A stretch of DNA of 64,000 bases from positions 3,287,251-3,351,250 of the forward strand of contig NZ_CP005188.1 of the NCBI RefSeq assembly GCF_001563285.1, read 5' to 3'. The notes below the pieces were generated by a model that saw nothing but the letters and a program-made list of their open reading frames with translations, had not been told where the DNA came from and did not search any database. The DNA is from Sphingobium sp. MI1205 (GTDB lineage: Bacteria > Pseudomonadota > Alphaproteobacteria > Sphingomonadales > Sphingomonadaceae). The position numbers and the translations under genes were made by a program. How positions within the stretch are numbered: position 1 is the stretch's first letter; every line of letters begins with the position of its first letter. Shown here piece after piece: positions 1 through 64,000 of the stretch.

Positions 1-96
1 AACCGAAAGGCCGAGCCGCTCGCTGATGCAGTCGTCGCAGATCGGCTCCGGCGACAGCCTTTCGATCAATCCGCGAACCTGATCCAGAACTGTCAT
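1..96 (-). CDS. Partial conserved hypothetical protein with a CxxC pair (N-terminus only)
   Basis: The ATG is at 96 and the frame runs off the left edge of the window, so only 32 residues are visible. They contain PICDDCISERLGL, a CxxC pair that could bind metal or be one half of a zinc ribbon. A good ribosome site (AAGGGGAAG) lies just upstream on the minus strand. It is divergent from the ICE genes on the plus strand and probably belongs to the same element. I cannot assign a function. Confidence 0.5.
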   Translation of the reverse strand, partial: MTVLDQVRGLIERLSPEPICDDCISERLGLSV

Positions 97-478
97 CGCT
101 TCCCCTTTGCCAAGGGTCTAGCCTGCGTCGCGTCGAAGGCCAACGAAACATCTTGGGCGCATAGCCGTGCGGGAATTAGACGCTGAATTGCCACCGCAAG
201 TGCGCCGATCCGGCTGACTGACCCAACTCCTCTCCGGCTGGTGCGACCCCGGCGGCCTTGATCGATCGCGGTTTGCCGCAAGCCTTCCTTTGCCGCGCAA
301 CAGCTTCGCCGACCTTCTTCCCCGGCGCGGTGCCCGCGCCTTCCTCGCGAAACAAGAAGCCCGGCTCGGGCCGTCCTCCGCTCCGCTTCGGCCTGTCGGT
401 GCGCGGCGTCCGGCTCGCGGCCTGACAACCGCATCGAGGCCGCATGGGGCGGCATCGATCCATCGAATGGAGGTTATC
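97..478 (+). promoter_or_regulatory. Long non-coding leader of the DUF736 gene, with a module repeated before the gene at 2567
   Basis: No credible gene lies in these 380 bases. The part nearest the start codon (about 400-478) contains GCGGCCTGACAACCGC at 418-433 and TGGAGGTTATCATGG spanning the start. Both strings recur with few changes before the gene at 2567 (GCGGCCCTGACAGCCGC from about 2489, then TGGAGGTCATCATGG). The shared GC-rich block suggests a common regulatory element or structured 5' UTR serving several genes of the ICE. Confidence 0.4.
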
Positions 479-778
479 ATGGCACAGATCGGCAGCTTCA
501 TCCGCGGCGAAAACGGCATCTACACCGGCGAAATCCGCACCCTGACGCTTCGCGTCAAGGCCAGCATCCGACCCGTCGAACGCGACAACGACAAGGCTCC
601 GGACCACCGCGTCAGCGCCGGCGGCGTCGAGTTCGGCGCGGGCTGGACCAAGGCGGCGCGCGAGACCGGCGCCGAATATTTGAGCCTCAAGCTCGACGAT
701 CCGTCCTTCCCGGCACCCATCTACGCGACCCTCACGCAGGGCGACGAGGGCGAGCACAAGCTCATCTGGTCCCGCTGA
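479..778 (+). CDS. DUF736 family protein of a conjugative element
   Basis: This 99-residue protein matches the DUF736 family: it opens MAQIGSFI, has a central GAGWTK stretch and ends in [11 protein letters not shown]. Such proteins are small, soluble and typical of alphaproteobacterial integrative elements and plasmids; their biochemical role is not established. The start at 479 is preferred over upstream in-frame codons because the family begins with this MAQIG motif and GGAGG sits just before it. It is separated from the next gene by about 150 bases. Confidence 0.85.
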
Positions 779-932
779 TCGATAAGCCTCGCGTCCGACG
801 GGCGCGGGGCTTTCCCCTGGGGGTGTCGAAAGTGGGTTCGCTGTTTTCGACACTGATCAGCGGGTGTTCCACACGGCATCCCCGGTGCCGCGATCGCACG
901 GTTGCGATCAGCCCCACAGGACACTGGCACCC

Positions 933-1163
933 ATGGATAGCGACGACGACATCGCCCGGGCTAATCGCGCCAAACGCGGATCGCCCTTCCTCAATACCGA
1001 CCAGGCCGCGGCCTATCTCAAGCTGTCGAGCAGGCTCCTGAAACGCCTGCGCCGCGATGGTAAGGGACCGATTTTCCGGCGCCACAGCCGCTATGTCCAG
1101 TATCATATCGATGATCTTGACACTTGGTCGGACGAACATTCAGCGCGGGAACTCGGACGATGA
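933..1163 (+). CDS. Helix-turn-helix (excisionase/AlpA-like) DNA-binding protein
   Basis: The 76-residue product carries FLNTDQAAAYLKLSSRLLKRLR followed by GPIFRRHSRYVQYHIDDL, the winged helix-turn-helix pattern of MerR-like excisionase domains in mobile elements. It probably regulates transfer or excision of the ICE. The start at 933 places the HTH near residue 18. Its stop overlaps the next start by 4 nt (ATGA at 1160-1163), so it is translationally coupled to the S26 peptidase gene. Confidence 0.8.
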   Translation: MDSDDDIARANRAKRGSPFLNTDQAAAYLKLSSRLLKRLRRDGKGPIFRRHSRYVQYHIDDLDTWSDEHSARELGR

Positions 1164-1741
1164 GACGGCGCCGCACCCGCGCCGACGACGCACCGCTGCT
1201 CACTTGGGGCGATGCCCTGCGCGCCGACAAGGTCCGTCGCCAGCGGATCGACCGGCGCATCTTCGCCGTTGGTTTCGTGATCGGCGCACTGGGCCTGACG
1301 ATCACGCTTCCGCCCGCGCCCCGGCTGGTGTGGAATGCCTCGGCCAGCGCACCGATCGGCCTTTACTCGGTGACGCCCGGCGCCTGGGTCGAACCCGGCG
1401 AGATGGTCATTGCGCGCGTTCCGCCGCGCTACCGCCAGCTTGCCGCGATCCGCCGCTACGTGCCGCTCAACGTGCCCTTGGTGAAGCGTGTCGCCGCCTA
1501 TGCCGGTGACGAAGTCTGCGCGCTCGGCCAGGAGATATTCGTCAACGGGCGCTGGATCGCCGAGCGCCGCACGGCTGATGCGGAAGGTCGACCGATGCCG
1601 ATGTGGAGCGGCTGCACGATCCTGCGCGGGCGCCAACTCTTCCTGCTCATGGACAATCCGGCATCGTTCGATGGGCGATATTTCGGCCCGACCGAGGGGC
1701 AGGATGTGGTTGGCAAGGCGCGCCTGCTGTGGCGTCGCTGA
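1160..1741 (+). CDS. traF: TraF-type S26 signal peptidase (conjugal transfer)
   Basis: This 193-residue protein has one N-terminal membrane segment (about residues 33-52). The S26 serine motif NASASAPIGLYSV follows near residue 59-71, and a lysine motif LVKRVAAYAGDEV sits near 113-125, giving the Ser/Lys dyad of TraF maturation proteases. In RP4-type systems TraF processes and cyclises the pilin TrbC in the inner membrane. The C-terminal GCTILRGRQLFLLMD and VVGKARLLW blocks are also typical. It overlaps the HTH gene upstream and the lytic transglycosylase downstream. Its pilin substrate gene is not in the window. Confidence 0.85.
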   Translation: MRRRRTRADDAPLLTWGDALRADKVRRQRIDRRIFAVGFVIGALGLTITLPPAPRLVWNASASAPIGLYSVTPGAWVEPGEMVIARVPPRYRQLAAIRRYVPLNVPLVKRVAAYAGDEVCALGQEIFVNGRWIAERRTADAEGRPMPMWSGCTILRGRQLFLLMDNPASFDGRYFGPTEGQDVVGKARLLWRR

Positions 1742-2334
1742 AACTCGTCGCCGCGCTGCTTGCGATGGGCATGGCGCTCCCCGCAGAGGCAGAGACGGTC
1801 AGCAGTTGGCGCCCGTTCATTACGGAAGCGTCCAGCCGCTGCGGCATCCCGGCCGGTTGGATCGAGCGCGTCATGAGCGCAGAGAGCAATGGACGGACGA
1901 CACTAAACGGCCGTCCTATCCGCAGCCATGCGGGCGCGATGGGGCTCATGCAACTGATGCCGACGACGTGGGATTATTTGCGCCGCTCGCTGGGCCTCGG
2001 CTCCGATCCTGACAATCCCCGTGACAATATTCTCGCGGGCACCTGCTATTTGCGGATGATGTACGACCGCTTCGGCTATCCGGGGCTGTTCGCGGCCTAC
2101 AATGCGGGGCCGGGCCGCTACGCCGAGCACCTCGCCACCGGCCGACCGCTTCCCGGCGAGACAATTGCCTATCTCGGCACGGTCGGTCGCGGTGCTCCAG
2201 CATCGCAAAATGCTCCCGTCAAGCCTGTTCGCGAGATGCTGTTCGTGGTCCGGCGTCGCCCAGCCGTAGAGCCAGGCACGCCACCACCGAACCAACCGCC
2301 TTCGCTGTTCGTGGTGCGTCGTGAAGGCCTTTGA
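1729..2334 (+). CDS. Lytic transglycosylase, VirB1/SLT-type, of the conjugation system
   Basis: The best start is a GTG at 1729, which overlaps the traF end by 13 bases and yields a full signal peptide (SLKLVAALLAMGMALPAEAE). The SLT domain follows: catalytic glutamate in VMSAESNG, then GAMGLMQLMPTTW, and AAYNAGPGRY. It would cut peptidoglycan in the periplasm so that the mating channel can assemble. The C-terminus is proline-rich. A later ATG at 1765 would remove most of the signal peptide. Length (201 aa) fits the family. Confidence 0.85.
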   Translation: MASLKLVAALLAMGMALPAEAETVSSWRPFITEASSRCGIPAGWIERVMSAESNGRTTLNGRPIRSHAGAMGLMQLMPTTWDYLRRSLGLGSDPDNPRDNILAGTCYLRMMYDRFGYPGLFAAYNAGPGRYAEHLATGRPLPGETIAYLGTVGRGAPASQNAPVKPVREMLFVVRRRPAVEPGTPPPNQPPSLFVVRREGL

Positions 2335-2566
2335 GGCGATGTCGCGCGCAATCGAGAGGGTGAAGGCTCGTCTCGATAGACCCAGCATGACGGCTGGCGG
2401 AACGGCTATCAAGGCCCGCGGGTACCCCCCAATTTTCTTCGAAAATCGGTTCCCCCCACGTCCGCTTCGCGGCGCTGCGCTTCGCTCCGCGGCCCTGACA
2501 GCCGCCCCGCCACCCGTCCCTCGGACGCCGTTCTCGATGGTGAGAACGCAAGCGTTGGAGGTCATC
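2335..2566 (+). promoter_or_regulatory. Structured leader before the gene at 2567
   Basis: This stretch has no good coding signal. It contains a small hairpin (ATTTTC-TTC-GAAAAT near 2433-2447) flanked by runs of C, then CGCTTCGCTCCGCGGCCCTGAC and a GGAGG just before the ATG. The last part mirrors the leader of the DUF736 gene, so the two genes may be controlled together. Confidence 0.35.
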
Positions 2567-2926
2567 ATGGGTATATATCAGAGCATCGGAACGGCGTCGG
2601 ATCACATCATGGCGATGCTGGTGGCGGGGCTGGAGATCGAGTTCGGACAGGGCGCGGGCGAAGCATTGGCGCATCGTTTCGTGGAGGCGGAGGAGACTGA
2701 TTTCCTCTGGGATGCGCGGATCGAGGAGCGTTGGATCGGGTTCTACAAGAGCATCGACGACGATGACCTAGAGCTCGACCGGATAGCGATCTACGGCCGC
2801 CTGGACGGTCGCTGGTTCTGCGCCACCATGATCGTGGATGGCGATGGGCAGGCTCACGGGATGATGGGATGCCGCCAGTTCAGGTCGCTGGCCAAGGCGC
2901 GAGATGCGATGCTCCATGCGCACTGA
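2567..2926 (+). CDS. Hypothetical protein of the ICE (119 aa, acidic)
   Basis: The product begins MGIYQSIGTASDHIMAML, is rich in Glu/Asp (SIDDDDLELDR) and has no membrane segment or motif that I recognise. The start is chosen because TTGGAGGTCATC precedes it, the same ribosome-site context as the DUF736 gene. It ends just before a strong terminator and lies between the transglycosylase and relaxase genes, so it is probably an accessory of the conjugative element. Confidence 0.6.
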   Translation: MGIYQSIGTASDHIMAMLVAGLEIEFGQGAGEALAHRFVEAEETDFLWDARIEERWIGFYKSIDDDDLELDRIAIYGRLDGRWFCATMIVDGDGQAHGMMGCRQFRSLAKARDAMLHAH

Positions 2927-2942
2927 TCACTGCGGATTTCGC

Positions 2943-2986
2943 GGGGAGAGACGGCGTCGGCACGGCGTCGTCTCTCCCCCTTTTTT
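2943..2986 (+). terminator. Rho-independent terminator
   Basis: GGGGAGAGACG (2943-2953) pairs perfectly with CGTCTCTCCCC (2969-2979), with a 15-nt GC-rich loop, and is followed by six T residues. It ends the transcript of the gene at 2567-2926 and insulates it from the relaxase region. Confidence 0.8.
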
Positions 2987-3033
2987 GAGCCGAGAGGGTG
3001 AGGAGGAGGGAAGAGAGGGGAAACAAGATAAAG

Positions 3034-3163
3034 GCAGTGTCTCGCGACACTGCATAAGTCTCTGTCTGCACATCCTTTTTTCGCGAGACAGGCGATCGCC
3101 GCCGCGAGACATTCTGCTTGGAAATGGCGGAAATCCGCCATTTTCTGCTCGGATTCGCGAGAC
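3034..3163. other. Repeat-rich oriT-like segment upstream of the relaxase
   Basis: Within 130 bases there is a perfect 8-bp inverted repeat (GCAGTGTC-TCGC-GACACTGC, 3034-3053). There are three direct copies of the 9-mer TCGCGAGAC (3081-3089, 3155-3163 and, with one change, 3102-3110), one inverted copy (3039-3047), and a 10-bp stem with a 2-nt loop (3122-3143, AAATGGCGGA/TCCGCCATTT). Inverted repeats and iterons next to a relaxase gene are what an oriT and its binding sites look like. The nick site itself is not recognised. Confidence 0.45.
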
Positions 3164-3177
3164 TCACGGGCATTGCC

Positions 3178-5142
3178 ATGCCTGACGACGACTTCACACC
3201 GAAGCTGGGCAGGAAGCGCGGCAAGGACGGTAAGCGTGTCGTCAAATATGGCGGCCGCATCCTCGTCGCGGCGCGGCTCGCTGGCAGCAAGACCGGGGTC
3301 CGCTCGCGGCGCTTCGACGGCAGCCGGATCGGGCGCGGCGCGAGCATGGGTCGCCTGCTGTCGAGCCGCGACCGGCTCGCCGGGTTTCGCGGGCGCCGCG
3401 CGGTGGTCAAGGCGAGCCTCATCCGGCTCCAGGGCAAGGCCGGTCAGGTCGCCCGCGCACACATGCGCTATATCCAGCGTGACGGGGTCACGCGCGAGGG
3501 TCTGCAGGGCGAGCTGTACGGTCCTGAAACCGACCGGGCGGACGGCGATGATTTCCTCAAGTGGACCGCCGGCGACCGGCACCAGTTCCGCTTCATCGTT
3601 TCGGCCGAGGACGGCGCCGAATATCCGGATCTCAAACCCTATGTCCGTCGCTTCATGTCGCAGGTCGAACAGGACCTCGGCACCAGGCTCGACTGGGTCG
3701 CCGTCGACCACTTCAACACCGAGCGACCGCACACCCATATCGTCCTGCGCGGCGTCGACGACCGGGGCGACAATCTCATCATCGCGCGCGAGTATATTGC
3801 GCACGGGCTTCGCGAGCGCGCGTCCGAGCTGGTGACACTGGATCTCGGGCCGCGCACCGACCACGAGATTGAGGCGCGCCTGCGCCACGATGTCGACCAG
3901 GAACGGCTGACCGCGATCGATCGTCGCCTGCTACGCCGGATGGACGGCGCGCGCGAGGTTTCGCCGGCGGACAACGATCCCTTCCAGCAATCGATCGCGG
4001 CCGGCCGGCTGCGCAAGCTCAAGGCGATGGACCTGGCCGAAGATATCGGCGGCGGCCGATATCGGCTCGCCGACGGACTGGAGGATACGCTCCGTCGAAT
4101 GGGCGAGCGCGGCGACATCATCCGCCTCATGCAACGCGAGCTGACCGCTCGCCGGCTCGACCGCGCCGGGATCGAGCAGGTCGTCACCACCGCGTTGCGT
4201 GAACCCATTGTCGGCCGGCTGATCCAGCGGGGCTTCTCCGACGAACATCGCGATCGGCATTATGTCATGGTCGACGGCGTCGACGGCCGCGTCCACTATG
4301 TCGATATCGGAAGGGGCAGCGCGACCGCCTCGGTGCCCGAGAATGCGACCATCCGGATCGAGCCGACCAAAGCGGAATCAAGCCAGGCGGATCGCACGAT
4401 CGATGCGATCGCCCGCGCCAACGGCGGGCGCTACTCGGTCGACCTGCATTTGCGCCATGACAGCCACGCGAGCGAGGCGTTCGCGACCAGCCATGTGCGA
4501 CGGCTCGAAGCGATGCGGCGCGCGGGCGCCGGACCGGAGCGCATGGCTGACGGGAGCTGGTCCATCCCGCACGACCATCTCGCCCGGGCGGAGAATTTCG
4601 CCAAGCAGCAGCAGCGCGACCGGCCGGTGGCGCTGTCGATCCTGTCGCCACGGCCCGTCGGCGACCTGGTCGCGATCGAGGCGCCGACCTGGCTCGACCG
4701 CGAGCTGGCGTCGGGCACGTCCGGCGCGATACGCGATGTCGGTTTCGGGCGCGAAGTGCGGACTGCCCTGGCAGCCCGGCGCCAGTGGCTCATCGAGCAG
4801 CAATTGGCCGACGGCGAGCGGCAGGATTTCCGGCTGCGTGCTGGCGCGCTCGAGAACCTCCGGCAGCGCGAGCTTGAGGGTATTGGAGACCGGCTTTCCG
4901 GACAGCTCGACAAGCGGTTCGAGCCGGCCCTGGTCGGCGAACGCATCGAGGGTGTCATTGCCCGGCGCGTCGACATCGAGAGCGGCAGCTATGCCCTGGT
5001 CGAACGGTCGCGGGATTTCACGTTGGTCCCATGGCGCGACGTGCTCGATCGCAACATCGGCAAGACGGCGTCGGGTATCATGCGTTCCGACGGTATCAAC
5101 TGGCAGTTCGGGCGGGGTCGTTCAGGCCCGATGGTCAGTTGA
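3178..5142 (+). CDS. Relaxase/mobilization nuclease, VirD2/TraI-like (DUF3363)
   Basis: This 654-residue protein nicks oriT and pilots the transferred strand. The start at 3178 gives MPDDDFTPKLGRKRG, the usual N-terminus of this family. A candidate nicking tyrosine lies in AHMRYIQRDGV (about Y98), and the metal-binding histidine motif is DHFNTERPHTHIVLRG (about residues 177-192). The long C-terminal part fits DUF3363. It follows the oriT-like repeats and appears complete, whereas the coupling protein and trb genes that normally follow are absent; the sequence changes to Wadjet remnants within 200 bases. Confidence 0.88.
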   Translation: MPDDDFTPKLGRKRGKDGKRVVKYGGRILVAARLAGSKTGVRSRRFDGSRIGRGASMGRLLSSRDRLAGFRGRRAVVKASLIRLQGKAGQVARAHMRYIQRDGVTREGLQGELYGPETDRADGDDFLKWTAGDRHQFRFIVSAEDGAEYPDLKPYVRRFMSQVEQDLGTRLDWVAVDHFNTERPHTHIVLRGVDDRGDNLIIAREYIAHGLRERASELVTLDLGPRTDHEIEARLRHDVDQERLTAIDRRLLRRMDGAREVSPADNDPFQQSIAAGRLRKLKAMDLAEDIGGGRYRLADGLEDTLRRMGERGDIIRLMQRELTARRLDRAGIEQVVTTALREPIVGRLIQRGFSDEHRDRHYVMVDGVDGRVHYVDIGRGSATASVPENATIRIEPTKAESSQADRTIDAIARANGGRYSVDLHLRHDSHASEAFATSHVRRLEAMRRAGAGPERMADGSWSIPHDHLARAENFAKQQQRDRPVALSILSPRPVGDLVAIEAPTWLDRELASGTSGAIRDVGFGREVRTALAARRQWLIEQQLADGERQDFRLRAGALENLRQRELEGIGDRLSGQLDKRFEPALVGERIEGVIARRVDIESGSYALVERSRDFTLVPWRDVLDRNIGKTASGIMRSDGINWQFGRGRSGPMVS

Positions 5143-5296
5143 GAGCGACACCGCAAATCAGTGCCTTGTCTTCAGTCACCGCGCGGCCTGTCAACGCCTC
5201 CGAAATCATCGAACAGCAGTCTTGCTCCTCTTTGGACTTTACTCGATAGTTTGGTGCAGTGCCGCGCCTTGGTCCAGCTGATCCGCGAGGCCATGA

Positions 5297-6346
5297 GGGA
5301 GTGAGCGTCGGCAATGCGATCGGTCATGGAGCACACACGCCTACCGTGCGCGTGAGGGCGAGATTCGGGAAGCGCTCGGGCATTATCGGGCAAGTTTTGA
5401 CAGCACCGCGCCGGTCGCGGTGCAGGGATCGATCGTTTCCGAAGTGAAGCCCTGGCTTGAAGCTAATGTCCAGGCGCTCGAAGAAAACGAGCTGATTCAG
5501 TATCGCCGTCAAGCCGACGAAGCCGCGGATCGGATCGGTGTCCTGTTCCGGACGTCGTTTATTCATGAGCTCAATGCCCGGTTCAATGACCTGAAAACAG
5601 AACTGGAGACACTGACCCGCGCGCTCAAGGCACGCCCATTGCACGGCGAAATCTATACGCTTCATGCCCGGCCCAAGGAGGAGTTTGCGGCGCTCCATCG
5701 GCTGGCTCGCGATAGCGAGAATGACGAGCAGCTGTTCGACGCGCTGTTCGGCAGAGCTGAGCCGCGCGACGATGAGCATGCCCGCGCGCTGGCACAGATC
5801 GAACGGTTGCTCGGCGATGAGGCGCTCGATTTCACCGCCTATCAGGATTACCGCAACTACTACACCTTCGACCTGCGCATGGAAGATGTCGCCAAAGGTC
5901 GCCAAATGAGCTTCGACAAACGCAAGGGAACGGCGAGCGGGGCCGAGCGGCAAGTCCCCTTCTATGTCGTAATCGGAGCGGCGCTGTCGAGCATATACCA
6001 TGGTGCGCGCCGTCAATATGAGCCGAATGACCTCGGGCTCGGTCTTGCCGTATTCGATGAAGCGTTCAGCAAGATGGACGGTCCCAACCAACGCACCCTG
6101 CTTCAATTCTATGATGATATCGGGCTGCAGGTGCTGATCGCCGCGCCGACCGAGAAGCGTTCGGTCGTTTATGAGAACCTCGACACGGTCATCGATGTGT
6201 TCCGCCACGGTGATTCCGCCAGCGCCGAGGTTGTGCGGATCAAAGCCCATGCCCGCACCAGGATGCGAGAAGCCAATCCGCAACATCTGAGTGACGCATC
6301 GCTGGCCGCGCTGCTCGATGCGCCGACATCGGACGCCGCTGAATGA
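5297..6346 (+). pseudogene. jetC: 3' fragment of jetC (Wadjet SMC-like ATPase)
   Basis: The open frame begins after a stop at 5294, and recognisable homology starts near 5336 (AYRAREGEIREAL). It covers the distal coiled coil, ABC signature-like SGAERQVPFYVV and Walker B/D-loop GLAVFDEAFSKMDGPNQ of JetC, the SMC-like subunit of the plasmid-restricting Wadjet complex. A full JetC is over 1,000 residues; here the N-terminal Walker A half and most of the coiled coil are missing, so ATPase function is lost. A GTG at 5420 could still start a 308-residue product. It overlaps jetD by 4 nt (ATGA), the normal operon arrangement. Confidence 0.75.
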
Positions 6347-7533
6347 GCCGCCGAAAGTTCGGTGATATTGATAGGCTGATCCACGATCTGCTCAATCGGC
6401 ACGAAGCCAATCCGAACGCCGAGCGCCTGCTGGCCTATATCGATGAGGATGCCTTTACGAGCGTCGAGGCACGCGACCGCTTCACCCGGTCTCTGCTCGC
6501 CGTCGAGGCAGCGGGCGGCATCTTCGTCCAGCGCAAGCGGATTGAGGGCGCCCTCGTTCTGGGGCACGTCCGGCTCGCCGAGCCGGCGGTTCTTTATGCG
6601 CATGTCGCGCGCGCGCCGGCGAGCGAGCGTGCAGGCATAGCACTCCGCGAAGCGCGGGCGCGGTCGGATCTTCCCGACACCGCACACGCGATCCTTGATG
6701 ACGTCGCGCAAGCCTGGTCGCGGGGTGTTGGACGGTTCGGGCTCGCGCCCGAGGACGTCGCGGGTCTTGCGGCATCGCTCGACCTCGCGCGTGCGCTCGC
6801 GGCTCGCGCCGGGGACGGCGGCGTTACGCCTGTAGACTATCGCACCTTCTCCAGGCTGGCCGGGGCTGACAGCAAGGCGCTCGAGCGCTGGGTCTCGGCC
6901 GTGCCCAGGCTGTTCGAGCGGCTTTATCCCGACCAAGTCTCCCCGGATGCTCTGGCTCCGGAAGACTGGCTTGCGACATTTGGCGTGCTGCGGACCCCGC
7001 AGCCACTGGTCGTCAGTGGCCCGATCGCCATCGCAGGCTGTCCGCTGCCGCCGCTGCGCTTCTACGGAGTGCCGCCCGAACAGGGGGATCAACTCGGCCT
7101 GACTACTCAGGTCGACTATGTGCTGACCATCGAGAATTACACATCCTTCGTTCGGCATGTCCGTGAGATCAATTGCGATTGCTCAGGGCTCGTCATCTAT
7201 ACGGGCGGCTTTCCGTCTCGCGGTCACCTGCGACAGATCGTCAGACTCGCCGACGAGGCAAGGGCGCCATTATTCCATTGGGGTGATCTGGACGGCGGCG
7301 GCGTTCGTATCTTTCGGCATCTTGAACGGGCGATCGCGAAGCACGGATTGACGCTGCTCCCGCACCTCATGGATCTGGCGATACTATATGACCAGGGCGT
7401 GGCAAGGGACAGGCAGCTTCGCGCTGCCGATGCGCCGCCGCCCGAAAGTGCGGTTCGGGACCTTTGGGACGCCCTCATGACCTCGGATTTGGCGCTTGAA
7501 CAGGAGAGCTTGTCTCCGCGGCGCCCCGTCTGA
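6343..7533 (+). CDS. jetD: JetD-like Wadjet nuclease subunit (DUF3322/DUF2220, Toprim)
   Basis: The 396-residue product fits JetD, the topoisomerase VI A-like subunit that cleaves plasmid DNA held by JetABC. The visible Toprim motifs are TIENYTSF (about residues 265-272) and HWGDLDGGGVRIFRHLE (about 307-323). The start overlaps the jetC fragment. jetA and jetB are not present upstream and jetC is truncated, so the protein is an orphan unless complemented elsewhere. The C-terminus may have shifted frame: another frame stays open over about 7510-7625 (LIGDSLDTLRELSLFEARF). Confidence 0.78.
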   Translation: MSRRKFGDIDRLIHDLLNRHEANPNAERLLAYIDEDAFTSVEARDRFTRSLLAVEAAGGIFVQRKRIEGALVLGHVRLAEPAVLYAHVARAPASERAGIALREARARSDLPDTAHAILDDVAQAWSRGVGRFGLAPEDVAGLAASLDLARALAARAGDGGVTPVDYRTFSRLAGADSKALERWVSAVPRLFERLYPDQVSPDALAPEDWLATFGVLRTPQPLVVSGPIAIAGCPLPPLRFYGVPPEQGDQLGLTTQVDYVLTIENYTSFVRHVREINCDCSGLVIYTGGFPSRGHLRQIVRLADEARAPLFHWGDLDGGGVRIFRHLERAIAKHGLTLLPHLMDLAILYDQGVARDRQLRAADAPPPESAVRDLWDALMTSDLALEQESLSPRRPV

Positions 7534-7621
7534 TCGGCGATAGCCTTGACACGCTGCGTGAGCTTTCGCTCTTTGAAGCCCGCTTCGACCGTCCACGCGC
7601 ACCGTTCAGGGTTGAGCCTGT

Positions 7622-10279
7622 TTAGGCTACGATGGCCTTCGGAGCTTGCTCCAAGTCTTTGCGTCGTTCGCTGACCACCTGAGCCTTCTTCCGATGAGTT
7701 GCAATGAAACCTCGCAATTCCATCAGATCCGACTCCATCTGTTTTTTATCCGGCGCGTCGATCTGCTTGGCAGCGGGCTGATCATGACCGGATCGCTCGG
7801 AGGCGCGTTTCATGGCGAAATAAATGATCCGATAGTCTTGATCGTCGATCTCCACCAGCTTGAGGCTTTGCGTTTTGACGTCGGTGCCGAACCGCTCAAC
7901 CACGCCGCCGAGAACTACCTCTTCGACGGCCCGCTCCCAAGTCTCACGCAGGTCCGAATAGAATTGCTTGGCGAGCTTTCTAAGCTCGTCGCTGTCGGGC
8001 GCCAGACTATCGGGAATAGCCTTGAGCTGCGCATCGAGCGCGCGTTCGCGCTCCTTCACTTTCTTCGCGATCCACGGTTGGTCGTCGACCGACACCAGTC
8101 CGAACCCGTTGTTCGATTGCTGGATCAGGCACGGAAGAGCGGGCACCTGCGGTTCGCGATCGGCGCAGGCGCGAAGCACCTCTTGGTAAAAGAGCAGATT
8201 GTGGGTGAAGATGATCACCTGCCGGCCACGCGCAGCCTCGGCGACGAAGCGGTTGGCGACGCGGCGAATGCGCTGATGGTCGAGGCTGGTCACCGGATCA
8301 TCGACGATGATCGCGCCTTTGCTTTCGCTGACATGGGCATCGGCGAGAAAACAGGCGATCGCGAGCGCGCGCTGCTCGCCTTCGCTGAGCACGGTCGATT
8401 TCTTGACCTTGCTCGCACTGTCGAGCGCCATTTCAAAGAAGCTTTTGCCCGATGCGCTTTGCTCCGTGAAGCGTAGTGGCACATGCTCGATCCCCAGCGA
8501 CAAGATTTCCCGCTGAATGCGTCCGCTGAGCTCCGGCGTGACAAGCTCGCCGCGCAACGACGATGCGAGCAGCGAGATCGGGCGCGTATTGAGTGCCGCA
8601 ACGCAGGCCAGATAGCGATGCCGGTCGGCAAGACCGTCGCGCCGAGCAACCATGAGATCAAGGCAACCAGCGAGCGCCTCGCGATCCCGCAATTCTAGCT
8701 CCAGCGCGATCGCCGCCTGATCCACGCCAGCACCCTGTTCGAGCGCGTCGGCGCGCGCCGCCAAGTTTTCGGCCGCCTGCTGCAGCGTGAAGATCGGCGC
8801 GATCACCGGCAGATCAGTCACGGCAGGACCGCCCTCAAGGTGCGCAATCAGGGCGTCACGGTGCTGGCGCAGCGCTTGGCTGGCCGCTGCCGCATTGTCG
8901 GCGATCGCTCGGAGTGCGTCGTCGTGGTCGCGATGTTCGGCAAGCGCCTGGCGCACCTGATCATCGGTGTCGATGTCCAGGCCGCGCAGCAAGGCCACAC
9001 GGCCCTCGACCTCGCCCCTGGCCAAGTCGAGCGCGGCGGCCGCCTCGCCGGCGACATAGGCATCGAATGCATTCATGCGGTCGCGAGCAACTTCGTCCAG
9101 CGGACGCTGGCACAGCATACAGGGATCGCCGACTTCGAACGCACCGTCTTCGGGCACGATATCGGCCTCAACGGCGAATTGCCGGGCAAGCTGAAAGAGC
9201 GTGTGCCAGGTCTCGCTGCCCGTCGCTGCAATCGGAAAGCGGCCGACTTGCTCGGCCGCAAAGGCCTCCGCCGCGGCGCGGGCGCGACCGAGTGCCTGAA
9301 GCAATTCCGCGTCGCGGTCGAACTGGGGCCGGCCGAGCGGGACAATGGTCGCGATTTCCTTGTTGACGATCGTCGTCGCTGCGTCGCCGAGCCGTCGCAA
9401 GGTTCGCGCCTGTGCGGCAGGTCCGGATGCGATCTGGCGGCGTACCTCCGCGAGCCGGGCAGCAGCATCCTCATCCCACCGAGCAGCCTCGCGCAATTGC
9501 TCAGCCGTGGGGAGCCGAGCGAGCGGCGTCGCCGTGGTCAACATCCCGACCAGCGCGCCCGCGGTTGTCGTCTGCCCGAACTGGACGGCAATCGCGCCGC
9601 CATGCGTGGCGGTCAGTTGGTCAGAAACGCTTTGGCAGCGTTCGGCTGCAAGACCGTAGAGCTGGCCCAGGATCGTGAGACACCGCACCTCGGGCGGCAG
9701 AAAGAGGATCTCGGTCTTGTCCTCGACATAAAGCCTGGCATTGGCCGTATCGAGGAAGGTCATCTGCGTACACGCGCCGGGCAAATCCGACCCTTCGACC
9801 CAGTGATGCGATACCGGGTCGGCGTCACCCGTCTTGACGGAAAAACTGACCTCCGGCGGCCCTTCGCTGGCCGGCGCGAAGACATTGCCTTGAAGCATGA
9901 TCGGAACTCGGGACGTGCAGAGCCGACGCGCAGCACGGGCATAGCCGCTTTTTCCCGATCCGTTTTCCCCGAAGATGATGGTCAGGCCGTCGAGCGCAAA
10001 TTTGAGCTCCTGACCCGAAGCGAGCCGATCGACATGGTCGAGCGGACCGATCGAGCACAGCAAGGACGTCTCGACGGCGTCGCCGGCGATCACAAGACAG
10101 CCTTCATCGAAGGCGAGGCATTCGGGTTTACCTGCCGTGACGATGCCCTTGGCGGCCTGGACGCGAATCGCGACGGCCTCGGCGTCTTCCGCCGTTGCGA
10201 CGCCGGAGATGGCGGCGCGATGCAGCGCGTCGCCTATCCAGCGCTCTTGCTCCGCGACCCAGTCTTGCAGCTTCCCCAC
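7622..10279 (-). CDS. SMC/ABC-type ATPase with zinc hook, RloC/PrrC-like candidate anticodon nuclease
   Basis: This 885-residue protein has Walker A GENGSGKS at 104-111, a zinc-hook CMLC at 387-390 inside a helical, coiled-coil-prone middle, signature LSEGEQRALA at 631-640, Walker B GAIIVDDP at 655-662 and a switch histidine at 693 (IIFTHN). The layout fits the AAA_13 group that includes RloC and PrrC. In the tail, R778-ETW-E782 followed by H832 resembles the Arg-Glu-His triad of those tRNA anticodon nucleases, although the spacing from Arg to His is longer than in PrrC. No hsd restriction genes are adjacent; RloC acts without them. It converges with jetD and is separated from fic by 85 bases. 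Confidence 0.6.
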   Translation of the reverse strand: MGKLQDWVAEQERWIGDALHRAAISGVATAEDAEAVAIRVQAAKGIVTAGKPECLAFDEGCLVIAGDAVETSLLCSIGPLDHVDRLASGQELKFALDGLTIIFGENGSGKSGYARAARRLCTSRVPIMLQGNVFAPASEGPPEVSFSVKTGDADPVSHHWVEGSDLPGACTQMTFLDTANARLYVEDKTEILFLPPEVRCLTILGQLYGLAAERCQSVSDQLTATHGGAIAVQFGQTTTAGALVGMLTTATPLARLPTAEQLREAARWDEDAAARLAEVRRQIASGPAAQARTLRRLGDAATTIVNKEIATIVPLGRPQFDRDAELLQALGRARAAAEAFAAEQVGRFPIAATGSETWHTLFQLARQFAVEADIVPEDGAFEVGDPCMLCQRPLDEVARDRMNAFDAYVAGEAAAALDLARGEVEGRVALLRGLDIDTDDQVRQALAEHRDHDDALRAIADNAAAASQALRQHRDALIAHLEGGPAVTDLPVIAPIFTLQQAAENLAARADALEQGAGVDQAAIALELELRDREALAGCLDLMVARRDGLADRHRYLACVAALNTRPISLLASSLRGELVTPELSGRIQREILSLGIEHVPLRFTEQSASGKSFFEMALDSASKVKKSTVLSEGEQRALAIACFLADAHVSESKGAIIVDDPVTSLDHQRIRRVANRFVAEAARGRQVIIFTHNLLFYQEVLRACADREPQVPALPCLIQQSNNGFGLVSVDDQPWIAKKVKERERALDAQLKAIPDSLAPDSDELRKLAKQFYSDLRETWERAVEEVVLGGVVERFGTDVKTQSLKLVEIDDQDYRIIYFAMKRASERSGHDQPAAKQIDAPDKKQMESDLMELRGFIATHRKKAQVVSERRKDLEQAPKAIVA

Positions 10280-10364
10280 GCTGATCCTCCACTAGGACAA
10301 TCCGGTGCCCCCGGTGCAATGCCAAATATCATAGATGTCGGCCGACGCCGCGAGCGCGAGCCCC

Positions 10365-11474
10365 TTACTGGCGGATATTGTTCAGCGAATAGCTGGTGCT
10401 TCGCCCGCCGCCCTCGTCGCGCACCAACATGCCTTTTTCAATCAGGTCCTGAATATCGCGAAGTGCCGTGTCAGGCGAGGTGTCTGTGATCTTTGCCCAT
10501 TTCGACGTGTTGAGCTTGCCGACAAAGCCATTGAGCAGCCGGTTGACCATTTCGCGCTGACGATCGTTGATGGGCGTCGCACGATGGCGATCCCAATATT
10601 GCGCTTTGGCGAGGACCGACGCGAGTTCGCGCTCCGCCCCCTCGAAGGCGCGGCCGAGGCAGGCGAGAAACCAGTCCAACCAGCTTGTAATGTCGAGATC
10701 GGCCTTCTGGGCACGCTCCAGCTGGTCATAATAGGCGTTTCGCTCGGCGCGTATCTGGCTCGACATACTGTAGAAGCGCTGCGCGCTCGCCTCCGAGCGC
10801 GCCAGGGCCAGATCGGCGATCGCGCGCGCGATGCGGCCGTTACCGTCCTCGAAGGGATGGATCGTCACGAACCATAAGTGAGCGATTCCGGCCATGATGA
10901 CCGGGTCGATGTCGTGCGGCGTCTCGAACCAGTCGAGGAACGCTGTCATCTCTGCATCGACCTGCGGTGCCGGCGTCGCCTGGAAATGGACCTTCTCGCG
11001 TCCCACTGGTCCTGAAACAACCTGCATCGGGCCGTTCTCGTCGGTGCGCCATGCGCCGACGGTGATGGCGGACATGCCGCTTCGACCGGTCGGGAACATC
11101 GCGGCGTGCCAAGCGAACAGGCGATCGGCGGTCAGCGGTGTTGCGTAATTTTGCGTGGCGTCGAGCATCATCTCAACGACGCCTTCGACATGCCGGTCAG
11201 CCGACACCAGCCCGGCGATATCCATTCCCAGTCTCCGGGCGATCGAAGAGCGGACCTGGTTCTTGTCGAGATGTTCCCCTTCGATCTCACTGGACTTGAG
11301 GACCGTTTCGGTCAGAGTCGCGAGCACGGCTTCGCTGCGCGATTCGAAGCCGAGAGCGCTCATGCGCCCGAGTAGCAGACCTTGGCGATGACGGACCGAA
11401 GCCAGCTTGGTGGCGAGCGCGTCGGTGTTCCAACGAAATGTCGGCCATTCAGGTCGTTCGTAGATATAAACCAT
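10365..11474 (-). CDS. Fic family protein (AMP transferase type) with C-terminal winged helix
   Basis: This 369-residue protein has the Fic motif HPFEDGNGRIARAI with its histidine at about 206, and an N-terminal inhibitory motif SSEIEG at about 61-66 of the S-x3-E-G type. It is therefore an intrinsically auto-inhibited class II Fic enzyme, predicted to transfer AMP from ATP to a target protein. The last 60 residues (DTALRDIQDLIEKGML, GRSTSYSL) look like a winged helix that could bind DNA. The ATG at 11474 has AAGGA ten bases upstream, and its start lies inside an operator-like palindrome, suggesting autoregulation. Confidence 0.8.
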   Translation of the reverse strand: MVYIYERPEWPTFRWNTDALATKLASVRHRQGLLLGRMSALGFESRSEAVLATLTETVLKSSEIEGEHLDKNQVRSSIARRLGMDIAGLVSADRHVEGVVEMMLDATQNYATPLTADRLFAWHAAMFPTGRSGMSAITVGAWRTDENGPMQVVSGPVGREKVHFQATPAPQVDAEMTAFLDWFETPHDIDPVIMAGIAHLWFVTIHPFEDGNGRIARAIADLALARSEASAQRFYSMSSQIRAERNAYYDQLERAQKADLDITSWLDWFLACLGRAFEGAERELASVLAKAQYWDRHRATPINDRQREMVNRLLNGFVGKLNTSKWAKITDTSPDTALRDIQDLIEKGMLVRDEGGGRSTSYSLNNIRQ

Positions 11475-11573
11475 ATTCGCCGCATCCTTTGCGGCGAATA
11501 TAGACATTATTTGCCGCATCGCAACGGATAATCGCCGCACGCCATGCGGAGAATGGCGGCCCTATTCGCCGCA
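11473..11573. promoter_or_regulatory. Array of operator-like palindromes between fic and the HD-GHKL gene
   Basis: A perfect 12-bp inverted repeat with a 5-nt spacer (ATATTCGCCGCA ... TGCGGCGAATAT) covers 11473-11501 and includes the fic start codon. A second site with the same geometry lies at 11530-11554 (AATCGCCGCA, 5 nt, TGCGGAGAAT). Further half-sites TTTGCCGCA (11510-11518) and ATTCGCCGCA (11564-11573) give right ends spaced 34, 21 and 34 bases apart. This is what a cooperative repressor-binding region looks like. Confidence 0.6.
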
Positions 11574-11720
11574 CTGCTTCGCGGCTGCCAGACGGCGCGC
11601 GGCGTCGCGCGGCTGCGCCAGCGGGGCATATGCCCAAGGCCAAACCGAAATATTCGCAAGTCGAGCCGCTCTTACCGTATTTGCATTGCCGAAAACCGAA
11701 GCTGATGTTCAAACATTCTC

Positions 11721-14264
11721 ATGGCCTTCAAACAAACACCCTTGTGGAAAGCGGCGTTCGAGGAAGCCCGCGACGACGCGACAGCGGACGAGCAGTTGCG
11801 CCTCGCCAAATGCTACGAAGCCATGCGGGAACGTGCTGCTGCGCTTGTGGCGAAAATCGCGACCGACCTGCCGCATATGACGGTCCACAATGTCAGCCAT
11901 CTCGACGCGCTATGGGAGATGGGATCGATCGCGTGCGGCAAGAGCGTCGACCTCAATCCGGCAGAAGCTTTTGTCTTTGGCGGCGCTGTCCTGCTCCACG
12001 ACGCTGCAATGACGCTGGCTGCTTTTCCAGGCGGACTTGAGGAGCTGAAGCAGCAGACCGAGTGGCGCGATCTTCACGCCCGCTACATGACATCGGTCGC
12101 GCCCGACGACGCCAGCGGCGCGGCCGAGGCCGAAAAGCGGGCAACCGCCGATGCCCTTCGACTGCTCCATGCCAAGCAGGCTGAGCATCTGCCGATGATA
12201 TCCTGGCTTGGACCGCATCAACAGCCGATGTTCCTCATCGAAGACCAACAGATCCGCAACTTCTACGGACCCAAGATCGGCAAAATCGCCTTCAGCCACT
12301 GGTGGTCGATCGCAAAGGTCGATCAGGATCTATCCGGCACGCTGGGAGGCCTACCCAATGTCACCAATTGTACGGTCGATCTCTTGAAGGTCGCGTGTCT
12401 TTTGCGGGTTGCCGACGCAATGCACCTCGACCAGCGACGCGCGCCGGCCTTCGAGTTCGCACTTACGCAACCGGAAGGCATCTCGGCCGATCACTGGAAA
12501 TTCCAGGAGCGCATGGCGACGCCCTATGTTCACGGCGATGCCCTGGTTTACACAGCCCAACCGCCTTTCGACGTCAGCCTTACGGAGGCCTGGTGGACCG
12601 CATTCGATGCGTTACAAATGGTCGATCGCGAACTTCGCGACGTCGATAGGGTTTTGCGGGACCGTCAGCGCCAGCCGCTAGCCGTCCGACGGGTCGATGG
12701 CGCACACACGCCGAGCGATCTAGCACGGACCATTGAGACTGTCGGCTGGATGCCGGTCGATACCACCATCCGTGTCACCGACGTCCAGAAGATCGTATCG
12801 ACGCTCGGCGGCAGCAAGCTCTATGGCACGGGGCTTGCCGCGCCCGTTCGCGAATTGATCCAAAATGGACTCGACGCGATCACCGCGCGCCGACGGCTGC
12901 AAAATCGGCCTGATTGGGGCGAGCTGCGCGTCATCCTCCAAAAGCGCGGTGACGACTATTGGCTCTGCTTCGAGGACAATGGCGTCGGCATGTCGCCGCT
13001 CGTGCTGACTGGTCCCTTGATCGATTTCGGCAATTCCTTTTGGCGATCGTCGCTCGCGATCCAGGAATTTCCCGGCCTCGCGTCTGCCGGCATGAGCGCC
13101 CGCGGAAAGTACGGCATTGGCTTCTTCTCGGTGTTCATGCTCGGCGATCAGGTGCGGGTCACCACACGCCGTTTCGATCGGGAAATACAATCGGCGAAGT
13201 TGCTCGAATTTCGCAATGGCCTGGGCTCAAGGCCTAACCTTCGCGACGCCGATCCAAAGGACGTACCGCTCGACGGCGGAACACGTGTCGAAGTTCTGCT
13301 GCGCCCTGATCCGACCGAGCCTGACGGACTCCTTCACGAGAAGGGGTTTGACGAAGGCACGATTCTCAAAATCAAGGATGTGATCGCCGCGATCGCGCCG
13401 GCGTGTGATGTGACGATCTCGGTGTTCGAGGACGACCAACCGGTTGGCGCGATCAAGGCCGGGGACTGGATCGACATCGATACGGCGACCCTGCTCGGCC
13501 GCATCAACGGTGACGAGGACATTTCGTCCAACGTGCAGTCTTGGGCAGAGCTCGCCGCGCTTCGCGACGCGGACGGCAAACTCTATGGCCGGGCGCGTAT
13601 CGATGCCGCGAGCGAATGGTATTCGTCCGGGCTCCTCACTGTCGATGGGCTTGCGGCGGGTAAGATCGGCTTGATCGCCGGGATATTGGTTGGCGTCGAA
13701 ACGACTGCTTCGCGCAATGCGGCAACGCCTATCGTGCCGGCGCCGGTGCTAGCCGCTTGGGCATCGGATCAGGCGATTGCCCTCTGCGATGCGGAGGTGC
13801 CTGATGAGGAAAAGGCCAAGGCCGCCGCGATCGTCCTAGCCTGTGGTGGTGACGTCGCCGATCTGCCGATCATCTACTACCAAGACGAATGGATGAGTTC
13901 GTCTCGGTTCGCGGAGGCGCTCGAGTCGGCCGATCGGCTTGTCCTTCACGAAGGCGCGATCAGCCATGACGACGATGACGAAGTGACGAAACGGGAATTT
14001 GAATCTTCGTTCAAGGCCCACAGTAAGATCGCGCAGACGGTCAACGGCCGCTACACGCGGGTGCAGAGCACGGACTGGATCGTGGCGGTGACACAAGGGC
14101 GCGGCGAGACCCCTCTCCGGGTAATCGAGGCTCTTGTCGAGCAAGTCTGGGGCGAAGCCGAGAGTGATGATGACACGGTCTCGGTCGGCGAATCCAACGG
14201 GACGGATATCTACCGATCGGTGACAGTCTATTCCCGCCCTGACGATGACGAGGAAGCAGACTAG
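11721..14264 (+). CDS. HD-domain plus GHKL (HSP90-like) ATPase fusion, putative defence protein
   Basis: The 847-residue protein joins two enzyme-like halves. Residues about 45-240 carry an HD hydrolase signature: H56/H60 (TVHNVSHLD), the H93-D94 pair (LLHDAAM) and D232 (LRVADAMHLD). Residues about 355-480 form a Bergerat-fold ATPase: N box E378-N382 (RELIQNGLDA), G1 box DNGVGM at 419-424 and G2 box GKYGIGFFSVF at 462-472. The remaining part is an HSP90/MORC-like transducer with an acidic tail. Such HD-GHKL fusions occur in prokaryotic conflict islands; the substrate is unknown. It is divergent from fic across a palindrome-rich region. Confidence 0.7.
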   Translation: MAFKQTPLWKAAFEEARDDATADEQLRLAKCYEAMRERAAALVAKIATDLPHMTVHNVSHLDALWEMGSIACGKSVDLNPAEAFVFGGAVLLHDAAMTLAAFPGGLEELKQQTEWRDLHARYMTSVAPDDASGAAEAEKRATADALRLLHAKQAEHLPMISWLGPHQQPMFLIEDQQIRNFYGPKIGKIAFSHWWSIAKVDQDLSGTLGGLPNVTNCTVDLLKVACLLRVADAMHLDQRRAPAFEFALTQPEGISADHWKFQERMATPYVHGDALVYTAQPPFDVSLTEAWWTAFDALQMVDRELRDVDRVLRDRQRQPLAVRRVDGAHTPSDLARTIETVGWMPVDTTIRVTDVQKIVSTLGGSKLYGTGLAAPVRELIQNGLDAITARRRLQNRPDWGELRVILQKRGDDYWLCFEDNGVGMSPLVLTGPLIDFGNSFWRSSLAIQEFPGLASAGMSARGKYGIGFFSVFMLGDQVRVTTRRFDREIQSAKLLEFRNGLGSRPNLRDADPKDVPLDGGTRVEVLLRPDPTEPDGLLHEKGFDEGTILKIKDVIAAIAPACDVTISVFEDDQPVGAIKAGDWIDIDTATLLGRINGDEDISSNVQSWAELAALRDADGKLYGRARIDAASEWYSSGLLTVDGLAAGKIGLIAGILVGVETTASRNAATPIVPAPVLAAWASDQAIALCDAEVPDEEKAKAAAIVLACGGDVADLPIIYYQDEWMSSSRFAEALESADRLVLHEGAISHDDDDEVTKREFESSFKAHSKIAQTVNGRYTRVQSTDWIVAVTQGRGETPLRVIEALVEQVWGEAESDDDTVSVGESNGTDIYRSVTVYSRPDDDEEAD

Positions 14265-14577
14265 CGCTCCCGCTGCGCATGCTCGATCACGATGCAGCCC
14301 TTGTCAGCAGCGATGTTGGTGTTATTGTTGGTGTCGGCGAACGGACCGTTGAAGTTTGCTGTTTCATTCGAAGTGCTTAGGTCGGACCTACCGGTTCTCT
14401 TCTGGGCACCATTTGTTCTTCCGGGGACGTCCGAGGACGTCCCGAAAATGGCTGAAATCCGGCGCTTTCTGTGCTATCACCGTCCGGTCAAATCCGGGCG
14501 GATACGGCACCAATCGGGAACAATGGGGGTATATCCAAGGGTATCGTTCTCCGTCCTTTTGCAAGGACGATACCTCC
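14265..14577. other. Intergenic region before the integrase fragment
   Basis: No gene is seen. It contains a perfect 8-bp inverted repeat GGGACGTC-CGAG-GACGTCCC at 14424-14443. As the segment directly upstream of a P4-type integrase it is where an attachment site would lie, but I found no matching direct repeat or tRNA end elsewhere in the window. Confidence 0.3.
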
Positions 14578-15042
14578 ATGAGCACCCTCTTCGCCACGAC
14601 CGTAGCCAACGCCAAACCACAGGACCGCGACTATAAGCTGTCCGATGGCGGTGGTCTCTATCTTCTTCTCCGGACCAACGGGGCAAAGCTCTGGCGCCTC
14701 AATTATCGCTATCTCGAGAAACATCGCACGCTCGCCTTCGGCGCATGGCCGGACGTCAGCCCGGCCGACGCGCGTGTCCGACGAGACGAGGCGCGCCGGC
14801 TGATCGCCGCTGGCCTCGATCCCTCGCATGAACAGAAAGTCGCCTTGGCGAAGGCGCGCGTGGAGGAGAACGACACGTTCAAGACGGTCGCACAGGAATG
14901 GATCGCCAAGAACGAGCGCGAAGACATGGCCGAGATCACGCTGAGCAAGATCCGCTGGCTCCTCGACAAGGCCTATCCGAAGATCGACAACCGGCCGATC
15001 GCAAAGATCACCACTACAAGCGTTCGCTTACGAATCGGGTAA
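14578..15042 (+). pseudogene. Truncated P4-type tyrosine integrase (DUF4102 N-terminal domain)
   Basis: The 154-residue frame starts MSTLFATTVANA and has the DUF4102 arm-binding domain (YKLSDGGGLYLLL, GAKLWRLNYRY, FGAWPDVSPADAR) and the beginning of the core-binding domain (AQEWIAKNEREDMAEITLSK). It diverges after NRPIAKIT near 15010 and stops. A full protein is about 400 residues, so the catalytic R-H-R-Y domain is missing. An AAGGA lies 11 bases before the ATG. The element has therefore lost its own recombinase, at least in this copy. Confidence 0.85.
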
Positions 15043-15119
15043 TAGGTCCGTCCATGCCATACCAAGATCGATTATGCCGAAGCCGTCCTGCCAACGACCC
15101 ATGAACGGACGGTGCAAAC

Positions 15120-15320
15120 CGAGAGAGCGTCAATTTCGCCTCAGCCCCTTTCAGGCTTCGATACTGGATCAGTGTCGCACGTCCGACCTTGATGGTTTCG
15201 AGATCGCCCGACTAGATCAGTTCGTAGATGCGCGAACGGCTGAGGTCGGTGATCCGCACTGCGGTTGCCACGCGGACCGTCAGCGGATTCGAGCTCTCGT
15301 TCGACGATGTGATCGATCAT
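15120..15320 (-). pseudogene. Broken excisionase-like HTH gene, end of the trb cluster
   Basis: The ATG at 15320 overlaps the DUF2274 stop (ATGA). After about 17 codons the frame must shift to read VATAVRITDLSRSRIYELI, then an in-frame TAG, then SGDLETIKVGRATLI, which is the winged HTH common at the end of ICE trb operons. With at least one frameshift and one nonsense codon it cannot make the full protein. Confidence 0.65.
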
Positions 15321-15546
15321 CGCGCATCTCGGCTTCTGGCGTCGCGGGCGCGAGCGAAGCCGCGATCCGCCTCAAGGAACGCCGCCAACATGGCCGGCAC
15401 GAGCCCGGCGATCGGCTCTTCTACGCCATAATTCTGGGCGTAGATCGCCGCATAGGCCTGAAGCGCGGCCTGGAGATCAGGCGTGATCGTGATTGCCAGC
15501 CTGACTGGTGTCCGGTCGGGACGTTTCCCAATCTGAGATCGGCCAT
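15317..15546 (-). pseudogene. Frameshifted DUF2274 gene
   Basis: The frame opens MADLRLG from 15546, directly after the trbI stub. It needs a one-base correction to enter DRTPVRLAITITPDLQAALQ and VEEPIAGLVPAMLAAFLEAD, a clear DUF2274 protein, ending at 15317. DUF2274 genes usually sit immediately after trbI, so order and strand are as in an intact ICE and only the reading frame is damaged. A shorter product from an internal start cannot be excluded. Confidence 0.7.
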
Positions 15547-15547
15547 G

Positions 15548-15751
15548 TCAACTTGCCTTTCCACGCCACGGCGCAAGGATCAAATCCCTTGTCACGAGAA
15601 CCCGGACCGGCGCACCGGGACGGATCGTAATCGTCGGTTGGATGTCGAGATTGCGTTGGGTGATCTTCTGCCCATCGTCCTGTGACGTCCAACTGGGGCG
15701 GGCAGCGTCCAGAGTGTTGGCGGGTGTCCTGCTCCGACGAGATCCGGACAT
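15548..15751 (-). pseudogene. trbI: C-terminal stub of TrbI (VirB10-like)
   Basis: The last 40 residues read QKITQRNLDIQPTITIRPG and APVRVLVTRDLILAPW, the conserved end of TrbI/VirB10, the envelope-spanning scaffold of the type IV secretion channel. The upstream 350 or so residues are absent; the 5' part of this frame does not look like TrbI. It is followed in order by DUF2274 and HTH, as in intact trb operons. Confidence 0.7.
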
Positions 15752-15877
15752 TTTGAACCGCCTAGCGATACGCTTTTCAGCTTTAACTGCCAGCGTCGAC
15801 CGAAATGACCGCAGGCGAGGAATATCATTTAATTCGGCCGACGCAGCAAATGCCGTCAGTACCGGAGGGCGCTTCGC
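15752..15877. other. Right-hand boundary of the decayed ICE region
   Basis: These bases show no gene and no clear terminal repeat. They separate the trbI stub from the catabolic cluster, so the junction between mobile and resident DNA probably lies here. Confidence 0.3.
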
Positions 15878-16288
15878 CTATTGTCGATGAAGGTGGCTGA
15901 AGGTGCGGCTCTGGAATAGCCACCCGCCGTCGCGCTTCACGACCACATCCTCGTAGCGGCCGCGATGCCGTAGCGTGGCGCCTTCATAGTCGAACACCTC
16001 GGATGTGTAGGAACGCACCTGCGCGCGATCACCGTCGATCTCAATGCTACCCGGTGTAGCGACGAACACCGTGCCGGGAACATCCTTCATCACCTCGATC
16101 CATTTGGTGACGATCGCATCGCGTCCCTCTACCCGGCCGATGCCGGTGTAGTCGGGCAGCGTCCAGACGCCCTCCTCGGCCCACGTGGCGCCCCATGCTG
16201 CGGAATCCGCCTCGCACACGGCGGAGGCATAGCTTTCGAGCAATTCGCGGATGGCGATGCGATCCTCAATCGGACCTGTGAACGGCAT
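15878..16288 (-). CDS. SnoaL-like / NTF2-fold protein
   Basis: The 136-residue product has the pattern of the nuclear-transport-factor-2-like fold used by small isomerases, dehydratases and ring-hydroxylating dioxygenase beta subunits: an N-terminal helix IEDRIAIRELLESYASAV, WAEEGVWTLP, GRDAI, and C-terminal RYEDVVVKRDGGWLFQSR. A substrate cannot be told from sequence. It is the last gene of a minus-strand group with VOC and LysR genes, which suggests a step in degradation of an aromatic, terpenoid or similar compound. Confidence 0.75.
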   Translation of the reverse strand: MPFTGPIEDRIAIRELLESYASAVCEADSAAWGATWAEEGVWTLPDYTGIGRVEGRDAIVTKWIEVMKDVPGTVFVATPGSIEIDGDRAQVRSYTSEVFDYEGATLRHRGRYEDVVVKRDGGWLFQSRTFSHLHRQ

Positions 16289-16341
16289 GTCAGATACTCC
16301 TCTGGGCTGGGAAAGGGGCCCGCGGCTGGACGGGGTTCGGT

Positions 16342-16884
16342 TCAGTCTGTCCGATAGGGCGGCATGGGGCGGATCGGGTCCGTGCCGTCGAATCCGATCG
16401 AGGCTTGCCGCACCATATCGTAAATCCCGTTCAGGCTCGGCGAGGGTTCGTATAATTCGAGGAAATGACCATAGTCCCCGACGGCGTCCATCATCGCGAA
16501 ACCGACGCCCCCGACCTCCGCGTACAGGCCGACGGGGAAACCGGCCTGTTCGTAGCGCGCCATTTCGTGGCGAAGATTGTCGACGATCAGCGCAACATGA
16601 TGGATGCCGCCGGAACGATCCGGGTACATGTCAAGAAAGACGGAGGGATCGTCGCCAGTCTGCTCCACGAACTCGAGCATCACATCGCCCCACTGTCCGT
16701 AGGCCGATGTGTGATCGAGACGGCCCGGCTCTCCCCGGTAAAGACATAAGCTGAGCGGAATATGCTCGGCTAGGAAATAAGGTCCGGATCCGAACAGCGC
16801 CGCGTGGCGCTGCGCTGCGGCGGCCGCATCCTGACAGAAGTAGGCGATTTGGCGGACGGGCAGCAAGGCAGGAGGCACAATCAT
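16342..16884 (-). CDS. VOC superfamily (glyoxalase/dioxygenase fold) protein
   Basis: The 180-residue product shows paired beta-alpha-beta-beta-beta modules: VRQIAYFCQDAAAAAQRHAAL at the N-terminus and GGIHHVALIVDNL in the middle, then HFLELYEPS. Candidate metal ligands are the His in IHHVAL and the Glu in FLELYE. It overlaps the short LysR-like gene by 4 nt, so the two are co-transcribed. Two further VOC genes lie at 18315 and 18908, which is unusual clustering for one pathway. Confidence 0.8.
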   Translation of the reverse strand: MIVPPALLPVRQIAYFCQDAAAAAQRHAALFGSGPYFLAEHIPLSLCLYRGEPGRLDHTSAYGQWGDVMLEFVEQTGDDPSVFLDMYPDRSGGIHHVALIVDNLRHEMARYEQAGFPVGLYAEVGGVGFAMMDAVGDYGHFLELYEPSPSLNGIYDMVRQASIGFDGTDPIRPMPPYRTD

Positions 16885-17198
16885 GATAGCGGCTCGTCCG
16901 CCCGGGTACGGGCCGGGGGAACGTATGCGGAGACGGATTGCGCCCTGACCCTGTCCTGCACTGTATCAAATTCCTCCAACACTGCCTCCGCCTTGCGCAG
17001 CAGGGCCTGTCCAGGTTCCGACAGCTTGATGTAGCGGTTGTTCCGGATCAGCAGGAGCAGCCCGAGTTCCGCTTCCAGTGCCGCGAGATGCCGCGTGACG
17101 CTGGCCTTGGACAGGCCGAGAACGGACGCCGCATGCGTCATCGTCGGGCTGCGCGCGATCACTACGAAGGTTCGCAACATGGCGAGGCGATCGATCAT
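16881..17198 (-). CDS. Short LysR-like regulator consisting only of the HTH domain
   Basis: The product has 105 residues: MIDRLAMLRTFVVIA, THAASVLGLSKASVTRHLAALE and LSEPGQALL make a complete LysR winged helix and linker helix, but the roughly 200-residue ligand-binding domain is absent. The frame then overlaps the VOC start. It is either a truncated regulator or a genuine HTH-only protein; the tidy 4-nt overlap with the next gene argues for a maintained gene. A full LysR gene is divergent about 200 bases away. Confidence 0.7.
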   Translation of the reverse strand: MIDRLAMLRTFVVIARSPTMTHAASVLGLSKASVTRHLAALEAELGLLLLIRNNRYIKLSEPGQALLRKAEAVLEEFDTVQDRVRAQSVSAYVPPARTRADEPLS

Positions 17199-17398
17199 AC
17201 AGCGTTTCCGCAGAGAGATCGCCCTTGCTTTTGAAGCGAGACATGAAGCGCACCGTCATCCTGCCGCTCCCGGCCGATTGTTTGCCTGATGTTGCACCCT
17301 GCTCCCACAATATCGGCGCCGAAAAAGGAAATTGGGAACGTCAACTTCGGTGTTTGAAAAGATGGACAAAGATGTCGGGCGGGTGCATCCCTGCGGAC

Positions 17399-18304
17399 AT
17401 GGGTCCGATTTCCCTCACCGACATCGAGGTAACTTGTGAGGTCATCAAGGCAGGCAGCTTCTCGATCGCCGCGCGCAAGCTCGCGAAGGCACCGTCCAGC
17501 GTAACGATGCAGTTCTCGCGCGTCGAGCGGGGACTGGGCGTGGCGCTTATCGACCGTCGCAGCCGATCGGTGAAACCGACCCGGGCAGGCGACCTGCTCG
17601 CCGAACTGGCGCCGGTGGTTATCGAGCGAATCAACGCGCTGTTCGAGTGCCGGAACGAACTTCGGTCGTGCCGAAAGTCCCGCTTGTCGATCGGCGTGCC
17701 GCCGATCTTCGCCGAGCAGGTGTTGGCGCCGGTCATCGCCGAGCTGGCGTGCGGGAATGAAGATTTCGAGATCTCGATCGTCCATGATGACGGCGCGTCG
17801 AATCTCGTCAAGGAGGGGCTGCACGCCTCCATCCGCATCGCCGAAACGCTCGCGGACACGCAGGAGATTACCTTCGTGCTGGGCAAAGTACCGCGAGTGA
17901 TCGTGGCGGCGCCGGCTTATCTCGCGCGCCACGGCATTCCTCGATCGCCGCAGGACCTCAAGAGCCATAACTGCCTGATCAGCCCGCTTGACACGCGGGG
18001 CGACCGCTGGCGCTTCGACGGGCCGAACGGCCGCGAGTCGGTTTGGGTGAAGGGTATGGTACGCGCCAACTTTCCACATGCCCTGCGGGGGGCGGCGGCG
18101 GCCGGCCTCGGCATCCTGATATATCCGGAATATGTCATCCGCGAGCATATCGCATCGGGGCAACTCACCCGGCTGCTCGAAGACTATGCGCCGACGCCCT
18201 GGTATGTGCGCGCGCTGTGCCCCGTACCGCCCGGCCAGATCGATCCTGTGCTGCGTCGCCTGCTTGATCTCCTCAAGCAGCGCACCGCCGACATCATCGG
18301 CTGA
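17399..18304 (+). CDS. LysR family transcriptional regulator
   Basis: From the ATG at 17399 the protein is 301 residues: HTH at about 8-60 (ITDIEV-like start, SFSIAARKLAKAPSSVTMQFSRVE) and a substrate-binding domain from about 85 on (SRLSIGVPPIFAEQVLAPV; GLGILIYPEYVIREHI). An ATG at 17372 would add nine residues. It is divergent from the HTH-only gene and converges with the VOC gene at 18315, so it probably controls this catabolic cluster in response to a pathway compound. Confidence 0.85.
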   Translation: MGPISLTDIEVTCEVIKAGSFSIAARKLAKAPSSVTMQFSRVERGLGVALIDRRSRSVKPTRAGDLLAELAPVVIERINALFECRNELRSCRKSRLSIGVPPIFAEQVLAPVIAELACGNEDFEISIVHDDGASNLVKEGLHASIRIAETLADTQEITFVLGKVPRVIVAAPAYLARHGIPRSPQDLKSHNCLISPLDTRGDRWRFDGPNGRESVWVKGMVRANFPHALRGAAAAGLGILIYPEYVIREHIASGQLTRLLEDYAPTPWYVRALCPVPPGQIDPVLRRLLDLLKQRTADIIG

Positions 18305-18314
18305 CGCCCGTCGG

Positions 18315-18869
18315 TCAGCCGACATGGATCGTCCGTATGGGATCGGTCACACCATCCCAGCTTTCGTGCAAGGCCTTGAGATCTTCCACTTCCTTGCGAA
18401 CGACCGGATTCTCTTCATAGATTTCAACGAAGCAGCCGATCAGCGCGCGTGCATCCAGGTAGACGGTGCGGGCAAAGGGAAACGGATGGCCTTCGGGCAT
18501 CGGCGTATCGAATTCCTCACCTATCGAGCAACCGGCATTAATAAAGCGCTGCTGCTCGCCTTCAAAATCTTCCACCATGATCATGATATGGTGCAGCCCC
18601 TGACCTCCGTTGGGATACATGTCGCGCCAGATAGAGGGAGCGTCATTGTGTTGTTGAGTGAATTGGACCTGCGCCGGCCCAGCCTGCCCGAGCGCATGGC
18701 TGACCACGTCGTGCGCCGGCTTGCCGCGATAGCGGGTGTTGAGGCCAGTATAATAGGGTATGTGGAAGAACGGTCCAGCACCGAACATTGCGATCCAGTG
18801 GCGACAGGCGGTCTCGATGTCATTCACGACGTAGCCGTATTGCAGGATGGGATGGCGGATCAGGTTCAT
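18315..18869 (-). CDS. VOC superfamily protein (paralogue 1 of a tandem pair)
   Basis: The 184-residue protein begins MNLIRHPILQYGYVVNDIE and has QFTQQHNDAPSIWRDMYP, GLHHIMIMVEDFE and GCFVEIYEENP, the two metal-site modules of the VOC fold. It is clearly a paralogue of the next gene upstream (18908-19462), with the same length and shared QFTQQHNDAPS and WRDMYP blocks. The pair lies just downstream of a TonB-dependent receptor on the same strand, consistent with a transport and catabolism operon. Confidence 0.82.
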   Translation of the reverse strand: MNLIRHPILQYGYVVNDIETACRHWIAMFGAGPFFHIPYYTGLNTRYRGKPAHDVVSHALGQAGPAQVQFTQQHNDAPSIWRDMYPNGGQGLHHIMIMVEDFEGEQQRFINAGCSIGEEFDTPMPEGHPFPFARTVYLDARALIGCFVEIYEENPVVRKEVEDLKALHESWDGVTDPIRTIHVG

Positions 18870-18907
18870 GGTCGCTCCTCTTTCTTTTCCACGCGGCTCC
18901 CAGCCCT

Positions 18908-19462
18908 CTAGAGCGCATCGCGGAAGAGGCGACTGCGTTCTACCGGGTCGTGATTGAGTCGAGCCAGCGTCTCCAATGTTCCGCGGATGAGATCGCTCCC
19001 CTCGAACAGTTCAACGAAGCATCCAATCAGCGGACGCGCGTCGATATAGTAGACCCGCGCGGTGATAGGCTGACCGTCCTCTCCGACCTTAAGCGGGTCG
19101 TCGAACTCGGCGCCGATGACGCAGCCCGCCTCCTCGAAACGTTGCCTCTCGCTCTCGATGTCATCAGGCATCAACATCACGTGATGAAGCCCCTGACTAC
19201 CCTTGGGATACATATCCCGCCAGACGGAGGGGGCGTCGTTATGCTGCTGAGTGAACTGAATGTTCACCGCGCCGCACTGCCCGAGCGCATGAGTGACGAT
19301 ATCGCCCGCCGGCTGACCGCGATATCTGCCGTTCAAACCACGGAAGTTCGGCACGATCAGGAACGGACCCGCCCCAAACATGTCAGCCCATCGGAGGCAC
19401 GCCGCCTCCACATCATTCACCACGTAGGCATATTGAATAATCGGGTATCGAACCAGCGACAT
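18908..19462 (-). CDS. VOC superfamily protein (paralogue 2 of a tandem pair)
   Basis: This 184-residue protein starts MSLVRYPIIQYAYVVNDVE and shares QFTQQHNDAPSVWRDMYP, GLHHVMLMPDD and GCFVELFEG with its neighbour. Both keep the second-module His and C-terminal Glu expected of a metal site. Only 18 bases separate it from the receptor gene upstream, and 38 bases from its paralogue downstream. Tandem duplication followed by divergence is the simplest explanation. Confidence 0.82.
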   Translation of the reverse strand: MSLVRYPIIQYAYVVNDVEAACLRWADMFGAGPFLIVPNFRGLNGRYRGQPAGDIVTHALGQCGAVNIQFTQQHNDAPSVWRDMYPKGSQGLHHVMLMPDDIESERQRFEEAGCVIGAEFDDPLKVGEDGQPITARVYYIDARPLIGCFVELFEGSDLIRGTLETLARLNHDPVERSRLFRDAL

Positions 19463-19480
19463 ATCAGGGCCTCCTGGAAT

Positions 19481-21898
19481 CTAGAACTTCACGCCCGCCT
19501 GCACGAATATCTTTCGCGGCGCGGCGGGAGTGCGCCAGCCGCCGTTCGGCACGGTCGTCACCTGGAGATCATATTTCTTGTCAGTAAGATTCTCGCCGTA
19601 GACGCTAACATAATAATGATCATCCATGGATGTCCAGGTGACCTTCGCGCTTAGCAGGAACCGGGAACGATCCACGAAAAGATTGGCCGCGTCGAAATAA
19701 GCCTTGCTGCGGTAGTTGCCGATGGCGCTGAACTGCATGTCGCCGGCTTCGCCCAGCGGCACACTATATTGCGCACGCGCATAGCCCGAAAAGTCCGGCG
19801 CGTTCGCGAGACGGTTTCCACCCAGGTTCTGATTGGCCACGGTGGCCAGGCCAATTCCCTCGGGATAGGCAGGGGATCGGGGACATGCGGCGATCGCGGC
19901 GGCGATGCCGGCTGCCTCGCCTTCATCCTCCGGATTGAGATTTCCGAGCTGATTGCAGAGATAATAAGCGTCGCCGCGGAACTGGCGGTATTTGGCGTCG
20001 ATATAGCCTGCGCCGATCCCGAGTTCGAAACGTTCGGTGGCCGCCCAGGTCACGTCGGATTCGATACCGCTTACCCGCGCGGAGGCAGCGTTGCGGGTCG
20101 TGGCGCCGCCAGTGCTGATGTCAGTCGTCTGATACTGAAGATCCTTGTACCTATAGTGAAAGATCGCGCCGTTCCAGCGTACGCGGCCGCGCTCGATCTT
20201 CCACCCCACTTCGAAATCCTCGAGAACCTCGGGACGGACCGACGCGACGTAGCCGAAGGCGGGCAGATTGAAGCCGCCACTCTTGAACCCGCGGCTGTAC
20301 GTTGCGTAGAGCAGGATGCGCGGAGCCGGCTTATAGCTCAGCGTGACCTTGGGCGTGAACTGGTTGAACTTGATCGAGCGGTCGCCATCCTCGCATAATG
20401 GCGGGCCGCCCTCCACGCAGGGCGCGGCGCTGGTCGGACGGGCAGCACCCGGCGCCGGAATTCCGGTTTCAAGCTCGATTGGACCAAAATAGCCGATGTT
20501 CTGAATGAGACGCTTTTTCTCGCTGGTGTAACGTGCGCCCCCGGTTATGGTGATGCGATCGCTCAATTCATAGTCAAGCTGCACGTACGGTGCGAGCGAA
20601 CGGGTCCGCAACCCTTTCGATGTGCTCAGCAGCGCGAAGCCCGACGGGAGGCCGATCCCCGGACCGCTGATGGAGTAGGGATAACCTGTCCTCTCGTGCA
20701 AATAGAACAGGCCTAGCACATAGTTCAGCGGGCCAGACTGTGTAGAGGTGAGCTGGATTTCCTCGGTGAACTGCCGCGTAAAGGGCCGGCCGCATCCTGC
20801 CTGGAAGTCGGCGTCTGTACCGTCGAGATCCGCACAGCTATATTCCTTCAACGACCGGTAACCAGTGATGCTGGACAGCGTCGCCGGCCCTAGATCATAA
20901 TCGAGCCGGGCTGCGATACCCCACGCTTTAACGTGCGTCAGGGTGGGGGCGTTGGCATACGCATCGTAGAAGCCGGTGCCGACGCGGCCGCCATAGGCGC
21001 CGGGAAGCGCGCCGGGCGGCGAATCTTCGACCGACACCGCGGCCGCCTGCTCCGGAGCGCCGCGAAACAGGTTTAGGAAAGCCTCTCCATCCGTATCATC
21101 CTTTCTCTCATAATCGCCGCTCAGCTTGAACGTGAGCGGTCCACGCTCGATCAGCAGCTTGGCGGTATAGAGTTCCTCGTTTTTCGACATGAGCCGTCGC
21201 GCACCCGAGAGTCCGCCGCCATCGGCGAGATTGCGGACGTATCCCTTGTCTTCCGCATGGCGCGCCGCGAACCGCGCAGCCACTCCTTCCGCGATCGGCA
21301 CGTTGAGCATTCCGTCGATATTGCGGGTCTCGAAGCTGCCAACCGTAACCGAGGCGGCCGCCTCGAAACGGGGCTTGGGATCATGGGTGATGATCCTGAT
21401 CGCTCCGCCCGTGGCATTGCGGCCGTAGAGCGTTCCTTGCGGACCCTTGAGCACCTCGATCCGCTCGACGTCGTTGAACGAGAATAGTCCGCCAGCGGCG
21501 CGGGGAACGTAGAGGTCATCCAGATAGACCGATACTGACGGCTCGAGGCCAGGATTGGCATATTGGGTGCCCACACCTCTGATATAGGCAGCAACGAAGG
21601 TCGACGAGACAGTGAAATTGAGATTTGGCGTAATTTTGGGAAGCGTCAGCTGCCCATCGATATTCGCGCCAGCGAGTTGGGCGGAGGATAGTGCGGTCAC
21701 TGCGATCGGAACGTCCTGAAGGTTTTCCGACCGCTTCTGCGCGGTAACGATGATTTCCGCCAGGCCGCCCGATGCGGCGGTTGCGGGAGTCTGCTGATCT
21801 GGCGTGTCCCGCTGCTGGGCCAAAGCAGCGACCGGCAGGCTTACCAGCACAAGCGGCACGACGCCCGCCATGAGACTATGATATTCTTTTGCAGACAT
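19481..21898 (-). CDS. TonB-dependent receptor (outer membrane, 805 aa)
   Basis: An N-terminal signal peptide (VPLVLVSLPVAALAQQ) precedes the TonB box/plug region IIVTAQKRSENLQDVPIAVT, plug motifs IEVLKGPQGTLYGRNATGGA, and a C-terminal beta-barrel ending in FVQAGVKF with terminal Phe. It would import a substrate using TonB energy. No STN domain is present, so it does not signal to a sigma factor. It is the first gene of the minus-strand group with two VOC genes and is divergent from the P450 gene, suggesting it imports that pathway's substrate. Confidence 0.92.
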   Translation of the reverse strand: MSAKEYHSLMAGVVPLVLVSLPVAALAQQRDTPDQQTPATAASGGLAEIIVTAQKRSENLQDVPIAVTALSSAQLAGANIDGQLTLPKITPNLNFTVSSTFVAAYIRGVGTQYANPGLEPSVSVYLDDLYVPRAAGGLFSFNDVERIEVLKGPQGTLYGRNATGGAIRIITHDPKPRFEAAASVTVGSFETRNIDGMLNVPIAEGVAARFAARHAEDKGYVRNLADGGGLSGARRLMSKNEELYTAKLLIERGPLTFKLSGDYERKDDTDGEAFLNLFRGAPEQAAAVSVEDSPPGALPGAYGGRVGTGFYDAYANAPTLTHVKAWGIAARLDYDLGPATLSSITGYRSLKEYSCADLDGTDADFQAGCGRPFTRQFTEEIQLTSTQSGPLNYVLGLFYLHERTGYPYSISGPGIGLPSGFALLSTSKGLRTRSLAPYVQLDYELSDRITITGGARYTSEKKRLIQNIGYFGPIELETGIPAPGAARPTSAAPCVEGGPPLCEDGDRSIKFNQFTPKVTLSYKPAPRILLYATYSRGFKSGGFNLPAFGYVASVRPEVLEDFEVGWKIERGRVRWNGAIFHYRYKDLQYQTTDISTGGATTRNAASARVSGIESDVTWAATERFELGIGAGYIDAKYRQFRGDAYYLCNQLGNLNPEDEGEAAGIAAAIAACPRSPAYPEGIGLATVANQNLGGNRLANAPDFSGYARAQYSVPLGEAGDMQFSAIGNYRSKAYFDAANLFVDRSRFLLSAKVTWTSMDDHYYVSVYGENLTDKKYDLQVTTVPNGGWRTPAAPRKIFVQAGVKF

Positions 21899-22273
21899 GC
21901 CTTAACCCTCCCCAAGGATTATATATCGCTCGTCATTATTATCACGCGAACCGGGTATTTGGGCCGGTTAGAACGTACCAGAGACAACCAGTTCTCGTTC
22001 AAACTTACTGCGTGATATTCTATATTCCTCTGCAACTGTAAATGCGCAGAATGGAGTCTAGGCGGAACATGTGCTTCGGCTTTACGGGACATCGAGGCGC
22101 GCGGCATGGTACTGGTCCGTAATATTTTGGAATGCCGAACCGAAAGTTTCGCAAGAACGCGTTGCCGTCTGCCATGGCCCCTTCTACCTTGCCCCATTAT
22201 CACGAGGGCGGGGCGCGAGTTGGTTCGAGCGACAGCGAGCAGCCTGTCCCCATACCTGCAAGGAAACGGGTCA
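21899..22273. promoter_or_regulatory. Divergent promoter region between the receptor and P450 genes
   Basis: These 375 bases carry no convincing gene and are less GC-rich near the receptor end (around 21,920-22,030). They must hold the promoters for both divergent units. I see no clear operator palindrome. Confidence 0.4.
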
Positions 22274-23473
22274 ATGTTCAGCCTGGCCAGTGAAGTTCCG
22301 CATCATGTCCCCCCAGAGTGCGTCGTAGATTTCGATTATTACCGCCTGACCGACGACGGAACCGATTTCTTCGAGGCGTGGAAGAAGCTGCAGCGCAGCG
22401 TGAACACCGATATGGTATGGACACCACGCAACGGCGGCCACTGGATCGCTGTGCGGGGTAAGCTGATCCAAGCCCTGTTCACTGACAACGTCAATCTGTC
22501 GAGCGCAGTGACCGGCGTGCCGCGCGAGACATCGATCGCCAATTTCATCCCGCTGCAATCCGATCCTCCGATGCACGCCATCTACCGAGCGCCCGTGGTG
22601 CGCGGACTTGGCGCCAAATATATCCTCGGCCTGCAGGGAACGATCCGGAGCCTGACGCGCGAGCTGATCAATGCCTTCAAGCATCGGGGTGGCTGCGAGT
22701 TCGTAGACGATTTCGCCGAGCAAATGCCGTTCGGCGTATTCCTCACGCTGATAGGCTTGCCGCTGTCCGATCGCGAGATGCTGCGCCAAGTTGGCACCCA
22801 GCTGTCGCGGCCCGTTGACAAGACGGCCGAGGAGGTGGTGGCGCTCGTTTCTGATTATCTGCGGCCGTACGTGATCGAACGGTTGGAGCAGCCGGGCGAC
22901 GACCTGATCAGCCGTATCCTGGCGACGCCGATCGATGGCCGCGCCTGGACACTCGACGAGGCCATGCGGCTGAGCCTTAACATGCTGATCGGTGGGCTGG
23001 ACACCGTGGCAGCGATGATCGGCTTCGTCACCTATTTCCTCGCGTGTAGCCCCGATCACCAGACGGCGATTCGCGAGGATCGGGAAATTATTCCCCGGGC
23101 GGCGGATGAGTTCATCCGCCGCTTCGGCATGGTGACCAATGCTCGTGTCGCCGTGCGCGACATCCAAGTCGGCGAGCTGACGCTGCGCACTGACGATATC
23201 GTGCTGCTGCCCACGATGCTGCACAACCTGGACGACGAAGCCTTCCCCAACGCCATGAAGGTGGATTTCAACCGCGGGCTTTGCCGTCACTCGACGATGG
23301 GCGGCGGCGCACATCGCTGCGTCGGCGCTGGCCTGGCACGGGAAGAGCTGATTGCTTTCCTAGAGGAATGGTTCGATGCCGTTCCCGAGTTCGAGCTCGA
23401 TCCCGCTCGATCCGTCAGGATGTCGAGCGGCCCGGTCGCAAGCATGACTTGCCTGCCTCTGCGCTGGGCATAA
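22274..23473 (+). CDS. Cytochrome P450
   Basis: The 399-residue protein has the I-helix LIGGLDTVAAM at about 238-248 (the acid-Thr pair is D243-T244), the E279-FI-R282 ExxR motif and a heme loop MGGGAHRCVGAGLA with the thiolate Cys349. Soluble bacterial P450s of this size use a ferredoxin and reductase, neither of which is nearby. The start at 22274 has AGGA ten bases before it and gives a standard N-terminus; longer in-frame extensions look non-coding. It lies 46 bases before an SDR gene, so hydroxylation followed by oxidation of the alcohol is plausible. Confidence 0.93.
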   Translation: MFSLASEVPHHVPPECVVDFDYYRLTDDGTDFFEAWKKLQRSVNTDMVWTPRNGGHWIAVRGKLIQALFTDNVNLSSAVTGVPRETSIANFIPLQSDPPMHAIYRAPVVRGLGAKYILGLQGTIRSLTRELINAFKHRGGCEFVDDFAEQMPFGVFLTLIGLPLSDREMLRQVGTQLSRPVDKTAEEVVALVSDYLRPYVIERLEQPGDDLISRILATPIDGRAWTLDEAMRLSLNMLIGGLDTVAAMIGFVTYFLACSPDHQTAIREDREIIPRAADEFIRRFGMVTNARVAVRDIQVGELTLRTDDIVLLPTMLHNLDDEAFPNAMKVDFNRGLCRHSTMGGGAHRCVGAGLAREELIAFLEEWFDAVPEFELDPARSVRMSSGPVASMTCLPLRWA

Positions 23474-23519
23474 AGCTGTCCGCGCGAGTGGCTGCATCAC
23501 TAACAATCGGAGAACAAGC

Positions 23520-24320
23520 GTGGGAGCACTGGAAGGCAAGGTCGCGATCGTCCTCGGCGCGGCGGGCAAGAATAATATGGGGCAGGTCATCGCGCGTCGC
23601 TTCGCCCGCGAGGGCGCGAAGCTCATCGTCGGCGGGCGTGGGCGCGATCGGATAGAGGATTTCGCTCGCGAAATCGGCGGCGCCGCATATGAGTGCGGCA
23701 TCACGCGCAAGGAGCAGCTTGACGGTATCGTCGAGTTCGCGCTCTCGCAGCACGGCAAGATCGATATCGGCCTGAACGCGACCGGATGGGGCTTGCTGCG
23801 GCCGTTTGAGGAGACGAGCGAGACCGATCTCGACAAAATCATAGCCATTCAGTTCAAAGGCCCCTTCTTTTTCTATCAGGCGCTGGTGCGCGCGATGACG
23901 AGCGGCGGGTCGATCATCCAGATCTCGTCCGCTACCGCCACGATCATGCTGGAGAATCACGCGGCCTATATGGGCACCAAGGCGGGCACCGATCATGTGC
24001 TGCGCACCGTTGCAAACGAGTATGGCACAAAGGGAATCCGTGCCAACACCATCTCGCCCGGAGTCACCGAATCACCGATGGCAGGTGAGTCGCTGAAATA
24101 TCCAGCGGTGATGGAAGCGTTCGTGAAGGAATATCCGCTCGGGCGGATCGGTACCTCGGAGGATATCGCCGAGGCCGCCGTGTTTCTGGCGCGTGACGAA
24201 TGCTTCATGACCGGACAGAACCTGCAGGTGAACGGCGGCCTAACACTGCGGCGCAATCCCACCGGCCAGGAGCTGTTCAGCGTCATGCCGGCCGAGGCGA
24301 TCGCCCATCTCACCGCCTGA
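23520..24320 (+). CDS. Short-chain dehydrogenase/reductase (SDR)
   Basis: The 266-residue product starts at GTG 23520 with GGAG upstream. It has a dinucleotide-binding GAAGKNNMGQVIARRFA, an NATG strand motif, ISSAT (catalytic Ser region), Y150-x3-K154 (AYMGTKAG) and the C-terminal SPGVTESPM loop. Enoyl-ACP reductases share the wide glycine spacing but this one keeps the classical YxxxK. It follows the P450 gene and probably oxidises or reduces the P450 product. Confidence 0.88.
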   Translation: MGALEGKVAIVLGAAGKNNMGQVIARRFAREGAKLIVGGRGRDRIEDFAREIGGAAYECGITRKEQLDGIVEFALSQHGKIDIGLNATGWGLLRPFEETSETDLDKIIAIQFKGPFFFYQALVRAMTSGGSIIQISSATATIMLENHAAYMGTKAGTDHVLRTVANEYGTKGIRANTISPGVTESPMAGESLKYPAVMEAFVKEYPLGRIGTSEDIAEAAVFLARDECFMTGQNLQVNGGLTLRRNPTGQELFSVMPAEAIAHLTA

Positions 24321-24949
24321 TATTTATTGGCACCTAAGTGGAACCATGCGCTGCCTTCCCGAGATGGTCCCCGGCGCAATGATCTGCCCCCGCTGAGTGG
24401 CCCATAGACTATGATAGCCTGGACCACGAAAGGGACGAATCAGCATCGCCTGACCTGACACTGGGCGGTAATTTCGCCATGCATGGCGGACAAGGACTTT
24501 ACGATAATTTTAGAATGCGGGTGTTCGGTGGGATCTCGTTCATCTCTACCACTACCCGAATTTCCGTAAGCGCAAAAACCTCCCCACATTTTCGTAAGCG
24601 CTGATCTGGCTATGCTTTGCCTTTCATCCGAGGGGTATCGTAGTGGCTTGTCCATCGTCAGCACCAATGGCACAGATTTGAGGTTTTAAATTAAACCTCC
24701 TTGAAAAATTTGCCCGAAAAGGCCCCTGCCGAGCGGGTGGTGAAGGATATCCGTCGGCAAACCCGCAAGCTCGCCACTTAACATCAATCCCGAGACGAGG
24801 CCGCACTCCGCTAATCTACGCCGCGACCTGCGCCAAATGTTCTGACGACGGACACCTGCCGCATGTGCGGCGGGGTCGGTTTGGGGTGAGCCGTCGGCGG
24901 CAACGCTGCTATGGTTTCCTGAGAGGCGCCTTAAAGTGACATCCGATGC
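24321..24949. other. Long intergenic region with a pair of near-identical 13-mers
   Basis: About 630 bases contain no credible gene. TTTCCGTAAGCGC (24561-24573) and TTTTCGTAAGCGC (24589-24601) form a direct repeat with starts 28 bases apart. It could be an insertion-sequence end or a recombinase arm site. The region separates the catabolic cluster from gene debris. Confidence 0.35.
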
Positions 24950-25171
24950 ATGTCTTTCCTTTTGCCGCGCACTGACGCCCGCGTCCTGGGCATGGTTCAC
25001 CTGACAGGTGGTAGTTTTGCCATGGGTGCTGATAACTTCTACCCTGAAGAGGCGCCGGTGTGTCGAGTCCGGGTCGACCCTTTCTGGATCGACGCGGCGC
25101 CAGTCACGAACCGCGAATTTGCTGCTTTCGTTGAGGCGACGGGCCAGGTGACTTTTGCGGATTCCGCCTGA
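24950..25171 (+). pseudogene. N-terminal fragment of a formylglycine-generating enzyme (FGE-sulfatase domain)
   Basis: MVHLTGGSFAMGADNFYPEE followed by WIDAAPVTNREFAAFVEATG is the conserved opening of sulfatase-modifying FGE proteins. Only about 60 residues remain before a stop; the copper-binding cysteines and most of the catalytic domain are missing. No sulfatase gene is nearby. The remnant shows that DNA has been lost here. Confidence 0.75.
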
Positions 25172-25350
25172 AAGCTACCACCGCGTGCTACTTCGCCAGC
25201 GCATCGTGAATCCGCGCTTCCTGATGGTTTTCCGTATCACGCGTGAGCGGAATTGTTCCTGTAGCCAGACTTGTGTTGCCGACCGGAGCTTGTACATTCG
25301 AGAATGGGCCGTCAGATGCCCGGCGTTTCAGGAGGGGGCACGAGCCCGGC

Positions 25351-25893
25351 ATGTCATCTATTGGTGTTCAGCCCGTCCGACCGAATGAAGTCAGCTCATT
25401 CTATGGGCGTTTCCGCAAGCCGCTGCTGGCCTTTTTCCGGCGACGCAAATCTGTGGAAGAGGCGGAGGATCTGACGCAGGAGGTCTTCGTCCGTCTTGCC
25501 CGCCACCCCGACCTTGATGGTATCGACCGCTCCGAAGCCTATGTGTTTCAAGTGGCGGCGAATCTGCTGCGCGATGATCGGCGTCGCGCAGCGACCCGCG
25601 CTGCTGAACTGCACACGCCCATCGAAAGTGCGATGGATGAACGGTCCGTTCCGCCATCGCTGATTGAGACTCTTGACCCCGAGCGCGTCTTACTAGGTAG
25701 ATGGGAAGCCGAAGCGATCGCGATCGCGCTGGCGGCGATGCCGGTGCGCACTCGTGACATCTTCGTGCTGCACCGTTTGGAAAAAATGCGGCAACGGGAC
25801 ATCGCGGCAGCGATGAACATATCGTTGAGCAGTGTGGAGAAACATCTCGTGAAGGCCATCGCTCTCCTGACTAAAGCGCGGGCGGTAGGTTGA
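25351..25893 (+). CDS. ECF RNA polymerase sigma factor (FecI-like)
   Basis: The 180-residue protein has region 2 (SSFYGRFRKPLLAFFRRR, EEAEDLTQEVFVRLA) and region 4 (MPVRTRDIFVLHRLEKM, RQRDIAAAMNISLSSVEKHL). The start at 25351 follows GGAGGGGG and gives the normal length. Its stop overlaps the FecR start (TGATG), and the STN-type receptor follows, so this is a Fec-type cell-surface signalling unit in which receptor occupancy frees the sigma factor to transcribe the receptor operon. Confidence 0.9.
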   Translation: MSSIGVQPVRPNEVSSFYGRFRKPLLAFFRRRKSVEEAEDLTQEVFVRLARHPDLDGIDRSEAYVFQVAANLLRDDRRRAATRAAELHTPIESAMDERSVPPSLIETLDPERVLLGRWEAEAIAIALAAMPVRTRDIFVLHRLEKMRQRDIAAAMNISLSSVEKHLVKAIALLTKARAVG

Positions 25894-26918
25894 TGAGCAG
25901 GGCGGCAAGCGATGATCGGATCAATGAAGATGCCGCTAGATGGCATCTACGCATGTCGGCGCCGGTCATCGACCGTGCTGACGCGGCACGCTTCGACAGC
26001 TGGTTGACGGAAAGCGAGCAACATCGGACGGCATATCGACGCACAGTAGAGGCATTGTCGGAACTTGATGCTGTGGTTGCCACAGCCCGGTTGTCCATGT
26101 TCGCCGAGGATGCGCGTGAGCGATTGAACGAACGAGGGTCGCAGGCACGCGCTATCTTCGCGGTAGCAGCCTGCATCATCCTGTGCCTTGTCGGCATGCT
26201 GACCTGGGCGATACATGGTCGGCCCGGCAGTCAGGAGCGGTTTGAAAGCGCCTTTGGCAACCGCAGCCAATTGACCATGCAGGATGGCTCGCGCCTGTCC
26301 CTGGACTCTCGTACCCGGATCAGCGCCACCTTTACTCGTGACGCCCGGACGATCCGGCTGGAGGAAGGTCAGGCGCGCTTTCGCGTAGCGCACGATACGA
26401 CACGACCTTTCAGTGTGATCGTGGCTGGACAGAGGGTGATCGCGACCGGCACCGATTTCAACGTCGAGCGGTTGGAGGGGCAATCCATCATCACCCTGCT
26501 GCAAGGGGGCGTCAACGTTGAGCCAGATGAGGAAGAGGGCCTGTTCCAGCGGCTATGGCCGGGTGCTTCTCCGGTGCGCCAAGCAGTACGACTGCGTCCG
26601 GGCGACAGGCTTTCCATTTGGGACGATGGCAGCGCGCAATTGCAGACGGTCGATGCGCGCAGTTCCGTCTTGTGGGAAGATGGCAAATTGATGCTTAGTG
26701 ACGAACCGCTCGGCACCGCCGTGGAGCGCTTCAACCGTTTCAACAGCCAGACTCTGGTCCTCGACGATCCTGGCCTGCGTCAGATCAGAATCAGCGGCCT
26801 GTTCTCCGTTTCTGACCCAGCTGTTTTCGCCACGGCTGTAAGCCAGCTGTTCATGCTGTCAAAAAGTCGGAAGACCGACGGCTCCATTCACCTTTCATGG
26901 GCTCGACGGGAAAAATGA
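25893..26918 (+). CDS. FecR-type anti-sigma factor / signal transducer
   Basis: The 341-residue inner-membrane protein has the cytoplasmic FecR N-terminal domain (RWHLRMSAPVIDRADAARF, residues about 15-65), one membrane segment (FAVAACIILCLVGMLTW, about 89-105) and the periplasmic FecR domain (GSRLSLDSRTRISATF; RLEEGQARFRV) with a C-terminal STN-like region. It should hold the sigma factor inactive until contacted by the receptor plug. It overlaps the sigma gene and lies 78 bases before the receptor. Confidence 0.92.
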   Translation: MSRAASDDRINEDAARWHLRMSAPVIDRADAARFDSWLTESEQHRTAYRRTVEALSELDAVVATARLSMFAEDARERLNERGSQARAIFAVAACIILCLVGMLTWAIHGRPGSQERFESAFGNRSQLTMQDGSRLSLDSRTRISATFTRDARTIRLEEGQARFRVAHDTTRPFSVIVAGQRVIATGTDFNVERLEGQSIITLLQGGVNVEPDEEEGLFQRLWPGASPVRQAVRLRPGDRLSIWDDGSAQLQTVDARSSVLWEDGKLMLSDEPLGTAVERFNRFNSQTLVLDDPGLRQIRISGLFSVSDPAVFATAVSQLFMLSKSRKTDGSIHLSWARREK

Positions 26919-26996
26919 GAAAATTATTCCGGGTTTGGTCATGACCTGCGTCATACCCTTCAGGCGGCCAGCAGATGCCGTCCTGAGGGGGGAAGA

Positions 26997-29546
26997 ATGG
27001 CGATGTCTTACCGTCGTTGTGCGCTGCAGGTGTCTCTTTTTTTAGCAACGGCTCTTGTCACGCCTGCCATGGTGCAGGCGCAGTCACCGCAAAAGCAGTT
27101 CAACATAGCCGCACAGCCCTTGGGCGATGCACTGCGTCAGTTCGGCCTGCAGGCGGGTAGGCCCATCCTTTTCTCGGAACGCTTCGTTCAGGGCCGACAA
27201 GCTCCTGCGCTACGGGGACGCTTTCCGATCGACGGGGCCCTCGAACGGCTGATCGGCGGCTCGGGCCTTCATGCCACCAGCACGTCTGACGGCGTGATCA
27301 TGCTGAACACTGCGGCTCCCGCGCCTCAGTTGCTGCACAAGCTTGCAGCTCTGAGCACGCCGCATCCGATAGACGCGCCAGCGGCTCTCGCGCCGGCTCC
27401 TGCCGAAGCTGCGGCACAGCCGGCTGGACTGTCCGATATTATCGTCACCGCCCAGAAGCGCGCGGAAAATGTCCAAGATACGCCGATTTCCATTGACGTC
27501 GTCAATTCGGAGCAACTCACCCAGCGCGGTATACAGGGCATACAGGACCTGATGTCCGGCGCCGTTCCATCCATCAAGATGGCGACACAAAGCGGACGCG
27601 GCAATGCCTTGATGGTCACGATGCGCGGCATCACGGGAGGCGATCCATCCCAGATCAGCCGGGATTCTGCCGTCGGCATCTATATCGACGGCGTCTATCT
27701 CGGCCGGGTTCAGGGGCTGGGCACCGAGTTGTTCGATCTGGAACGGATTGAGGTGCTGCGCGGTCCGCAGGGGACGCTTTTTGGCCGCAACGCCGTGGGT
27801 GGCGCGCTCAATATCATCTCGAAGCGGCCGACGGGACGACTGGGTTTCGAGGTGACAGGCGGCCTGTCAAACTTCGACGGTCAGCGGCTGAAGGGCACGC
27901 TGAACCTTCCGGCACTGGCGGGGGTGAGCGTCAAGCTCGATGGTCTTTTCAGTCGCCGTGATGGCTGGGTGGATAATGAATATTCCGATGCATGGGACTG
28001 GGGTCAGTACAGGAAATGGGGCTTCCGCGCGCAAGCTCTGTGGGAACCCTCTTCCGATTTCGAGGCGCTCTATTCCTTCGACATATCGAAGGACAGTTCA
28101 TCGCCCGCTTACACTCATATCGCCGAGGCACTCCCCGGCGTGGCGCTGCCGCCCATCTTCTCGCTGGAACCCGACCGGGTGAATACGGGAAGGATCGGCG
28201 TGCCGCTGGACCCGTCGGTGGCCAAGGTGCACGGCCATAGCCTGACGCTCAACTGGGACATAGCCGATGGGATGACTGTCCGTTCCATCACGGCCTATCG
28301 CAAGCTGGACCAGACGCAGGACGACAATGATGGCGGTTACCTGATCGGCTATCGCCCCAACGGCAATTTCGCTCGACGCAGTCTTGCCACGGTGAAGCAG
28401 GATCAGTTCAGCCAGGAATTGCAGGTCATCGGGACGACCGACCATCTGAAATATGTGGTGGGTGCATTTCACTTCGAGGAGGATGCGCATGATAGCGCCT
28501 ATGCGCCTTTCCTCTATCGCTGGAACGCCAATGGCACGGCCTACACGGTCAACAATCCGCCGGTAGGCGGCCTGCCTCCCGATCGTGCATCCTCAAACCA
28601 TGTCAAGTCAGACGCACTCTTTGCGCAGGCGACCTGGACGCCCTCCATATTGGACGACCGACTGCACCTGACAGGCGGTCTGCGCTACACCCATGACCGC
28701 AAGCACGGCACACTCGATCTGTTGCGTGGCGTCCCCTCGACGCTCGCCTACCGTTTCTCCTCCAAACGCACCGACCCGATGGTGACGGTCGCCTATGACA
28801 TCTCCAGGGACGTGAACGCCTATGTGAAATATGGCGTTGCCTACCGCGCAGGTGGCGGTGGTTCGCGTTCGCCCACATTCCGTCCCTTCGCCGAAGAGGA
28901 GGTGGGATCATGGGAACTCGGATTGAAATCCGAATTCTGGGACCGGCGGGCGCGCCTGAACATCGCCCTATATCACAGCGACTATAAGGATATGCAGGTA
29001 GTCTTTCCCTACCCGTCCAACCCGTCAACCAGCGAAATCGCCAATGTCCCGGGCAAGGTGAAGATTGAAGGAGCGGAAGTCGACCTGACCGTCACCCCTG
29101 CGCGAGGTTTGACGCTGACCACCAGTTATAATTTCATCACGACTGAAGTGCCCCAGATCGTCAGTCCGCTATCTGGTCTGCCGCAAGCCTTCTATATGGC
29201 GTTCACACCCAAGCATTCGGGAACCGCAGCGGTTGATTACTCCGTTCCAATTGATGAACGAACCATTACCCTGCATGCGGACGCGAACTATTCCACTTCC
29301 TTCCACTCCTTTGCTGAGTCTCCTCGTTCTCCGGGGTACTTTCTTGTCAACGGACGGGTGACCTTGTCTGATATAGATGTCGGTGCCGCCGGGAAAATGT
29401 CTGTGGCCCTTTGGGGACGCAATCTGTTCAATGAGCAGTTCGAGACATGGAAGTTCCGGGCGGCGGGAGCCGGGCTGTCGAATACCGACACCGTCAACTT
29501 CAACGAGCCGCGAACCTACGGGGTCGAGGCGACCTTCAAATTCTGA
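26997..29546 (+). CDS. TonB-dependent transducer with N-terminal STN domain
   Basis: This 849-residue outer-membrane receptor has a signal peptide ending VQAQS, an STN signalling domain (about residues 33-103, FNIAAQPLGDALRQFGLQAG), a proline/alanine linker, the plug (IIVTAQKRAENVQDTPISI; IEVLRGPQGTLFGRNAVGGA) and a barrel ending YGVEATFKF. The STN domain links it to the FecR/sigma pair just upstream. A phosphatase lipoprotein follows 13 bases downstream, hinting that the ligand may be a phosphorylated organic compound. Confidence 0.93.
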   Translation: MAMSYRRCALQVSLFLATALVTPAMVQAQSPQKQFNIAAQPLGDALRQFGLQAGRPILFSERFVQGRQAPALRGRFPIDGALERLIGGSGLHATSTSDGVIMLNTAAPAPQLLHKLAALSTPHPIDAPAALAPAPAEAAAQPAGLSDIIVTAQKRAENVQDTPISIDVVNSEQLTQRGIQGIQDLMSGAVPSIKMATQSGRGNALMVTMRGITGGDPSQISRDSAVGIYIDGVYLGRVQGLGTELFDLERIEVLRGPQGTLFGRNAVGGALNIISKRPTGRLGFEVTGGLSNFDGQRLKGTLNLPALAGVSVKLDGLFSRRDGWVDNEYSDAWDWGQYRKWGFRAQALWEPSSDFEALYSFDISKDSSSPAYTHIAEALPGVALPPIFSLEPDRVNTGRIGVPLDPSVAKVHGHSLTLNWDIADGMTVRSITAYRKLDQTQDDNDGGYLIGYRPNGNFARRSLATVKQDQFSQELQVIGTTDHLKYVVGAFHFEEDAHDSAYAPFLYRWNANGTAYTVNNPPVGGLPPDRASSNHVKSDALFAQATWTPSILDDRLHLTGGLRYTHDRKHGTLDLLRGVPSTLAYRFSSKRTDPMVTVAYDISRDVNAYVKYGVAYRAGGGGSRSPTFRPFAEEEVGSWELGLKSEFWDRRARLNIALYHSDYKDMQVVFPYPSNPSTSEIANVPGKVKIEGAEVDLTVTPARGLTLTTSYNFITTEVPQIVSPLSGLPQAFYMAFTPKHSGTAAVDYSVPIDERTITLHADANYSTSFHSFAESPRSPGYFLVNGRVTLSDIDVGAAGKMSVALWGRNLFNEQFETWKFRAAGAGLSNTDTVNFNEPRTYGVEATFKF

Positions 29547-29559
29547 AAGGATCACGCGC

Positions 29560-30687
29560 ATGAGACTGGCCCGCCTCATCCCGGCGCTATTCCTGGCTTT
29601 CGCCCCGCTATTGCAGGGATGCCAAACGGCGCTGCCCCGTGGGGAGAGGCAGGCCGCTCATCTCGCCCCTGAGCACATTCCGTTTATTCATGCCGAAGCG
29701 AAACGGGATGGGGAAGGCAACTATCTCGTTTCCTGGGTGGGGGCTGGAACGGGCGCCGTTACCGTCTATGCTGGAGCCGACCGGGACGTTTCCGACCGGT
29801 CCCGGCCTGTCGGATTTGGGGCTGAGCGGGGGCGCGTCCTTGTGACCAACCTCGCTGCCGGTCCGCGCTGGTTTTTCGCGATCGTGCCAAGCCAGGGCAG
29901 CCCTTTGGTGGTGGCCGATCGCGATCTGCATCTGGCATCCGCCCCGAATTTTCGCGACCTGGGCGGATATCGAACAACCGATGGGCGGTGGGTGCGAATG
30001 GGGCTACTCTATCGCTCCGATCAACTTGATCGATTGACGAGCGAAGATCTCGCCCGTGTGGCAGCGCTTGGCATCGGTCACATCGCTGACCTGCGGACCT
30101 CTGGGGAACGTAGACGCGAGCCCGACACCATCCCGCCAGGCGCAGTTCACGAAGTGATGAACGTCATGGCCGATGATGAAGGATCAGCCGATCTGGCGCA
30201 GGTAATGAAGCTGATCCGGGCGGGGCAGGCCTATGATTATGGGCTCGGCATATACGGGAAGTTCGTGTCTGCCGACAGCGCGCGGAATGCCTATTCTTTG
30301 CTGCTTCAACGTGTCTCCGAAGCCGATGGTCGACAGGCCACCCTGTTCCATTGCACAGCTGGCAAAGACCGCACCGGGTGGGCCGCGGCGGTCATCCTAA
30401 CCCTATTGGGTGTGCCGAGGGAAACGGTGGTTGCCGACTATCTGGCCAGCAATGCCGCGCTAGCGGAAAAGAACAAAAAAATGCTTGTGAGCAACCCAGC
30501 GCTTGCGAGCGTAGATCGCGCCTTGCTAGAGCCTCTGCTGGGGGTGCAACCGGCATTTCTGGACGCTGCCTTTGCGGAGGTAGAGCAGCGTTATGGTTCC
30601 TTCGACGCCTATCGCCGCAAAGCATTGGGTATCGATAATGCACTGACGCTCCGTTTGCAGCAGACATATCTGGCGGGGGGCAACTAA
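29560..30687 (+). CDS. Lipoprotein tyrosine/dual-specificity phosphatase family protein
   Basis: The 375-residue protein has a lipobox (LLQGC, Cys at about 21), so it is predicted to be lipid-anchored in the envelope. Its phosphatase signature is HCTAGKDRT with Cys265, preceded by NFRDLGGYRT and YRSDQLDRL, typical of the bacterial tyrosine-protein-phosphatase / phytase-like family. AAGGA precedes the start, and the gene directly follows the STN receptor. It may release phosphate from the imported ligand or act on phosphotyrosine or phosphoinositide-like substrates. Confidence 0.87.
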   Translation: MRLARLIPALFLAFAPLLQGCQTALPRGERQAAHLAPEHIPFIHAEAKRDGEGNYLVSWVGAGTGAVTVYAGADRDVSDRSRPVGFGAERGRVLVTNLAAGPRWFFAIVPSQGSPLVVADRDLHLASAPNFRDLGGYRTTDGRWVRMGLLYRSDQLDRLTSEDLARVAALGIGHIADLRTSGERRREPDTIPPGAVHEVMNVMADDEGSADLAQVMKLIRAGQAYDYGLGIYGKFVSADSARNAYSLLLQRVSEADGRQATLFHCTAGKDRTGWAAAVILTLLGVPRETVVADYLASNAALAEKNKKMLVSNPALASVDRALLEPLLGVQPAFLDAAFAEVEQRYGSFDAYRRKALGIDNALTLRLQQTYLAGGN

Positions 30688-30767
30688 GATACACCTCTGT
30701 TTGGAAGCGCCGTATCCTCCCACTTCAGTTTTCCCGCCGCCTTATTGCTATGGCGCTGACCGAAACC

Positions 30768-30886
30768 GGCGGCGCGCTCGACGGGGTGATCGCCAGGCGG
30801 TCGCCGAGCCCTATCGACCGGGCGAGCGCGCGACGCGCAAGGTTAAGCAACTGCGTACCGCCGATTGCGTGGTCGGCGGCTTTCCC
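30768..30886 (+). pseudogene. Fragment of an ATP-dependent DNA ligase
   Basis: GALDGVIARR in one frame, then PYRPGERATRKVKQLRTADCVVGG in the next, together match motifs IV-V of ATP-dependent (LigC/LigD type) ligases, including the KVK lysine motif. A frameshift separates the two pieces and the rest of the enzyme is absent. Confidence 0.65.
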
Positions 30887-30892
30887 AGCTCT

Positions 30893-31045
30893 GCCCTTTC
30901 GGATAGGCGCCGACCACCTAGAAATCCTCGCTCGCCGACATGCAGCGCTGGCAGCAACAGCGCGTCGCCAGCGGCGGCCGCTACCTGCCGCCCGTCCGGG
31001 CCGCCCAGCTTCAGCGTCGCCGAACCACTGAGCACGCCGAACTGT
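30893..31045 (-). pseudogene. Fragment of a cupin-domain protein
   Basis: On the minus strand GVLSGSATLKLGGPDGRQV and AAGDALLLPA match a cupin barrel. After a frameshift the series continues EDF, a TAG, then VVGAYPKGQSWE, the usual end of this cupin family. It abuts the ligase remnant in opposite orientation. Confidence 0.55.
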
Positions 31046-31215
31046 GGCGCCATCTTCCTATTGCCCGCCGTTCGCACCGGCAACGCTATGATCGAAAGGC
31101 ACGTGGTCTCCATATTCCGGTAGCCAATACGATCGCCGCACGGCCGCAGGAAATTGCTGATCGCATCAGCTTTGGACATTGGGAAGGCGATCTCCTGATC
31201 TTCAGGAGAGAATAG
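31042..31215 (+). mobile_element. IS30-family transposase fragment
   Basis: LHIPVANTIAARPQEIADR followed by ISFGHWEGDLLIFRRE is the IS30 transposase core around the first catalytic Asp (GHWEGD). Only about 58 residues remain, ended by a TAG. No inverted repeats are evident, so this is a dead remnant. Confidence 0.75.
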
Positions 31216-31444
31216 CCTCTTCCTTCGCCATTAAACTTGGACGATCGGAAAATAGCAGCTTTTGCGCCCAAGCAAGACCGATGCAATCGAGGGCTTCACT
31301 CGGCCAGCGCCGCCTTCAGCCGGAACGTGCGGCTGCACTCGCGTAGAGTGCGGCGACTCGCATGCTGGACCGTTCACGTCAGGGCAAAAAAGGATCCCTG
31401 CAGCGCAGTACCGCGGCCCCTCCACAGGCCGCGGCGGCAGCGAT
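31216..31444. other. Gene-free stretch downstream of the response regulator
   Basis: No homology or repeat is recognised here. It separates the debris from the response regulator gene. Confidence 0.3.
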
Positions 31445-32206
31445 TCAGGCCCGGCTGAGCGGCACAGCGGTCAGCTCGAGCGGCGGCAGTTGGGCGGGAT
31501 GGGGAACAGCCACGTCCACTGCCAAAGGTGCTTCTACATCCGACACGCGTCCACGCATGCCGTGATTTGCGGCCCAAATGGCGGCTTGGGTGCGGTTTTT
31601 GACGCGTAGCTTGCGCAGCACCGCCTTGACGTGAACCTTGACCGTCGCTTCGCTGATTTCCATCCGCTTTGAGATGACCTTGTTTGGGCATCCCATGATG
31701 AGCCAGCGGAGGATTTCCAGCTCCCGGTCCGACAAGCTGGCCGCATCCACGGGCCGTTCGACCTCCAGAGCGTCCGTGAGCGTAGGCCGCGACTGCAATT
31801 CGTCAGCGAGCTGCGGTGGCAGCACCCGTTCGCCCATCGCAACGAGATTCAGCGTCGCCACCAGACGATCACAGCTGATTTCCTTGATGATGTAGCCCAT
31901 CGCCCCCAGTCGGAACGCCTTGAGCATGATCTGGAAGTCGAAACGATCAGACAGAACAACCAGATAGGTGCAGGGAAAGCGCCGTTGAAGCACGGCAACG
32001 CTATCTGCATCCAATTCGTCCGTACCGCTATCCAACAGAAGCAAAGAAGGTCCGGTATCTTCCTCCGGCACCTCCGCTTTTTGAAGCGCAGTTGCAATGT
32101 TGGGATACTGGCTGACTCGGAAATCCCGTTCTGTCAGGATCCGACTCAAACCTTCTCGAACAATTGCATTTCCGCACAACAGACGCACATTGACTGGGTA
32201 AGCCAT
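31445..32206 (-). CDS. LuxR/NarL-type response regulator
   Basis: The 253-residue protein has an N-terminal receiver-like domain (phospho-acceptor candidate D59 in LLLLDSGTDE, with YIIKE as the lysine switch) and a C-terminal LuxR HTH (LSDRELEILRWLIMGCPNKVISKRM, ATVKVHVKAVLRKL, residues about 158-210). A 40-residue tail rich in Ala/Pro/Val follows. No sensor kinase is adjacent, so it is an orphan regulator here. Confidence 0.88.
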   Translation of the reverse strand: MAYPVNVRLLCGNAIVREGLSRILTERDFRVSQYPNIATALQKAEVPEEDTGPSLLLLDSGTDELDADSVAVLQRRFPCTYLVVLSDRFDFQIMLKAFRLGAMGYIIKEISCDRLVATLNLVAMGERVLPPQLADELQSRPTLTDALEVERPVDAASLSDRELEILRWLIMGCPNKVISKRMEISEATVKVHVKAVLRKLRVKNRTQAAIWAANHGMRGRVSDVEAPLAVDVAVPHPAQLPPLELTAVPLSRA

Positions 32207-32742
32207 TGGGTATTCCCCTCATGATCTCTTCCACGTCCGTTAGCAGGCCCCAAACGACGCGTGAAAGACCAGTGACCAAATGCCTGCAGTGCGACCCTTT
32301 CTTTTCGTTTCAATAACTTATGACTAGCATATTTGTGCCGTCAGAGTCCTGAATCGCTGAATGGAAATTTTGGGTTATTAACAAAATCCAGTAACATCTT
32401 GTTAATACAGACGATTCCGGTGCTATCCTTATAGTCTATGCCTTAAGCGCAGTGCCAGAAATACTACTTTAGGCTTACTGCGAAGGACACGATCAAAAGC
32501 ATATGCCTCCCATGTCGCCGTTGCGAGTCTCTATTTATTAACGTCAAATTTTAATTCTCTTCCTTAATAAGAACAATCACTTGGATGCCCGTCATTTGAG
32601 GTGGAAGCAGCTGTGTGACTGCATCCCGCTGGTAAGACTCGGAGCGTTGATGGATTCAAAGCAACAACGGCGACGCGAACAGCGCCGCCATTGACCACAG
32701 TAAAGTGATGGTGAGACTGGCCGGAATGATCGGCCCGCGATC
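32207..32742. promoter_or_regulatory. AT-rich intergenic region with an inverted repeat
   Basis: This stretch, especially 32,320-32,590, is far more AT-rich than the surrounding GC-rich DNA. It holds a perfect 9-bp inverted repeat TATTAACAA (32376-32384) / TTGTTAATA (32399-32407) with a 14-nt spacer. No gene is seen. It includes the promoter of the response regulator. Confidence 0.45.
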
Positions 32743-33240
32743 TCAGCTGCCGTTGGGGCCGCCGGTATTGCTGCCACCGCCACCGCCGCCCATGCCACCC
32801 GCGCCAACCGCGCCGATATTGCCGAAAATCTCATCGAACAGGCTACGATGACGGCCCAGCGTCGGGGTCTTGTCGCCAGAGGGCGAGATTTTCGCGACCT
32901 GCTCCAGACCCGTGCGATCGACGGCAACCACATTGCCGGCAGCGTCAAAGCGGACATGAAGGATGGTCTGGGCTACGGGCTTGGGATTGGAAAAGGCCAG
33001 CGCCCGCATGTCGCGCGACACATAATACCAATCCTGGTCGCCAAATTGCGCAGTAAAGCTAGGACGGCCCAAAGTGGCTTCGACCGATGCCCGATTGTCA
33101 ATGCCGGGCTGGATCGAATCGACCAGCAGCTTGTCGACCTGATAGCCCTGGTGGGTGCGAATGCGCGTGCAGCCCGATGCTCCCAGAACAAGCGCGCCAA
33201 GGCCGACGGCGAGCAACAGATGTCGGCTGAACAGACGCAT
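32743..33240 (-). CDS. bamE: BamE/SmpA-OmlA family outer membrane lipoprotein
   Basis: The 165-residue protein has a signal peptide with lipobox GASGC, then THQGYQVD, VDSIQPGIDNRASVEATLGRP and DQDWYYVSRDM, which define the SmpA/OmlA domain. BamE stabilises the BAM complex that inserts outer-membrane proteins. The Gly-rich C-terminal tail (GGMGGGGGGSN) is an extension not essential to the fold. It is divergent from the CBP3-like gene. Confidence 0.88.
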   Translation of the reverse strand: MRLFSRHLLLAVGLGALVLGASGCTRIRTHQGYQVDKLLVDSIQPGIDNRASVEATLGRPSFTAQFGDQDWYYVSRDMRALAFSNPKPVAQTILHVRFDAAGNVVAVDRTGLEQVAKISPSGDKTPTLGRHRSLFDEIFGNIGAVGAGGMGGGGGGSNTGGPNGS

Positions 33241-33381
33241 GAACTTCTCCTGCCGGGACGAGCCCCGGAAAACGCGAAAACCAAAGCCGCCATTGCATCA
33301 CGCGGCCTGCCGATCAATATGGAAATGCGCAAGCCCCGGCAAGGGGGCCTCCGTTCCGTTCAGCCAGGAAACCGCTTCGTC

Positions 33382-33897
33382 ATGCCCAACCTCTTCCAGC
33401 GTCTGTTCGCGCGCGCCGATCCAAAGGACGCGATGCAGCCGCTCTATCAGGCCGTCGTCCACGAAGGGCGCCAGCCCCATTGGTATCTGGAAGGCCAGGC
33501 GCCCGACACGATCGATGGGCGGTTTGACATGATCGTTGCCGTTCTGGCGCAGGTGCTGATGCGGTTGGAAGCGCTGGATGCGGCGCAGGAAAGCGTTTGG
33601 CTGACCGAATTGTTCGTCGATGACATGGACGGCCAGTTGCGGCAGGAAGGCATTGGCGACGTCGTGGTCGGCAAACATATAGGCCGGATGGTCAGCGCGC
33701 TGGGCGGCCGCCTGTCGGCCTATCGGGCCGCTTTGTTGGAGGGCGCCGAGCTGCGCGAAGCACTGGTCCGCAATCTCTATCGCGGCGACGAACCAACTGA
33801 AAATGCAATTAGCCACATCGAATCCTCTCTCCAGGCGCTCTGGATCCGCCTCTCCGCACTATCTCGCGAAACACTGCTGATGGGAGATCTTGGATGA
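33382..33897 (+). CDS. Ubiquinol-cytochrome c chaperone family protein (CBP3-like)
   Basis: The 171-residue product (MPNLFQRLFARADPKD at the start; WYLEGQAPDTIDGRFDMI; GKHIGRMVSALGGRLSAY) fits the CBP3/UQCC1 family, which helps assemble the cytochrome bc1 complex. The frame is open much further upstream, but the family N-terminus begins at 33382. It overlaps the next gene by 4 nt (33894-33897). Confidence 0.85.
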   Translation: MPNLFQRLFARADPKDAMQPLYQAVVHEGRQPHWYLEGQAPDTIDGRFDMIVAVLAQVLMRLEALDAAQESVWLTELFVDDMDGQLRQEGIGDVVVGKHIGRMVSALGGRLSAYRAALLEGAELREALVRNLYRGDEPTENAISHIESSLQALWIRLSALSRETLLMGDLG

Positions 33898-34424
33898 TCA
33901 ACCCCGCGCCTGAATTTTCCCGGCCCGTCCGCGCCGACCAGATCGCTCGTCATGCACAAGGCATTACCATCACCGCCGATGCCAGCGAACGTGACGCGCT
34001 GGCGCGCCGGTTCAACCTGCTCAGGCTCGACCGGCTGGAAGCCGACTACGCGCTGAGCGAGGAAAGTGATGCGATTCTTGCGCGCGGACGAGTGCGGGCG
34101 GAACTCGCGCAGCCTTGCGTCGCCACCGGCGTGGCCGTGCCGGAGACGATCGATACCGATTTCCACCTGCGCTTCGTGAAAGAGAGCGGTGAGGAAGCGG
34201 AGGCCGAGGAGCTCGAGATTGATTCGCTGGATTGTGACATCATCGGCTATGACGGCCAGATGATCGACATGGGCGAAGCCGTGGCGGAGACCCTAGCTCT
34301 GGCAATGACCCCCTATCCCCGGTCAACGGAGGCCGATACCTATCTCCGCGAGGCCGGCGTACTGAGCGAGGAGCAGGCAAGCCCCTTTGCAGCGTTGCTA
34401 TCCCTCAAGGACAAAAAGCCCTGA
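33894..34424 (+). CDS. DUF177 (YceD-like) protein
   Basis: The 176-residue acidic protein shows the DUF177 arrangement: FSRPVRADQIA at the N-terminus, a central CVATGVAVPETIDTDF and the C-terminal SPFAALLSLK. In many bacteria it precedes rpmF and plsX and influences 23S rRNA maturation; neither gene follows here. It is coupled to the CBP3-like gene, an arrangement common in alphaproteobacteria. Confidence 0.85.
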   Translation: MINPAPEFSRPVRADQIARHAQGITITADASERDALARRFNLLRLDRLEADYALSEESDAILARGRVRAELAQPCVATGVAVPETIDTDFHLRFVKESGEEAEAEELEIDSLDCDIIGYDGQMIDMGEAVAETLALAMTPYPRSTEADTYLREAGVLSEEQASPFAALLSLKDKKP

Positions 34425-34478
34425 GCTGAAGCGACCGCTTGTTTCCCTTTCGTTCCTTCTATGGCATGAAAACCCGCC

Positions 34479-35558
34479 ATGGAGGCTCCACCGCGCAAGA
34501 TCATCCATATCGACATGGACGCCTTTTACGCGTCGGTCGAGCAGCGCGACAATCCGGAACTGAGGGGTAAGCCGATCGCGGTCGGGGGTGGCGGTCCACG
34601 CGGGGTCGTCGCTACCGCCAGCTATGAAGCGCGCGTCTTTGGCATCAAGTCGGCCATGCCGGGTGCGCGGGCGCGGCGACTATGCCCGGACCTGATCTTC
34701 GTGAAGCCGCGATTTGACGCCTATCGCGCTGTGTCTGCGCAGGTACGTGAGATTTTTTCACGGTTCACCGACATCATCCAGCCGCTTTCGCTGGACGAAG
34801 CCTATCTGGACGTCACCTCCGACAAGCTGGGCCTCGCATCAGCCACGATCATCGCCGAGGAAATCAGGCGCATGATTCGGGAAGAGACCGGCCTGACCGC
34901 CTCGGCAGGCGTTTCCTATAACAAGCTGATCGCCAAGCTCGCTTCGGATCAAAACAAGCCCGATGGCATTTGCGTCGTGCGGCCCGGCGGAGGTGCGGAT
35001 TTCATGGCGACGATGCCCGTGCGGCGAATCCATGGGGTCGGACCAGTCACGGCGCAGCGCATGCATGCCTTGGGGATCGAAACAGGCGCGGATCTGCGGT
35101 CGCGCGACCTTGCCTTCCTGCAACAGCATTTCGGCAGCGCCGCCCCCTTCTATTATCGCGCGGCACGGGGTGAGGATGACCGGCCAGTGCATGAACGGCA
35201 GGAAAGGAAGTCGGTCAGCGTCGAGGACACCTTCTTCGAAGACCTTATCACGCAGGACATGCTGGTCGCGCAGATCGACCGGATCGCGCAAAGCCTATGG
35301 GGCAGGATTGAGAAAAGCGGCGCCTATGGCCGGACGGTCGTGCTGAAAATCAAGTTCGCCGACTTCCGGATCATCACCCGGTCGAAGAGCATGGCTGCGC
35401 CGGTACGATCACCTGAACTGCTGGCGGAAACGGCGCGCGCATTGCTACTGGCCCAACTGCCGTTGCGCATGGGCGCACGATTGCTGGGTCTGGGCGTCCA
35501 CAATCTTGACCAGATTGATGGCAGAGAGGCGGCGCAACAGCTGAACTTCCCGCTCTGA
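34479..35558 (+). CDS. dinB: DNA polymerase IV
   Basis: The 359-residue Y-family polymerase has HIDMDAFYASVEQRD at the N-terminus (first catalytic Asp), the second acidic motif SLDEAYLDVTSD, the fingers YEARVFGIKSAMPGARA and a little-finger domain ending with LGLGVHNLD. It extends primers past DNA lesions. The gene is alone between DUF177 and the convergent eipA. No LexA site is apparent just upstream. Confidence 0.93.
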   Translation: MEAPPRKIIHIDMDAFYASVEQRDNPELRGKPIAVGGGGPRGVVATASYEARVFGIKSAMPGARARRLCPDLIFVKPRFDAYRAVSAQVREIFSRFTDIIQPLSLDEAYLDVTSDKLGLASATIIAEEIRRMIREETGLTASAGVSYNKLIAKLASDQNKPDGICVVRPGGGADFMATMPVRRIHGVGPVTAQRMHALGIETGADLRSRDLAFLQQHFGSAAPFYYRAARGEDDRPVHERQERKSVSVEDTFFEDLITQDMLVAQIDRIAQSLWGRIEKSGAYGRTVVLKIKFADFRIITRSKSMAAPVRSPELLAETARALLLAQLPLRMGARLLGLGVHNLDQIDGREAAQQLNFPL

Positions 35559-35565
35559 AGCCTGT

Positions 35566-36363
35566 TCAGAAGGGCAACCAGTTCCGCTTCTCGGTGAACT
35601 TCATGTACCCCGCATTGACGCCCAGCCGATAGCCGACGCCCAACCGTATCGGAATCAGCACGACGCTGCCCCAGCGCAGATAGCTGGCGGTGAATCCGCC
35701 CACCAGATAGGCCGTGCCCTCGGCAGCCGGGAAGCGATGGTAAAGATCTTGTGTGTCGTAGAGATTATAGACGAGTACGAAGGTATTGGACGCATTGCCG
35801 CCCACATCGAAACCGATCGACGGACCGGTCCAATAGACCTCGCGGCGTCCCTCCACCTTATGGTTCAGCGTGCCAGATCCATATCGCAGACCGACGACGA
35901 AGGCGCCCGAGGCTTCACGCCCTGCGATGTAGGCGTTGGGACGGCCCTGATCCTTCAGGATCTTTTCGATCATTCCCGCAAGGCCCTCGGCACCCTTTCC
36001 AAACACCCCCTCGGCCGCGCCGATCAGATCATCTTCCTGATAGGATTCGCTGGGCGTAAGGGCGGCGGGCGGTGAGTTGGCCGTTACTGGCGCGCCGGTC
36101 GCCGTGCTGTTGCCAATCGCAGGGGGCACTGAATCCGGTGCCGGCGCATCGATTGGCGGTGCGCTGCTATCGACGCCGGGATCGGTAGGGGTGCTATTCG
36201 ACGGCGGGACTGGCGCAAGGTCGGCATCGATCGCCGTGTTGGGATCGACCGTGCGCACCTGCGCCTGTGCAGCGACAGGCGTCATCGCCATCCCCAGGGC
36301 CGCGAGGGTCCACGTGCCGCCAAGCGTCACGCGGATCGCCATCCGCTTCATCATCCCGATCAT
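35566..36363 (-). CDS. eipA: EipA family envelope integrity protein (DUF1134)
   Basis: The 265-residue protein has an N-terminal signal peptide ending AQAQ, a low-complexity Pro/Asp/Ser linker (about residues 40-100) and a DUF1134 beta-barrel domain (GREASGAFVVGLRYGSG; VYWTGPSIGFDVGGNAS; YLRWGSVVLIPIRLG). EipA is a periplasmic protein needed for envelope integrity in Brucella and other alphaproteobacteria. It converges with dinB; only seven bases separate the stops. Confidence 0.9.
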   Translation of the reverse strand: MIGMMKRMAIRVTLGGTWTLAALGMAMTPVAAQAQVRTVDPNTAIDADLAPVPPSNSTPTDPGVDSSAPPIDAPAPDSVPPAIGNSTATGAPVTANSPPAALTPSESYQEDDLIGAAEGVFGKGAEGLAGMIEKILKDQGRPNAYIAGREASGAFVVGLRYGSGTLNHKVEGRREVYWTGPSIGFDVGGNASNTFVLVYNLYDTQDLYHRFPAAEGTAYLVGGFTASYLRWGSVVLIPIRLGVGYRLGVNAGYMKFTEKRNWLPF

Positions 36364-36595
36364 GCCAACAACTCCCCGGATACCCGCTCTTCAACCATCT
36401 AGCAGATTATCGGATGGCAAGCTGAAACGACAATGAACGAACGGCGACACGAGTCGATAACGGGGTGGAACGAATCTGGCGATCAGAATTGATGGAATTT
36501 CATGACCAAGACCCGTTGCCTTGCGCGAAAGCCGCCGTTATAGCGCTTCTCGCCTAGCCGCTGTCCCGCCCCAAGCGGGCGTTCAGGCCATGTTT

Positions 36596-36687
36596 GGAGA
36601 CGTGGGTGAGTGGCTGAAACCAACGGTTTGCTAAACCGTCGTACTGTGAATACGGTACCGAGGGTTCGAATCCCTCCGTCTCCGCCA
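36596..36687 (+). tRNA. tRNA-Ser (anticodon GCU)
   Basis: The acceptor stem GGAGACG (36596-36602) pairs with CGTCTCC (36677-36683), followed by discriminator G and an encoded CCA. The anticodon arm reads ACGGT-TTGCTAA-ACCGT, giving GCU for AGC/AGU serine codons. A long variable arm (TACTGTGAATACGGTA) and the T loop GGTTCGAATCC complete a class II tRNA. Confidence 0.97.
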
Positions 36688-36728
36688 CCGTTTTATGATC
36701 GTCGATGCGACTTCCACCGCGACGAGCA

Positions 36729-37709
36729 TCAAGCGGGGATCAAGCGCCGTTCATAGCGCCAGCTTGCCCAGAGCTGCTGCACCATGCGGCTGGTGGTACG
36801 CAGGCGGCATGGCCGAACGCGAGTCTGCAGTGGCCTCTGTTCAGCAAGGAGATTGGGCGGAAGATCGCGAAAGGCGCAGACGCCCAGGCCCGTCATCTCC
36901 GTCGCCTGTCGGCAAAGGGCAGTGAAGCGGCGCATCACGGCACGGTTGGGGCGCTTCCGGTCACGGGAGAGCATTTCAAAGCTATGCGTGACGACGACAA
37001 AGGCCAGGTGCCCTTCGCTCACGGCATGCCGCAGTCCCGTGCGCATCTCCCGGGCCGACATCGCGCATATCTGTGCAGGCCGAAAGCCGCCGGGGCGATC
37101 GACAATGCCGGAAACCGGCAGTTCGCATACACCTGATCTGCGCGTCGGGCCTATTTGATTTCGCGCGTCGCTGATACGGCAACCATGGCGATGATAGGCG
37201 GGATTGACACTGCTGTCCCAGCCGATGCCGACCTGCGCCAACGCCCGCAGCGTATCATCATTCGCCCCGAAATTTCCCGCCCGAAATGCAGTGATGGCAG
37301 GCGCACCCGCTTCCTCCAGCCATTGCCGTCCCAGGCTCAGAAGCGTGACCTGGTCCTCCAGCGTGAAATCGCCAATGTTGCGTCCCTGCCGTCCGCCGAT
37401 GGGAGATGCGGGCACCCAGCGAAGCCATTCGCTGTGGATATGCAACTGCACCTCATGCCCCCGCCCCGCGATCGCATCGATGATGGGCTTGAGAAATTCG
37501 GCCCCGTGAACCAGCGCGGGCATGGGATCGAGAAAGAACACGCCTTTCAGGCCATGTCTTTCCAGTTCATCCATCTGCCAGCCAACGCCATATGCGCCGT
37601 CGCGTACCTCGCCCCAGATCGAGCGGCGAATATTGCCGTCCAAACCGACACCCTGCTCGTGGAACAGCGCCGACAATTCCGTGTCGATGGTGATGAGCAA
37701 GGCAGTCAT
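36729..37709 (-). CDS. Polysaccharide deacetylase family protein (WalW-like)
   Basis: The 326-residue protein opens MTALLITIDTELSALF with the catalytic-site TIDTE, followed by HEVQLHIHSEWLRW (metal His pair), AFRAGNFGAND and FVVVTHSFEML. These fit the NodB-like deacetylase fold. The ATG at 37709 is preferred over an upstream GTG because GGGTG precedes it. The last 40 residues are Arg-rich and reach close to the tRNA gene. The substrate is likely a cell-surface sugar. Confidence 0.8.
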   Translation of the reverse strand: MTALLITIDTELSALFHEQGVGLDGNIRRSIWGEVRDGAYGVGWQMDELERHGLKGVFFLDPMPALVHGAEFLKPIIDAIAGRGHEVQLHIHSEWLRWVPASPIGGRQGRNIGDFTLEDQVTLLSLGRQWLEEAGAPAITAFRAGNFGANDDTLRALAQVGIGWDSSVNPAYHRHGCRISDARNQIGPTRRSGVCELPVSGIVDRPGGFRPAQICAMSAREMRTGLRHAVSEGHLAFVVVTHSFEMLSRDRKRPNRAVMRRFTALCRQATEMTGLGVCAFRDLPPNLLAEQRPLQTRVRPCRLRTTSRMVQQLWASWRYERRLIPA

Positions 37710-37761
37710 GACGATCACCCTAGCGAAACCACCTTAAGGAGCCGTAACGGGGCTGACGCGG

Positions 37762-38259
37762 CTACGCGAGATTCGCGAACTCTCCATAAGCGCCCTGGAA
37801 AAACAGCAGCGGTTTGCCCGGCCTGTCGACCTCCAGCGCCTTTACGCGGCCAACAACTATATAATGGTCTCCGGCCTCGTGCACCGCCTCCATCGTGCAA
37901 TCGATCCAGGCGACGACATCGTCGAGAATTGGAGAACCCAACGTAGATACGCGATGCGTCACGCCAGCAAACTTGTCCGCGCCCTTGGCCGAGAATTTAC
38001 GACACAGCAATTGCTGGTCACTGGCGAGGATGTTGACGCAAAAGCGTCCTGCCCGCTCGATCAGGGGCCAGCTGCTGGACGACTTTGCTGGAAAAAAGGC
38101 CACCAATGGCGGGTCGAGCGAGACTGAGGTGAAGGAGCCGACCACCATGCCTGTGGGCGCACCGTCCTGTCCGACAGCGGTCACGACGCAGACGCCCGTG
38201 GGGTAATGGCCCAGCACGCGCCGGAACGTGGCGCTATCGAATTCTGCGGCATCGGTCAT
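37762..38259 (-). CDS. Flavin reductase-like FMN-binding protein
   Basis: The 165-residue protein has FRRVLGHYPTGVCVVTA, GMVVGSFTSVSLDPPLVAFFP and FCVNILASDQ, the FMN-binding split-barrel signature of flavin reductases that supply reduced flavin to monooxygenases. It is divergent from the F420 operon (160 bases between starts), which raises the possibility that it uses F420 or FMN, but the sequence does not decide. Confidence 0.85.
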   Translation of the reverse strand: MTDAAEFDSATFRRVLGHYPTGVCVVTAVGQDGAPTGMVVGSFTSVSLDPPLVAFFPAKSSSSWPLIERAGRFCVNILASDQQLLCRKFSAKGADKFAGVTHRVSTLGSPILDDVVAWIDCTMEAVHEAGDHYIVVGRVKALEVDRPGKPLLFFQGAYGEFANLA

Positions 38260-38420
38260 GACTGTTATCCTGCAAATCTGGCGTCAGAGGCGCTCTCGCA
38301 AGGACAATTCACCGCTCGCCTTTTGGCTGGCAAGGGAAAATCACCAAGCTTTCGTGCCTGGCCGGTGATTAAGCTCATCCAGCCGCTACCCTCTGGCGGG
38401 ATAGCGCGCTACATCGCATT

Positions 38421-39179
38421 ATGATTGCGATTCATCCGCTGACCGGCATGCCAGAGATATGCGCCGGCGACGATTTAGCCAAGATGCTGCGCGAGGCGCT
38501 GGAGACTGCCGGGCTTTGGCCCATGCAGGAAAGGGATGTGCTGGTCGTCACCCAGAAGATCCTGTCCAAGGCGGAAGGCCGCATGGCTGATCTGGAAGAG
38601 GTGCGGCCCAGCCCCGAAGCACAGAAGCTGGCGCGGGCAACGCGCAAGGACCCCCGGCTGGTCGAACTGGTGCTGCGTGAAAGCAGCGCCGTCGTGCGCG
38701 CTGTGCCGCATGTCCTGATCACCCGGCATCGGTTGGGGCATGTGATGGCGAACAGCGGCATCGACCGGTCGAACATTGGCCCGGGTGGAGAAGAGCGCGC
38801 CCTGTTGCTGCCGGTCGATCCCGATCGGTCGGCGGCTGAACTGAGCCATGCCCTTGCCGGTGGCGACGGAATCGCGCCAGCGGTGGTCATATCGGACAGC
38901 TTCGGGCGGCCGTGGCGGCATGGCGTCGTCGGCGTAGCGATCGGCGCTGCGGGATTGCCCGCGCTGGTAGATCGCCGGGGCGAGGCAGACCGGGACGGCC
39001 GCCGGTTGGAAGTGACCCAGATCGCACTCGCAGACCAGATCGCGACAGCCGCCGCTCTGGCGGCCGGGGAGGGCGCGGAGGGCATACCGGCGGTGTTGCT
39101 GCGTGGCCTGGCGCTGCCGCCCGGTGATGCTCCCGCCTCCGCGCTCGTTCGCCCTCTGGAAGAGGACCTGTTCCGATGA
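38421..39179 (+). CDS. cofE: Coenzyme F420-0:L-glutamate ligase
   Basis: The 252-residue protein carries RDVLVVTQKILSKAEGR, ESSAVVRAVPHVLITRH, ANSGIDRSNIGPGGEERALL and VVISDSFGRPWRHGVVGVAIG, all CofE hallmarks. It adds glutamates to F420-0 using GTP. Unlike mycobacterial FbiB there is no C-terminal nitroreductase domain. It overlaps cofD by 4 nt and heads a three-gene operon. Confidence 0.93.
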   Translation: MIAIHPLTGMPEICAGDDLAKMLREALETAGLWPMQERDVLVVTQKILSKAEGRMADLEEVRPSPEAQKLARATRKDPRLVELVLRESSAVVRAVPHVLITRHRLGHVMANSGIDRSNIGPGGEERALLLPVDPDRSAAELSHALAGGDGIAPAVVISDSFGRPWRHGVVGVAIGAAGLPALVDRRGEADRDGRRLEVTQIALADQIATAAALAAGEGAEGIPAVLLRGLALPPGDAPASALVRPLEEDLFR

Positions 39180-40108
39180 GCCGCGTCGTCGTGCTGACCG
39201 GCGGCGTAGGCGGCGCAAAGCTGGTGCTGGGCCTGATGAAGGTTTGCCCCCCGCAGGGGATCACCGCGATCGTCAACACTGGCGATGATTTCCGCCATCT
39301 TGGCCTAACCGTATCACCCGACATCGACACGCTGCTCTACACCCTTTCGGGTAAGGCCAACGCGTCGCAGGGATGGGGCCGAGAAGGCGAAAGCTGGAGC
39401 TTCATGGATGCCCTGAAGTCGCTGGGTGGCGAGGACTGGTTCCTGCTGGGCGATGGCGATCTGGCGCTACATGTCCTGCGTTCGCACCTGCTAGCGAGTG
39501 GACAGACGTTGAGCGCCGTGACCGCGCGCTTTGCCGCTGCCTGGGGGATTGAACTTTCGATCAAGCCCATGAGCGATGACCCGGTCGCTACCCATCTGGC
39601 GACTGATGAAGGCCACCTGTCATTCCAGCGCTATTTCGTTGAGCGCCGCTGCGCGCCTGCCGTGCAGACGATCCACTTCGAAGGCGCAGAGGCAGCCGCG
39701 CCTGCACCCGGCGTGATTGACGCCATCACTGATCCGAATATACGAGCCATCCTGATCGCGCCGTCCAATCCCTGGCTGAGCGTGGATCCGATCCTGGCGA
39801 TTCAGGGCATCCGCGATGCCCTAATTGCCGCCAAGGCGCCGGTCGTGGCCGTCTCCCCGATCGTGGGCGGTCAGGCGGTCAAGGGGCCCACGACTAAGCT
39901 GATGGCGGAATTAGGCCTGGCCCTGACCAATCATAGCATCGCCAACCATTATGCAGGCGTGATCGACGGGCTGTTGATCGATGGGCGGGACAATGCTGCG
40001 GGGCTGTCCATCGAATATGCCGTGACCGACACGCTGATGAAAACGCTGGAGGATCGGGAGCGGGTCGCGCGCGCCGCCCTGGCGCTGGCAGACCGGATCG
40101 CCGGATAA
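39176..40108 (+). CDS. cofD: 2-phospho-L-lactate transferase (F420-0 synthesis)
   Basis: The 310-residue product has the N-terminal nucleotide-type loop LTGGVGGAKLVLGL, NTGDDFRHLGLTVSPDIDT (Fo/metal site) and APSNPWLSVDPILAI, all conserved in CofD/FbiA. It joins the phosphoacyl-GDP precursor to the deazaflavin Fo. It lies 4 bases before cofC and overlaps cofE. The Fo synthase genes (cofG, cofH) are not in the window. Confidence 0.93.
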   Translation: MSRVVVLTGGVGGAKLVLGLMKVCPPQGITAIVNTGDDFRHLGLTVSPDIDTLLYTLSGKANASQGWGREGESWSFMDALKSLGGEDWFLLGDGDLALHVLRSHLLASGQTLSAVTARFAAAWGIELSIKPMSDDPVATHLATDEGHLSFQRYFVERRCAPAVQTIHFEGAEAAAPAPGVIDAITDPNIRAILIAPSNPWLSVDPILAIQGIRDALIAAKAPVVAVSPIVGGQAVKGPTTKLMAELGLALTNHSIANHYAGVIDGLLIDGRDNAAGLSIEYAVTDTLMKTLEDRERVARAALALADRIAG

Positions 40109-40112
40109 AGCC

Positions 40113-40691
40113 GTGCGCTGCTGGATCGTCATTCCGATCAAGGCGCCCCCAGCGTGCAAGACTCGGCTGTCACCGGCGCTGGGGGACAGTGAGAGACAAT
40201 CGCTTGTGGCGGCGATGCTGCGCCAGACTGTGTCCGCCGCTCAAGCCGTGGCAGGGCGCGAGCGCGTGCTGCTGCTGGGTCCATTCCGGCACGGGCTGGC
40301 GGAGGACACGCCACTGCTCGCCGATCCGGGGCGGGGGCTGAACGTGGCGCTGGCGAGCGCGCGGGATGCCGCGATAGGCCAAGATGTGGAGCGTTTGATA
40401 CTGCTATCCGCAGACCTTCCAATGATCGAGTCCGGAGATGTGGCGGCTTTGCTGGATGTGCCGCGCGACGCCATCGCTCTGGGTCCTGATCGCGCGGGCA
40501 CCGGCACCAACGCTTTGTCGCTGCCACTGCCTGCCGCGGCGCAATTCCGCTTCCGCTATGGGAACGGCAGTTGCGCCGCCCACCGGGCAGAAGCCGCGTG
40601 GCTCGGCCTGCCCTTCCTGCGTCTGGAAAGGACAGGTCTGGCATTGGACGTCGATCGGCCGGAGGATATCGCGCTTTGGCGGCAGAGCTGA
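40113..40691 (+). CDS. cofC: Phospholactate/phosphoglycerate guanylyltransferase
   Basis: The 192-residue protein begins WIVIPIKAPPACKTRL and has ILLSADLPMI, GPDRAGTGTNALSLP and ALDVDRPEDI, the CofC/FbiD nucleotidyltransferase pattern. It activates 2-phospholactate, PEP or 3-phosphoglycerate with GTP; the substrate used cannot be read from sequence and varies among bacteria. It ends in a terminator hairpin shared with convergent maeB. Confidence 0.88.
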   Translation: MRCWIVIPIKAPPACKTRLSPALGDSERQSLVAAMLRQTVSAAQAVAGRERVLLLGPFRHGLAEDTPLLADPGRGLNVALASARDAAIGQDVERLILLSADLPMIESGDVAALLDVPRDAIALGPDRAGTGTNALSLPLPAAAQFRFRYGNGSCAAHRAEAAWLGLPFLRLERTGLALDVDRPEDIALWRQS

Positions 40692-40703
40692 AGGCTCTGC
40701 CGC
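40679..40703. terminator. Strong hairpin between convergent cofC and maeB
   Basis: GCGGCAGAGC (40679-40688) pairs perfectly with GCTCTGCCGC (40694-40703) around a 5-nt loop. It overlaps the cofC stop and precedes the maeB stop, so it could end transcripts from both sides. No long T run follows. Confidence 0.55.
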
Positions 40704-40710
40704 AGCGGCC

Positions 40711-42972
40711 TCAAACCGCGATGCCAGCCGACGCCAGAACCGCCAACGTTAGCAGTTCCGAAGCGTTTGATGCCATGGTCGCGATCTGCACCGACTTTTC
40801 CATACCCACCAGCATCGGCCCGATCATCGTCGTCCCCCCCAGTTCGCGCAGCAGCTTTGCCGAGATATTGGCGGACTGCAGCCCCGGCATGACCAGGATA
40901 TTTGCGGGGCCAGACAGGCGGCTGAAAGGATAGTTTTTCATCACCGTCGGGTTGAGCGCCGCGTCGGCGGTCATTTCGCCTTCATATTCGAAATCGACGT
41001 CCCGGCCATCGAGCACCTTCAGTGCGTCACGGATATTTTCCAGATGGCCGCCGGGCGGATTGCCGAAATTGGAGTAGGAAAGGAAGGCGACACGCGGATC
41101 ATGACCCATGCGGCGCGCAACAGCGACCGTTCCCTCCGCAATATCCGCCAGTTCATTGGCCGAAGGGCGTTCGTTGACGGTCGTATCCGCAAGGAACACC
41201 GTCTTGTCCTTCGACACCATGATATGGATGCCGAAGGGCGTGCGCCCCGCCACGGGGTCCATCACCCGTTTCACCTCGCGCAGCGTCTGGGCGAAAGGAC
41301 GCGTCACGCCCGTGATCATCGCATCTGCGTGACCCATGCTGACCAGCAGCGCGCCAAAGATATTGCGGTCGCGGTTGACCATCCGCTCGCAGTCGCGGCG
41401 CAGATGGCCGCGCCGCTGGAGCCGCTCGTAAAGACGATCGGCCATCTCAGGCACCAGCGGCGAATTGACGCTGTTATGCAGTTCAAAGCTTTCCGGGTCT
41501 TGGACGCCCAGCGTCTTCAGCTTGTCATAGACGTCGTGCCTGCCGACCAGCACGGGGATACCATAGCCAAGATCGCGGAACTGGATGGCGGCGCGCAGAA
41601 CCACTTCCTCTTCCGCCTCGGCAAAGACGACACGCTTGGGATTGGCCTTCGCGACTTCATAAGCAGTGGTGAGGACCGACGTCGTCGGATTGAGCCGGGC
41701 CTTGAGTGACTGGCGATAGGCACCCATGTCGGCAATCGGCTTTTGTGCCACGCCGCTTTCCATCGCCGCCTGGGCGACGGCAGCGGGTACCACCTCCATC
41801 AAGCGCGGGTCGAAAGGGGCGGGAATGATATAGTCGGGACCAAAGCTGTGCGAACGGCCATAGGCCTTCGCGACTTCCTCTGGCACCTGCTCGCGCGCCA
41901 GTTCGGCAATAGCATGCGCCGCGGCGACCTTCATCGGCTCGTTGATCCCTGTCGCCCGCACGTCGAGCGCGCCGCGGAAGATGAAGGGGAAACCGAGAAC
42001 ATTGTTCACCTGGTTCGGATAGTCCGACCGACCCGTAGCGACGATCGCGTCGGGGCGTACCTCCAGCACATCGGGTGGAGTAATCTCCGGATCCGGGTTT
42101 GCCATGGCGAAGATGATCGGCTTGTCCGCCATCGCCTTCACCATCTCCTGCGACACTGCCCCGGCAACCGACAGGCCCAGGAATACGTCCGCACCCTTGA
42201 TCGCCTCACCCAGCGTGCGGGCGTCCGTATTCACCGCGTGCGCCGACTTCCACTGGTTCATGCCCTCCGTGCGGCCCTGGTAGATGACGCCCTTGCTGTC
42301 GCACATGATCACATTGTCGTGCGGTACGCCGATCGCCTTGATCAATTCGGTGCAAGAGATGGACGCCGCGCCTGCGCCGTTCACGACGACCTTCATGTCC
42401 TTCATGTCGCGTCCAGTCAGCCTTGCGGCGTTGATGACACCCGCCGCCGCGATGATGGCCGTGCCATGCTGGTCATCGTGAAAGACCGGGATGTTCATCC
42501 GCTCTTTCAGGGTCTGTTCGATGATGAAGCATTCGGGCGCCTTGATATCCTCAAGATTGATGCCGCCGAAGGTCGGCTCCATCAACTCGACCGCGTCGAT
42601 GAACTTGTCGACATCCTCGGTCTTGAGTTCAATATCGATGGAATCGACGTCGGCGAAGCGTTTGAACAATACTGCCTTGCCTTCCATCACCGGCTTGGAC
42701 GCCAGCGCCCCCAGATTGCCAAGGCCAAGGATCGCCGTGCCGTTGGAGATGACGGCGACCAAATTGCCCTTTGCGGTGTAATCATAGGCGGTTGCAGGGT
42801 CTTCGGCGATGGCCCGCACCGGAACCGCGACACCGGGCGAATAGGCGAGGCTGAGGTCGCGCTGCGTCGCCATGGGCTTGGACGCGATGATCTCGATCTT
42901 GCCGGGGCGACCCGTCGAATGGAAGAACAGCGCCTCGCGCTCTGAAAATTCCACGTTCGACTTGTCTGTCAT
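40711..42972 (-). CDS. maeB: NADP-dependent malic enzyme with C-terminal phosphotransacetylase-like domain
   Basis: At 753 residues this is the long MaeB type. Residues 1-430 are the malic enzyme: SLAYSPGVAVPV, the catalytic-site FHDDQHGTAI, the Rossmann motif VVNGAGAASI and ANPDPEITP. Residues about 440-753 form a PTA-like domain (PKRVVFAEAEEE; GMEKSVQIATMASNAS) that acts as an allosteric module sensing acetyl-CoA. It makes pyruvate and NADPH from malate. It is divergent from mutS. Confidence 0.95.
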   Translation of the reverse strand: MTDKSNVEFSEREALFFHSTGRPGKIEIIASKPMATQRDLSLAYSPGVAVPVRAIAEDPATAYDYTAKGNLVAVISNGTAILGLGNLGALASKPVMEGKAVLFKRFADVDSIDIELKTEDVDKFIDAVELMEPTFGGINLEDIKAPECFIIEQTLKERMNIPVFHDDQHGTAIIAAAGVINAARLTGRDMKDMKVVVNGAGAASISCTELIKAIGVPHDNVIMCDSKGVIYQGRTEGMNQWKSAHAVNTDARTLGEAIKGADVFLGLSVAGAVSQEMVKAMADKPIIFAMANPDPEITPPDVLEVRPDAIVATGRSDYPNQVNNVLGFPFIFRGALDVRATGINEPMKVAAAHAIAELAREQVPEEVAKAYGRSHSFGPDYIIPAPFDPRLMEVVPAAVAQAAMESGVAQKPIADMGAYRQSLKARLNPTTSVLTTAYEVAKANPKRVVFAEAEEEVVLRAAIQFRDLGYGIPVLVGRHDVYDKLKTLGVQDPESFELHNSVNSPLVPEMADRLYERLQRRGHLRRDCERMVNRDRNIFGALLVSMGHADAMITGVTRPFAQTLREVKRVMDPVAGRTPFGIHIMVSKDKTVFLADTTVNERPSANELADIAEGTVAVARRMGHDPRVAFLSYSNFGNPPGGHLENIRDALKVLDGRDVDFEYEGEMTADAALNPTVMKNYPFSRLSGPANILVMPGLQSANISAKLLRELGGTTMIGPMLVGMEKSVQIATMASNASELLTLAVLASAGIAV

Positions 42973-43099
42973 GACTTACCCGTCCCCAATTTTCCTTGCC
43001 CATTGGCCCTAGCGGCAAGGAAGTCCTGTGGGCAAGCGCGAGAACAGCTTTTTTCGCGCTCTTTCCTGATGTGTCGCTTGCGGCTATCGCCTGAACGTC

Positions 43100-45751
43100 A
43101 TGCACAGCCCCAAGGACATTGCCGCCAGCCAACCGACGCCGATGATGGTGCAATATCTCGCGCTGAAGGCAGAAGCGCAGGATTGCCTGCTATTTTATCG
43201 GATGGGCGACTTTTTCGAACTGTTCTTCGACGACGCCAAGGCGGCGGCGGCAACACTCGACATTGCGCTGACCAGCAGGGGCGAACATGGCGGCGCGCCG
43301 ATACCCATGTGCGGTGTGCCCGTGCACAGCGCGGACAGCTATCTGGCCCGACTAATCAAGGCGGGCCACCGCGTCGCCATAGCCGAGCAGACCGAGACTC
43401 CGGCCGAGGCGAAGGCGCGAGGCAGCAAGGCCCTCGTCGCCCGGGCAATCGTCCGTTACGTGACCGCCGGTACGCTGACCGAGGAAACGCTGCTCGATTC
43501 CCGCCGCGACAACATGCTCGTCGCGCTGGCACAGGTGGGAGGCGAGGGCACGGCGGAGATAGGACTGGCCGCCGCCGACATATCAACCGGCCGGTTCGAG
43601 ACATTGACGCTGCGCGCCGCTGATCTGCCCGCTGAGCTGGCGCGGCTGCGGCCGAGCGAGATCGTGGTGCCCGATGGTCTGGCGCTCGATCTGGCCGATT
43701 CCCACCCCTTTGACCGCACAGCCTTTTCCAGCAACAGGGCCGAGGCAGCGCTTAAGCGGTTGTTTGGCGTGGCCACGCTCGACGGCTTCGGGCAGTTTGG
43801 ACGAGCCGAACTGGCGGCCATGGGCGGGCTGGTCGGATATCTCGATCATGCGGGCAAGGGCACCCTGCCCTTCCTCGCTCCGCCGGTGCGCAAGGCGAGC
43901 GGTACGCATGTCGCCATCGACGCCGCGACGCGCGAGAGCCTGGAAATTATTGCGACGATGAACGGCGCACGCGCGGGCAGTTTGCTGGGCGCGGTTGATC
44001 GCACCGTCACCGGCGCCGGCGCGCGAATGCTGGCGCAGGACCTGGCGGCGCCACTTGTGGACCAGGGCCTGATCGAAGAACGGCTGGGCCTGGTCCAGCT
44101 CTTCCATGACGATCCGATGCTGCGCGATCAGTTGCGCGCGGCACTGCGATCACTGCCCGATGTTGGCCGGGCGCTTGGGCGCGTCGCAGTGGGGAGGGGC
44201 AGTCCGCGCGATCTGGGCCAATTGCGCGATGGGCTTAATGAAGCACGGTTGCTGCGCGAAAGGCTGGGGCGGCTCGCCGATCAGCCGCCTTTGCTGCGGC
44301 AATTGCTGCCCTCCCTCGATGGCCATGGCGCCCTGGTAGACAGCCTGTCCCGAGCGCTTGTCTCCAGTCCCCCGACCGAAACGGCAAGCGGTGGCTATAT
44401 TGCCGATGGTTATGACCCGGCGTTGGATGAACTGCGCCGGATGGCCGGTGACGGCCGCCGGGCGATCGCCGCGCTCGAAGCGAAATATCGAGAGCAGACG
44501 GGCATCTCATCGCTCAAGATCCGCCATAATGGCGTGCTGGGCTATCATGTCGAGGTGCCTGCACGCGCAGCGGACCCATTGATGCAGCCAGAGAGCGGCT
44601 TTACCCATCGCCAGACATTGGCCGGTGTGGTGCGCTTCAATTCGATAGATCTCCACGAACAGGCAGGCCGCGTAGCACAGGCAGGCGCGCATGCGCTGGT
44701 TGCCGAGGCTGCGCATCTGGAGGATCTGATCGAATCCACGCTGACTCGGAAGTCCGAGATCGCGCTGGCCGCCGACGCCCTGGCACGGCTCGATGTAGCG
44801 GCGGCGCTGGCGGAGCGGGCGGCCGAAGGAGGCTGGCAGCGGCCGCACTTCCTGTCCCAGGATGGCGACGGGCCATGTCTGGAAATAATCGGTGGCCGTC
44901 ATCCGGTTGTCGAGGACGCGCTGCGACGCGAAGGGCAAGCTTTTGTCGCCAATGACTGCCGACTTGGCGCCAGCGACCGGCTCTGGCTTGTCACCGGTCC
45001 CAATATGGGCGGCAAATCGACCTTCCTGCGGCAGAATGCTCTGATCGTCATCCTCGCGCAGGCAGGGGCGTATGTGCCCGCGCAATCGGCCACGCTGACC
45101 CTCGTCGATCGGTTGTTCAGCCGCGTCGGCGCGTCCGACAATCTGGCGCGCGGACAATCAACCTTCATGGTCGAGATGGTGGAGACTGCGGCGATCCTCG
45201 CCCAGGCGACGGAACACAGCTTCGTCATTCTGGACGAAGTGGGGCGCGGCACGTCCACCTATGATGGGCTGGCGCTGGCATGGGCCGTGGTAGAGGCTGT
45301 GCATGAGGTCAATCGCTGCCGCTGCCTGTTCGCGACCCACTATCATGAATTGACGCGACTTGCCGAAACGCTCCCCGCGCTGTCGCTCCACCATGTGCGT
45401 GCGCGCGAGTGGAAAGGCGACCTTGTCCTGCTCCATGAGCTGGCCCAAGGCCCTGCCGATCGCAGCTACGGTCTGGCGGTCGCCCGCTTGGCAGGCTTGC
45501 CTCCGGCGGTACTCAAGCGCGCCAAGGATGTGCTGACCCGGCTGGAGGCTGGCAAGGCCAAAACCGGAGGCATTGCCGCAGGCCTTGACGATCTTCCGCT
45601 CTTCGCGGCTATAGCGGCGCAGGAAGAGGAGAAGGTCGATCCCCTGCGCGCCGCCCTGGAGGCGATCGATGCTGATGCACTGTCGCCACGTGAAGCGCTG
45701 GAGCAGCTTTATCGCCTGAAACAACTGGCCGTTGCCGGCAGCGAGGACTAG
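43100..45751 (+). CDS. mutS: DNA mismatch repair protein MutS
   Basis: The 883-residue protein has the mismatch-reading FFE at 38-40 (YRMGDFFELFF), connector and lever domains, Walker A GPNMGGKST near 633-641, FMVEMVETA and Walker B VILDEVGRGTSTYDG, and the HTH-like C-terminal dimer region. It recognises mispairs and recruits MutL, which is not in the window. It is 9 bases upstream of glnD, an arrangement seen in other alphaproteobacteria. Confidence 0.97.
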   Translation: MHSPKDIAASQPTPMMVQYLALKAEAQDCLLFYRMGDFFELFFDDAKAAAATLDIALTSRGEHGGAPIPMCGVPVHSADSYLARLIKAGHRVAIAEQTETPAEAKARGSKALVARAIVRYVTAGTLTEETLLDSRRDNMLVALAQVGGEGTAEIGLAAADISTGRFETLTLRAADLPAELARLRPSEIVVPDGLALDLADSHPFDRTAFSSNRAEAALKRLFGVATLDGFGQFGRAELAAMGGLVGYLDHAGKGTLPFLAPPVRKASGTHVAIDAATRESLEIIATMNGARAGSLLGAVDRTVTGAGARMLAQDLAAPLVDQGLIEERLGLVQLFHDDPMLRDQLRAALRSLPDVGRALGRVAVGRGSPRDLGQLRDGLNEARLLRERLGRLADQPPLLRQLLPSLDGHGALVDSLSRALVSSPPTETASGGYIADGYDPALDELRRMAGDGRRAIAALEAKYREQTGISSLKIRHNGVLGYHVEVPARAADPLMQPESGFTHRQTLAGVVRFNSIDLHEQAGRVAQAGAHALVAEAAHLEDLIESTLTRKSEIALAADALARLDVAAALAERAAEGGWQRPHFLSQDGDGPCLEIIGGRHPVVEDALRREGQAFVANDCRLGASDRLWLVTGPNMGGKSTFLRQNALIVILAQAGAYVPAQSATLTLVDRLFSRVGASDNLARGQSTFMVEMVETAAILAQATEHSFVILDEVGRGTSTYDGLALAWAVVEAVHEVNRCRCLFATHYHELTRLAETLPALSLHHVRAREWKGDLVLLHELAQGPADRSYGLAVARLAGLPPAVLKRAKDVLTRLEAGKAKTGGIAAGLDDLPLFAAIAAQEEEKVDPLRAALEAIDADALSPREALEQLYRLKQLAVAGSED

Positions 45752-45760
45752 ATTAAGTCC

Positions 45761-48523
45761 ATGGTCATGCACTTCCCCTCCCTGGGATCGCGTCGTACGA
45801 TCATTGATCGGCGCGCGATTTCTGACAGCATCAACGCCCTCGCGCACGATCATCGGAGCGATCCGGCAAAGATGCGCGCGCTGATCGTCAACGAACTGAA
45901 AGCAGCCTTGGATGCCGGGCGCCTTGACGTAGCGCGGCGTCTGGAAGCCAAACCGACGCGCGGGCGAGAAGCGGTCACCGCTTTTGCCTTCCTGATCGAC
46001 CAGATCCTGCGCTTGCTTTACGATGCGACGACGCATCATCTGTATCCGGCAAGCAACCGCAGCACCGGGGAGCGCATCATGTTGATGGCGGTGGGCGGCT
46101 ATGGACGCGGCGAGATGGCGCCGCACAGCGACGTCGACATCGCCTTCGTCACACCCTGGAAGCCGACTGGCTGGACAGAGCAGGTCATCGAATCGATGCT
46201 CTATTCACTCTGGGACCTGGGCCTGAAGGTAGGGCATTCCAGTCGCTCGATCGATGAGACCATGCGCATGGCCAAGGCCGACCTGACTGTCCGCACGGCG
46301 CTGCTGGAGGCTCGCTATGTATGGGGCGACCGGGCTCTTTACGAAGAAACCGCCAAGCGCTTCGACGCCGAAATTATGCAAGGCACAGCCCGGGCCTTTG
46401 TTACCGAGAAATTGGGAGAGCGTGAGGAGCGGCACAAGCGAATGGGCGACAGCCGCTATGTCGTCGAACCCAATGTGAAGGAAGGCAAGGGCGGCCTGCG
46501 CGATCTGCACACGCTGTTCTGGATCGGCAAATATGTGAACCGGGTGAAATCGGTGGCCGAGCTGGTCGATGTTGGCCTGTTGACACAGCAGGAGCTACGC
46601 CAGTTCCAGAGAGCGGAGGATTTCCTCTGGGCCGTTCGCTGCCACCTGCACATGATCACGGGGCGCGCGGAAGACCGTCTGACATTCGACTTACAGCTGG
46701 AAACAGCGACGCGGATGCACTTCATCGGACGGCAGGGCCGGTCTGGGGTCGAGCGGTTCATGCGCTATTATTTCCTGAACGCAAAGACGGTGGGCGATCT
46801 GACCGCCGTGTTCCTGGCCCATCTGGATGACCAGATGGGTCCCAAGGGGCGGCGGTATATCCCGGCTATCTTCCGCCGGCCCAAGAAGCTGGACGGCTTC
46901 GTGCTGGAACGTGGCCGCCTTGCCCTGCCGAGCGACGATTTCTTTCAGCAGGATCCGGTGCGGCTGATCGAAATCTTCGCCGTCGCGGATCGCCATGAAC
47001 TGGGCATCCACCCCAGCGCGATGCGCACGGCAAGCCGCGATGCGGGCCTCATCACCGCCAAGATCCGCCGTGATCCGCGCGCCAACACGGCCTTCATGGA
47101 TGTGCTGACCTCTCCGCGTGATCCTGAAACCGTGCTGCGCTGGATGAATGAATCGACGGTGTTCGGCCGCTTCGTTCCCGATTTCCGCCGTGTGGTCGCG
47201 CAGATGCAGTTCGACATGTACCATCACTATACGGTGGACGAACACACCATCCGGGCCGTTGGTCTGCTGGCCCGCATCGAAAAGGGCGATCTGGCGCAAG
47301 ATCATCCGCTTTCGACCGAGATCATGGGCAAGCTCTTGTCGCGCCGCGTGCTCTATGTAGCCGTTCTACTGCATGACATCGCCAAGGGCAGGGGCGGCGA
47401 TCACAGCATATTGGGCGCCGAGGTGGCCGAGCGGCTCTGCCCGCGACTGGGCCTCAGCGCCGCCGAAACCGAAACGGTCGCATGGCTGGTGCGCCATCAT
47501 CTGCTGATGTCCGCCACCGCCTTTAAACGCGACCTGGCCGATTACAAGACGATCCTGGACTTCGTCGAAGTCGTGCAGAGCCCTGAGCGCCTGCGTCTGC
47601 TGCTGTGCCTGACTGTCGTGGATATTCGCGCGGTCGGTCCGGGCGTATGGAACAGTTGGAAACGCCAGTTGCTGGGCGACCTTTATGATGCGGCAGAAGA
47701 AAAGCTGCGGCTTGGCCATAAGCAAAAGGGGCGTGGCGAGCGCGTTACCGCCAAACAGGAGTCGCTTCGCAAGGCACTCGGCATGTCGGCGGACGATTTC
47801 CAGAAGCTGACCAACCGCCTGCCTGAATCCTACTGGATTGCGGAGCCAGAGGACATACTGATCCACAATGCCCAGCACATCCTGCAATCCGGCGACTCTC
47901 CGTTATCGATAGCCGCGCAATATTACCCGCAGCGGGGCGCGACGCTCGTCACCGTCTATGCTGCTGACCATCCGGGCCTCTTCTACCGCATTGCGGGCGC
48001 CATCCATCTGGCCGGCGGCAACATCATAGACGCGCGCATCCATACCACACGCGATGGCGTCGCGATCGACAATTTCCTGGTGCAGGACCCGCTGGGCGGC
48101 GCTTTCCACAGCCCGGAACAGCTTACCCGCATACGCAACGCCATCGAGGACTCGCTCGCCAACCGGCACCGCATGATCACCAAGCTGGAAGCCCGCCCCC
48201 TGCCCCGCACCCGCGCCGAGGCGTTCCGGATCGAACCCAATGTGCTGATCGACAATAAGGCGTCGAACCGCTTCACGGTGATCGAAGTCAATGCCCGAGA
48301 TCGCCCGGCACTGCTCTTCAGCCTGGCCAATGCCCTGTTTCAGTCGAAGGTCACGGTGCACAGCGCGCATGTCGCCACCTATGGCGAGCGCGCCGTTGAT
48401 ACCTTTTACGTGACGGACCTTCTGGGCGGAAAGATCGAGAGCAAGGGGCGCACCCAGACCCTGGAACGGCGTTTGCGGGACGCGGCTGACGGCGAGGTGG
48501 GAGAAGCGCTGCAACAGGCGTAA
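45761..48523 (+). CDS. glnD: [Protein-PII] uridylyltransferase/uridylyl-removing enzyme
   Basis: The 920-residue nitrogen sensor has the nucleotidyltransferase motif GGYGRGEMAPHSDVDIAF near 108-125, GKGGLRDLHT, the HD uridylyl-removing domain HDIAKGRGGDHS near 536-547, and two C-terminal ACT domains (ADHPGLFYRIAGAI; RDRPALLFSLANAL). ACT domains bind glutamine and switch the activity on PII. The gene is closely linked to mutS. Confidence 0.96.
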   Translation: MVMHFPSLGSRRTIIDRRAISDSINALAHDHRSDPAKMRALIVNELKAALDAGRLDVARRLEAKPTRGREAVTAFAFLIDQILRLLYDATTHHLYPASNRSTGERIMLMAVGGYGRGEMAPHSDVDIAFVTPWKPTGWTEQVIESMLYSLWDLGLKVGHSSRSIDETMRMAKADLTVRTALLEARYVWGDRALYEETAKRFDAEIMQGTARAFVTEKLGEREERHKRMGDSRYVVEPNVKEGKGGLRDLHTLFWIGKYVNRVKSVAELVDVGLLTQQELRQFQRAEDFLWAVRCHLHMITGRAEDRLTFDLQLETATRMHFIGRQGRSGVERFMRYYFLNAKTVGDLTAVFLAHLDDQMGPKGRRYIPAIFRRPKKLDGFVLERGRLALPSDDFFQQDPVRLIEIFAVADRHELGIHPSAMRTASRDAGLITAKIRRDPRANTAFMDVLTSPRDPETVLRWMNESTVFGRFVPDFRRVVAQMQFDMYHHYTVDEHTIRAVGLLARIEKGDLAQDHPLSTEIMGKLLSRRVLYVAVLLHDIAKGRGGDHSILGAEVAERLCPRLGLSAAETETVAWLVRHHLLMSATAFKRDLADYKTILDFVEVVQSPERLRLLLCLTVVDIRAVGPGVWNSWKRQLLGDLYDAAEEKLRLGHKQKGRGERVTAKQESLRKALGMSADDFQKLTNRLPESYWIAEPEDILIHNAQHILQSGDSPLSIAAQYYPQRGATLVTVYAADHPGLFYRIAGAIHLAGGNIIDARIHTTRDGVAIDNFLVQDPLGGAFHSPEQLTRIRNAIEDSLANRHRMITKLEARPLPRTRAEAFRIEPNVLIDNKASNRFTVIEVNARDRPALLFSLANALFQSKVTVHSAHVATYGERAVDTFYVTDLLGGKIESKGRTQTLERRLRDAADGEVGEALQQA

Positions 48524-48533
48524 ACGCTCGCGC

Positions 48534-49034
48534 CTATGCTATTTCCATAACATCGCCCGGCGCGAGCAGTGGCAACAATTCCAGCATATCGTGCCTGTCG
48601 ATCGCAATGCATCCGGCGGTCGGACGCCCTTCGGACAAGTGGAAGAAAATGGCGCTCCCTCGCCCCGGCACCGGCGGCGCGTCATTATGGCCCAGCACGA
48701 CGATCACGTCATAGGCATCGTCATCGCGCAGCAGTGTTTCGGCAGAGAAATTTCGGGGCAGATGCACCGGACGGTTATAGGCTGGGTCAGCCGGGTCGTC
48801 GGACCAGCCGTCACCTTCCCTTACCCAGCGCCAGGGTAGCCGAATGCCTTTGGCCTCCACTCGGCCCGGCCGCAGCAAAATGCCTCGCACCGGCCAGCTG
48901 CCAACCGGCGTGCAGCCATCGCCTTCCCGCTTACCAGCCGCCGCGCACACGCCGCTCCTGCCAAGAGTGCATGCCATCTCCATTCCGTCGAACCGCAGCC
49001 TGCCGGCAGCGCTATCAACGCGGATGACGGTCAT
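48534..49034 (-). CDS. L,D-transpeptidase (YkuD-like) family protein
   Basis: The 166-residue protein has the L,D-transpeptidase motif: H116 (VLGHND) and the catalytic Cys142 in GRPTAGCIAID. No signal peptide is visible, so it may be cytoplasmic or exported another way. It overlaps ribA by 4 nt and is probably translated from the ribA transcript. Confidence 0.82.
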   Translation of the reverse strand: MTVIRVDSAAGRLRFDGMEMACTLGRSGVCAAAGKREGDGCTPVGSWPVRGILLRPGRVEAKGIRLPWRWVREGDGWSDDPADPAYNRPVHLPRNFSAETLLRDDDAYDVIVVLGHNDAPPVPGRGSAIFFHLSEGRPTAGCIAIDRHDMLELLPLLAPGDVMEIA

Positions 49035-50089
49035 AGCTGATGGCCGGTACGGTCGCGTTTGGTGGCCAGATATTGTTCATTATGGGGATTGGAGGGCAGG
49101 ATAATGGGCAGCCGCTCAGCAACCTTGATGCCCGCCTTTTCCAATCCCCCAACCTTGTTGGGATTATTGGTGAGCAGACGGACGCCGCCTATGCCCAGCA
49201 AGTCGAGCATCCGCGCCGCGACCGAAAAATCGCGCGCATCAATGGCAAAGCCCAGCCGGACATTGGCATCGACTGTGTCGAAGCCCTGATCCTGCAGCGC
49301 ATAAGCGCGCAACTTGTTGATCAGGCCAATCCCGCGCCCCTCCTGCCGCAGATAGAGCAGCACGCCCCAGGTCGAATCCGCGATCTGGTGGAGGGCTTGA
49401 TGCAGTTGCGGTCCACAATCGCATTTGAGGCTGCCCAGCACATCTCCCGTGAGGCATTCACTATGCAGCCTGACCACCGGCAGCGAGGAATCGCGTGTCC
49501 CGATGACAAGCGCCACATGCTCGCGCGGCTCGTCCGGGCTACGGAACGCAACGATCTCAGCCGTTTCGCTGGCGGATACGGGCAGGCGGGCGCGGGTTGC
49601 TATGGCAAGGTGCGTGGCATCGTCATAAGCGTCCAGCTCGTCCGCGCTTACCCTTGCTTCGCTATCGCCGTCTGGCACCACGAAATAAGCCGGCAGGATA
49701 CCCGCCAGCCGTGCGAGTTTCAGTGCAGCCTTGGCGGCCGCCGGGGCTGCGATTGGCTTGGCGGCAAAAGGCCCTTTCAGCGGCGACGCCAGGTCGAGTA
49801 CCGGGTCGGCGATGGCCATGGCGACTGCCCCGTCGATCCAAGGAGCGCGGGCGATCAGCACAGGCATGTCCGGATCAGCCGCCGCCAGCTGGTTTGCCAG
49901 TTTAAGCGTCTCGCCCCGCGCTGCCGCCACCAGTATATCCGCCTCGTTCGAGGGGTCGAAATCAGCCAGCGTCACCGCGTCCGCCCCTTCGACGGCCATG
50001 ATGCGCAAGTCTCCATCGGCGGCATGGATGGTCACAGCCCATCCCCGGCGCAGCGCATCAATGGCGCGGGCGGCGGCGCGCCCCTTCAT
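49031..50089 (-). CDS. ribA: GTP cyclohydrolase II
   Basis: From the ATG at 50089 the protein is 352 residues. The C-terminal half is RibA: HSECLTGDVLGSLKCDCGPQL with three zinc cysteines, YLRQEGRGIGL and LLTNNPNKV. The N-terminal 150 residues are a divergent domain standing where bifunctional proteins carry RibB, without its key acidic motif. It opens the GTP ring to start riboflavin synthesis; F420 and flavin enzymes nearby need related precursors. Confidence 0.92.
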   Translation of the reverse strand: MKGRAAARAIDALRRGWAVTIHAADGDLRIMAVEGADAVTLADFDPSNEADILVAAARGETLKLANQLAAADPDMPVLIARAPWIDGAVAMAIADPVLDLASPLKGPFAAKPIAAPAAAKAALKLARLAGILPAYFVVPDGDSEARVSADELDAYDDATHLAIATRARLPVSASETAEIVAFRSPDEPREHVALVIGTRDSSLPVVRLHSECLTGDVLGSLKCDCGPQLHQALHQIADSTWGVLLYLRQEGRGIGLINKLRAYALQDQGFDTVDANVRLGFAIDARDFSVAARMLDLLGIGGVRLLTNNPNKVGGLEKAGIKVAERLPIILPSNPHNEQYLATKRDRTGHQL

Positions 50090-50102
50090 GACCCGAAACC
50101 CA

Positions 50103-50900
50103 TTAGAAGGCGAACTCCGTAATGATCGGGACATGGTCCGACGGCTTGGTCCAGCTTCGGGCAGGTTCGACGACGCGATGGGCGGTCGCCTTTGCCGCAA
50201 CGTCCTGCGTCATCCACATATGGTCAAGCCGCCGCCCCCGATCGGATTCGGCCCAGTCCCGTGCGCGGTAGCTCCACCAGGTATAGAGCCGCTCCGGCGC
50301 GGGGAAGAATTTGCGGCCAATATCGACCCAGTCATTTGAAATCTGCAGCCGTTCAAGCAGTTCGCATTCCACCGGCGTATGGCTGACTACGTTCAGAAGC
50401 TGCTTGTGGCTCCACACATCGCATTCCATCGGGGCGATGTTGAAGTCGCCGGTCAGGATCGTCGGCTTGTCTTCAAGCTGCGCGGACCATTGGATCATCC
50501 GCTCCAGGAAATCGAGCTTCTGGCCGAATTTCGGATTTACCGAGCGATCCGGCACGTCCCCGCCGGCCGGCACATAGACATTTTCGATCCGCACGCCATT
50601 GTCGAGCCGGACACCGACATGCCGCGCCTCTCCATTGGCCTGCCAGTCAAGCCGGTCATCCTCATGGATCGGCACCCTGCTCATGATCGCGACGCCGTGG
50701 TGCATGCGTTGACCGTTCAGCACCTGATGCACATAACCCATCCTTCGAAACATGTCGGTGGGGAATGTCTCGTTCACCACCTTCGTTTCCTGAAGGCATA
50801 AGATGTCGGGCGCTTCCTCGGTCAGGAAACGTTCCACAATGTCGAGCCGGGCACGAACGCTGTTGATGTTCCAGGAGGCGATGCTGAGTGTCTGCGGCAT
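50103..50900 (-). CDS. xthA: Exodeoxyribonuclease III
   Basis: The 265-residue enzyme has the AP-endonuclease motifs SWNINSVRARLDIV, DILCLQETKV (catalytic Glu), LTGDFNIAP and SDHVPII (catalytic His). It repairs abasic sites and 3' blocks. It lies 13 bases upstream of ribA on the same strand, and is cut off from lolA by a terminator. Confidence 0.95.
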   Translation of the reverse strand: MPQTLSIASWNINSVRARLDIVERFLTEEAPDILCLQETKVVNETFPTDMFRRMGYVHQVLNGQRMHHGVAIMSRVPIHEDDRLDWQANGEARHVGVRLDNGVRIENVYVPAGGDVPDRSVNPKFGQKLDFLERMIQWSAQLEDKPTILTGDFNIAPMECDVWSHKQLLNVVSHTPVECELLERLQISNDWVDIGRKFFPAPERLYTWWSYRARDWAESDRGRRLDHMWMTQDVAAKATAHRVVEPARSWTKPSDHVPIITEFAF

Positions 50901-50976
50901 GCTGATCCCCTAAGACCCCGCGATAGGAGGTGCAAGGTCTGCAGGAGACTCGGCGCAGGGAGAAGGCTACAAATTA

Positions 50977-51010
50977 AGACCCCCGCTCCGGGGGCATGGA
51001 ACGGGGGTCT
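50977..51010 (-). terminator. Hairpin terminator downstream of lolA
   Basis: On the minus strand AGACCCCCG and CGGGGGTCT pair over 9 bp (51010-51002 with 50985-50977) and are followed by TTAATTTG. A competing smaller hairpin (CCCCG-GAG-CGGGG) lies within it. The 200 bases between lolA and this hairpin have no gene. Confidence 0.6.
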
Positions 51011-51175
51011 CGATCGCGCCCTTTAAGCGCTTTGCGACGGGAGCCAAGGTTCCGGGTAACAGGGGGGAAATCCCGGTCTTCGTCTCTCGCCGTGGAGTCC
51101 TTATTAGAGCTCTGGATATGAGCCGAAGATGAACAGGATTAACCGTCAATCCGTCCATCTCAACCCAAGCCCAGT

Positions 51176-51814
51176 TCATCCGCCCGCGGAACGCCCCTTT
51201 GGCCGCGGATCGTTCCAGCGGAAAGCCGAATCAGCCACGGCGACGCCATAGCGCTGGTTGGAAAGTCGCACCGTGGTCCGGTTATTCTGCGAGTCCAGCG
51301 CCACCCAGCCGTAGAGTTGCAGTCCCGCCGGGCCAGAAGGATCCCGCTCGAAGATCATGGTGATCGTACCGAAATCGGGACGCTTGGGATCGCGCGCCTG
51401 AACGCTGATCACCTTCGGATCGCCGGTCTGGATCAGCTTGCCGAAGCGGGACAGGTCTTTTCGGGGATCAAGCAGAGCGCCAAGCGGCGAGCTGCCGATC
51501 GGCCAGCGCTGCACCTGGCGGACTTCATAGTCGATCATGGTCAGGGCCTTCCCATCGCCGACGATCAGCATCGGCACGCCCTTCTGATACTGAAAGCGGA
51601 TTTTGCCGGGCTGCTTCAGGGTCAGCTTGCCCGTTAGCGTCTGGCCATTACGGTCAGTCTGAGTGAAGTCGGCCGTCATGGTCGTGACGCCACGAATATA
51701 GGCATTCACTTGCTCGAGACCCCGCTGTGCCTGCTGCGCAACCGCAGGGGCGGCCAAATTCGGCAGGGGCGCGGCGCCAAGAGCCAGTATGAGGGGCGCA
51801 ACCAGGCGCTTCAT
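51176..51814 (-). CDS. lolA: Outer membrane lipoprotein carrier protein LolA
   Basis: The 212-residue periplasmic protein has a signal peptide ending AVAQ, then VNAYIRGVTTMTADFTQTD, GKLTLKQPGKIRFQY and FERDPSGPAGLQLYGWVALD, which are LolA features. It ferries lipoproteins from LolCDE to the outer membrane. It follows ftsK on the same strand, with a small-RNA-like element between them. Confidence 0.92.
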   Translation of the reverse strand: MKRLVAPLILALGAAPLPNLAAPAVAQQAQRGLEQVNAYIRGVTTMTADFTQTDRNGQTLTGKLTLKQPGKIRFQYQKGVPMLIVGDGKALTMIDYEVRQVQRWPIGSSPLGALLDPRKDLSRFGKLIQTGDPKVISVQARDPKRPDFGTITMIFERDPSGPAGLQLYGWVALDSQNNRTTVRLSNQRYGVAVADSAFRWNDPRPKGRSAGG

Positions 51815-51957
51815 GCATTTTTCTCCGCGTTGTTAAGGGGTCAAAAATAGGGGCGATGCATTGAACCCATGGTGAACTGATGCGTTCCTGAACCCGCGAA
51901 CTGATGACGCTCGCCCTGCCGCTCGATTGCCTGTCCGCTGTACGGTGCCGCGCGGCC

Positions 51958-52030
51958 AAAAAAAAGGCCGGTCCGAAGACCAGCCTGGAAGTTTTAGGAG
52001 AGGATGCCTGAAAGGCAGTTCCTTATTGAA
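51958..52030 (-). ncRNA. Small-RNA-like element, copy 1 (between ftsK and lolA)
   Basis: Reading the minus strand: a short hairpin (TGCCT-TTC-AGGCA), an unpaired pyrimidine stretch (TCCTCTCCTAAAACTT) and an 8-bp stem with a UUCG loop (51985-51966) followed by eight U. The core 51989-52016 (28 nt) is identical to 58352-58379. The terminator stems differ in sequence but have the same size and loop, which indicates selection on structure. The pyrimidine stretch could pair with ribosome-binding sites (AGGAG). The 5' end is uncertain. Confidence 0.6.
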
Positions 52031-52093
52031 CGGCATGGATTTTTTGAGCAAATGCGTAATGCACGAAGGCGGTTGCATTTGACGCAATCGTGA

Positions 52094-54415
52094 TCAGATC
52101 GGGTTGCCATTTTCGTCACGCAGTACTTCCCGGCGACCAACATGGTTGGGCGGGCCGACCAGTCCTTCTTCTTCCATCCGTTCAATGAGGCGCGCGGCGC
52201 TATTGTAGCCGACCCGCAGCTGGCGCTGGAGCCAGCTGGTGGATGCTTTCTGATTTTCGAAGACGAGCTGGCAGGCCTTTCGGAACAGCTGCGCGTCGGG
52301 ACTATCGTCGCCCAGATCGACGCCATCAAGCGCAAAGCTGCCTTCTTCCGGTTCTTCGGTGACGGCGGAGATATAGTCGGGCTGGCCCTGAGCCCGCCAA
52401 TGATCGGCGACTACCCGTACCTCATCATCCGAAACGAAGGGACCGTGAACGCGCATCAATCCCTTGCCACCGTGCATGTAGAGCATGTCGCCTTTGCCCA
52501 GCAGCTGTTCGGCGCCCTGTTCGCCCAAGATGGTGCGACTGTCGATCTTCGACGTCACGAAGAAGCTGATGCGGGTAGGCAGGTTTGCCTTGATGACGCC
52601 GGTGATGACATCAACCGATGGACGCTGGGTGGCGAGGATCAGGTGGATGCCTGCGGCGCGCGCCTTTTGCGCGAGACGCTGGATCAGAAATTCGACTTCC
52701 TTGCCCGCCGTCATCATCAGGTCGGCCAGCTCGTCCACGACCACCACGATCTGCGGCAGCGGCTGGAAATCCAGCTGCTCTTCCTCATAGATCGGCTTGC
52801 CGGTTTCCGGGTCGTAACCGGTCTGGACGCGGCGGCCCAGGGGCTTGCCCTTTGCCTTCGCGGCGCGGACCTTTTCATTGTAATTGGCGAGATTCCGGAC
52901 GGAAATAGACGCCATCATGCGATAGCGGTCCTCCATCTGCTCCACCGCCCATTTCAGTGCGCGAATAGCCTTGGCCGGTTCGGTGACCACGGGTGAGAGA
53001 AGATGCGGGATGTCGTCATAGGTCGACAGTTCGAGCATCTTGGGGTCGATCATGATGAGACGCAGCTGATCCGGCGTCATGCGGTAGAGCAGCGACAGGA
53101 TCATGGCGTTGAGGCCCACCGACTTGCCCGATCCGGTCGTGCCCGCGATCAGCAGATGTGGCATCGGCGCAAGATCGGCGATGATCGGCTCGCCAGAGAT
53201 ATTCTTGCCCAGGATGATCGGCAGCGTAGCATCCTGCACAAACTGTTCGGACGTGATGAGTTCGCGGAACGACACCCCTTCCCGATTCGCGTTGGGCAGT
53301 TCGATGCCGATGACGGTGCGTCCCGGAATCGTGGCGACGCGGGCCGAGAGGGCTGACATGTTGCGGGCAATGTCATCAGCCAGCGCGATGACACGACTGG
53401 CCTTGATCCCCGGCGCGGGCTCCAGCTCATACATCGTCACGACCGGACCGGGACGAACCTCGACGATATTGCCCTTCACATGGAAGTCGTCGAGCACGGA
53501 TTCCAGCAACCGCGCATTCCGTTCGAGCGCCGCCTTGTCGATCTTTTGGTTCTGGCTCGCAGGGATCGGGTTCAGCAGGTCGGGGGAGGGCAGCGAGCTA
53601 TTGCCGAACAGGTCATCCTGCGACACCGGCGCCATCTGCCGCTGCGCCGGGGCGGGCTTGGGCGTCTGGATGGTGATGGGCGGTTTGGGCTCGTTGCTGA
53701 CCGTCCGGCGCGGCGCGACCACCCTATCCTCGGCCTCGGCTTCATCATCCAGATCCGCGGTCGCGCCAGACCCGGCCAGGGCGAAGCTGGGCCGTGGCAG
53801 GGCAAGTTTCGGCATGGTGGGGCGACGGAGCGCCAGGATCGGCTTTTCAAGCGCCAGGCTGCGATACCAGAGCGCTAGCCCACCTATCAGCGTCAGCACG
53901 ATGAGGATGCCAGTAATCCAGCCCTGTGCCGCTCCCGCCTGAACCGCCAGGCTGCGCACGCCATTGGCTGTCGCTAAACCGAGCAGCCCGCCCCAGCCGG
54001 AGGGAAGGTCGATCAGCGAATCCGGCTGGAACATGGCCAGCGCAATGCCGACCAGCGCGATGCCGCCAAAACATTTGCCGAATTGCGATTTCCACCCGGT
54101 CATGTCCTGATCGCCCCACAGGCGGCGAGCGGTGATCGCCAGCAGGGGCAACAGCAGCGCGATCGGCACGCCGAACAGGGTGAACAGGAAAGCGGACACC
54201 CATGCGCCCGGCCAGCCCATGATGTTCTGGACCTGATCGTCGGCGACCGTCATCATCGATGGATCGCTTAAGCGGAAGCTGAGCAGCGCGAGCGCCAGGA
54301 ACAGCGTGACCAGCATCAGCGCGATCGCGCTGATTAGCGCGCCGCTGCGGATCAGACTGCGTTTCAGCATTTCGCGCCATTCCGGCGTGCGCTTGGCTCC
54401 GCGGCTGACAGCCAT
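52094..54415 (-). CDS. ftsK: DNA translocase FtsK/SpoIIIE family
   Basis: The 773-residue protein has four N-terminal membrane segments (residues about 15-190), a Pro-rich linker, and the motor: Walker A AGTTGSGKSVGLNAM, Walker B QIVVVVDELADLMM, and a C-terminal winged helix (TSWLQRQLRVGYNSAARLIERMEEEGLVG) that reads KOPS. It pumps terminus DNA during division. The start at the ATG 54415 is chosen; a GTG 36 bases upstream is possible. Confidence 0.95.
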   Translation of the reverse strand: MAVSRGAKRTPEWREMLKRSLIRSGALISAIALMLVTLFLALALLSFRLSDPSMMTVADDQVQNIMGWPGAWVSAFLFTLFGVPIALLLPLLAITARRLWGDQDMTGWKSQFGKCFGGIALVGIALAMFQPDSLIDLPSGWGGLLGLATANGVRSLAVQAGAAQGWITGILIVLTLIGGLALWYRSLALEKPILALRRPTMPKLALPRPSFALAGSGATADLDDEAEAEDRVVAPRRTVSNEPKPPITIQTPKPAPAQRQMAPVSQDDLFGNSSLPSPDLLNPIPASQNQKIDKAALERNARLLESVLDDFHVKGNIVEVRPGPVVTMYELEPAPGIKASRVIALADDIARNMSALSARVATIPGRTVIGIELPNANREGVSFRELITSEQFVQDATLPIILGKNISGEPIIADLAPMPHLLIAGTTGSGKSVGLNAMILSLLYRMTPDQLRLIMIDPKMLELSTYDDIPHLLSPVVTEPAKAIRALKWAVEQMEDRYRMMASISVRNLANYNEKVRAAKAKGKPLGRRVQTGYDPETGKPIYEEEQLDFQPLPQIVVVVDELADLMMTAGKEVEFLIQRLAQKARAAGIHLILATQRPSVDVITGVIKANLPTRISFFVTSKIDSRTILGEQGAEQLLGKGDMLYMHGGKGLMRVHGPFVSDDEVRVVADHWRAQGQPDYISAVTEEPEEGSFALDGVDLGDDSPDAQLFRKACQLVFENQKASTSWLQRQLRVGYNSAARLIERMEEEGLVGPPNHVGRREVLRDENGNPI

Positions 54416-54559
54416 GGTCTTGAATGTCCCCCAAATGTTCCGTTTCGGCACAATGCGCCGAGCGGGGAGTCCGCGTCAAGAGTCCGGGTTTTCGGCTCGG
54501 CTTGATCGAATGCGTGAATGAAGTGGCGAGAAGAAAGGAATTTGCGCGTCCGTGAAGCG

Positions 54560-55489
54560 CTATGCGATTCCTTCATGCATTTCGATCGGGCGCTTTACGC
54601 GCGCGGCGATCAGGCAGCCTGCGACGATAAGCACGGCCCCCGCGAGGGTGGAGAAGGTCAGCCGCTCGCCAAAGGCCAGCCAGCCGATGATCGCCGCCCA
54701 GACGAAGGCGGTATATTCCACCGGGATCAGATATTGCGCCTCCGCCCGCGCATAAGCCCAGGCGAAAGCGGCGAGCGAGGTGAAGGCGAGCGCGGCGGCC
54801 AGGGCGATCAGCAGCCAGGAATGCGCCTCGGGCACATCGAGGCGCAGCACCCCCCATGCTGGCAACAGCCCCGCAGCCAGGGCGCACGCACCGAACAGGC
54901 CAAACATCACGAGATGCTGGAAAAAGGCGACCTCGACCGGGGAGGCGAGTTGCGCCTGTTGCCGCTGGAGGATGAGGTTCCAGGCGAAAAGAACGGCCGA
55001 CAGCAGCACCGCCCCCGCGCCCAGCAGCGCGTCCCAGTCATAGCTGCCCTGCATCCGGCCCGAGAGGATCACCCCGACGCCCCCAAGCCCAAGCAGCGAT
55101 GCCGCGACAGCGGCGCGCTCGACCCGTTCCCCCAACAGCAGCGCCGCGAGATACAGGGCGATCAGCGGGGCGATGAAGGACAGGGCGATGGCTTCGGCCA
55201 GCGGCATGCGCATGAGCGCCCAGAAGAAAAGGCTGGCCATCACCGCGACCACGCTGCCGCGCAGCAGATGCAGCCGCAGCACCGCCGGTCGGGGCCAGCG
55301 ATGGCGGCTGACGAGCATGAGGGCGAGGCCAAGCAGGCTGCCGGTCAGGGCGCGCCAGAACAGCGCATTGAAGAGGCCGATGGAAAGGCTGAGTCCCTTC
55401 ATCGTCGCGTCCATCACGGCGAAAAGCGCGACCGCAGCCCAGCAGACGGCGAAAGGGACGGCGAGAGAGCGGGACTGGGTTATGTTCAT
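54560..55489 (-). CDS. EamA/DMT-family transporter
   Basis: The 309-residue protein shows ten hydrophobic segments in two EamA repeats (VPFAVCWAAVALFAVMD... and AHSWLLIALAAALAFTSLAA), with the conserved Glu in PVEYTAFVWAA. Such carriers export small metabolites. The ATG at 55489 gives a normal short N-terminus. It is about 140 bases upstream of ftsK on the same strand. Confidence 0.88.
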   Translation of the reverse strand: MNITQSRSLAVPFAVCWAAVALFAVMDATMKGLSLSIGLFNALFWRALTGSLLGLALMLVSRHRWPRPAVLRLHLLRGSVVAVMASLFFWALMRMPLAEAIALSFIAPLIALYLAALLLGERVERAAVAASLLGLGGVGVILSGRMQGSYDWDALLGAGAVLLSAVLFAWNLILQRQQAQLASPVEVAFFQHLVMFGLFGACALAAGLLPAWGVLRLDVPEAHSWLLIALAAALAFTSLAAFAWAYARAEAQYLIPVEYTAFVWAAIIGWLAFGERLTFSTLAGAVLIVAGCLIAARVKRPIEMHEGIA

Positions 55490-55577
55490 GACATCGCTGT
55501 GGCGGTGGAAGGGGCGCGGCGTTTCGCGGGTGGAGCTTAAGAAGAAAAGGCTCTTTCGACTGCCTGCTTGCCACGGA

Positions 55578-55613
55578 CGTTCGGGAAGGGCTTCGACAGG
55601 CTCAGCCCGAACG
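55578..55613. repeat. REP-like palindrome
   Basis: CGTTCGGG (55578-55585) and CCCGAACG (55606-55613) flank GCTTCGACAGGCTCAGC, the widespread intergenic palindrome of proteobacteria. It lies in the gap between the EamA transporter and ispG. Confidence 0.65.
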
Positions 55614-55699
55614 GGAGTGATAGTGAGCAAGCTAATTGTTACCGAGCAAATGGGTCGGTCCGCCACAAACGATCGCGGGCCGGGAAGCCGCCCCCTGCC

Positions 55700-56860
55700 C
55701 TATTCCGCCGCCTCTGCGTTGCCCGCGTCGGTGGTTTCCGCTTCCAGCTTCGCCGCCTCGATCTCCGCTGCCTTGGCTTCGACCAGGTTGACGATATGGT
55801 CGATCATGCCTTCATCCTGGATCGTGTGATCGGTGAGGCCGGAAAGATAGACCATATGCTTGCCCGCGCCGCCGCCGGTCAGGCCGATGTCGGTTTCGCG
55901 CGCTTCGCCGGGACCATTGACCACGCAGCCAAGGACCGACAGCGACAGGGGCGTGTGGATATGCTGGAGACGTTCCTCCAGCGCCTGCACGGTGCGGATC
56001 ACGTCGAAACCCTGCCGCGCGCAGCTGGGGCAGGAGATGACCTTGACCCCGCGCGTGCGGATGCCGAGGGATTTCAGGATTTCATAGCCGACGCGCACTT
56101 CCTCTTCCGGTTCGGCGGAAAGAGAGACGCGGATCGTGTCGCCGACCCCGGCCCAGAGCAGGTTGCCGATGCCGATCGCGCTTTTCACCGTGCCGCCGAT
56201 CAGGCCGCCCGCTTCGGTAATGCCAAGGTGCAGGGGACAATCGACCGCTTCGGCAAGCTGCATATAGGCGGCGACGGCAAGGAATACGTCGCTGGCTTTT
56301 ACCGCGACCTTATATTCATGGAAATCCTGGTCCTGGAGCAGCTTGATATGGTCGAGCGCGCTTTCGACCAGTGCCTCCGGGCAGGGCTCGCCATATTTTT
56401 CGAGCAGATCCTTTTCAAGGGAACCGGCATTGACGCCGATACGGATCGCGCAGCCATTGGCCTTGGCCGCGTCGACCACTTCCTTCACCCGCGCTTCGCT
56501 GCCGATATTGCCGGGGTTGATGCGCAGGCAGGCCGCGCCCGCATCGGCCGCTTCCAGAGCGCGTTTATAATGGAAATGAATGTCGGCGACGATCGGCACG
56601 CGGGCGGCGCGGACAATCTGTTTCAGCGCCGCGGTCGATTCCTCATCCGGGCAGGAGACGCGGATGATGTCCACGCCCACTTCCTCGCACCGGCGGATCT
56701 GATCCACGGTCGCCTTGACGTCATGGGTCGGGGTATTGGTCATGGTCTGGACAGTGACCGGCGCGCCGCCGCCTACGGGCACGTTGCCGACCATGATCTG
56801 GCGGCATTGGCGGCGAGCGATGTCGCGCCAGGGGCGAAGGCCGGGATTATGGTCGGACAT
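55700..56860 (-). CDS. ispG: 4-hydroxy-3-methylbut-2-enyl diphosphate synthase (flavodoxin/ferredoxin)
   Basis: The 386-residue enzyme has [21 protein letters not shown], the TIM-barrel [11 protein letters not shown] and GNIGSEARV, and the iron-sulfur ligands in [10 protein letters not shown] and [12 protein letters not shown]. It performs the penultimate step of the MEP isoprenoid pathway. The last 35 residues are a Glu/Ala-rich tail. It is on the same strand as the EamA gene but 200 bases apart, with a REP palindrome between. Confidence 0.96.
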
Positions 56861-56925
56861 GAACGAGGGGCTCCATGATGATGACGCCCCTATAGTGATT
56901 CCCGGCCCCAGTTGAAACCGCGCTG

Positions 56926-58224
56926 TTAAAAGCGCGCCGTGACCGACGCGGCGATCTGATCAACATTTCCGCTGACCCGCGACAGGGTGCTCGCGGTCAC
57001 GCTGGCCGACCCTGAATAAAATCGGTCGGGCCGGATCACCGTCGCCTGTTCTATGAAATTATGCGCATAGCTGAGATTGACCGTGAGCGCGGACGACATG
57101 GTCCAGCTGGCCCCGGTCGACAGCCAGACGCGGTCGCCATCGGGCACGCGCGTCGATTGATATTGGGGATTGGTGGGCGTGCGGTCAAACATCGTGCCCG
57201 CGCGCAACGTCAAAGCGGGGCTGACATCATATTCGCCGCCTGCGCTGACGCTGAAACTGTCGCGATATTCCAGTTCCTTGACCGACGTGCCGGTGCCCGA
57301 AGTGATGGAGATGTCGCGGAAAACCGACCAGTTATACCAGCGCGCGGTTAGCATCGCCCGGGCGCGTGGCGTCAACCGGTGCATCATGCTGACCGTGGCG
57401 ATGTCGGGCAAGCGAAGCGCGGACGATGCGGGCGTCGTCCCATTGACGGCGGAAAGCGGTCCGAGCAAGCCCGACAGGGTCGAGCTGCCTTCGATATGGT
57501 GGTCCATTCCAGACCGGTAATGGACGCCGACATTGGTGACGCCATTGGTGTAGAAAAGCCCTGCGTTCCAGCCCAGCGACAGGTCGTCGCCCTTGACCCG
57601 GGACATCCCGTCGGCATCAAGCGGGGACAGGTTGGGCAGGGCGTTGGTGAGCGTCACCTTGGCATATTGCACATCCACGCCGCCGCCGATCGAGAGGCTG
57701 TCGCTGATCCGGTAGGCGAAGGAAGGCTGGACATTATAGGTTTTAAGGTCGGTATGAAGGGAATCGTAGCGGCCAAAGAAATCCGGATCATAGTCCAGCT
57801 TCAGGCCGAAGGGCGCGGTCACGCTCAAACCCAGCCAGAGCCGGTCGGTGACCTGTCCCGTCGCATGAAAGCTGGGTACGGGGATCAGGCTGTCAAAGGG
57901 TTGGCCACCTGAACCGCCCGATACCGGCACGGAACCGGGAAGGCCGGGGACGGTGCGGTTCGTACCGCGATTGTCCTGCGCCGACGACGCGAACAGCATG
58001 ACGCTTCCCGCCGACATCTGGATGCCGGGCAACTGGGTCATGGCGGCAGGGTTGAAATAAACGGTGGATGGATCGTCAGCCGCCGCCGCGCCGCCGGAAA
58101 GCGCGCGGCCGGTTTCCTTGGGCGACTGTTCCTGCAGATAGAAACCGCCAGCAAGTGCCGGGACGGGAACCGTCAGGGCGAGTGCGGCCAGGAAGCGGGC
58201 AGTTGCGCCGCGACTGAAGAGCAT
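56926..58224 (-). CDS. OmpP1/FadL/TodX family outer membrane transporter
   Basis: From the ATG at 58224 the protein is 432 residues: signal peptide ending VPALA, then the family N-terminus [38 protein letters not shown] (the NPA motif), and a beta-barrel ending in SVTARF with terminal Phe. FadL proteins let hydrophobic compounds such as fatty acids or aromatics cross the outer membrane by lateral diffusion. It is alone, preceded by the small-RNA-like element. Confidence 0.92.
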
Positions 58225-58320
58225 TGAAGAACCTCTCTGAACTAATCCAGGCATCGCCTAGCAGCGATATGGTTAATTTCCAGTTCAGCACTCCAAAAAG
58301 GCGCGCGCGTCGCGAGGGAC

Positions 58321-58392
58321 AAAAAAAAGCCGCCCCGAAGGACGGCTTTGAAAGTTTTAGGAGAGGATGCCTGAAAGGCCCATTCCTTCTGC
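58321..58392 (-). ncRNA. Small-RNA-like element, copy 2 (between the mutase gene and the FadL gene)
   Basis: The minus strand reads GGCCTTTCAGGC, TCCTCTCCTAAAACTTTC, then AGCCGUCC-UUCG-GGGCGGCU and eight U (58348-58321). The 28-nt core 58352-58379 equals that of copy 1, and AAGGAA just upstream is also shared. The gene upstream (mutase) ends at 58537, 145 bases away, so either an own promoter lies in that gap or the RNA is processed from the mutase 3' UTR. Confidence 0.6.
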
Positions 58393-58536
58393 CTTTCGAC
58401 CCGGCATACCGCAACTGCGAAAGACGGAGGCTTGATTGCGTTTCATGCAATCGACGCCGAAACGCCATGGTTCCGTAAGGTAAAGCGGTTGAAGTGCCTC
58501 GCGAATTTTTCCGGCCGATCACTATAACAGGGCCGT

Positions 58537-59913
58537 TCAGCCGTTCGGAACGACCCCTGACTGCCGCAATTGCGAGAGTAGTTCGGTGCGAAGGCGCTCC
58601 AACCCGTCAGGGTCATGCGCCTCCAGCCTGGCCACCAGTTCTGCCTGCGTATTGGACGCTCGCAGGAGCCACCAGCCGGAATCGGAAGCGACGCGCGCGC
58701 CGTCCGTTTCATCAATGCTTGCGCCCTCCGCCCGCAGGCGGGACAGAATCTCCTCCACGATCGCGAACTTGCGGCTTTCCTCGACGCGAAAGCGCAGTTC
58801 CGGGGTGTTCAGCATGACGGGCATATGATCGTGAAGGGAGGCGATCGTCTCGCCAGACTCGCTCGCGGCACGGATCAGCCGTATCGCGGCGTAGAGGCCG
58901 TCGTCGAAGCCGTAATAATCGTCGGCGAACATGATGTGACCCGTCATCTCGCCGCCTAAGGGACTGCCAACCTCCTTCATTTTGGATTTGATGTGGCTGT
59001 GCCCGGTCTTCCACATGAGCGGTCGGCCGCCAAGCGCGGCGACACGGTCGAACAGCGCCTGGCTGGATTTCACATCGGCAACGATCGTCGCATCGGGCCG
59101 GTTTTTCAGGACCAGTTCGGCGAACAGACCGAGCAGCTGGTCGCCCTGGATAATCCGCCCCTTGCCGTCAATCACGCCGATGCGGTCGCCGTCGCCGTCG
59201 AAAGCCACTCCGAAATCGAGTTTGTTTAAAAGGACAAGGGCGCGCAGATCCTGCACATTCGCCTCGATCGTGGGATCGGGGTGATGATGGGGGAAATTAC
59301 CGTCTATTTCGGTGAAGAGCGTGTGATGCTCACCCGGCAGCAGCTGGACGAGCTTGTCGATCACGGGGCCAGCCGCGCCATTGCCCGCATCCCAGCCGAT
59401 CCGGCAGGGCGCACCGTCGAACCCTTGCAACAACCGGGCGACATAGCGGTCCACGATGTCGATGCTCTCGACCCTGCCGCTGCCCTCTTCCCAGTCGCCA
59501 GCCGCCGCCATGCTGCCAAGCCGGGCGATGTCCGCGCCAAAAAAGGGTTCATGCGCCAATACCAGCTTGAAGCCATTGTGATCGGCGGGATTATGGCTGC
59601 CGGTTACCTGAATGCCGCCGTCAACATCCAGGACCGCTTCGGCATAATAGAGCATTGGCGTGGGGCCGATGCCGATGCGCAGCACATCCACGCCGCTTTG
59701 GGCAAGGCCGTCGGCGAGCGCGGATTCGAGGCAGGGCGAACTCAGCCGACCATCGCGGCCGATCACCACCCTTGATCCGCCGCGCCGCCTGACCAGCGTG
59801 CCGAAGCTGCGGCCGACCGCATGGGCATCATGCTCGTCCAGCGTGTCGCCAAACACGCCACGCATGTCATATTCGCGCAATAGCGAGGGGTGGAAAGGGT
59901 GGGCCATCGACAT
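58537..59913 (-). CDS. Phosphomannomutase/phosphoglucomutase
   Basis: The 458-residue alpha-D-phosphohexomutase has FHPSLLREYDMRGVFGDTL, the phosphoserine loop VTGSHNPADHNG, the metal loop AFDGDGDRIGVID, the sugar loop GEMTGHIMFADDYYGFDDG and a C-terminal phosphate-binding domain. It interconverts hexose 1- and 6-phosphates for surface polysaccharides. The start may be the ATG at 59907. The DnaJ-domain gene ends 17 bases upstream. Confidence 0.93.
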   Translation of the reverse strand: MSMAHPFHPSLLREYDMRGVFGDTLDEHDAHAVGRSFGTLVRRRGGSRVVIGRDGRLSSPCLESALADGLAQSGVDVLRIGIGPTPMLYYAEAVLDVDGGIQVTGSHNPADHNGFKLVLAHEPFFGADIARLGSMAAAGDWEEGSGRVESIDIVDRYVARLLQGFDGAPCRIGWDAGNGAAGPVIDKLVQLLPGEHHTLFTEIDGNFPHHHPDPTIEANVQDLRALVLLNKLDFGVAFDGDGDRIGVIDGKGRIIQGDQLLGLFAELVLKNRPDATIVADVKSSQALFDRVAALGGRPLMWKTGHSHIKSKMKEVGSPLGGEMTGHIMFADDYYGFDDGLYAAIRLIRAASESGETIASLHDHMPVMLNTPELRFRVEESRKFAIVEEILSRLRAEGASIDETDGARVASDSGWWLLRASNTQAELVARLEAHDPDGLERLRTELLSQLRQSGVVPNG

Positions 59914-59929
59914 GCACCCTTCTATCGCA

Positions 59930-60373
59930 TCAGCCCCGGCGTGACGCGTCCTTTTCCGCTGCCTGGGCCAGCAGCAGGTCGCGGGCGGCGTTGATTTCCG
60001 CCGCCAGCGCTTCGGTCCCCCCGCGGTCGGGATGGACCGAGGCGATCAGCCGCCGGTGCGCCGCGCGAATCGCATTCGCGTCGGCATCCGGGCCAACACC
60101 CAGCAGCGCGCGCGCCTTGTCGAGGCTGAGGGTTTCAGGCGATGGCTGTTTCGAGCGCACGGCCTTTGGCTTTTTCTTCGCCTGATTGAAGAAGAAGTAG
60201 ACCGCTCCCATCAGCAAGGGCGCGCCGGCGAGCGGCTTGCCCTTGGCGGCCATCACCGCGCCCACCAGCGCGGCGCCCAGCACCATTCCGTCCTTCACGC
60301 TCATGCGTTGCAACCGTCCCGTCCAGATCAGCCAGGCCGCAAGCCCGAGAAAAAGAAGCGCGAAAAGACCCAT
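59930..60373 (-). CDS. Membrane-anchored DnaJ-domain protein
   Basis: The 147-residue protein has two N-terminal hydrophobic segments (LFALLFLGLAAWLIW; KDGMVLGAALVGAVMAAKG) and a C-terminal J domain with the HPD motif in LIASVHPDRGG. It is likely a co-chaperone recruiting DnaK at the inner membrane. The ATG at 60373 overlaps the mipZ stop (TGATG), so the two genes are translationally coupled. Confidence 0.88.
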   Translation of the reverse strand: MGLFALLFLGLAAWLIWTGRLQRMSVKDGMVLGAALVGAVMAAKGKPLAGAPLLMGAVYFFFNQAKKKPKAVRSKQPSPETLSLDKARALLGVGPDADANAIRAAHRRLIASVHPDRGGTEALAAEINAARDLLLAQAAEKDASRRG

Positions 60374-61182
60374 CAAGCAGCGCCGAGCAGATCGAACGAC
60401 GCCGTTTCCTCCCGGGCTGGCAGCGAAAGCCCCGACACCATTTCGCGCAGTTCCTGGCGGGCGGCGATATGGCTGACGCCCAGGTCGCCCAGATGCCCCT
60501 TGTCGAGCAGGGTGAGCCCCGAGGGGAAAAGCTCTCGGAAAATGACGCGTTCCGAGAGACCCGGAATCACCCGGAATCCGACGCGGCGGGACAGTTCCAT
60601 CAGGGCATCGCCAACGCGTTTCTTGTTGCGGGCGTCATGATGCTGGACGCGGTTGCGCAGGACGACCCAGTCGATCGAGACGCCATCCGCCTTTGCCCGC
60701 GTCTTGCGCGCTTCGAAGATGAGTTCGGAATAGAAGGACAGGCGGCGGACCTTGAAGGTTTCGGCGTCGACCTGGCCGATGAGGTCGAAATCGACGAAAC
60801 TGTCGTTCATCGGCGTCACCAGCGTGTGCGCGCGAGCCGCCATGTGCCGGGCGAAGACATCGTCGCGGCCGGGCGTATCGACGACCAGAAAATCCTTGCC
60901 CTCCGCAAGGGCGGTGGCCTGTTCCTCCAGCGCCTCTACCGTGTCCCCTTCGAACACGGCGAATTCGGGCGCGGGCAGCTCTATGCCGCGACGCCGGGCG
61001 GTTTCGGCGCGATTTTCCATGTAGCGAGTGACGGTGCGCTGGCGCGGGTCGAGATCGATCATGCCGACCCTGTGCCCGAGCGCCGTCAGCGCGATGGCGG
61101 TGTGGACAGCCGTCGTTGACTTGCCGGTCCCGCCCTTTTCATTGGCGAAGACGATATGATGCGCGTGGGCATTCGGACCCAT
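60373..61182 (-). CDS. mipZ: MipZ, ParA-like division-site ATPase
   Basis: The 269-residue ATPase has the deviant Walker A NEKGGTGKSTTAVH, GMIDLDPRQRTVTRYMENR, Walker B-like FLVVDTPGRDD and the MipZ-specific LRNRVQHHDARNKKRV and GLSERVIFRELFPSGLTLLD. In Caulobacter MipZ forms a pole gradient that inhibits FtsZ and so places the division site at mid-cell. It is divergent from panC. Confidence 0.95.
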   Translation of the reverse strand: MGPNAHAHHIVFANEKGGTGKSTTAVHTAIALTALGHRVGMIDLDPRQRTVTRYMENRAETARRRGIELPAPEFAVFEGDTVEALEEQATALAEGKDFLVVDTPGRDDVFARHMAARAHTLVTPMNDSFVDFDLIGQVDAETFKVRRLSFYSELIFEARKTRAKADGVSIDWVVLRNRVQHHDARNKKRVGDALMELSRRVGFRVIPGLSERVIFRELFPSGLTLLDKGHLGDLGVSHIAARQELREMVSGLSLPAREETASFDLLGAA

Positions 61183-61288
61183 TGATACCCCCGTTATTAT
61201 CGCAACGATTCTTGACCCTGTTGCCGGGTCGTGGCTTTAGCGGGATATTATTCCCCTTGGCCGTTGCCTTATCGGAGCCATTCGTCCC

Positions 61289-62137
61289 GTGCAAACCCTG
61301 CGTGACCTTCCTGCCCTGCGATCCGCGATTGAAGCCCTGAAAAGCGACGGACGGCCCGTCGCGCTCGTCCCGACCATGGGCGCGCTGCATGAAGGCCATA
61401 TGGCGCTGGTAGAGGAGGCGCGGCGGCATGCCGGGCATGTGGTGGTGTCGATATTCGTCAATCCCAAGCAGTTCGGGGCCAATGAGGATCTCGATAGCTA
61501 TCCGCGCCGCGAGGCCAAGGATGCACAGATGCTCCAGGCGGCGGGCGTCGACATCCTGTGGGCGCCGACGCCCGAGGTCATGTATCCGGCAGGATATGCC
61601 ACCAATATTTCGGTTTCCGGCGTCACCGAAGGACTGGATGGCGCAGCGCGGCCGGGCCATTTCGACGGTGTCGCCACAGTCGTTTCCAAGCTGCTGAACC
61701 AGGTGCAGCCCCAGGTCGCGCTGTTCGGCGAGAAGGATTATCAGCAGCTCGCCATGATCCGGCAGATGGTGCGCGACCTCGACATGCCCATCGAGATCAT
61801 CGGCGTGCCGACGCAGCGGGCGGAGGATGGCCTGGCCCTGTCATCGCGCAACGCCTATCTGACCGAGGAAGAGCGCAAGGCCGCGCTCGCCCTGCCCCGC
61901 GCGCTGGGCGAAGCGGCGCGGCAGATGGAAAAGGGCGCGACCGTTGAATCCGCCATTGCCAAGGCGATTACGATGTTGGCTGCACATGGATTTGACCCGG
62001 TCGATTATGTGTCGCTGTGCGATGCGGTGACGCTGGAGCCGATGAGCGTGCTCGACCGCCCTGCCCGCCTGCTGGGCGCGGCGAAGCTGGGGCGGACCCG
62101 GTTGATCGACAATATCGCGGTCGAGCCGGTTGCGTGA
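61289..62137 (+). CDS. panC: Pantothenate synthetase
   Basis: The 282-residue enzyme has VPTMGALHEGHMALVEEAR (HxGH), FVNPKQFGANEDLDSYPR, GLDGAARPGHFDGVATVVSKL, FGEKDYQQLAMI and LALSSRNAYL (KMSKS-like). It joins pantoate and beta-alanine in CoA synthesis. It appears to be a single-gene unit followed by a repeat element. Confidence 0.96.
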   Translation: MQTLRDLPALRSAIEALKSDGRPVALVPTMGALHEGHMALVEEARRHAGHVVVSIFVNPKQFGANEDLDSYPRREAKDAQMLQAAGVDILWAPTPEVMYPAGYATNISVSGVTEGLDGAARPGHFDGVATVVSKLLNQVQPQVALFGEKDYQQLAMIRQMVRDLDMPIEIIGVPTQRAEDGLALSSRNAYLTEEERKAALALPRALGEAARQMEKGATVESAIAKAITMLAAHGFDPVDYVSLCDAVTLEPMSVLDRPARLLGAAKLGRTRLIDNIAVEPVA

Positions 62138-62142
62138 CTGCC

Positions 62143-62212
62143 GTCATTCCAGCGGAAGCTGGAATCTCTGGCGTTCAGTGTGACCTCACGAGATCCCAGC
62201 TTCCGCTGGGAC
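62143..62212. repeat. Dispersed inverted repeat after panC
   Basis: GTCATTCCAGCGGAAGCTGG followed by AATCTC (62143-62168) and GAGATCCCAGCTTCCGCTGG plus GACG (62190-about 62213) form an imperfect long hairpin with a 21-nt loop. Each arm itself contains the AGCGGAAGCT-type palindrome. Such palindromes are repeated in many sphingomonad genomes. It may end the panC transcript. Confidence 0.65.
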
Positions 62213-62241
62213 GCCGGGGGAAGTTGCCGGGATGATGAGAG

Positions 62242-62682
62242 TCAGAAGGGCTTTACGATCACCGCGACGACGATCACGGCGGCGGCTATGCCGGGGATTT
62301 CGTTGATGAGGCGCAGATTCTTCTCGGTCATGGGGCGCTGGCCCACAGCAAGTTTCTTCACATAGCCCGCGATCCAGCCATGATAGGCGGACAGGCCCAG
62401 GACGAAGAGCAGTTTCAGGTGAAACCAGCCGAAATGCCACGCGCCGATTTCGACCATCAGCATGAGGCCGAATAGCCATACCAGTATCAGCGAAGGGTTG
62501 AGGATGATTTTCAGCAACCGCCTTTCGCGATCGATCCATTTGCGATCCTCGTCCGATCCCACGGCGCATTGGTGGTGATAGACGAAGAAACGCGGCATCA
62601 TGAACAGGCCCGCCATCAGAAAGATGACGAAGATGAGATGGGCGGCCTTCACCCACAGATAGGCGGCGCCGAGATAGGGCAT
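62242..62682 (-). CDS. hemJ: Protoporphyrinogen IX oxidase HemJ
   Basis: The 146-residue membrane protein has four hydrophobic helices, the conserved first-helix KAAHLIFVIFLMAGLFMMPR with its His, and FGWFHLKLLFVLGLSAYHGW; RPMTEKNLRLINEIP completes the HemJ signature. It oxidises protoporphyrinogen IX. Start and hemE stop overlap (TGATG at 62680-62684), making a haem operon. Confidence 0.93.
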   Translation of the reverse strand: MPYLGAAYLWVKAAHLIFVIFLMAGLFMMPRFFVYHHQCAVGSDEDRKWIDRERRLLKIILNPSLILVWLFGLMLMVEIGAWHFGWFHLKLLFVLGLSAYHGWIAGYVKKLAVGQRPMTEKNLRLINEIPGIAAAVIVVAVIVKPF

Positions 62683-63743
62683 CAGCGATCCTTTCCTTGC
62701 CGGACATAGGCGATCAACGCTTCGACATGCGCAATCGGCGTGTCGGGCAGGATGCCATGGCCAAGATTGAGGATATGCGGACGGCCCGCAAAGGCCGCGC
62801 GGATATTGTCGACCGATTCCTCGACCGCCCTGCCCCCGGCGATCAGCGCCAGCGGATCAAGATTGCCCTGCACCGGCAGCCCCTGGGGCAGCACGCGGTT
62901 GGCCCAATGCGGATCGACCGTTTCATCAACGCCGATCGCATCGACACCCGTACCGGCGGCATAGTCGGCCAGCTTTGCGCCCGCGCCCTTGGGAAAGCCG
63001 ATGATGGGAATGGTGGGGTGCAGGGCCTTGAGCTTTTCGACGATGCGGCGATTGGGTTCGATCACCCAGCGTTCGAACTGGAGCGGGGCTAGGCTGCCTG
63101 CCCAGCTGTCGAACAGCTGCACCGCTTCGACACCCGCCTGAATCTGGCCGGAAAGATAGAGAACCGTCGCATCGACGATCGCGTCAATGATCGCGCCGAA
63201 GCGTTCGGGATCCTGATAGGCGAGGCGTCGCGCCGCCCCCTGATCCTTGCTGCCCTGCCCCGCGACCATATAGGTGGAAATGGTCCAGGGACTGCCTGCA
63301 AAACCAAGGAAGGTGACAGACGGGTCAAGCGCCGCCTTCACCAGCCGCACCGTTTCATAGACCGCCTCATAGCGGCCAAGGTCGGGTTTAAGCGCGGAGA
63401 GATCTGTTTCACTGAGGATCGGTGCAAGGCGAGGCCCCTCCCCCGTTTCGAACCAGAGATCCTGGCCCATGGCATAGGGCACGATCAAAATGTCGGAAAA
63501 AAGGATAGCGCCGTCAAAGCCGAAGCGGCGCAGCGGCTGGAGCGTGACTTCGGCGGCGGCAGGGCTGTCATAGACCAGTTCCAGGAATCCGCCCTTTTCC
63601 GATCGCAAGGCGCGATATTCCGGCAGATATCGGCCCGCCTGACGCATCAGCCACATGGGCGGCACGGCGGGACATTCACCCTTCAGCACCGAAAGCAGCG
63701 GCTTGGTGGTTCCGGTGGAAAGGCCGGCATCTGGTCCCGTCAT
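62682..63743 (-). CDS. hemE: Uroporphyrinogen decarboxylase
   Basis: The 353-residue enzyme has PPMWLMRQAGRYLPEYR, FSDILIVPYAMGQDLWF (catalytic Asp), GFAGSPWTISTYMV and LNLGHGILPDTP. It decarboxylates uroporphyrinogen III to coproporphyrinogen III. The start at 63743 matches the family; upstream sequence is the origin-like region. hemE adjacency to the origin is known in Caulobacter and other alphaproteobacteria. Confidence 0.96.
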   Translation of the reverse strand: MTGPDAGLSTGTTKPLLSVLKGECPAVPPMWLMRQAGRYLPEYRALRSEKGGFLELVYDSPAAAEVTLQPLRRFGFDGAILFSDILIVPYAMGQDLWFETGEGPRLAPILSETDLSALKPDLGRYEAVYETVRLVKAALDPSVTFLGFAGSPWTISTYMVAGQGSKDQGAARRLAYQDPERFGAIIDAIVDATVLYLSGQIQAGVEAVQLFDSWAGSLAPLQFERWVIEPNRRIVEKLKALHPTIPIIGFPKGAGAKLADYAAGTGVDAIGVDETVDPHWANRVLPQGLPVQGNLDPLALIAGGRAVEESVDNIRAAFAGRPHILNLGHGILPDTPIAHVEALIAYVRQGKDR

Positions 63744-63749
63744 ATACTC

Positions 63750-64000
63750 TCTTATAATTAGATTCTTAGAAGGATGATGATGATAGTAGGGCGCTTGGCA
63801 GCGGGGTTTATGCGCTGTGCCCCGTTTTGCCAACAGCTTGACTCTTCCCGGTCAGGGATTCGGGACCGATTCAATCCACTTGTCCACGTTACCCACAGGC
63901 TGTGGATGAAAATGACGGCCTGTTGGGGGCATGTGGATAAGATTCCGGCTAGTGGGTGCTATCCAAAAGGGGTATTTTTACCCGCAACCTATCCCTTGCT
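63750..64000. other. Candidate chromosomal origin of replication (oriC), left part
   Basis: It contains a perfect DnaA box TGTGGATAA (63932-63940) and near-matches TTGTCCACG (63880-63888), TTACCCACA (63889-63897) and TGTGGATGA (63901-63909). Five GANTC sites (CcrM targets) lie at about 63761, 63840, 63857, 63868 and 63941, far above chance density. AT-rich GGGTATTTTTACCC near the edge could be part of the unwinding region. The window ends before the other side can be seen. Confidence 0.7.

Follow-up and report, generated by a model that had tools for sequence, protein, structure and literature searches.

Small RNA genes in the window

The window, a stretch of 64,000 nucleotides from Sphingobium sp. 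MI1205, contains two loci which, judged by their sequence, encode small regulatory RNAs of a type already described, alpha-r8 (SuhB/MmgR). Their flanking genes were named ftsK, lolA, fadL-type and pgm by Pfam and NCBIfam, and their features are listed in Table 1. On the minus strand, the Rfam model RF00519 (suhB/mmgR, alpha-r8) matched copy 1 at positions 51951-52023 with 53.1 bits and copy 2 at positions 58314-58386 with 44.3 bits. The first-pass annotation, made from the sequence alone, had suggested such a covariance search, and both loci scored above the gathering cutoff of 41 bits. Matches to SorY (24.3 bits, cutoff 111) and to BjrC1505 (22.9 bits, cutoff 50) were discarded.

The same annotation had reported an identity of 28 nt between positions 51989-52016 and 58352-58379. 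This identity is exact, the flanking base differs on both sides, and it is isolated, as it contains all nine 20-mers that the window repeats on the same strand. The terminators had been described as an 8-bp stem with a UUCG loop and eight U on the minus strand. The loop and the eight T were found again, but not the stem length, since the terminator scan gave 9 pairs for copy 1 (51986-51965) and 10 pairs for copy 2 (58349-58326). Each stem contains one G-U pair, at different positions in the two copies. The folds are more stable than dinucleotide shuffles, with z-scores of -3.90 (copy 1) and -3.44 (copy 2) and none of 200 shuffles as low.

Table 1. Positions of the two small RNA genes in the window and of the Tn3-family element that carries a further copy.
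Feature	Position	Strand	Basis
alpha-r8 (SuhB/MmgR-type) small RNA gene, copy 1	51958..52018	-	RF00519 match; start predicted near 52016-52020 (promoter spacing), end at T run
Copy 1 5′ hairpin GCCUUUCAGGC	52006..52016	-	fold; invariant in 48/48 aligned RNAs
Copy 1 pairing core AUCCUCUCCU	51996..52005	-	sequence; invariant in alignment
Copy 1 intrinsic terminator (stem, UUCG loop, eight T)	51958..51986	-	scan; covarying stem
Copy 1 promoter box A TTGCGTCAAATGCAA, -79 from core	52073..52087	-	sequence; family pattern
Copy 1 promoter box B TACGCATTTGCT, one base off exact form, overlaps predicted -35	52046..52058	-	sequence; family pattern
alpha-r8 small RNA gene, copy 2	58321..58381	-	RF00519 match; start predicted near 58379-58381
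Copy 2 5′ hairpin GCCUUUCAGGC	58369..58379	-	fold, alignment
Copy 2 pairing core AUCCUCUCCU	58359..58368	-	sequence
Copy 2 intrinsic terminator	58321..58349	-	scan; covarying stem
Copy 2 promoter box A TTGCATGAAACGCAA	58436..58450	-	sequence
Copy 2 promoter box B TTCGCAGTTGCG	58409..58421	-	sequence
Tn3-family element	L246 633-5971; L239-L243, L245 (RNA at 4001-4066); L363-L366		

RNA Structure and Covariation

The architecture of RF00519, consisting of a 5′ hairpin, a single-stranded core and an intrinsic terminator, was found in the folds and terminator scans. The predicted length of 59-61 nt matches the 61 nt reported for SuhB (PMC6563040). Covariation was analyzed in 48 distinct RNAs from four chromosomal groups, in which 99.4% of the paired cells overall and 99.2% of those in the terminator helix hold a pair, and five of the eight helix pairs show changes on both sides. 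The score for the whole structure was 0.363 vs. a shuffled mean of 0.182 and was reached by none of 500 shuffles; the cells with a two-sided change (52 vs. 17.6) also exceeded all 500. Two of the five measures did not beat the shuffles, namely the number of two-sided pairs (5 vs. 4.1, 49/500) and the number of pair types (12 vs. 12.4, 460/500). When the partner was slid by one to three columns, 16-50% of the cells were still paired. The pairing of the 5′ hairpin is not proven by covariation, because the hairpin never varies. Rfam, conservation and covariation thus support the proposal that the copies form a small RNA family, each with a terminator of its own.

Copies in the Genome and Conservation of the Loci

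The complete genome (G000; 4,619,375 bases on six contigs) was searched with RF00519. Six matches above the cutoff were obtained, four of them on contig C1, one on C2 and one on C3, followed below the cutoff by a seventh with 38.2 bits and the next with 24.9 bits. At the same loose E-value 13 of 14 control genomes gave matches, but only Caulobacter gave any above the cutoff. The family of two copies assumed in the first-pass annotation therefore has to be enlarged to six copies that have the core and are spread over three contigs, and a match of canonical type has to be added as the seventh. The six share GCCTTTCAGGCATCCTCTCCTAA, and the seventh (L007; G000:C1:2170354-2170432, L007 1501-1579) has TCTCCTCCCT, a canonical-type core UCUCCUCCCU, the only one among the seven, and a long terminator. 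As the six cores read AUCCUCUCCU and not the canonical sequence, the copies of the window's family were filed as a variant of RF00519. In this family, the changed core AUCCUCUCC stands in place of UUUCCUCCC, together with two promoter boxes at a fixed distance.

A 15-mer search allowing one mismatch returned the same six copies and one site on C5 (G000:C5:61009), which has no Rfam match and was taken as a chance occurrence. The exact 14-mer GGCATCCTCTCCTA occurs in all 61 genus genomes searched, one to nine times each, with two hits in total for the reversed control; these copy counts are slightly too high, because the core-like site on C5 is counted in the total of the own genome. Across the order, RF00519 matched at E ≤ 1e-4 in 263 of 296 genomes and above the cutoff in 237, in a search whose filters lose weak matches. 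The 11 genus members in this set have three to nine matches each.

The neighborhoods of 60 sites were compared in 12 other genomes of the genus, with G340 represented by two of its four sites. The order ftsK-RNA-lolA is kept in nine of the 12 genomes, as judged by the flanking proteins, the order pgm-RNA-fadL in 11 (one by the left gene only) and the order LysR-RNA-AAA ATPase in all 12, where the ATPase was named by eye and the LysR gene by Pfam/NCBIfam. The context of the copy at C1:1564690 is kept in ten genomes. Seven of the remaining sites have parts of the flanks from C2 or C3, and 11 have none of the flanks of the own genome. Since the neighbors are conserved across the genus, the window copies occupy old positions, which agrees with the earlier view that no recent duplication took place. 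The envelope context that had been read from the position between ftsK and lolA is uninformative because unrelated genes adjoin the other copies, and an envelope role was dropped.

Conserved Promoter Boxes

Upstream positions were numbered from the first G of GGCATCC. Copies came from named genomes, and the scan was stopped at 120 stretches, so that the counts are not a census. When orthologues were aligned, most sibling groups had their upstream blocks in common. Box A (TTGC-N7-GCAA) is exact in 72 of 119 upstream regions, with 68 sites at -78 to -80 and 0.28 expected from base shuffles; box B (TTCGCA-N-TTG) is exact in 88 of 119, at -50 or -49, with 0.04 expected. As the upstream regions are related, these counts are not independent events. 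Relaxed forms were found in place in 105 (box A) and 111 (box B) of 118 regions. The promoter is predicted to consist of a -35 element TTGC.. at -43, a spacer of 17 nt and a -10 element near -20, with transcription starting near -8 to -12. A simple sigma-70 scan detected a promoter at neither window locus. Relative to the predicted start, boxes A and B are centered near -64 and -36. Promoters activated by LysR-type regulators carry a dyad near -65 and a second site near -35. The layout of the two boxes thus resembles a LysR-type activator site.

A third element, box C (YGCRNYGCR), was found at -27 (window of -32 to -22) in 55 of 118 family copies, with 0.35 expected. It corresponds to the core of the published PhaR consensus of S. 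meliloti (PMC12542648). Among the six copies of the own genome, box A is exact in five, a relaxed box B is present in five, and box C is exact in three, with neither window copy among them. The exceptions are L002, which has no box B, and L004, whose box A carries a mismatch. The own genome has three instances of box A combined with an exact box B, all of them at RNA genes. In L002 (contig C2), AGGAGAGG, a complement of the core, lies just upstream of the predicted -10 region.

The boxes were further examined at 70 loci from the 296 genomes, chosen among the higher-scoring matches rather than by random sampling. The variant core is present at 31 loci, all in the window's family, and the canonical core at 39, all in other families. 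Box B is located at -48 to -51 in 30 of the 31 variant copies vs. none of the 39 canonical ones, and box A (N6 or N7) at -78 to -81 in 22 of the 31 vs. none of the 39; a box form off position was seen at two canonical loci, L323 and L329. Neither box was found in the upstream stretch examined of L007, the canonical-type match of the own genome. Core and boxes change together between families, and as the change is one phylogenetic split, it represents a single event. At the one locus examined from genus g13 (L342), box B is kept without box A, so box B may partly be a -35 element. The promoter signature shared by nearly all six copies points to a putative common switch.

A Divergent LysR-Type Gene

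A gene for a LysR-type protein (PF00126, PF03466) lies divergent to the sibling at G000:C1:3142728. Its nearest NCBIfam model is GcvA, with 195.7 bits, below the cutoff of 288 for this model. The gene was found at 44 of 164 loci scanned, two of the 44 being the same locus, and in all 44 it is divergent to the RNA, at a distance of no more than about 300 bp and with 53-90% identity. The genera with this arrangement include Sphingobium, Sphingomonas, Blastomonas, and Zymomonas. In 16 genomes with coordinates compared, RNA and LysR gene are 100-235 bp apart.

At E ≤ 1e-40 the LysR gene is present in 181 of the 296 genomes, all in the window's family. Of 188 listed genomes of this family with the RNA, 180 also have the gene, and eight, namely G287 and seven members of g13, lack it. 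None of the 20 listed genomes of the family that lack the RNA has the gene; 12 of the 20 belong to genus g13 and the rest to five genera, and 13 further genomes without the RNA fall outside these 20. G262 has the gene without a listed RNA, and its hit is the weakest (7e-50). By position and co-occurrence, the gene divergent to C1:3142728 is the best candidate for the activator acting on boxes A and B. In the titles and abstracts of one open-access library, no report was found that links a LysR regulator to SuhB/MmgR RNAs or to the change in their core and promoter; an earlier description is possible.

Putative Targets

SuhB acts on the 5′-UTR of thnR (PMC6563040), and relatives have been linked to carbon storage and uptake in other bacteria (PMC6563040, PMC12559287). 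The likely action of the RNAs described here is an Hfq-assisted masking of ribosome sites, by analogy, and masking of AGGAG-type sites fits the published relatives, i.e., SuhB on the thnR 5′-UTR (PMC6563040) and the targets of SisA (PMC12559287). Genes for Hfq and PhaR are present in the own genome, and the Hfq gene (G000:C1:1577174-1577599, L321) has a single open frame of 168 amino acids that contains two Hfq domains.

The sequence AGGAGAGGA occurs at 36 sites in the own genome, six of which are the RNA genes. Among the 24 sites outside RNA genes that were examined (30 loci in all), seven are followed, after 12-18 nt, by an ATG that begins an open frame of at least 60 amino acids. The proteins encoded behind such ATGs include a TonB-dependent receptor (Plug), an M28 peptidase, a cupin, a flavin monooxygenase-like protein, and a universal stress protein. 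As AGGAG is an ordinary ribosome site, and as AGGAGAGGA reads the same backwards, so that its reversal is no control, target enrichment is not claimed and was dropped; the seven sites are a lead to putative targets. The 11-mer AGGAGAGGATG occurs at five sites outside RNA genes, two overlapping a start codon, two in open frames and one core-like (C5:61010). L176 (C5) and L178 (C6) have an identical gene start, in which AGGAGAGGATG overlaps the start codon.

In the phaR mRNA (L320), GGGAGAGGAUUUC, a 9-nt complement of the core, is located 4-13 nt before the AUG. The pairing, noticed after the fact, was calculated at -23.7 kcal/mol vs. a mean of -11.9, with none of 500 shuffles as low. One YGCRNYGCR site lies 57 nt before the phaR AUG. 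This palindrome together with the core complement at the ribosome site would allow a possible loop of mutual repression.

A Transposon-Borne Copy

A match to copy 1 at E ≤ 0.01 was obtained in 62 plasmid records, of which 40 were listed. In 15 records, a Tn3-family element on sphingomonad plasmids has the identical segment as its right end, in 14 of them over the full 282 bp. The resolvase gene was found at ≥99% in 16 records, the additional one being NC_020543.1, which has the resolvase without this right end. The element has 5,339 bp including the terminal GG, and its ends match at 35 of 40 positions (34 in a second record). It encodes, in this order, a transposase, a resolvase, a protein of 453 amino acids without a Pfam or NCBIfam match, and the RNA.

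Six copies of the element, all of one length, were examined at both ends. Four are bordered by direct repeats (AGCAT, AATGT, GTCCT, and the 7-bp GGTATAG), two have none, and the right flanks all differ; the assumption of 5-bp duplications at all copies was therefore dropped, as only three of the six have 5 bp. The transposon copy has the variant core, and its 5′ hairpin extends in the fold to ten pairs, taking in part of the core. Neither box A nor box B was found in the stretch examined at this copy. The titles and abstracts of one open-access library yielded no report of a Tn3-borne small RNA in sphingomonads.

On three plasmids, an alpha-r8 RNA is situated near a gene annotated as an HU-type DNA-binding protein (L248 4752-5027, L250 2605-2880, L252 1785-2060).

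Proposed Regulation

Based on sequence and on analogy with described relatives, we consider it probable that both loci encode trans-acting alpha-r8 RNAs of about 60 nt, two of six siblings, for which repression through the core and control by LysR and PhaR are proposed. Together with Hfq, the core would pair with ribosome sites like AGGAGAGGAU and block translation. By the example of published relatives, the blocked mRNAs would be those for uptake and carbon use, at times when carbon is plentiful. Boxes A and B would be the two sites of a LysR-type activator, as suggested by position and co-occurrence. At the siblings with box C (three of the six, neither window copy), the PHB sensor PhaR may act as a repressor at a site that overlaps the -10 region.

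The activator is the part of this proposal for which another explanation deserves most weight. The boxes might be read by a different protein, for example by PhaR or by some global regulator, and the divergent LysR gene would then merely be a neighbor. In some genera the gene is indeed unlinked to the RNA (G257, G234, G204, G174, and G080) and the boxes are still present; genus g13 keeps box B (L342) but not the gene, its best hits to the LysR protein having 25-33% identity, and the site upstream of phaR fits the PhaR consensus and equally TTGC-N6-GCAA, a form close to box A. Nevertheless, the co-occurrence of RNA and LysR gene is strong, the gene is divergent, and the spacing of the boxes fits the rule for LysR-type sites, whereas the spacing of box A differs from the PhaR core YGCRNYGCR. 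We therefore regard a reader other than the LysR-type protein as rather unlikely.

It is far less probable that the RNAs with the variant core sequester one another or the canonical-type copy, as decoys or sponges, and do not repress mRNAs directly. Sponge pairing with alpha-r8 RNAs has been published for CrfA of Caulobacter (PMC12559287), and the transposon copy folds into ten pairs that include a complement of the core. However, the six sibling cores are identical pyrimidine runs, which cannot pair with each other, and a purine-rich partner RNA was not identified here. Both window copies lie downstream of ftsK and pgm on the same strand, but the idea that the copies are 3′ ends of these mRNAs, ending at their terminators, or a dispersed DNA repeat can hardly be maintained in view of the divergent gene upstream of the sibling at C1:3142728, the conserved promoter-like boxes preceding the RNA, the Rfam matches, the covariation, and the hairpin and T run that end all six copies.

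Returning to directly repressing RNAs under a LysR-type activator, a broader reading can be offered tentatively, and we would not rely on it. The change of the core and a dedicated LysR activator may have arisen as one package at the base of the Sphingomonadaceae, after which the siblings would have spread under one switch; the RNA perhaps silences phaR, and a loop would be closed if PhaR in turn represses some siblings. The Tn3-family element would have acquired a copy lacking the operator and be spreading it among plasmids of sphingomonads, where this copy might be an unregulated RNA or a decoy for the siblings of the host. The RNA family itself is known. Judging from the sequences, two things appear to be new, namely the shared promoter signature, for which a candidate regulator can be named, and the copy carried by the transposon. 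If these assignments are true, SuhB-type RNAs obtain a candidate transcription factor in a pollutant-degrading group in which SuhB silences a catabolic pathway, pairing core and promoter control differ together between families, and a transposon carries a regulatory RNA gene between plasmids.

Comparison with Known Systems

Among the closest described systems is SuhB of Sphingopyxis granuli TFA, which shares the Rfam family name, the order and a length of about 61 nt with the RNAs described here (PMC6563040). It represses the translation of thnR with Hfq, and its expression is tied to growth rate and PHB granules (PMC6563040). By its description it is set apart as one RNA, unlike the six siblings found here (PMC6563040).

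Siblings at separate loci are also known for the alpha-r8 RNAs SisA-D of Caulobacter crescentus, which likewise have a 5′ hairpin, a single-stranded pyrimidine core and a terminator, are bound by Hfq and repress uptake genes when carbon is plentiful (PMC12559287). In contrast to the RNAs presented here with their boxes, they have the canonical core UUUCCUCCCU, and their description gives no motif common to the four promoters (PMC12559287). One alpha-r8 copy adjoins a gene for N-formylglutamate amidohydrolase in most species, according to the same source (PMC12559287). A further family member is MmgR of Sinorhizobium meliloti, which is Hfq-dependent and repressed by PhaR/AniA via a YGCRNYGCR-type site; it differs in being a single copy with the canonical family core and in its activation by NtrC (PMC12542648, PMC7143759, PMC8844928).

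Dispersed sibling RNAs under one control are represented by the Qrr RNAs of Vibrio, although both the RNAs and their regulators are unrelated to those described here (PMC12559287). Finally, AbcR1 and the LysR regulator LsrB provide an example of a trans-acting alphaproteobacterial RNA that has been tied to a LysR-type protein, in a different RNA family.
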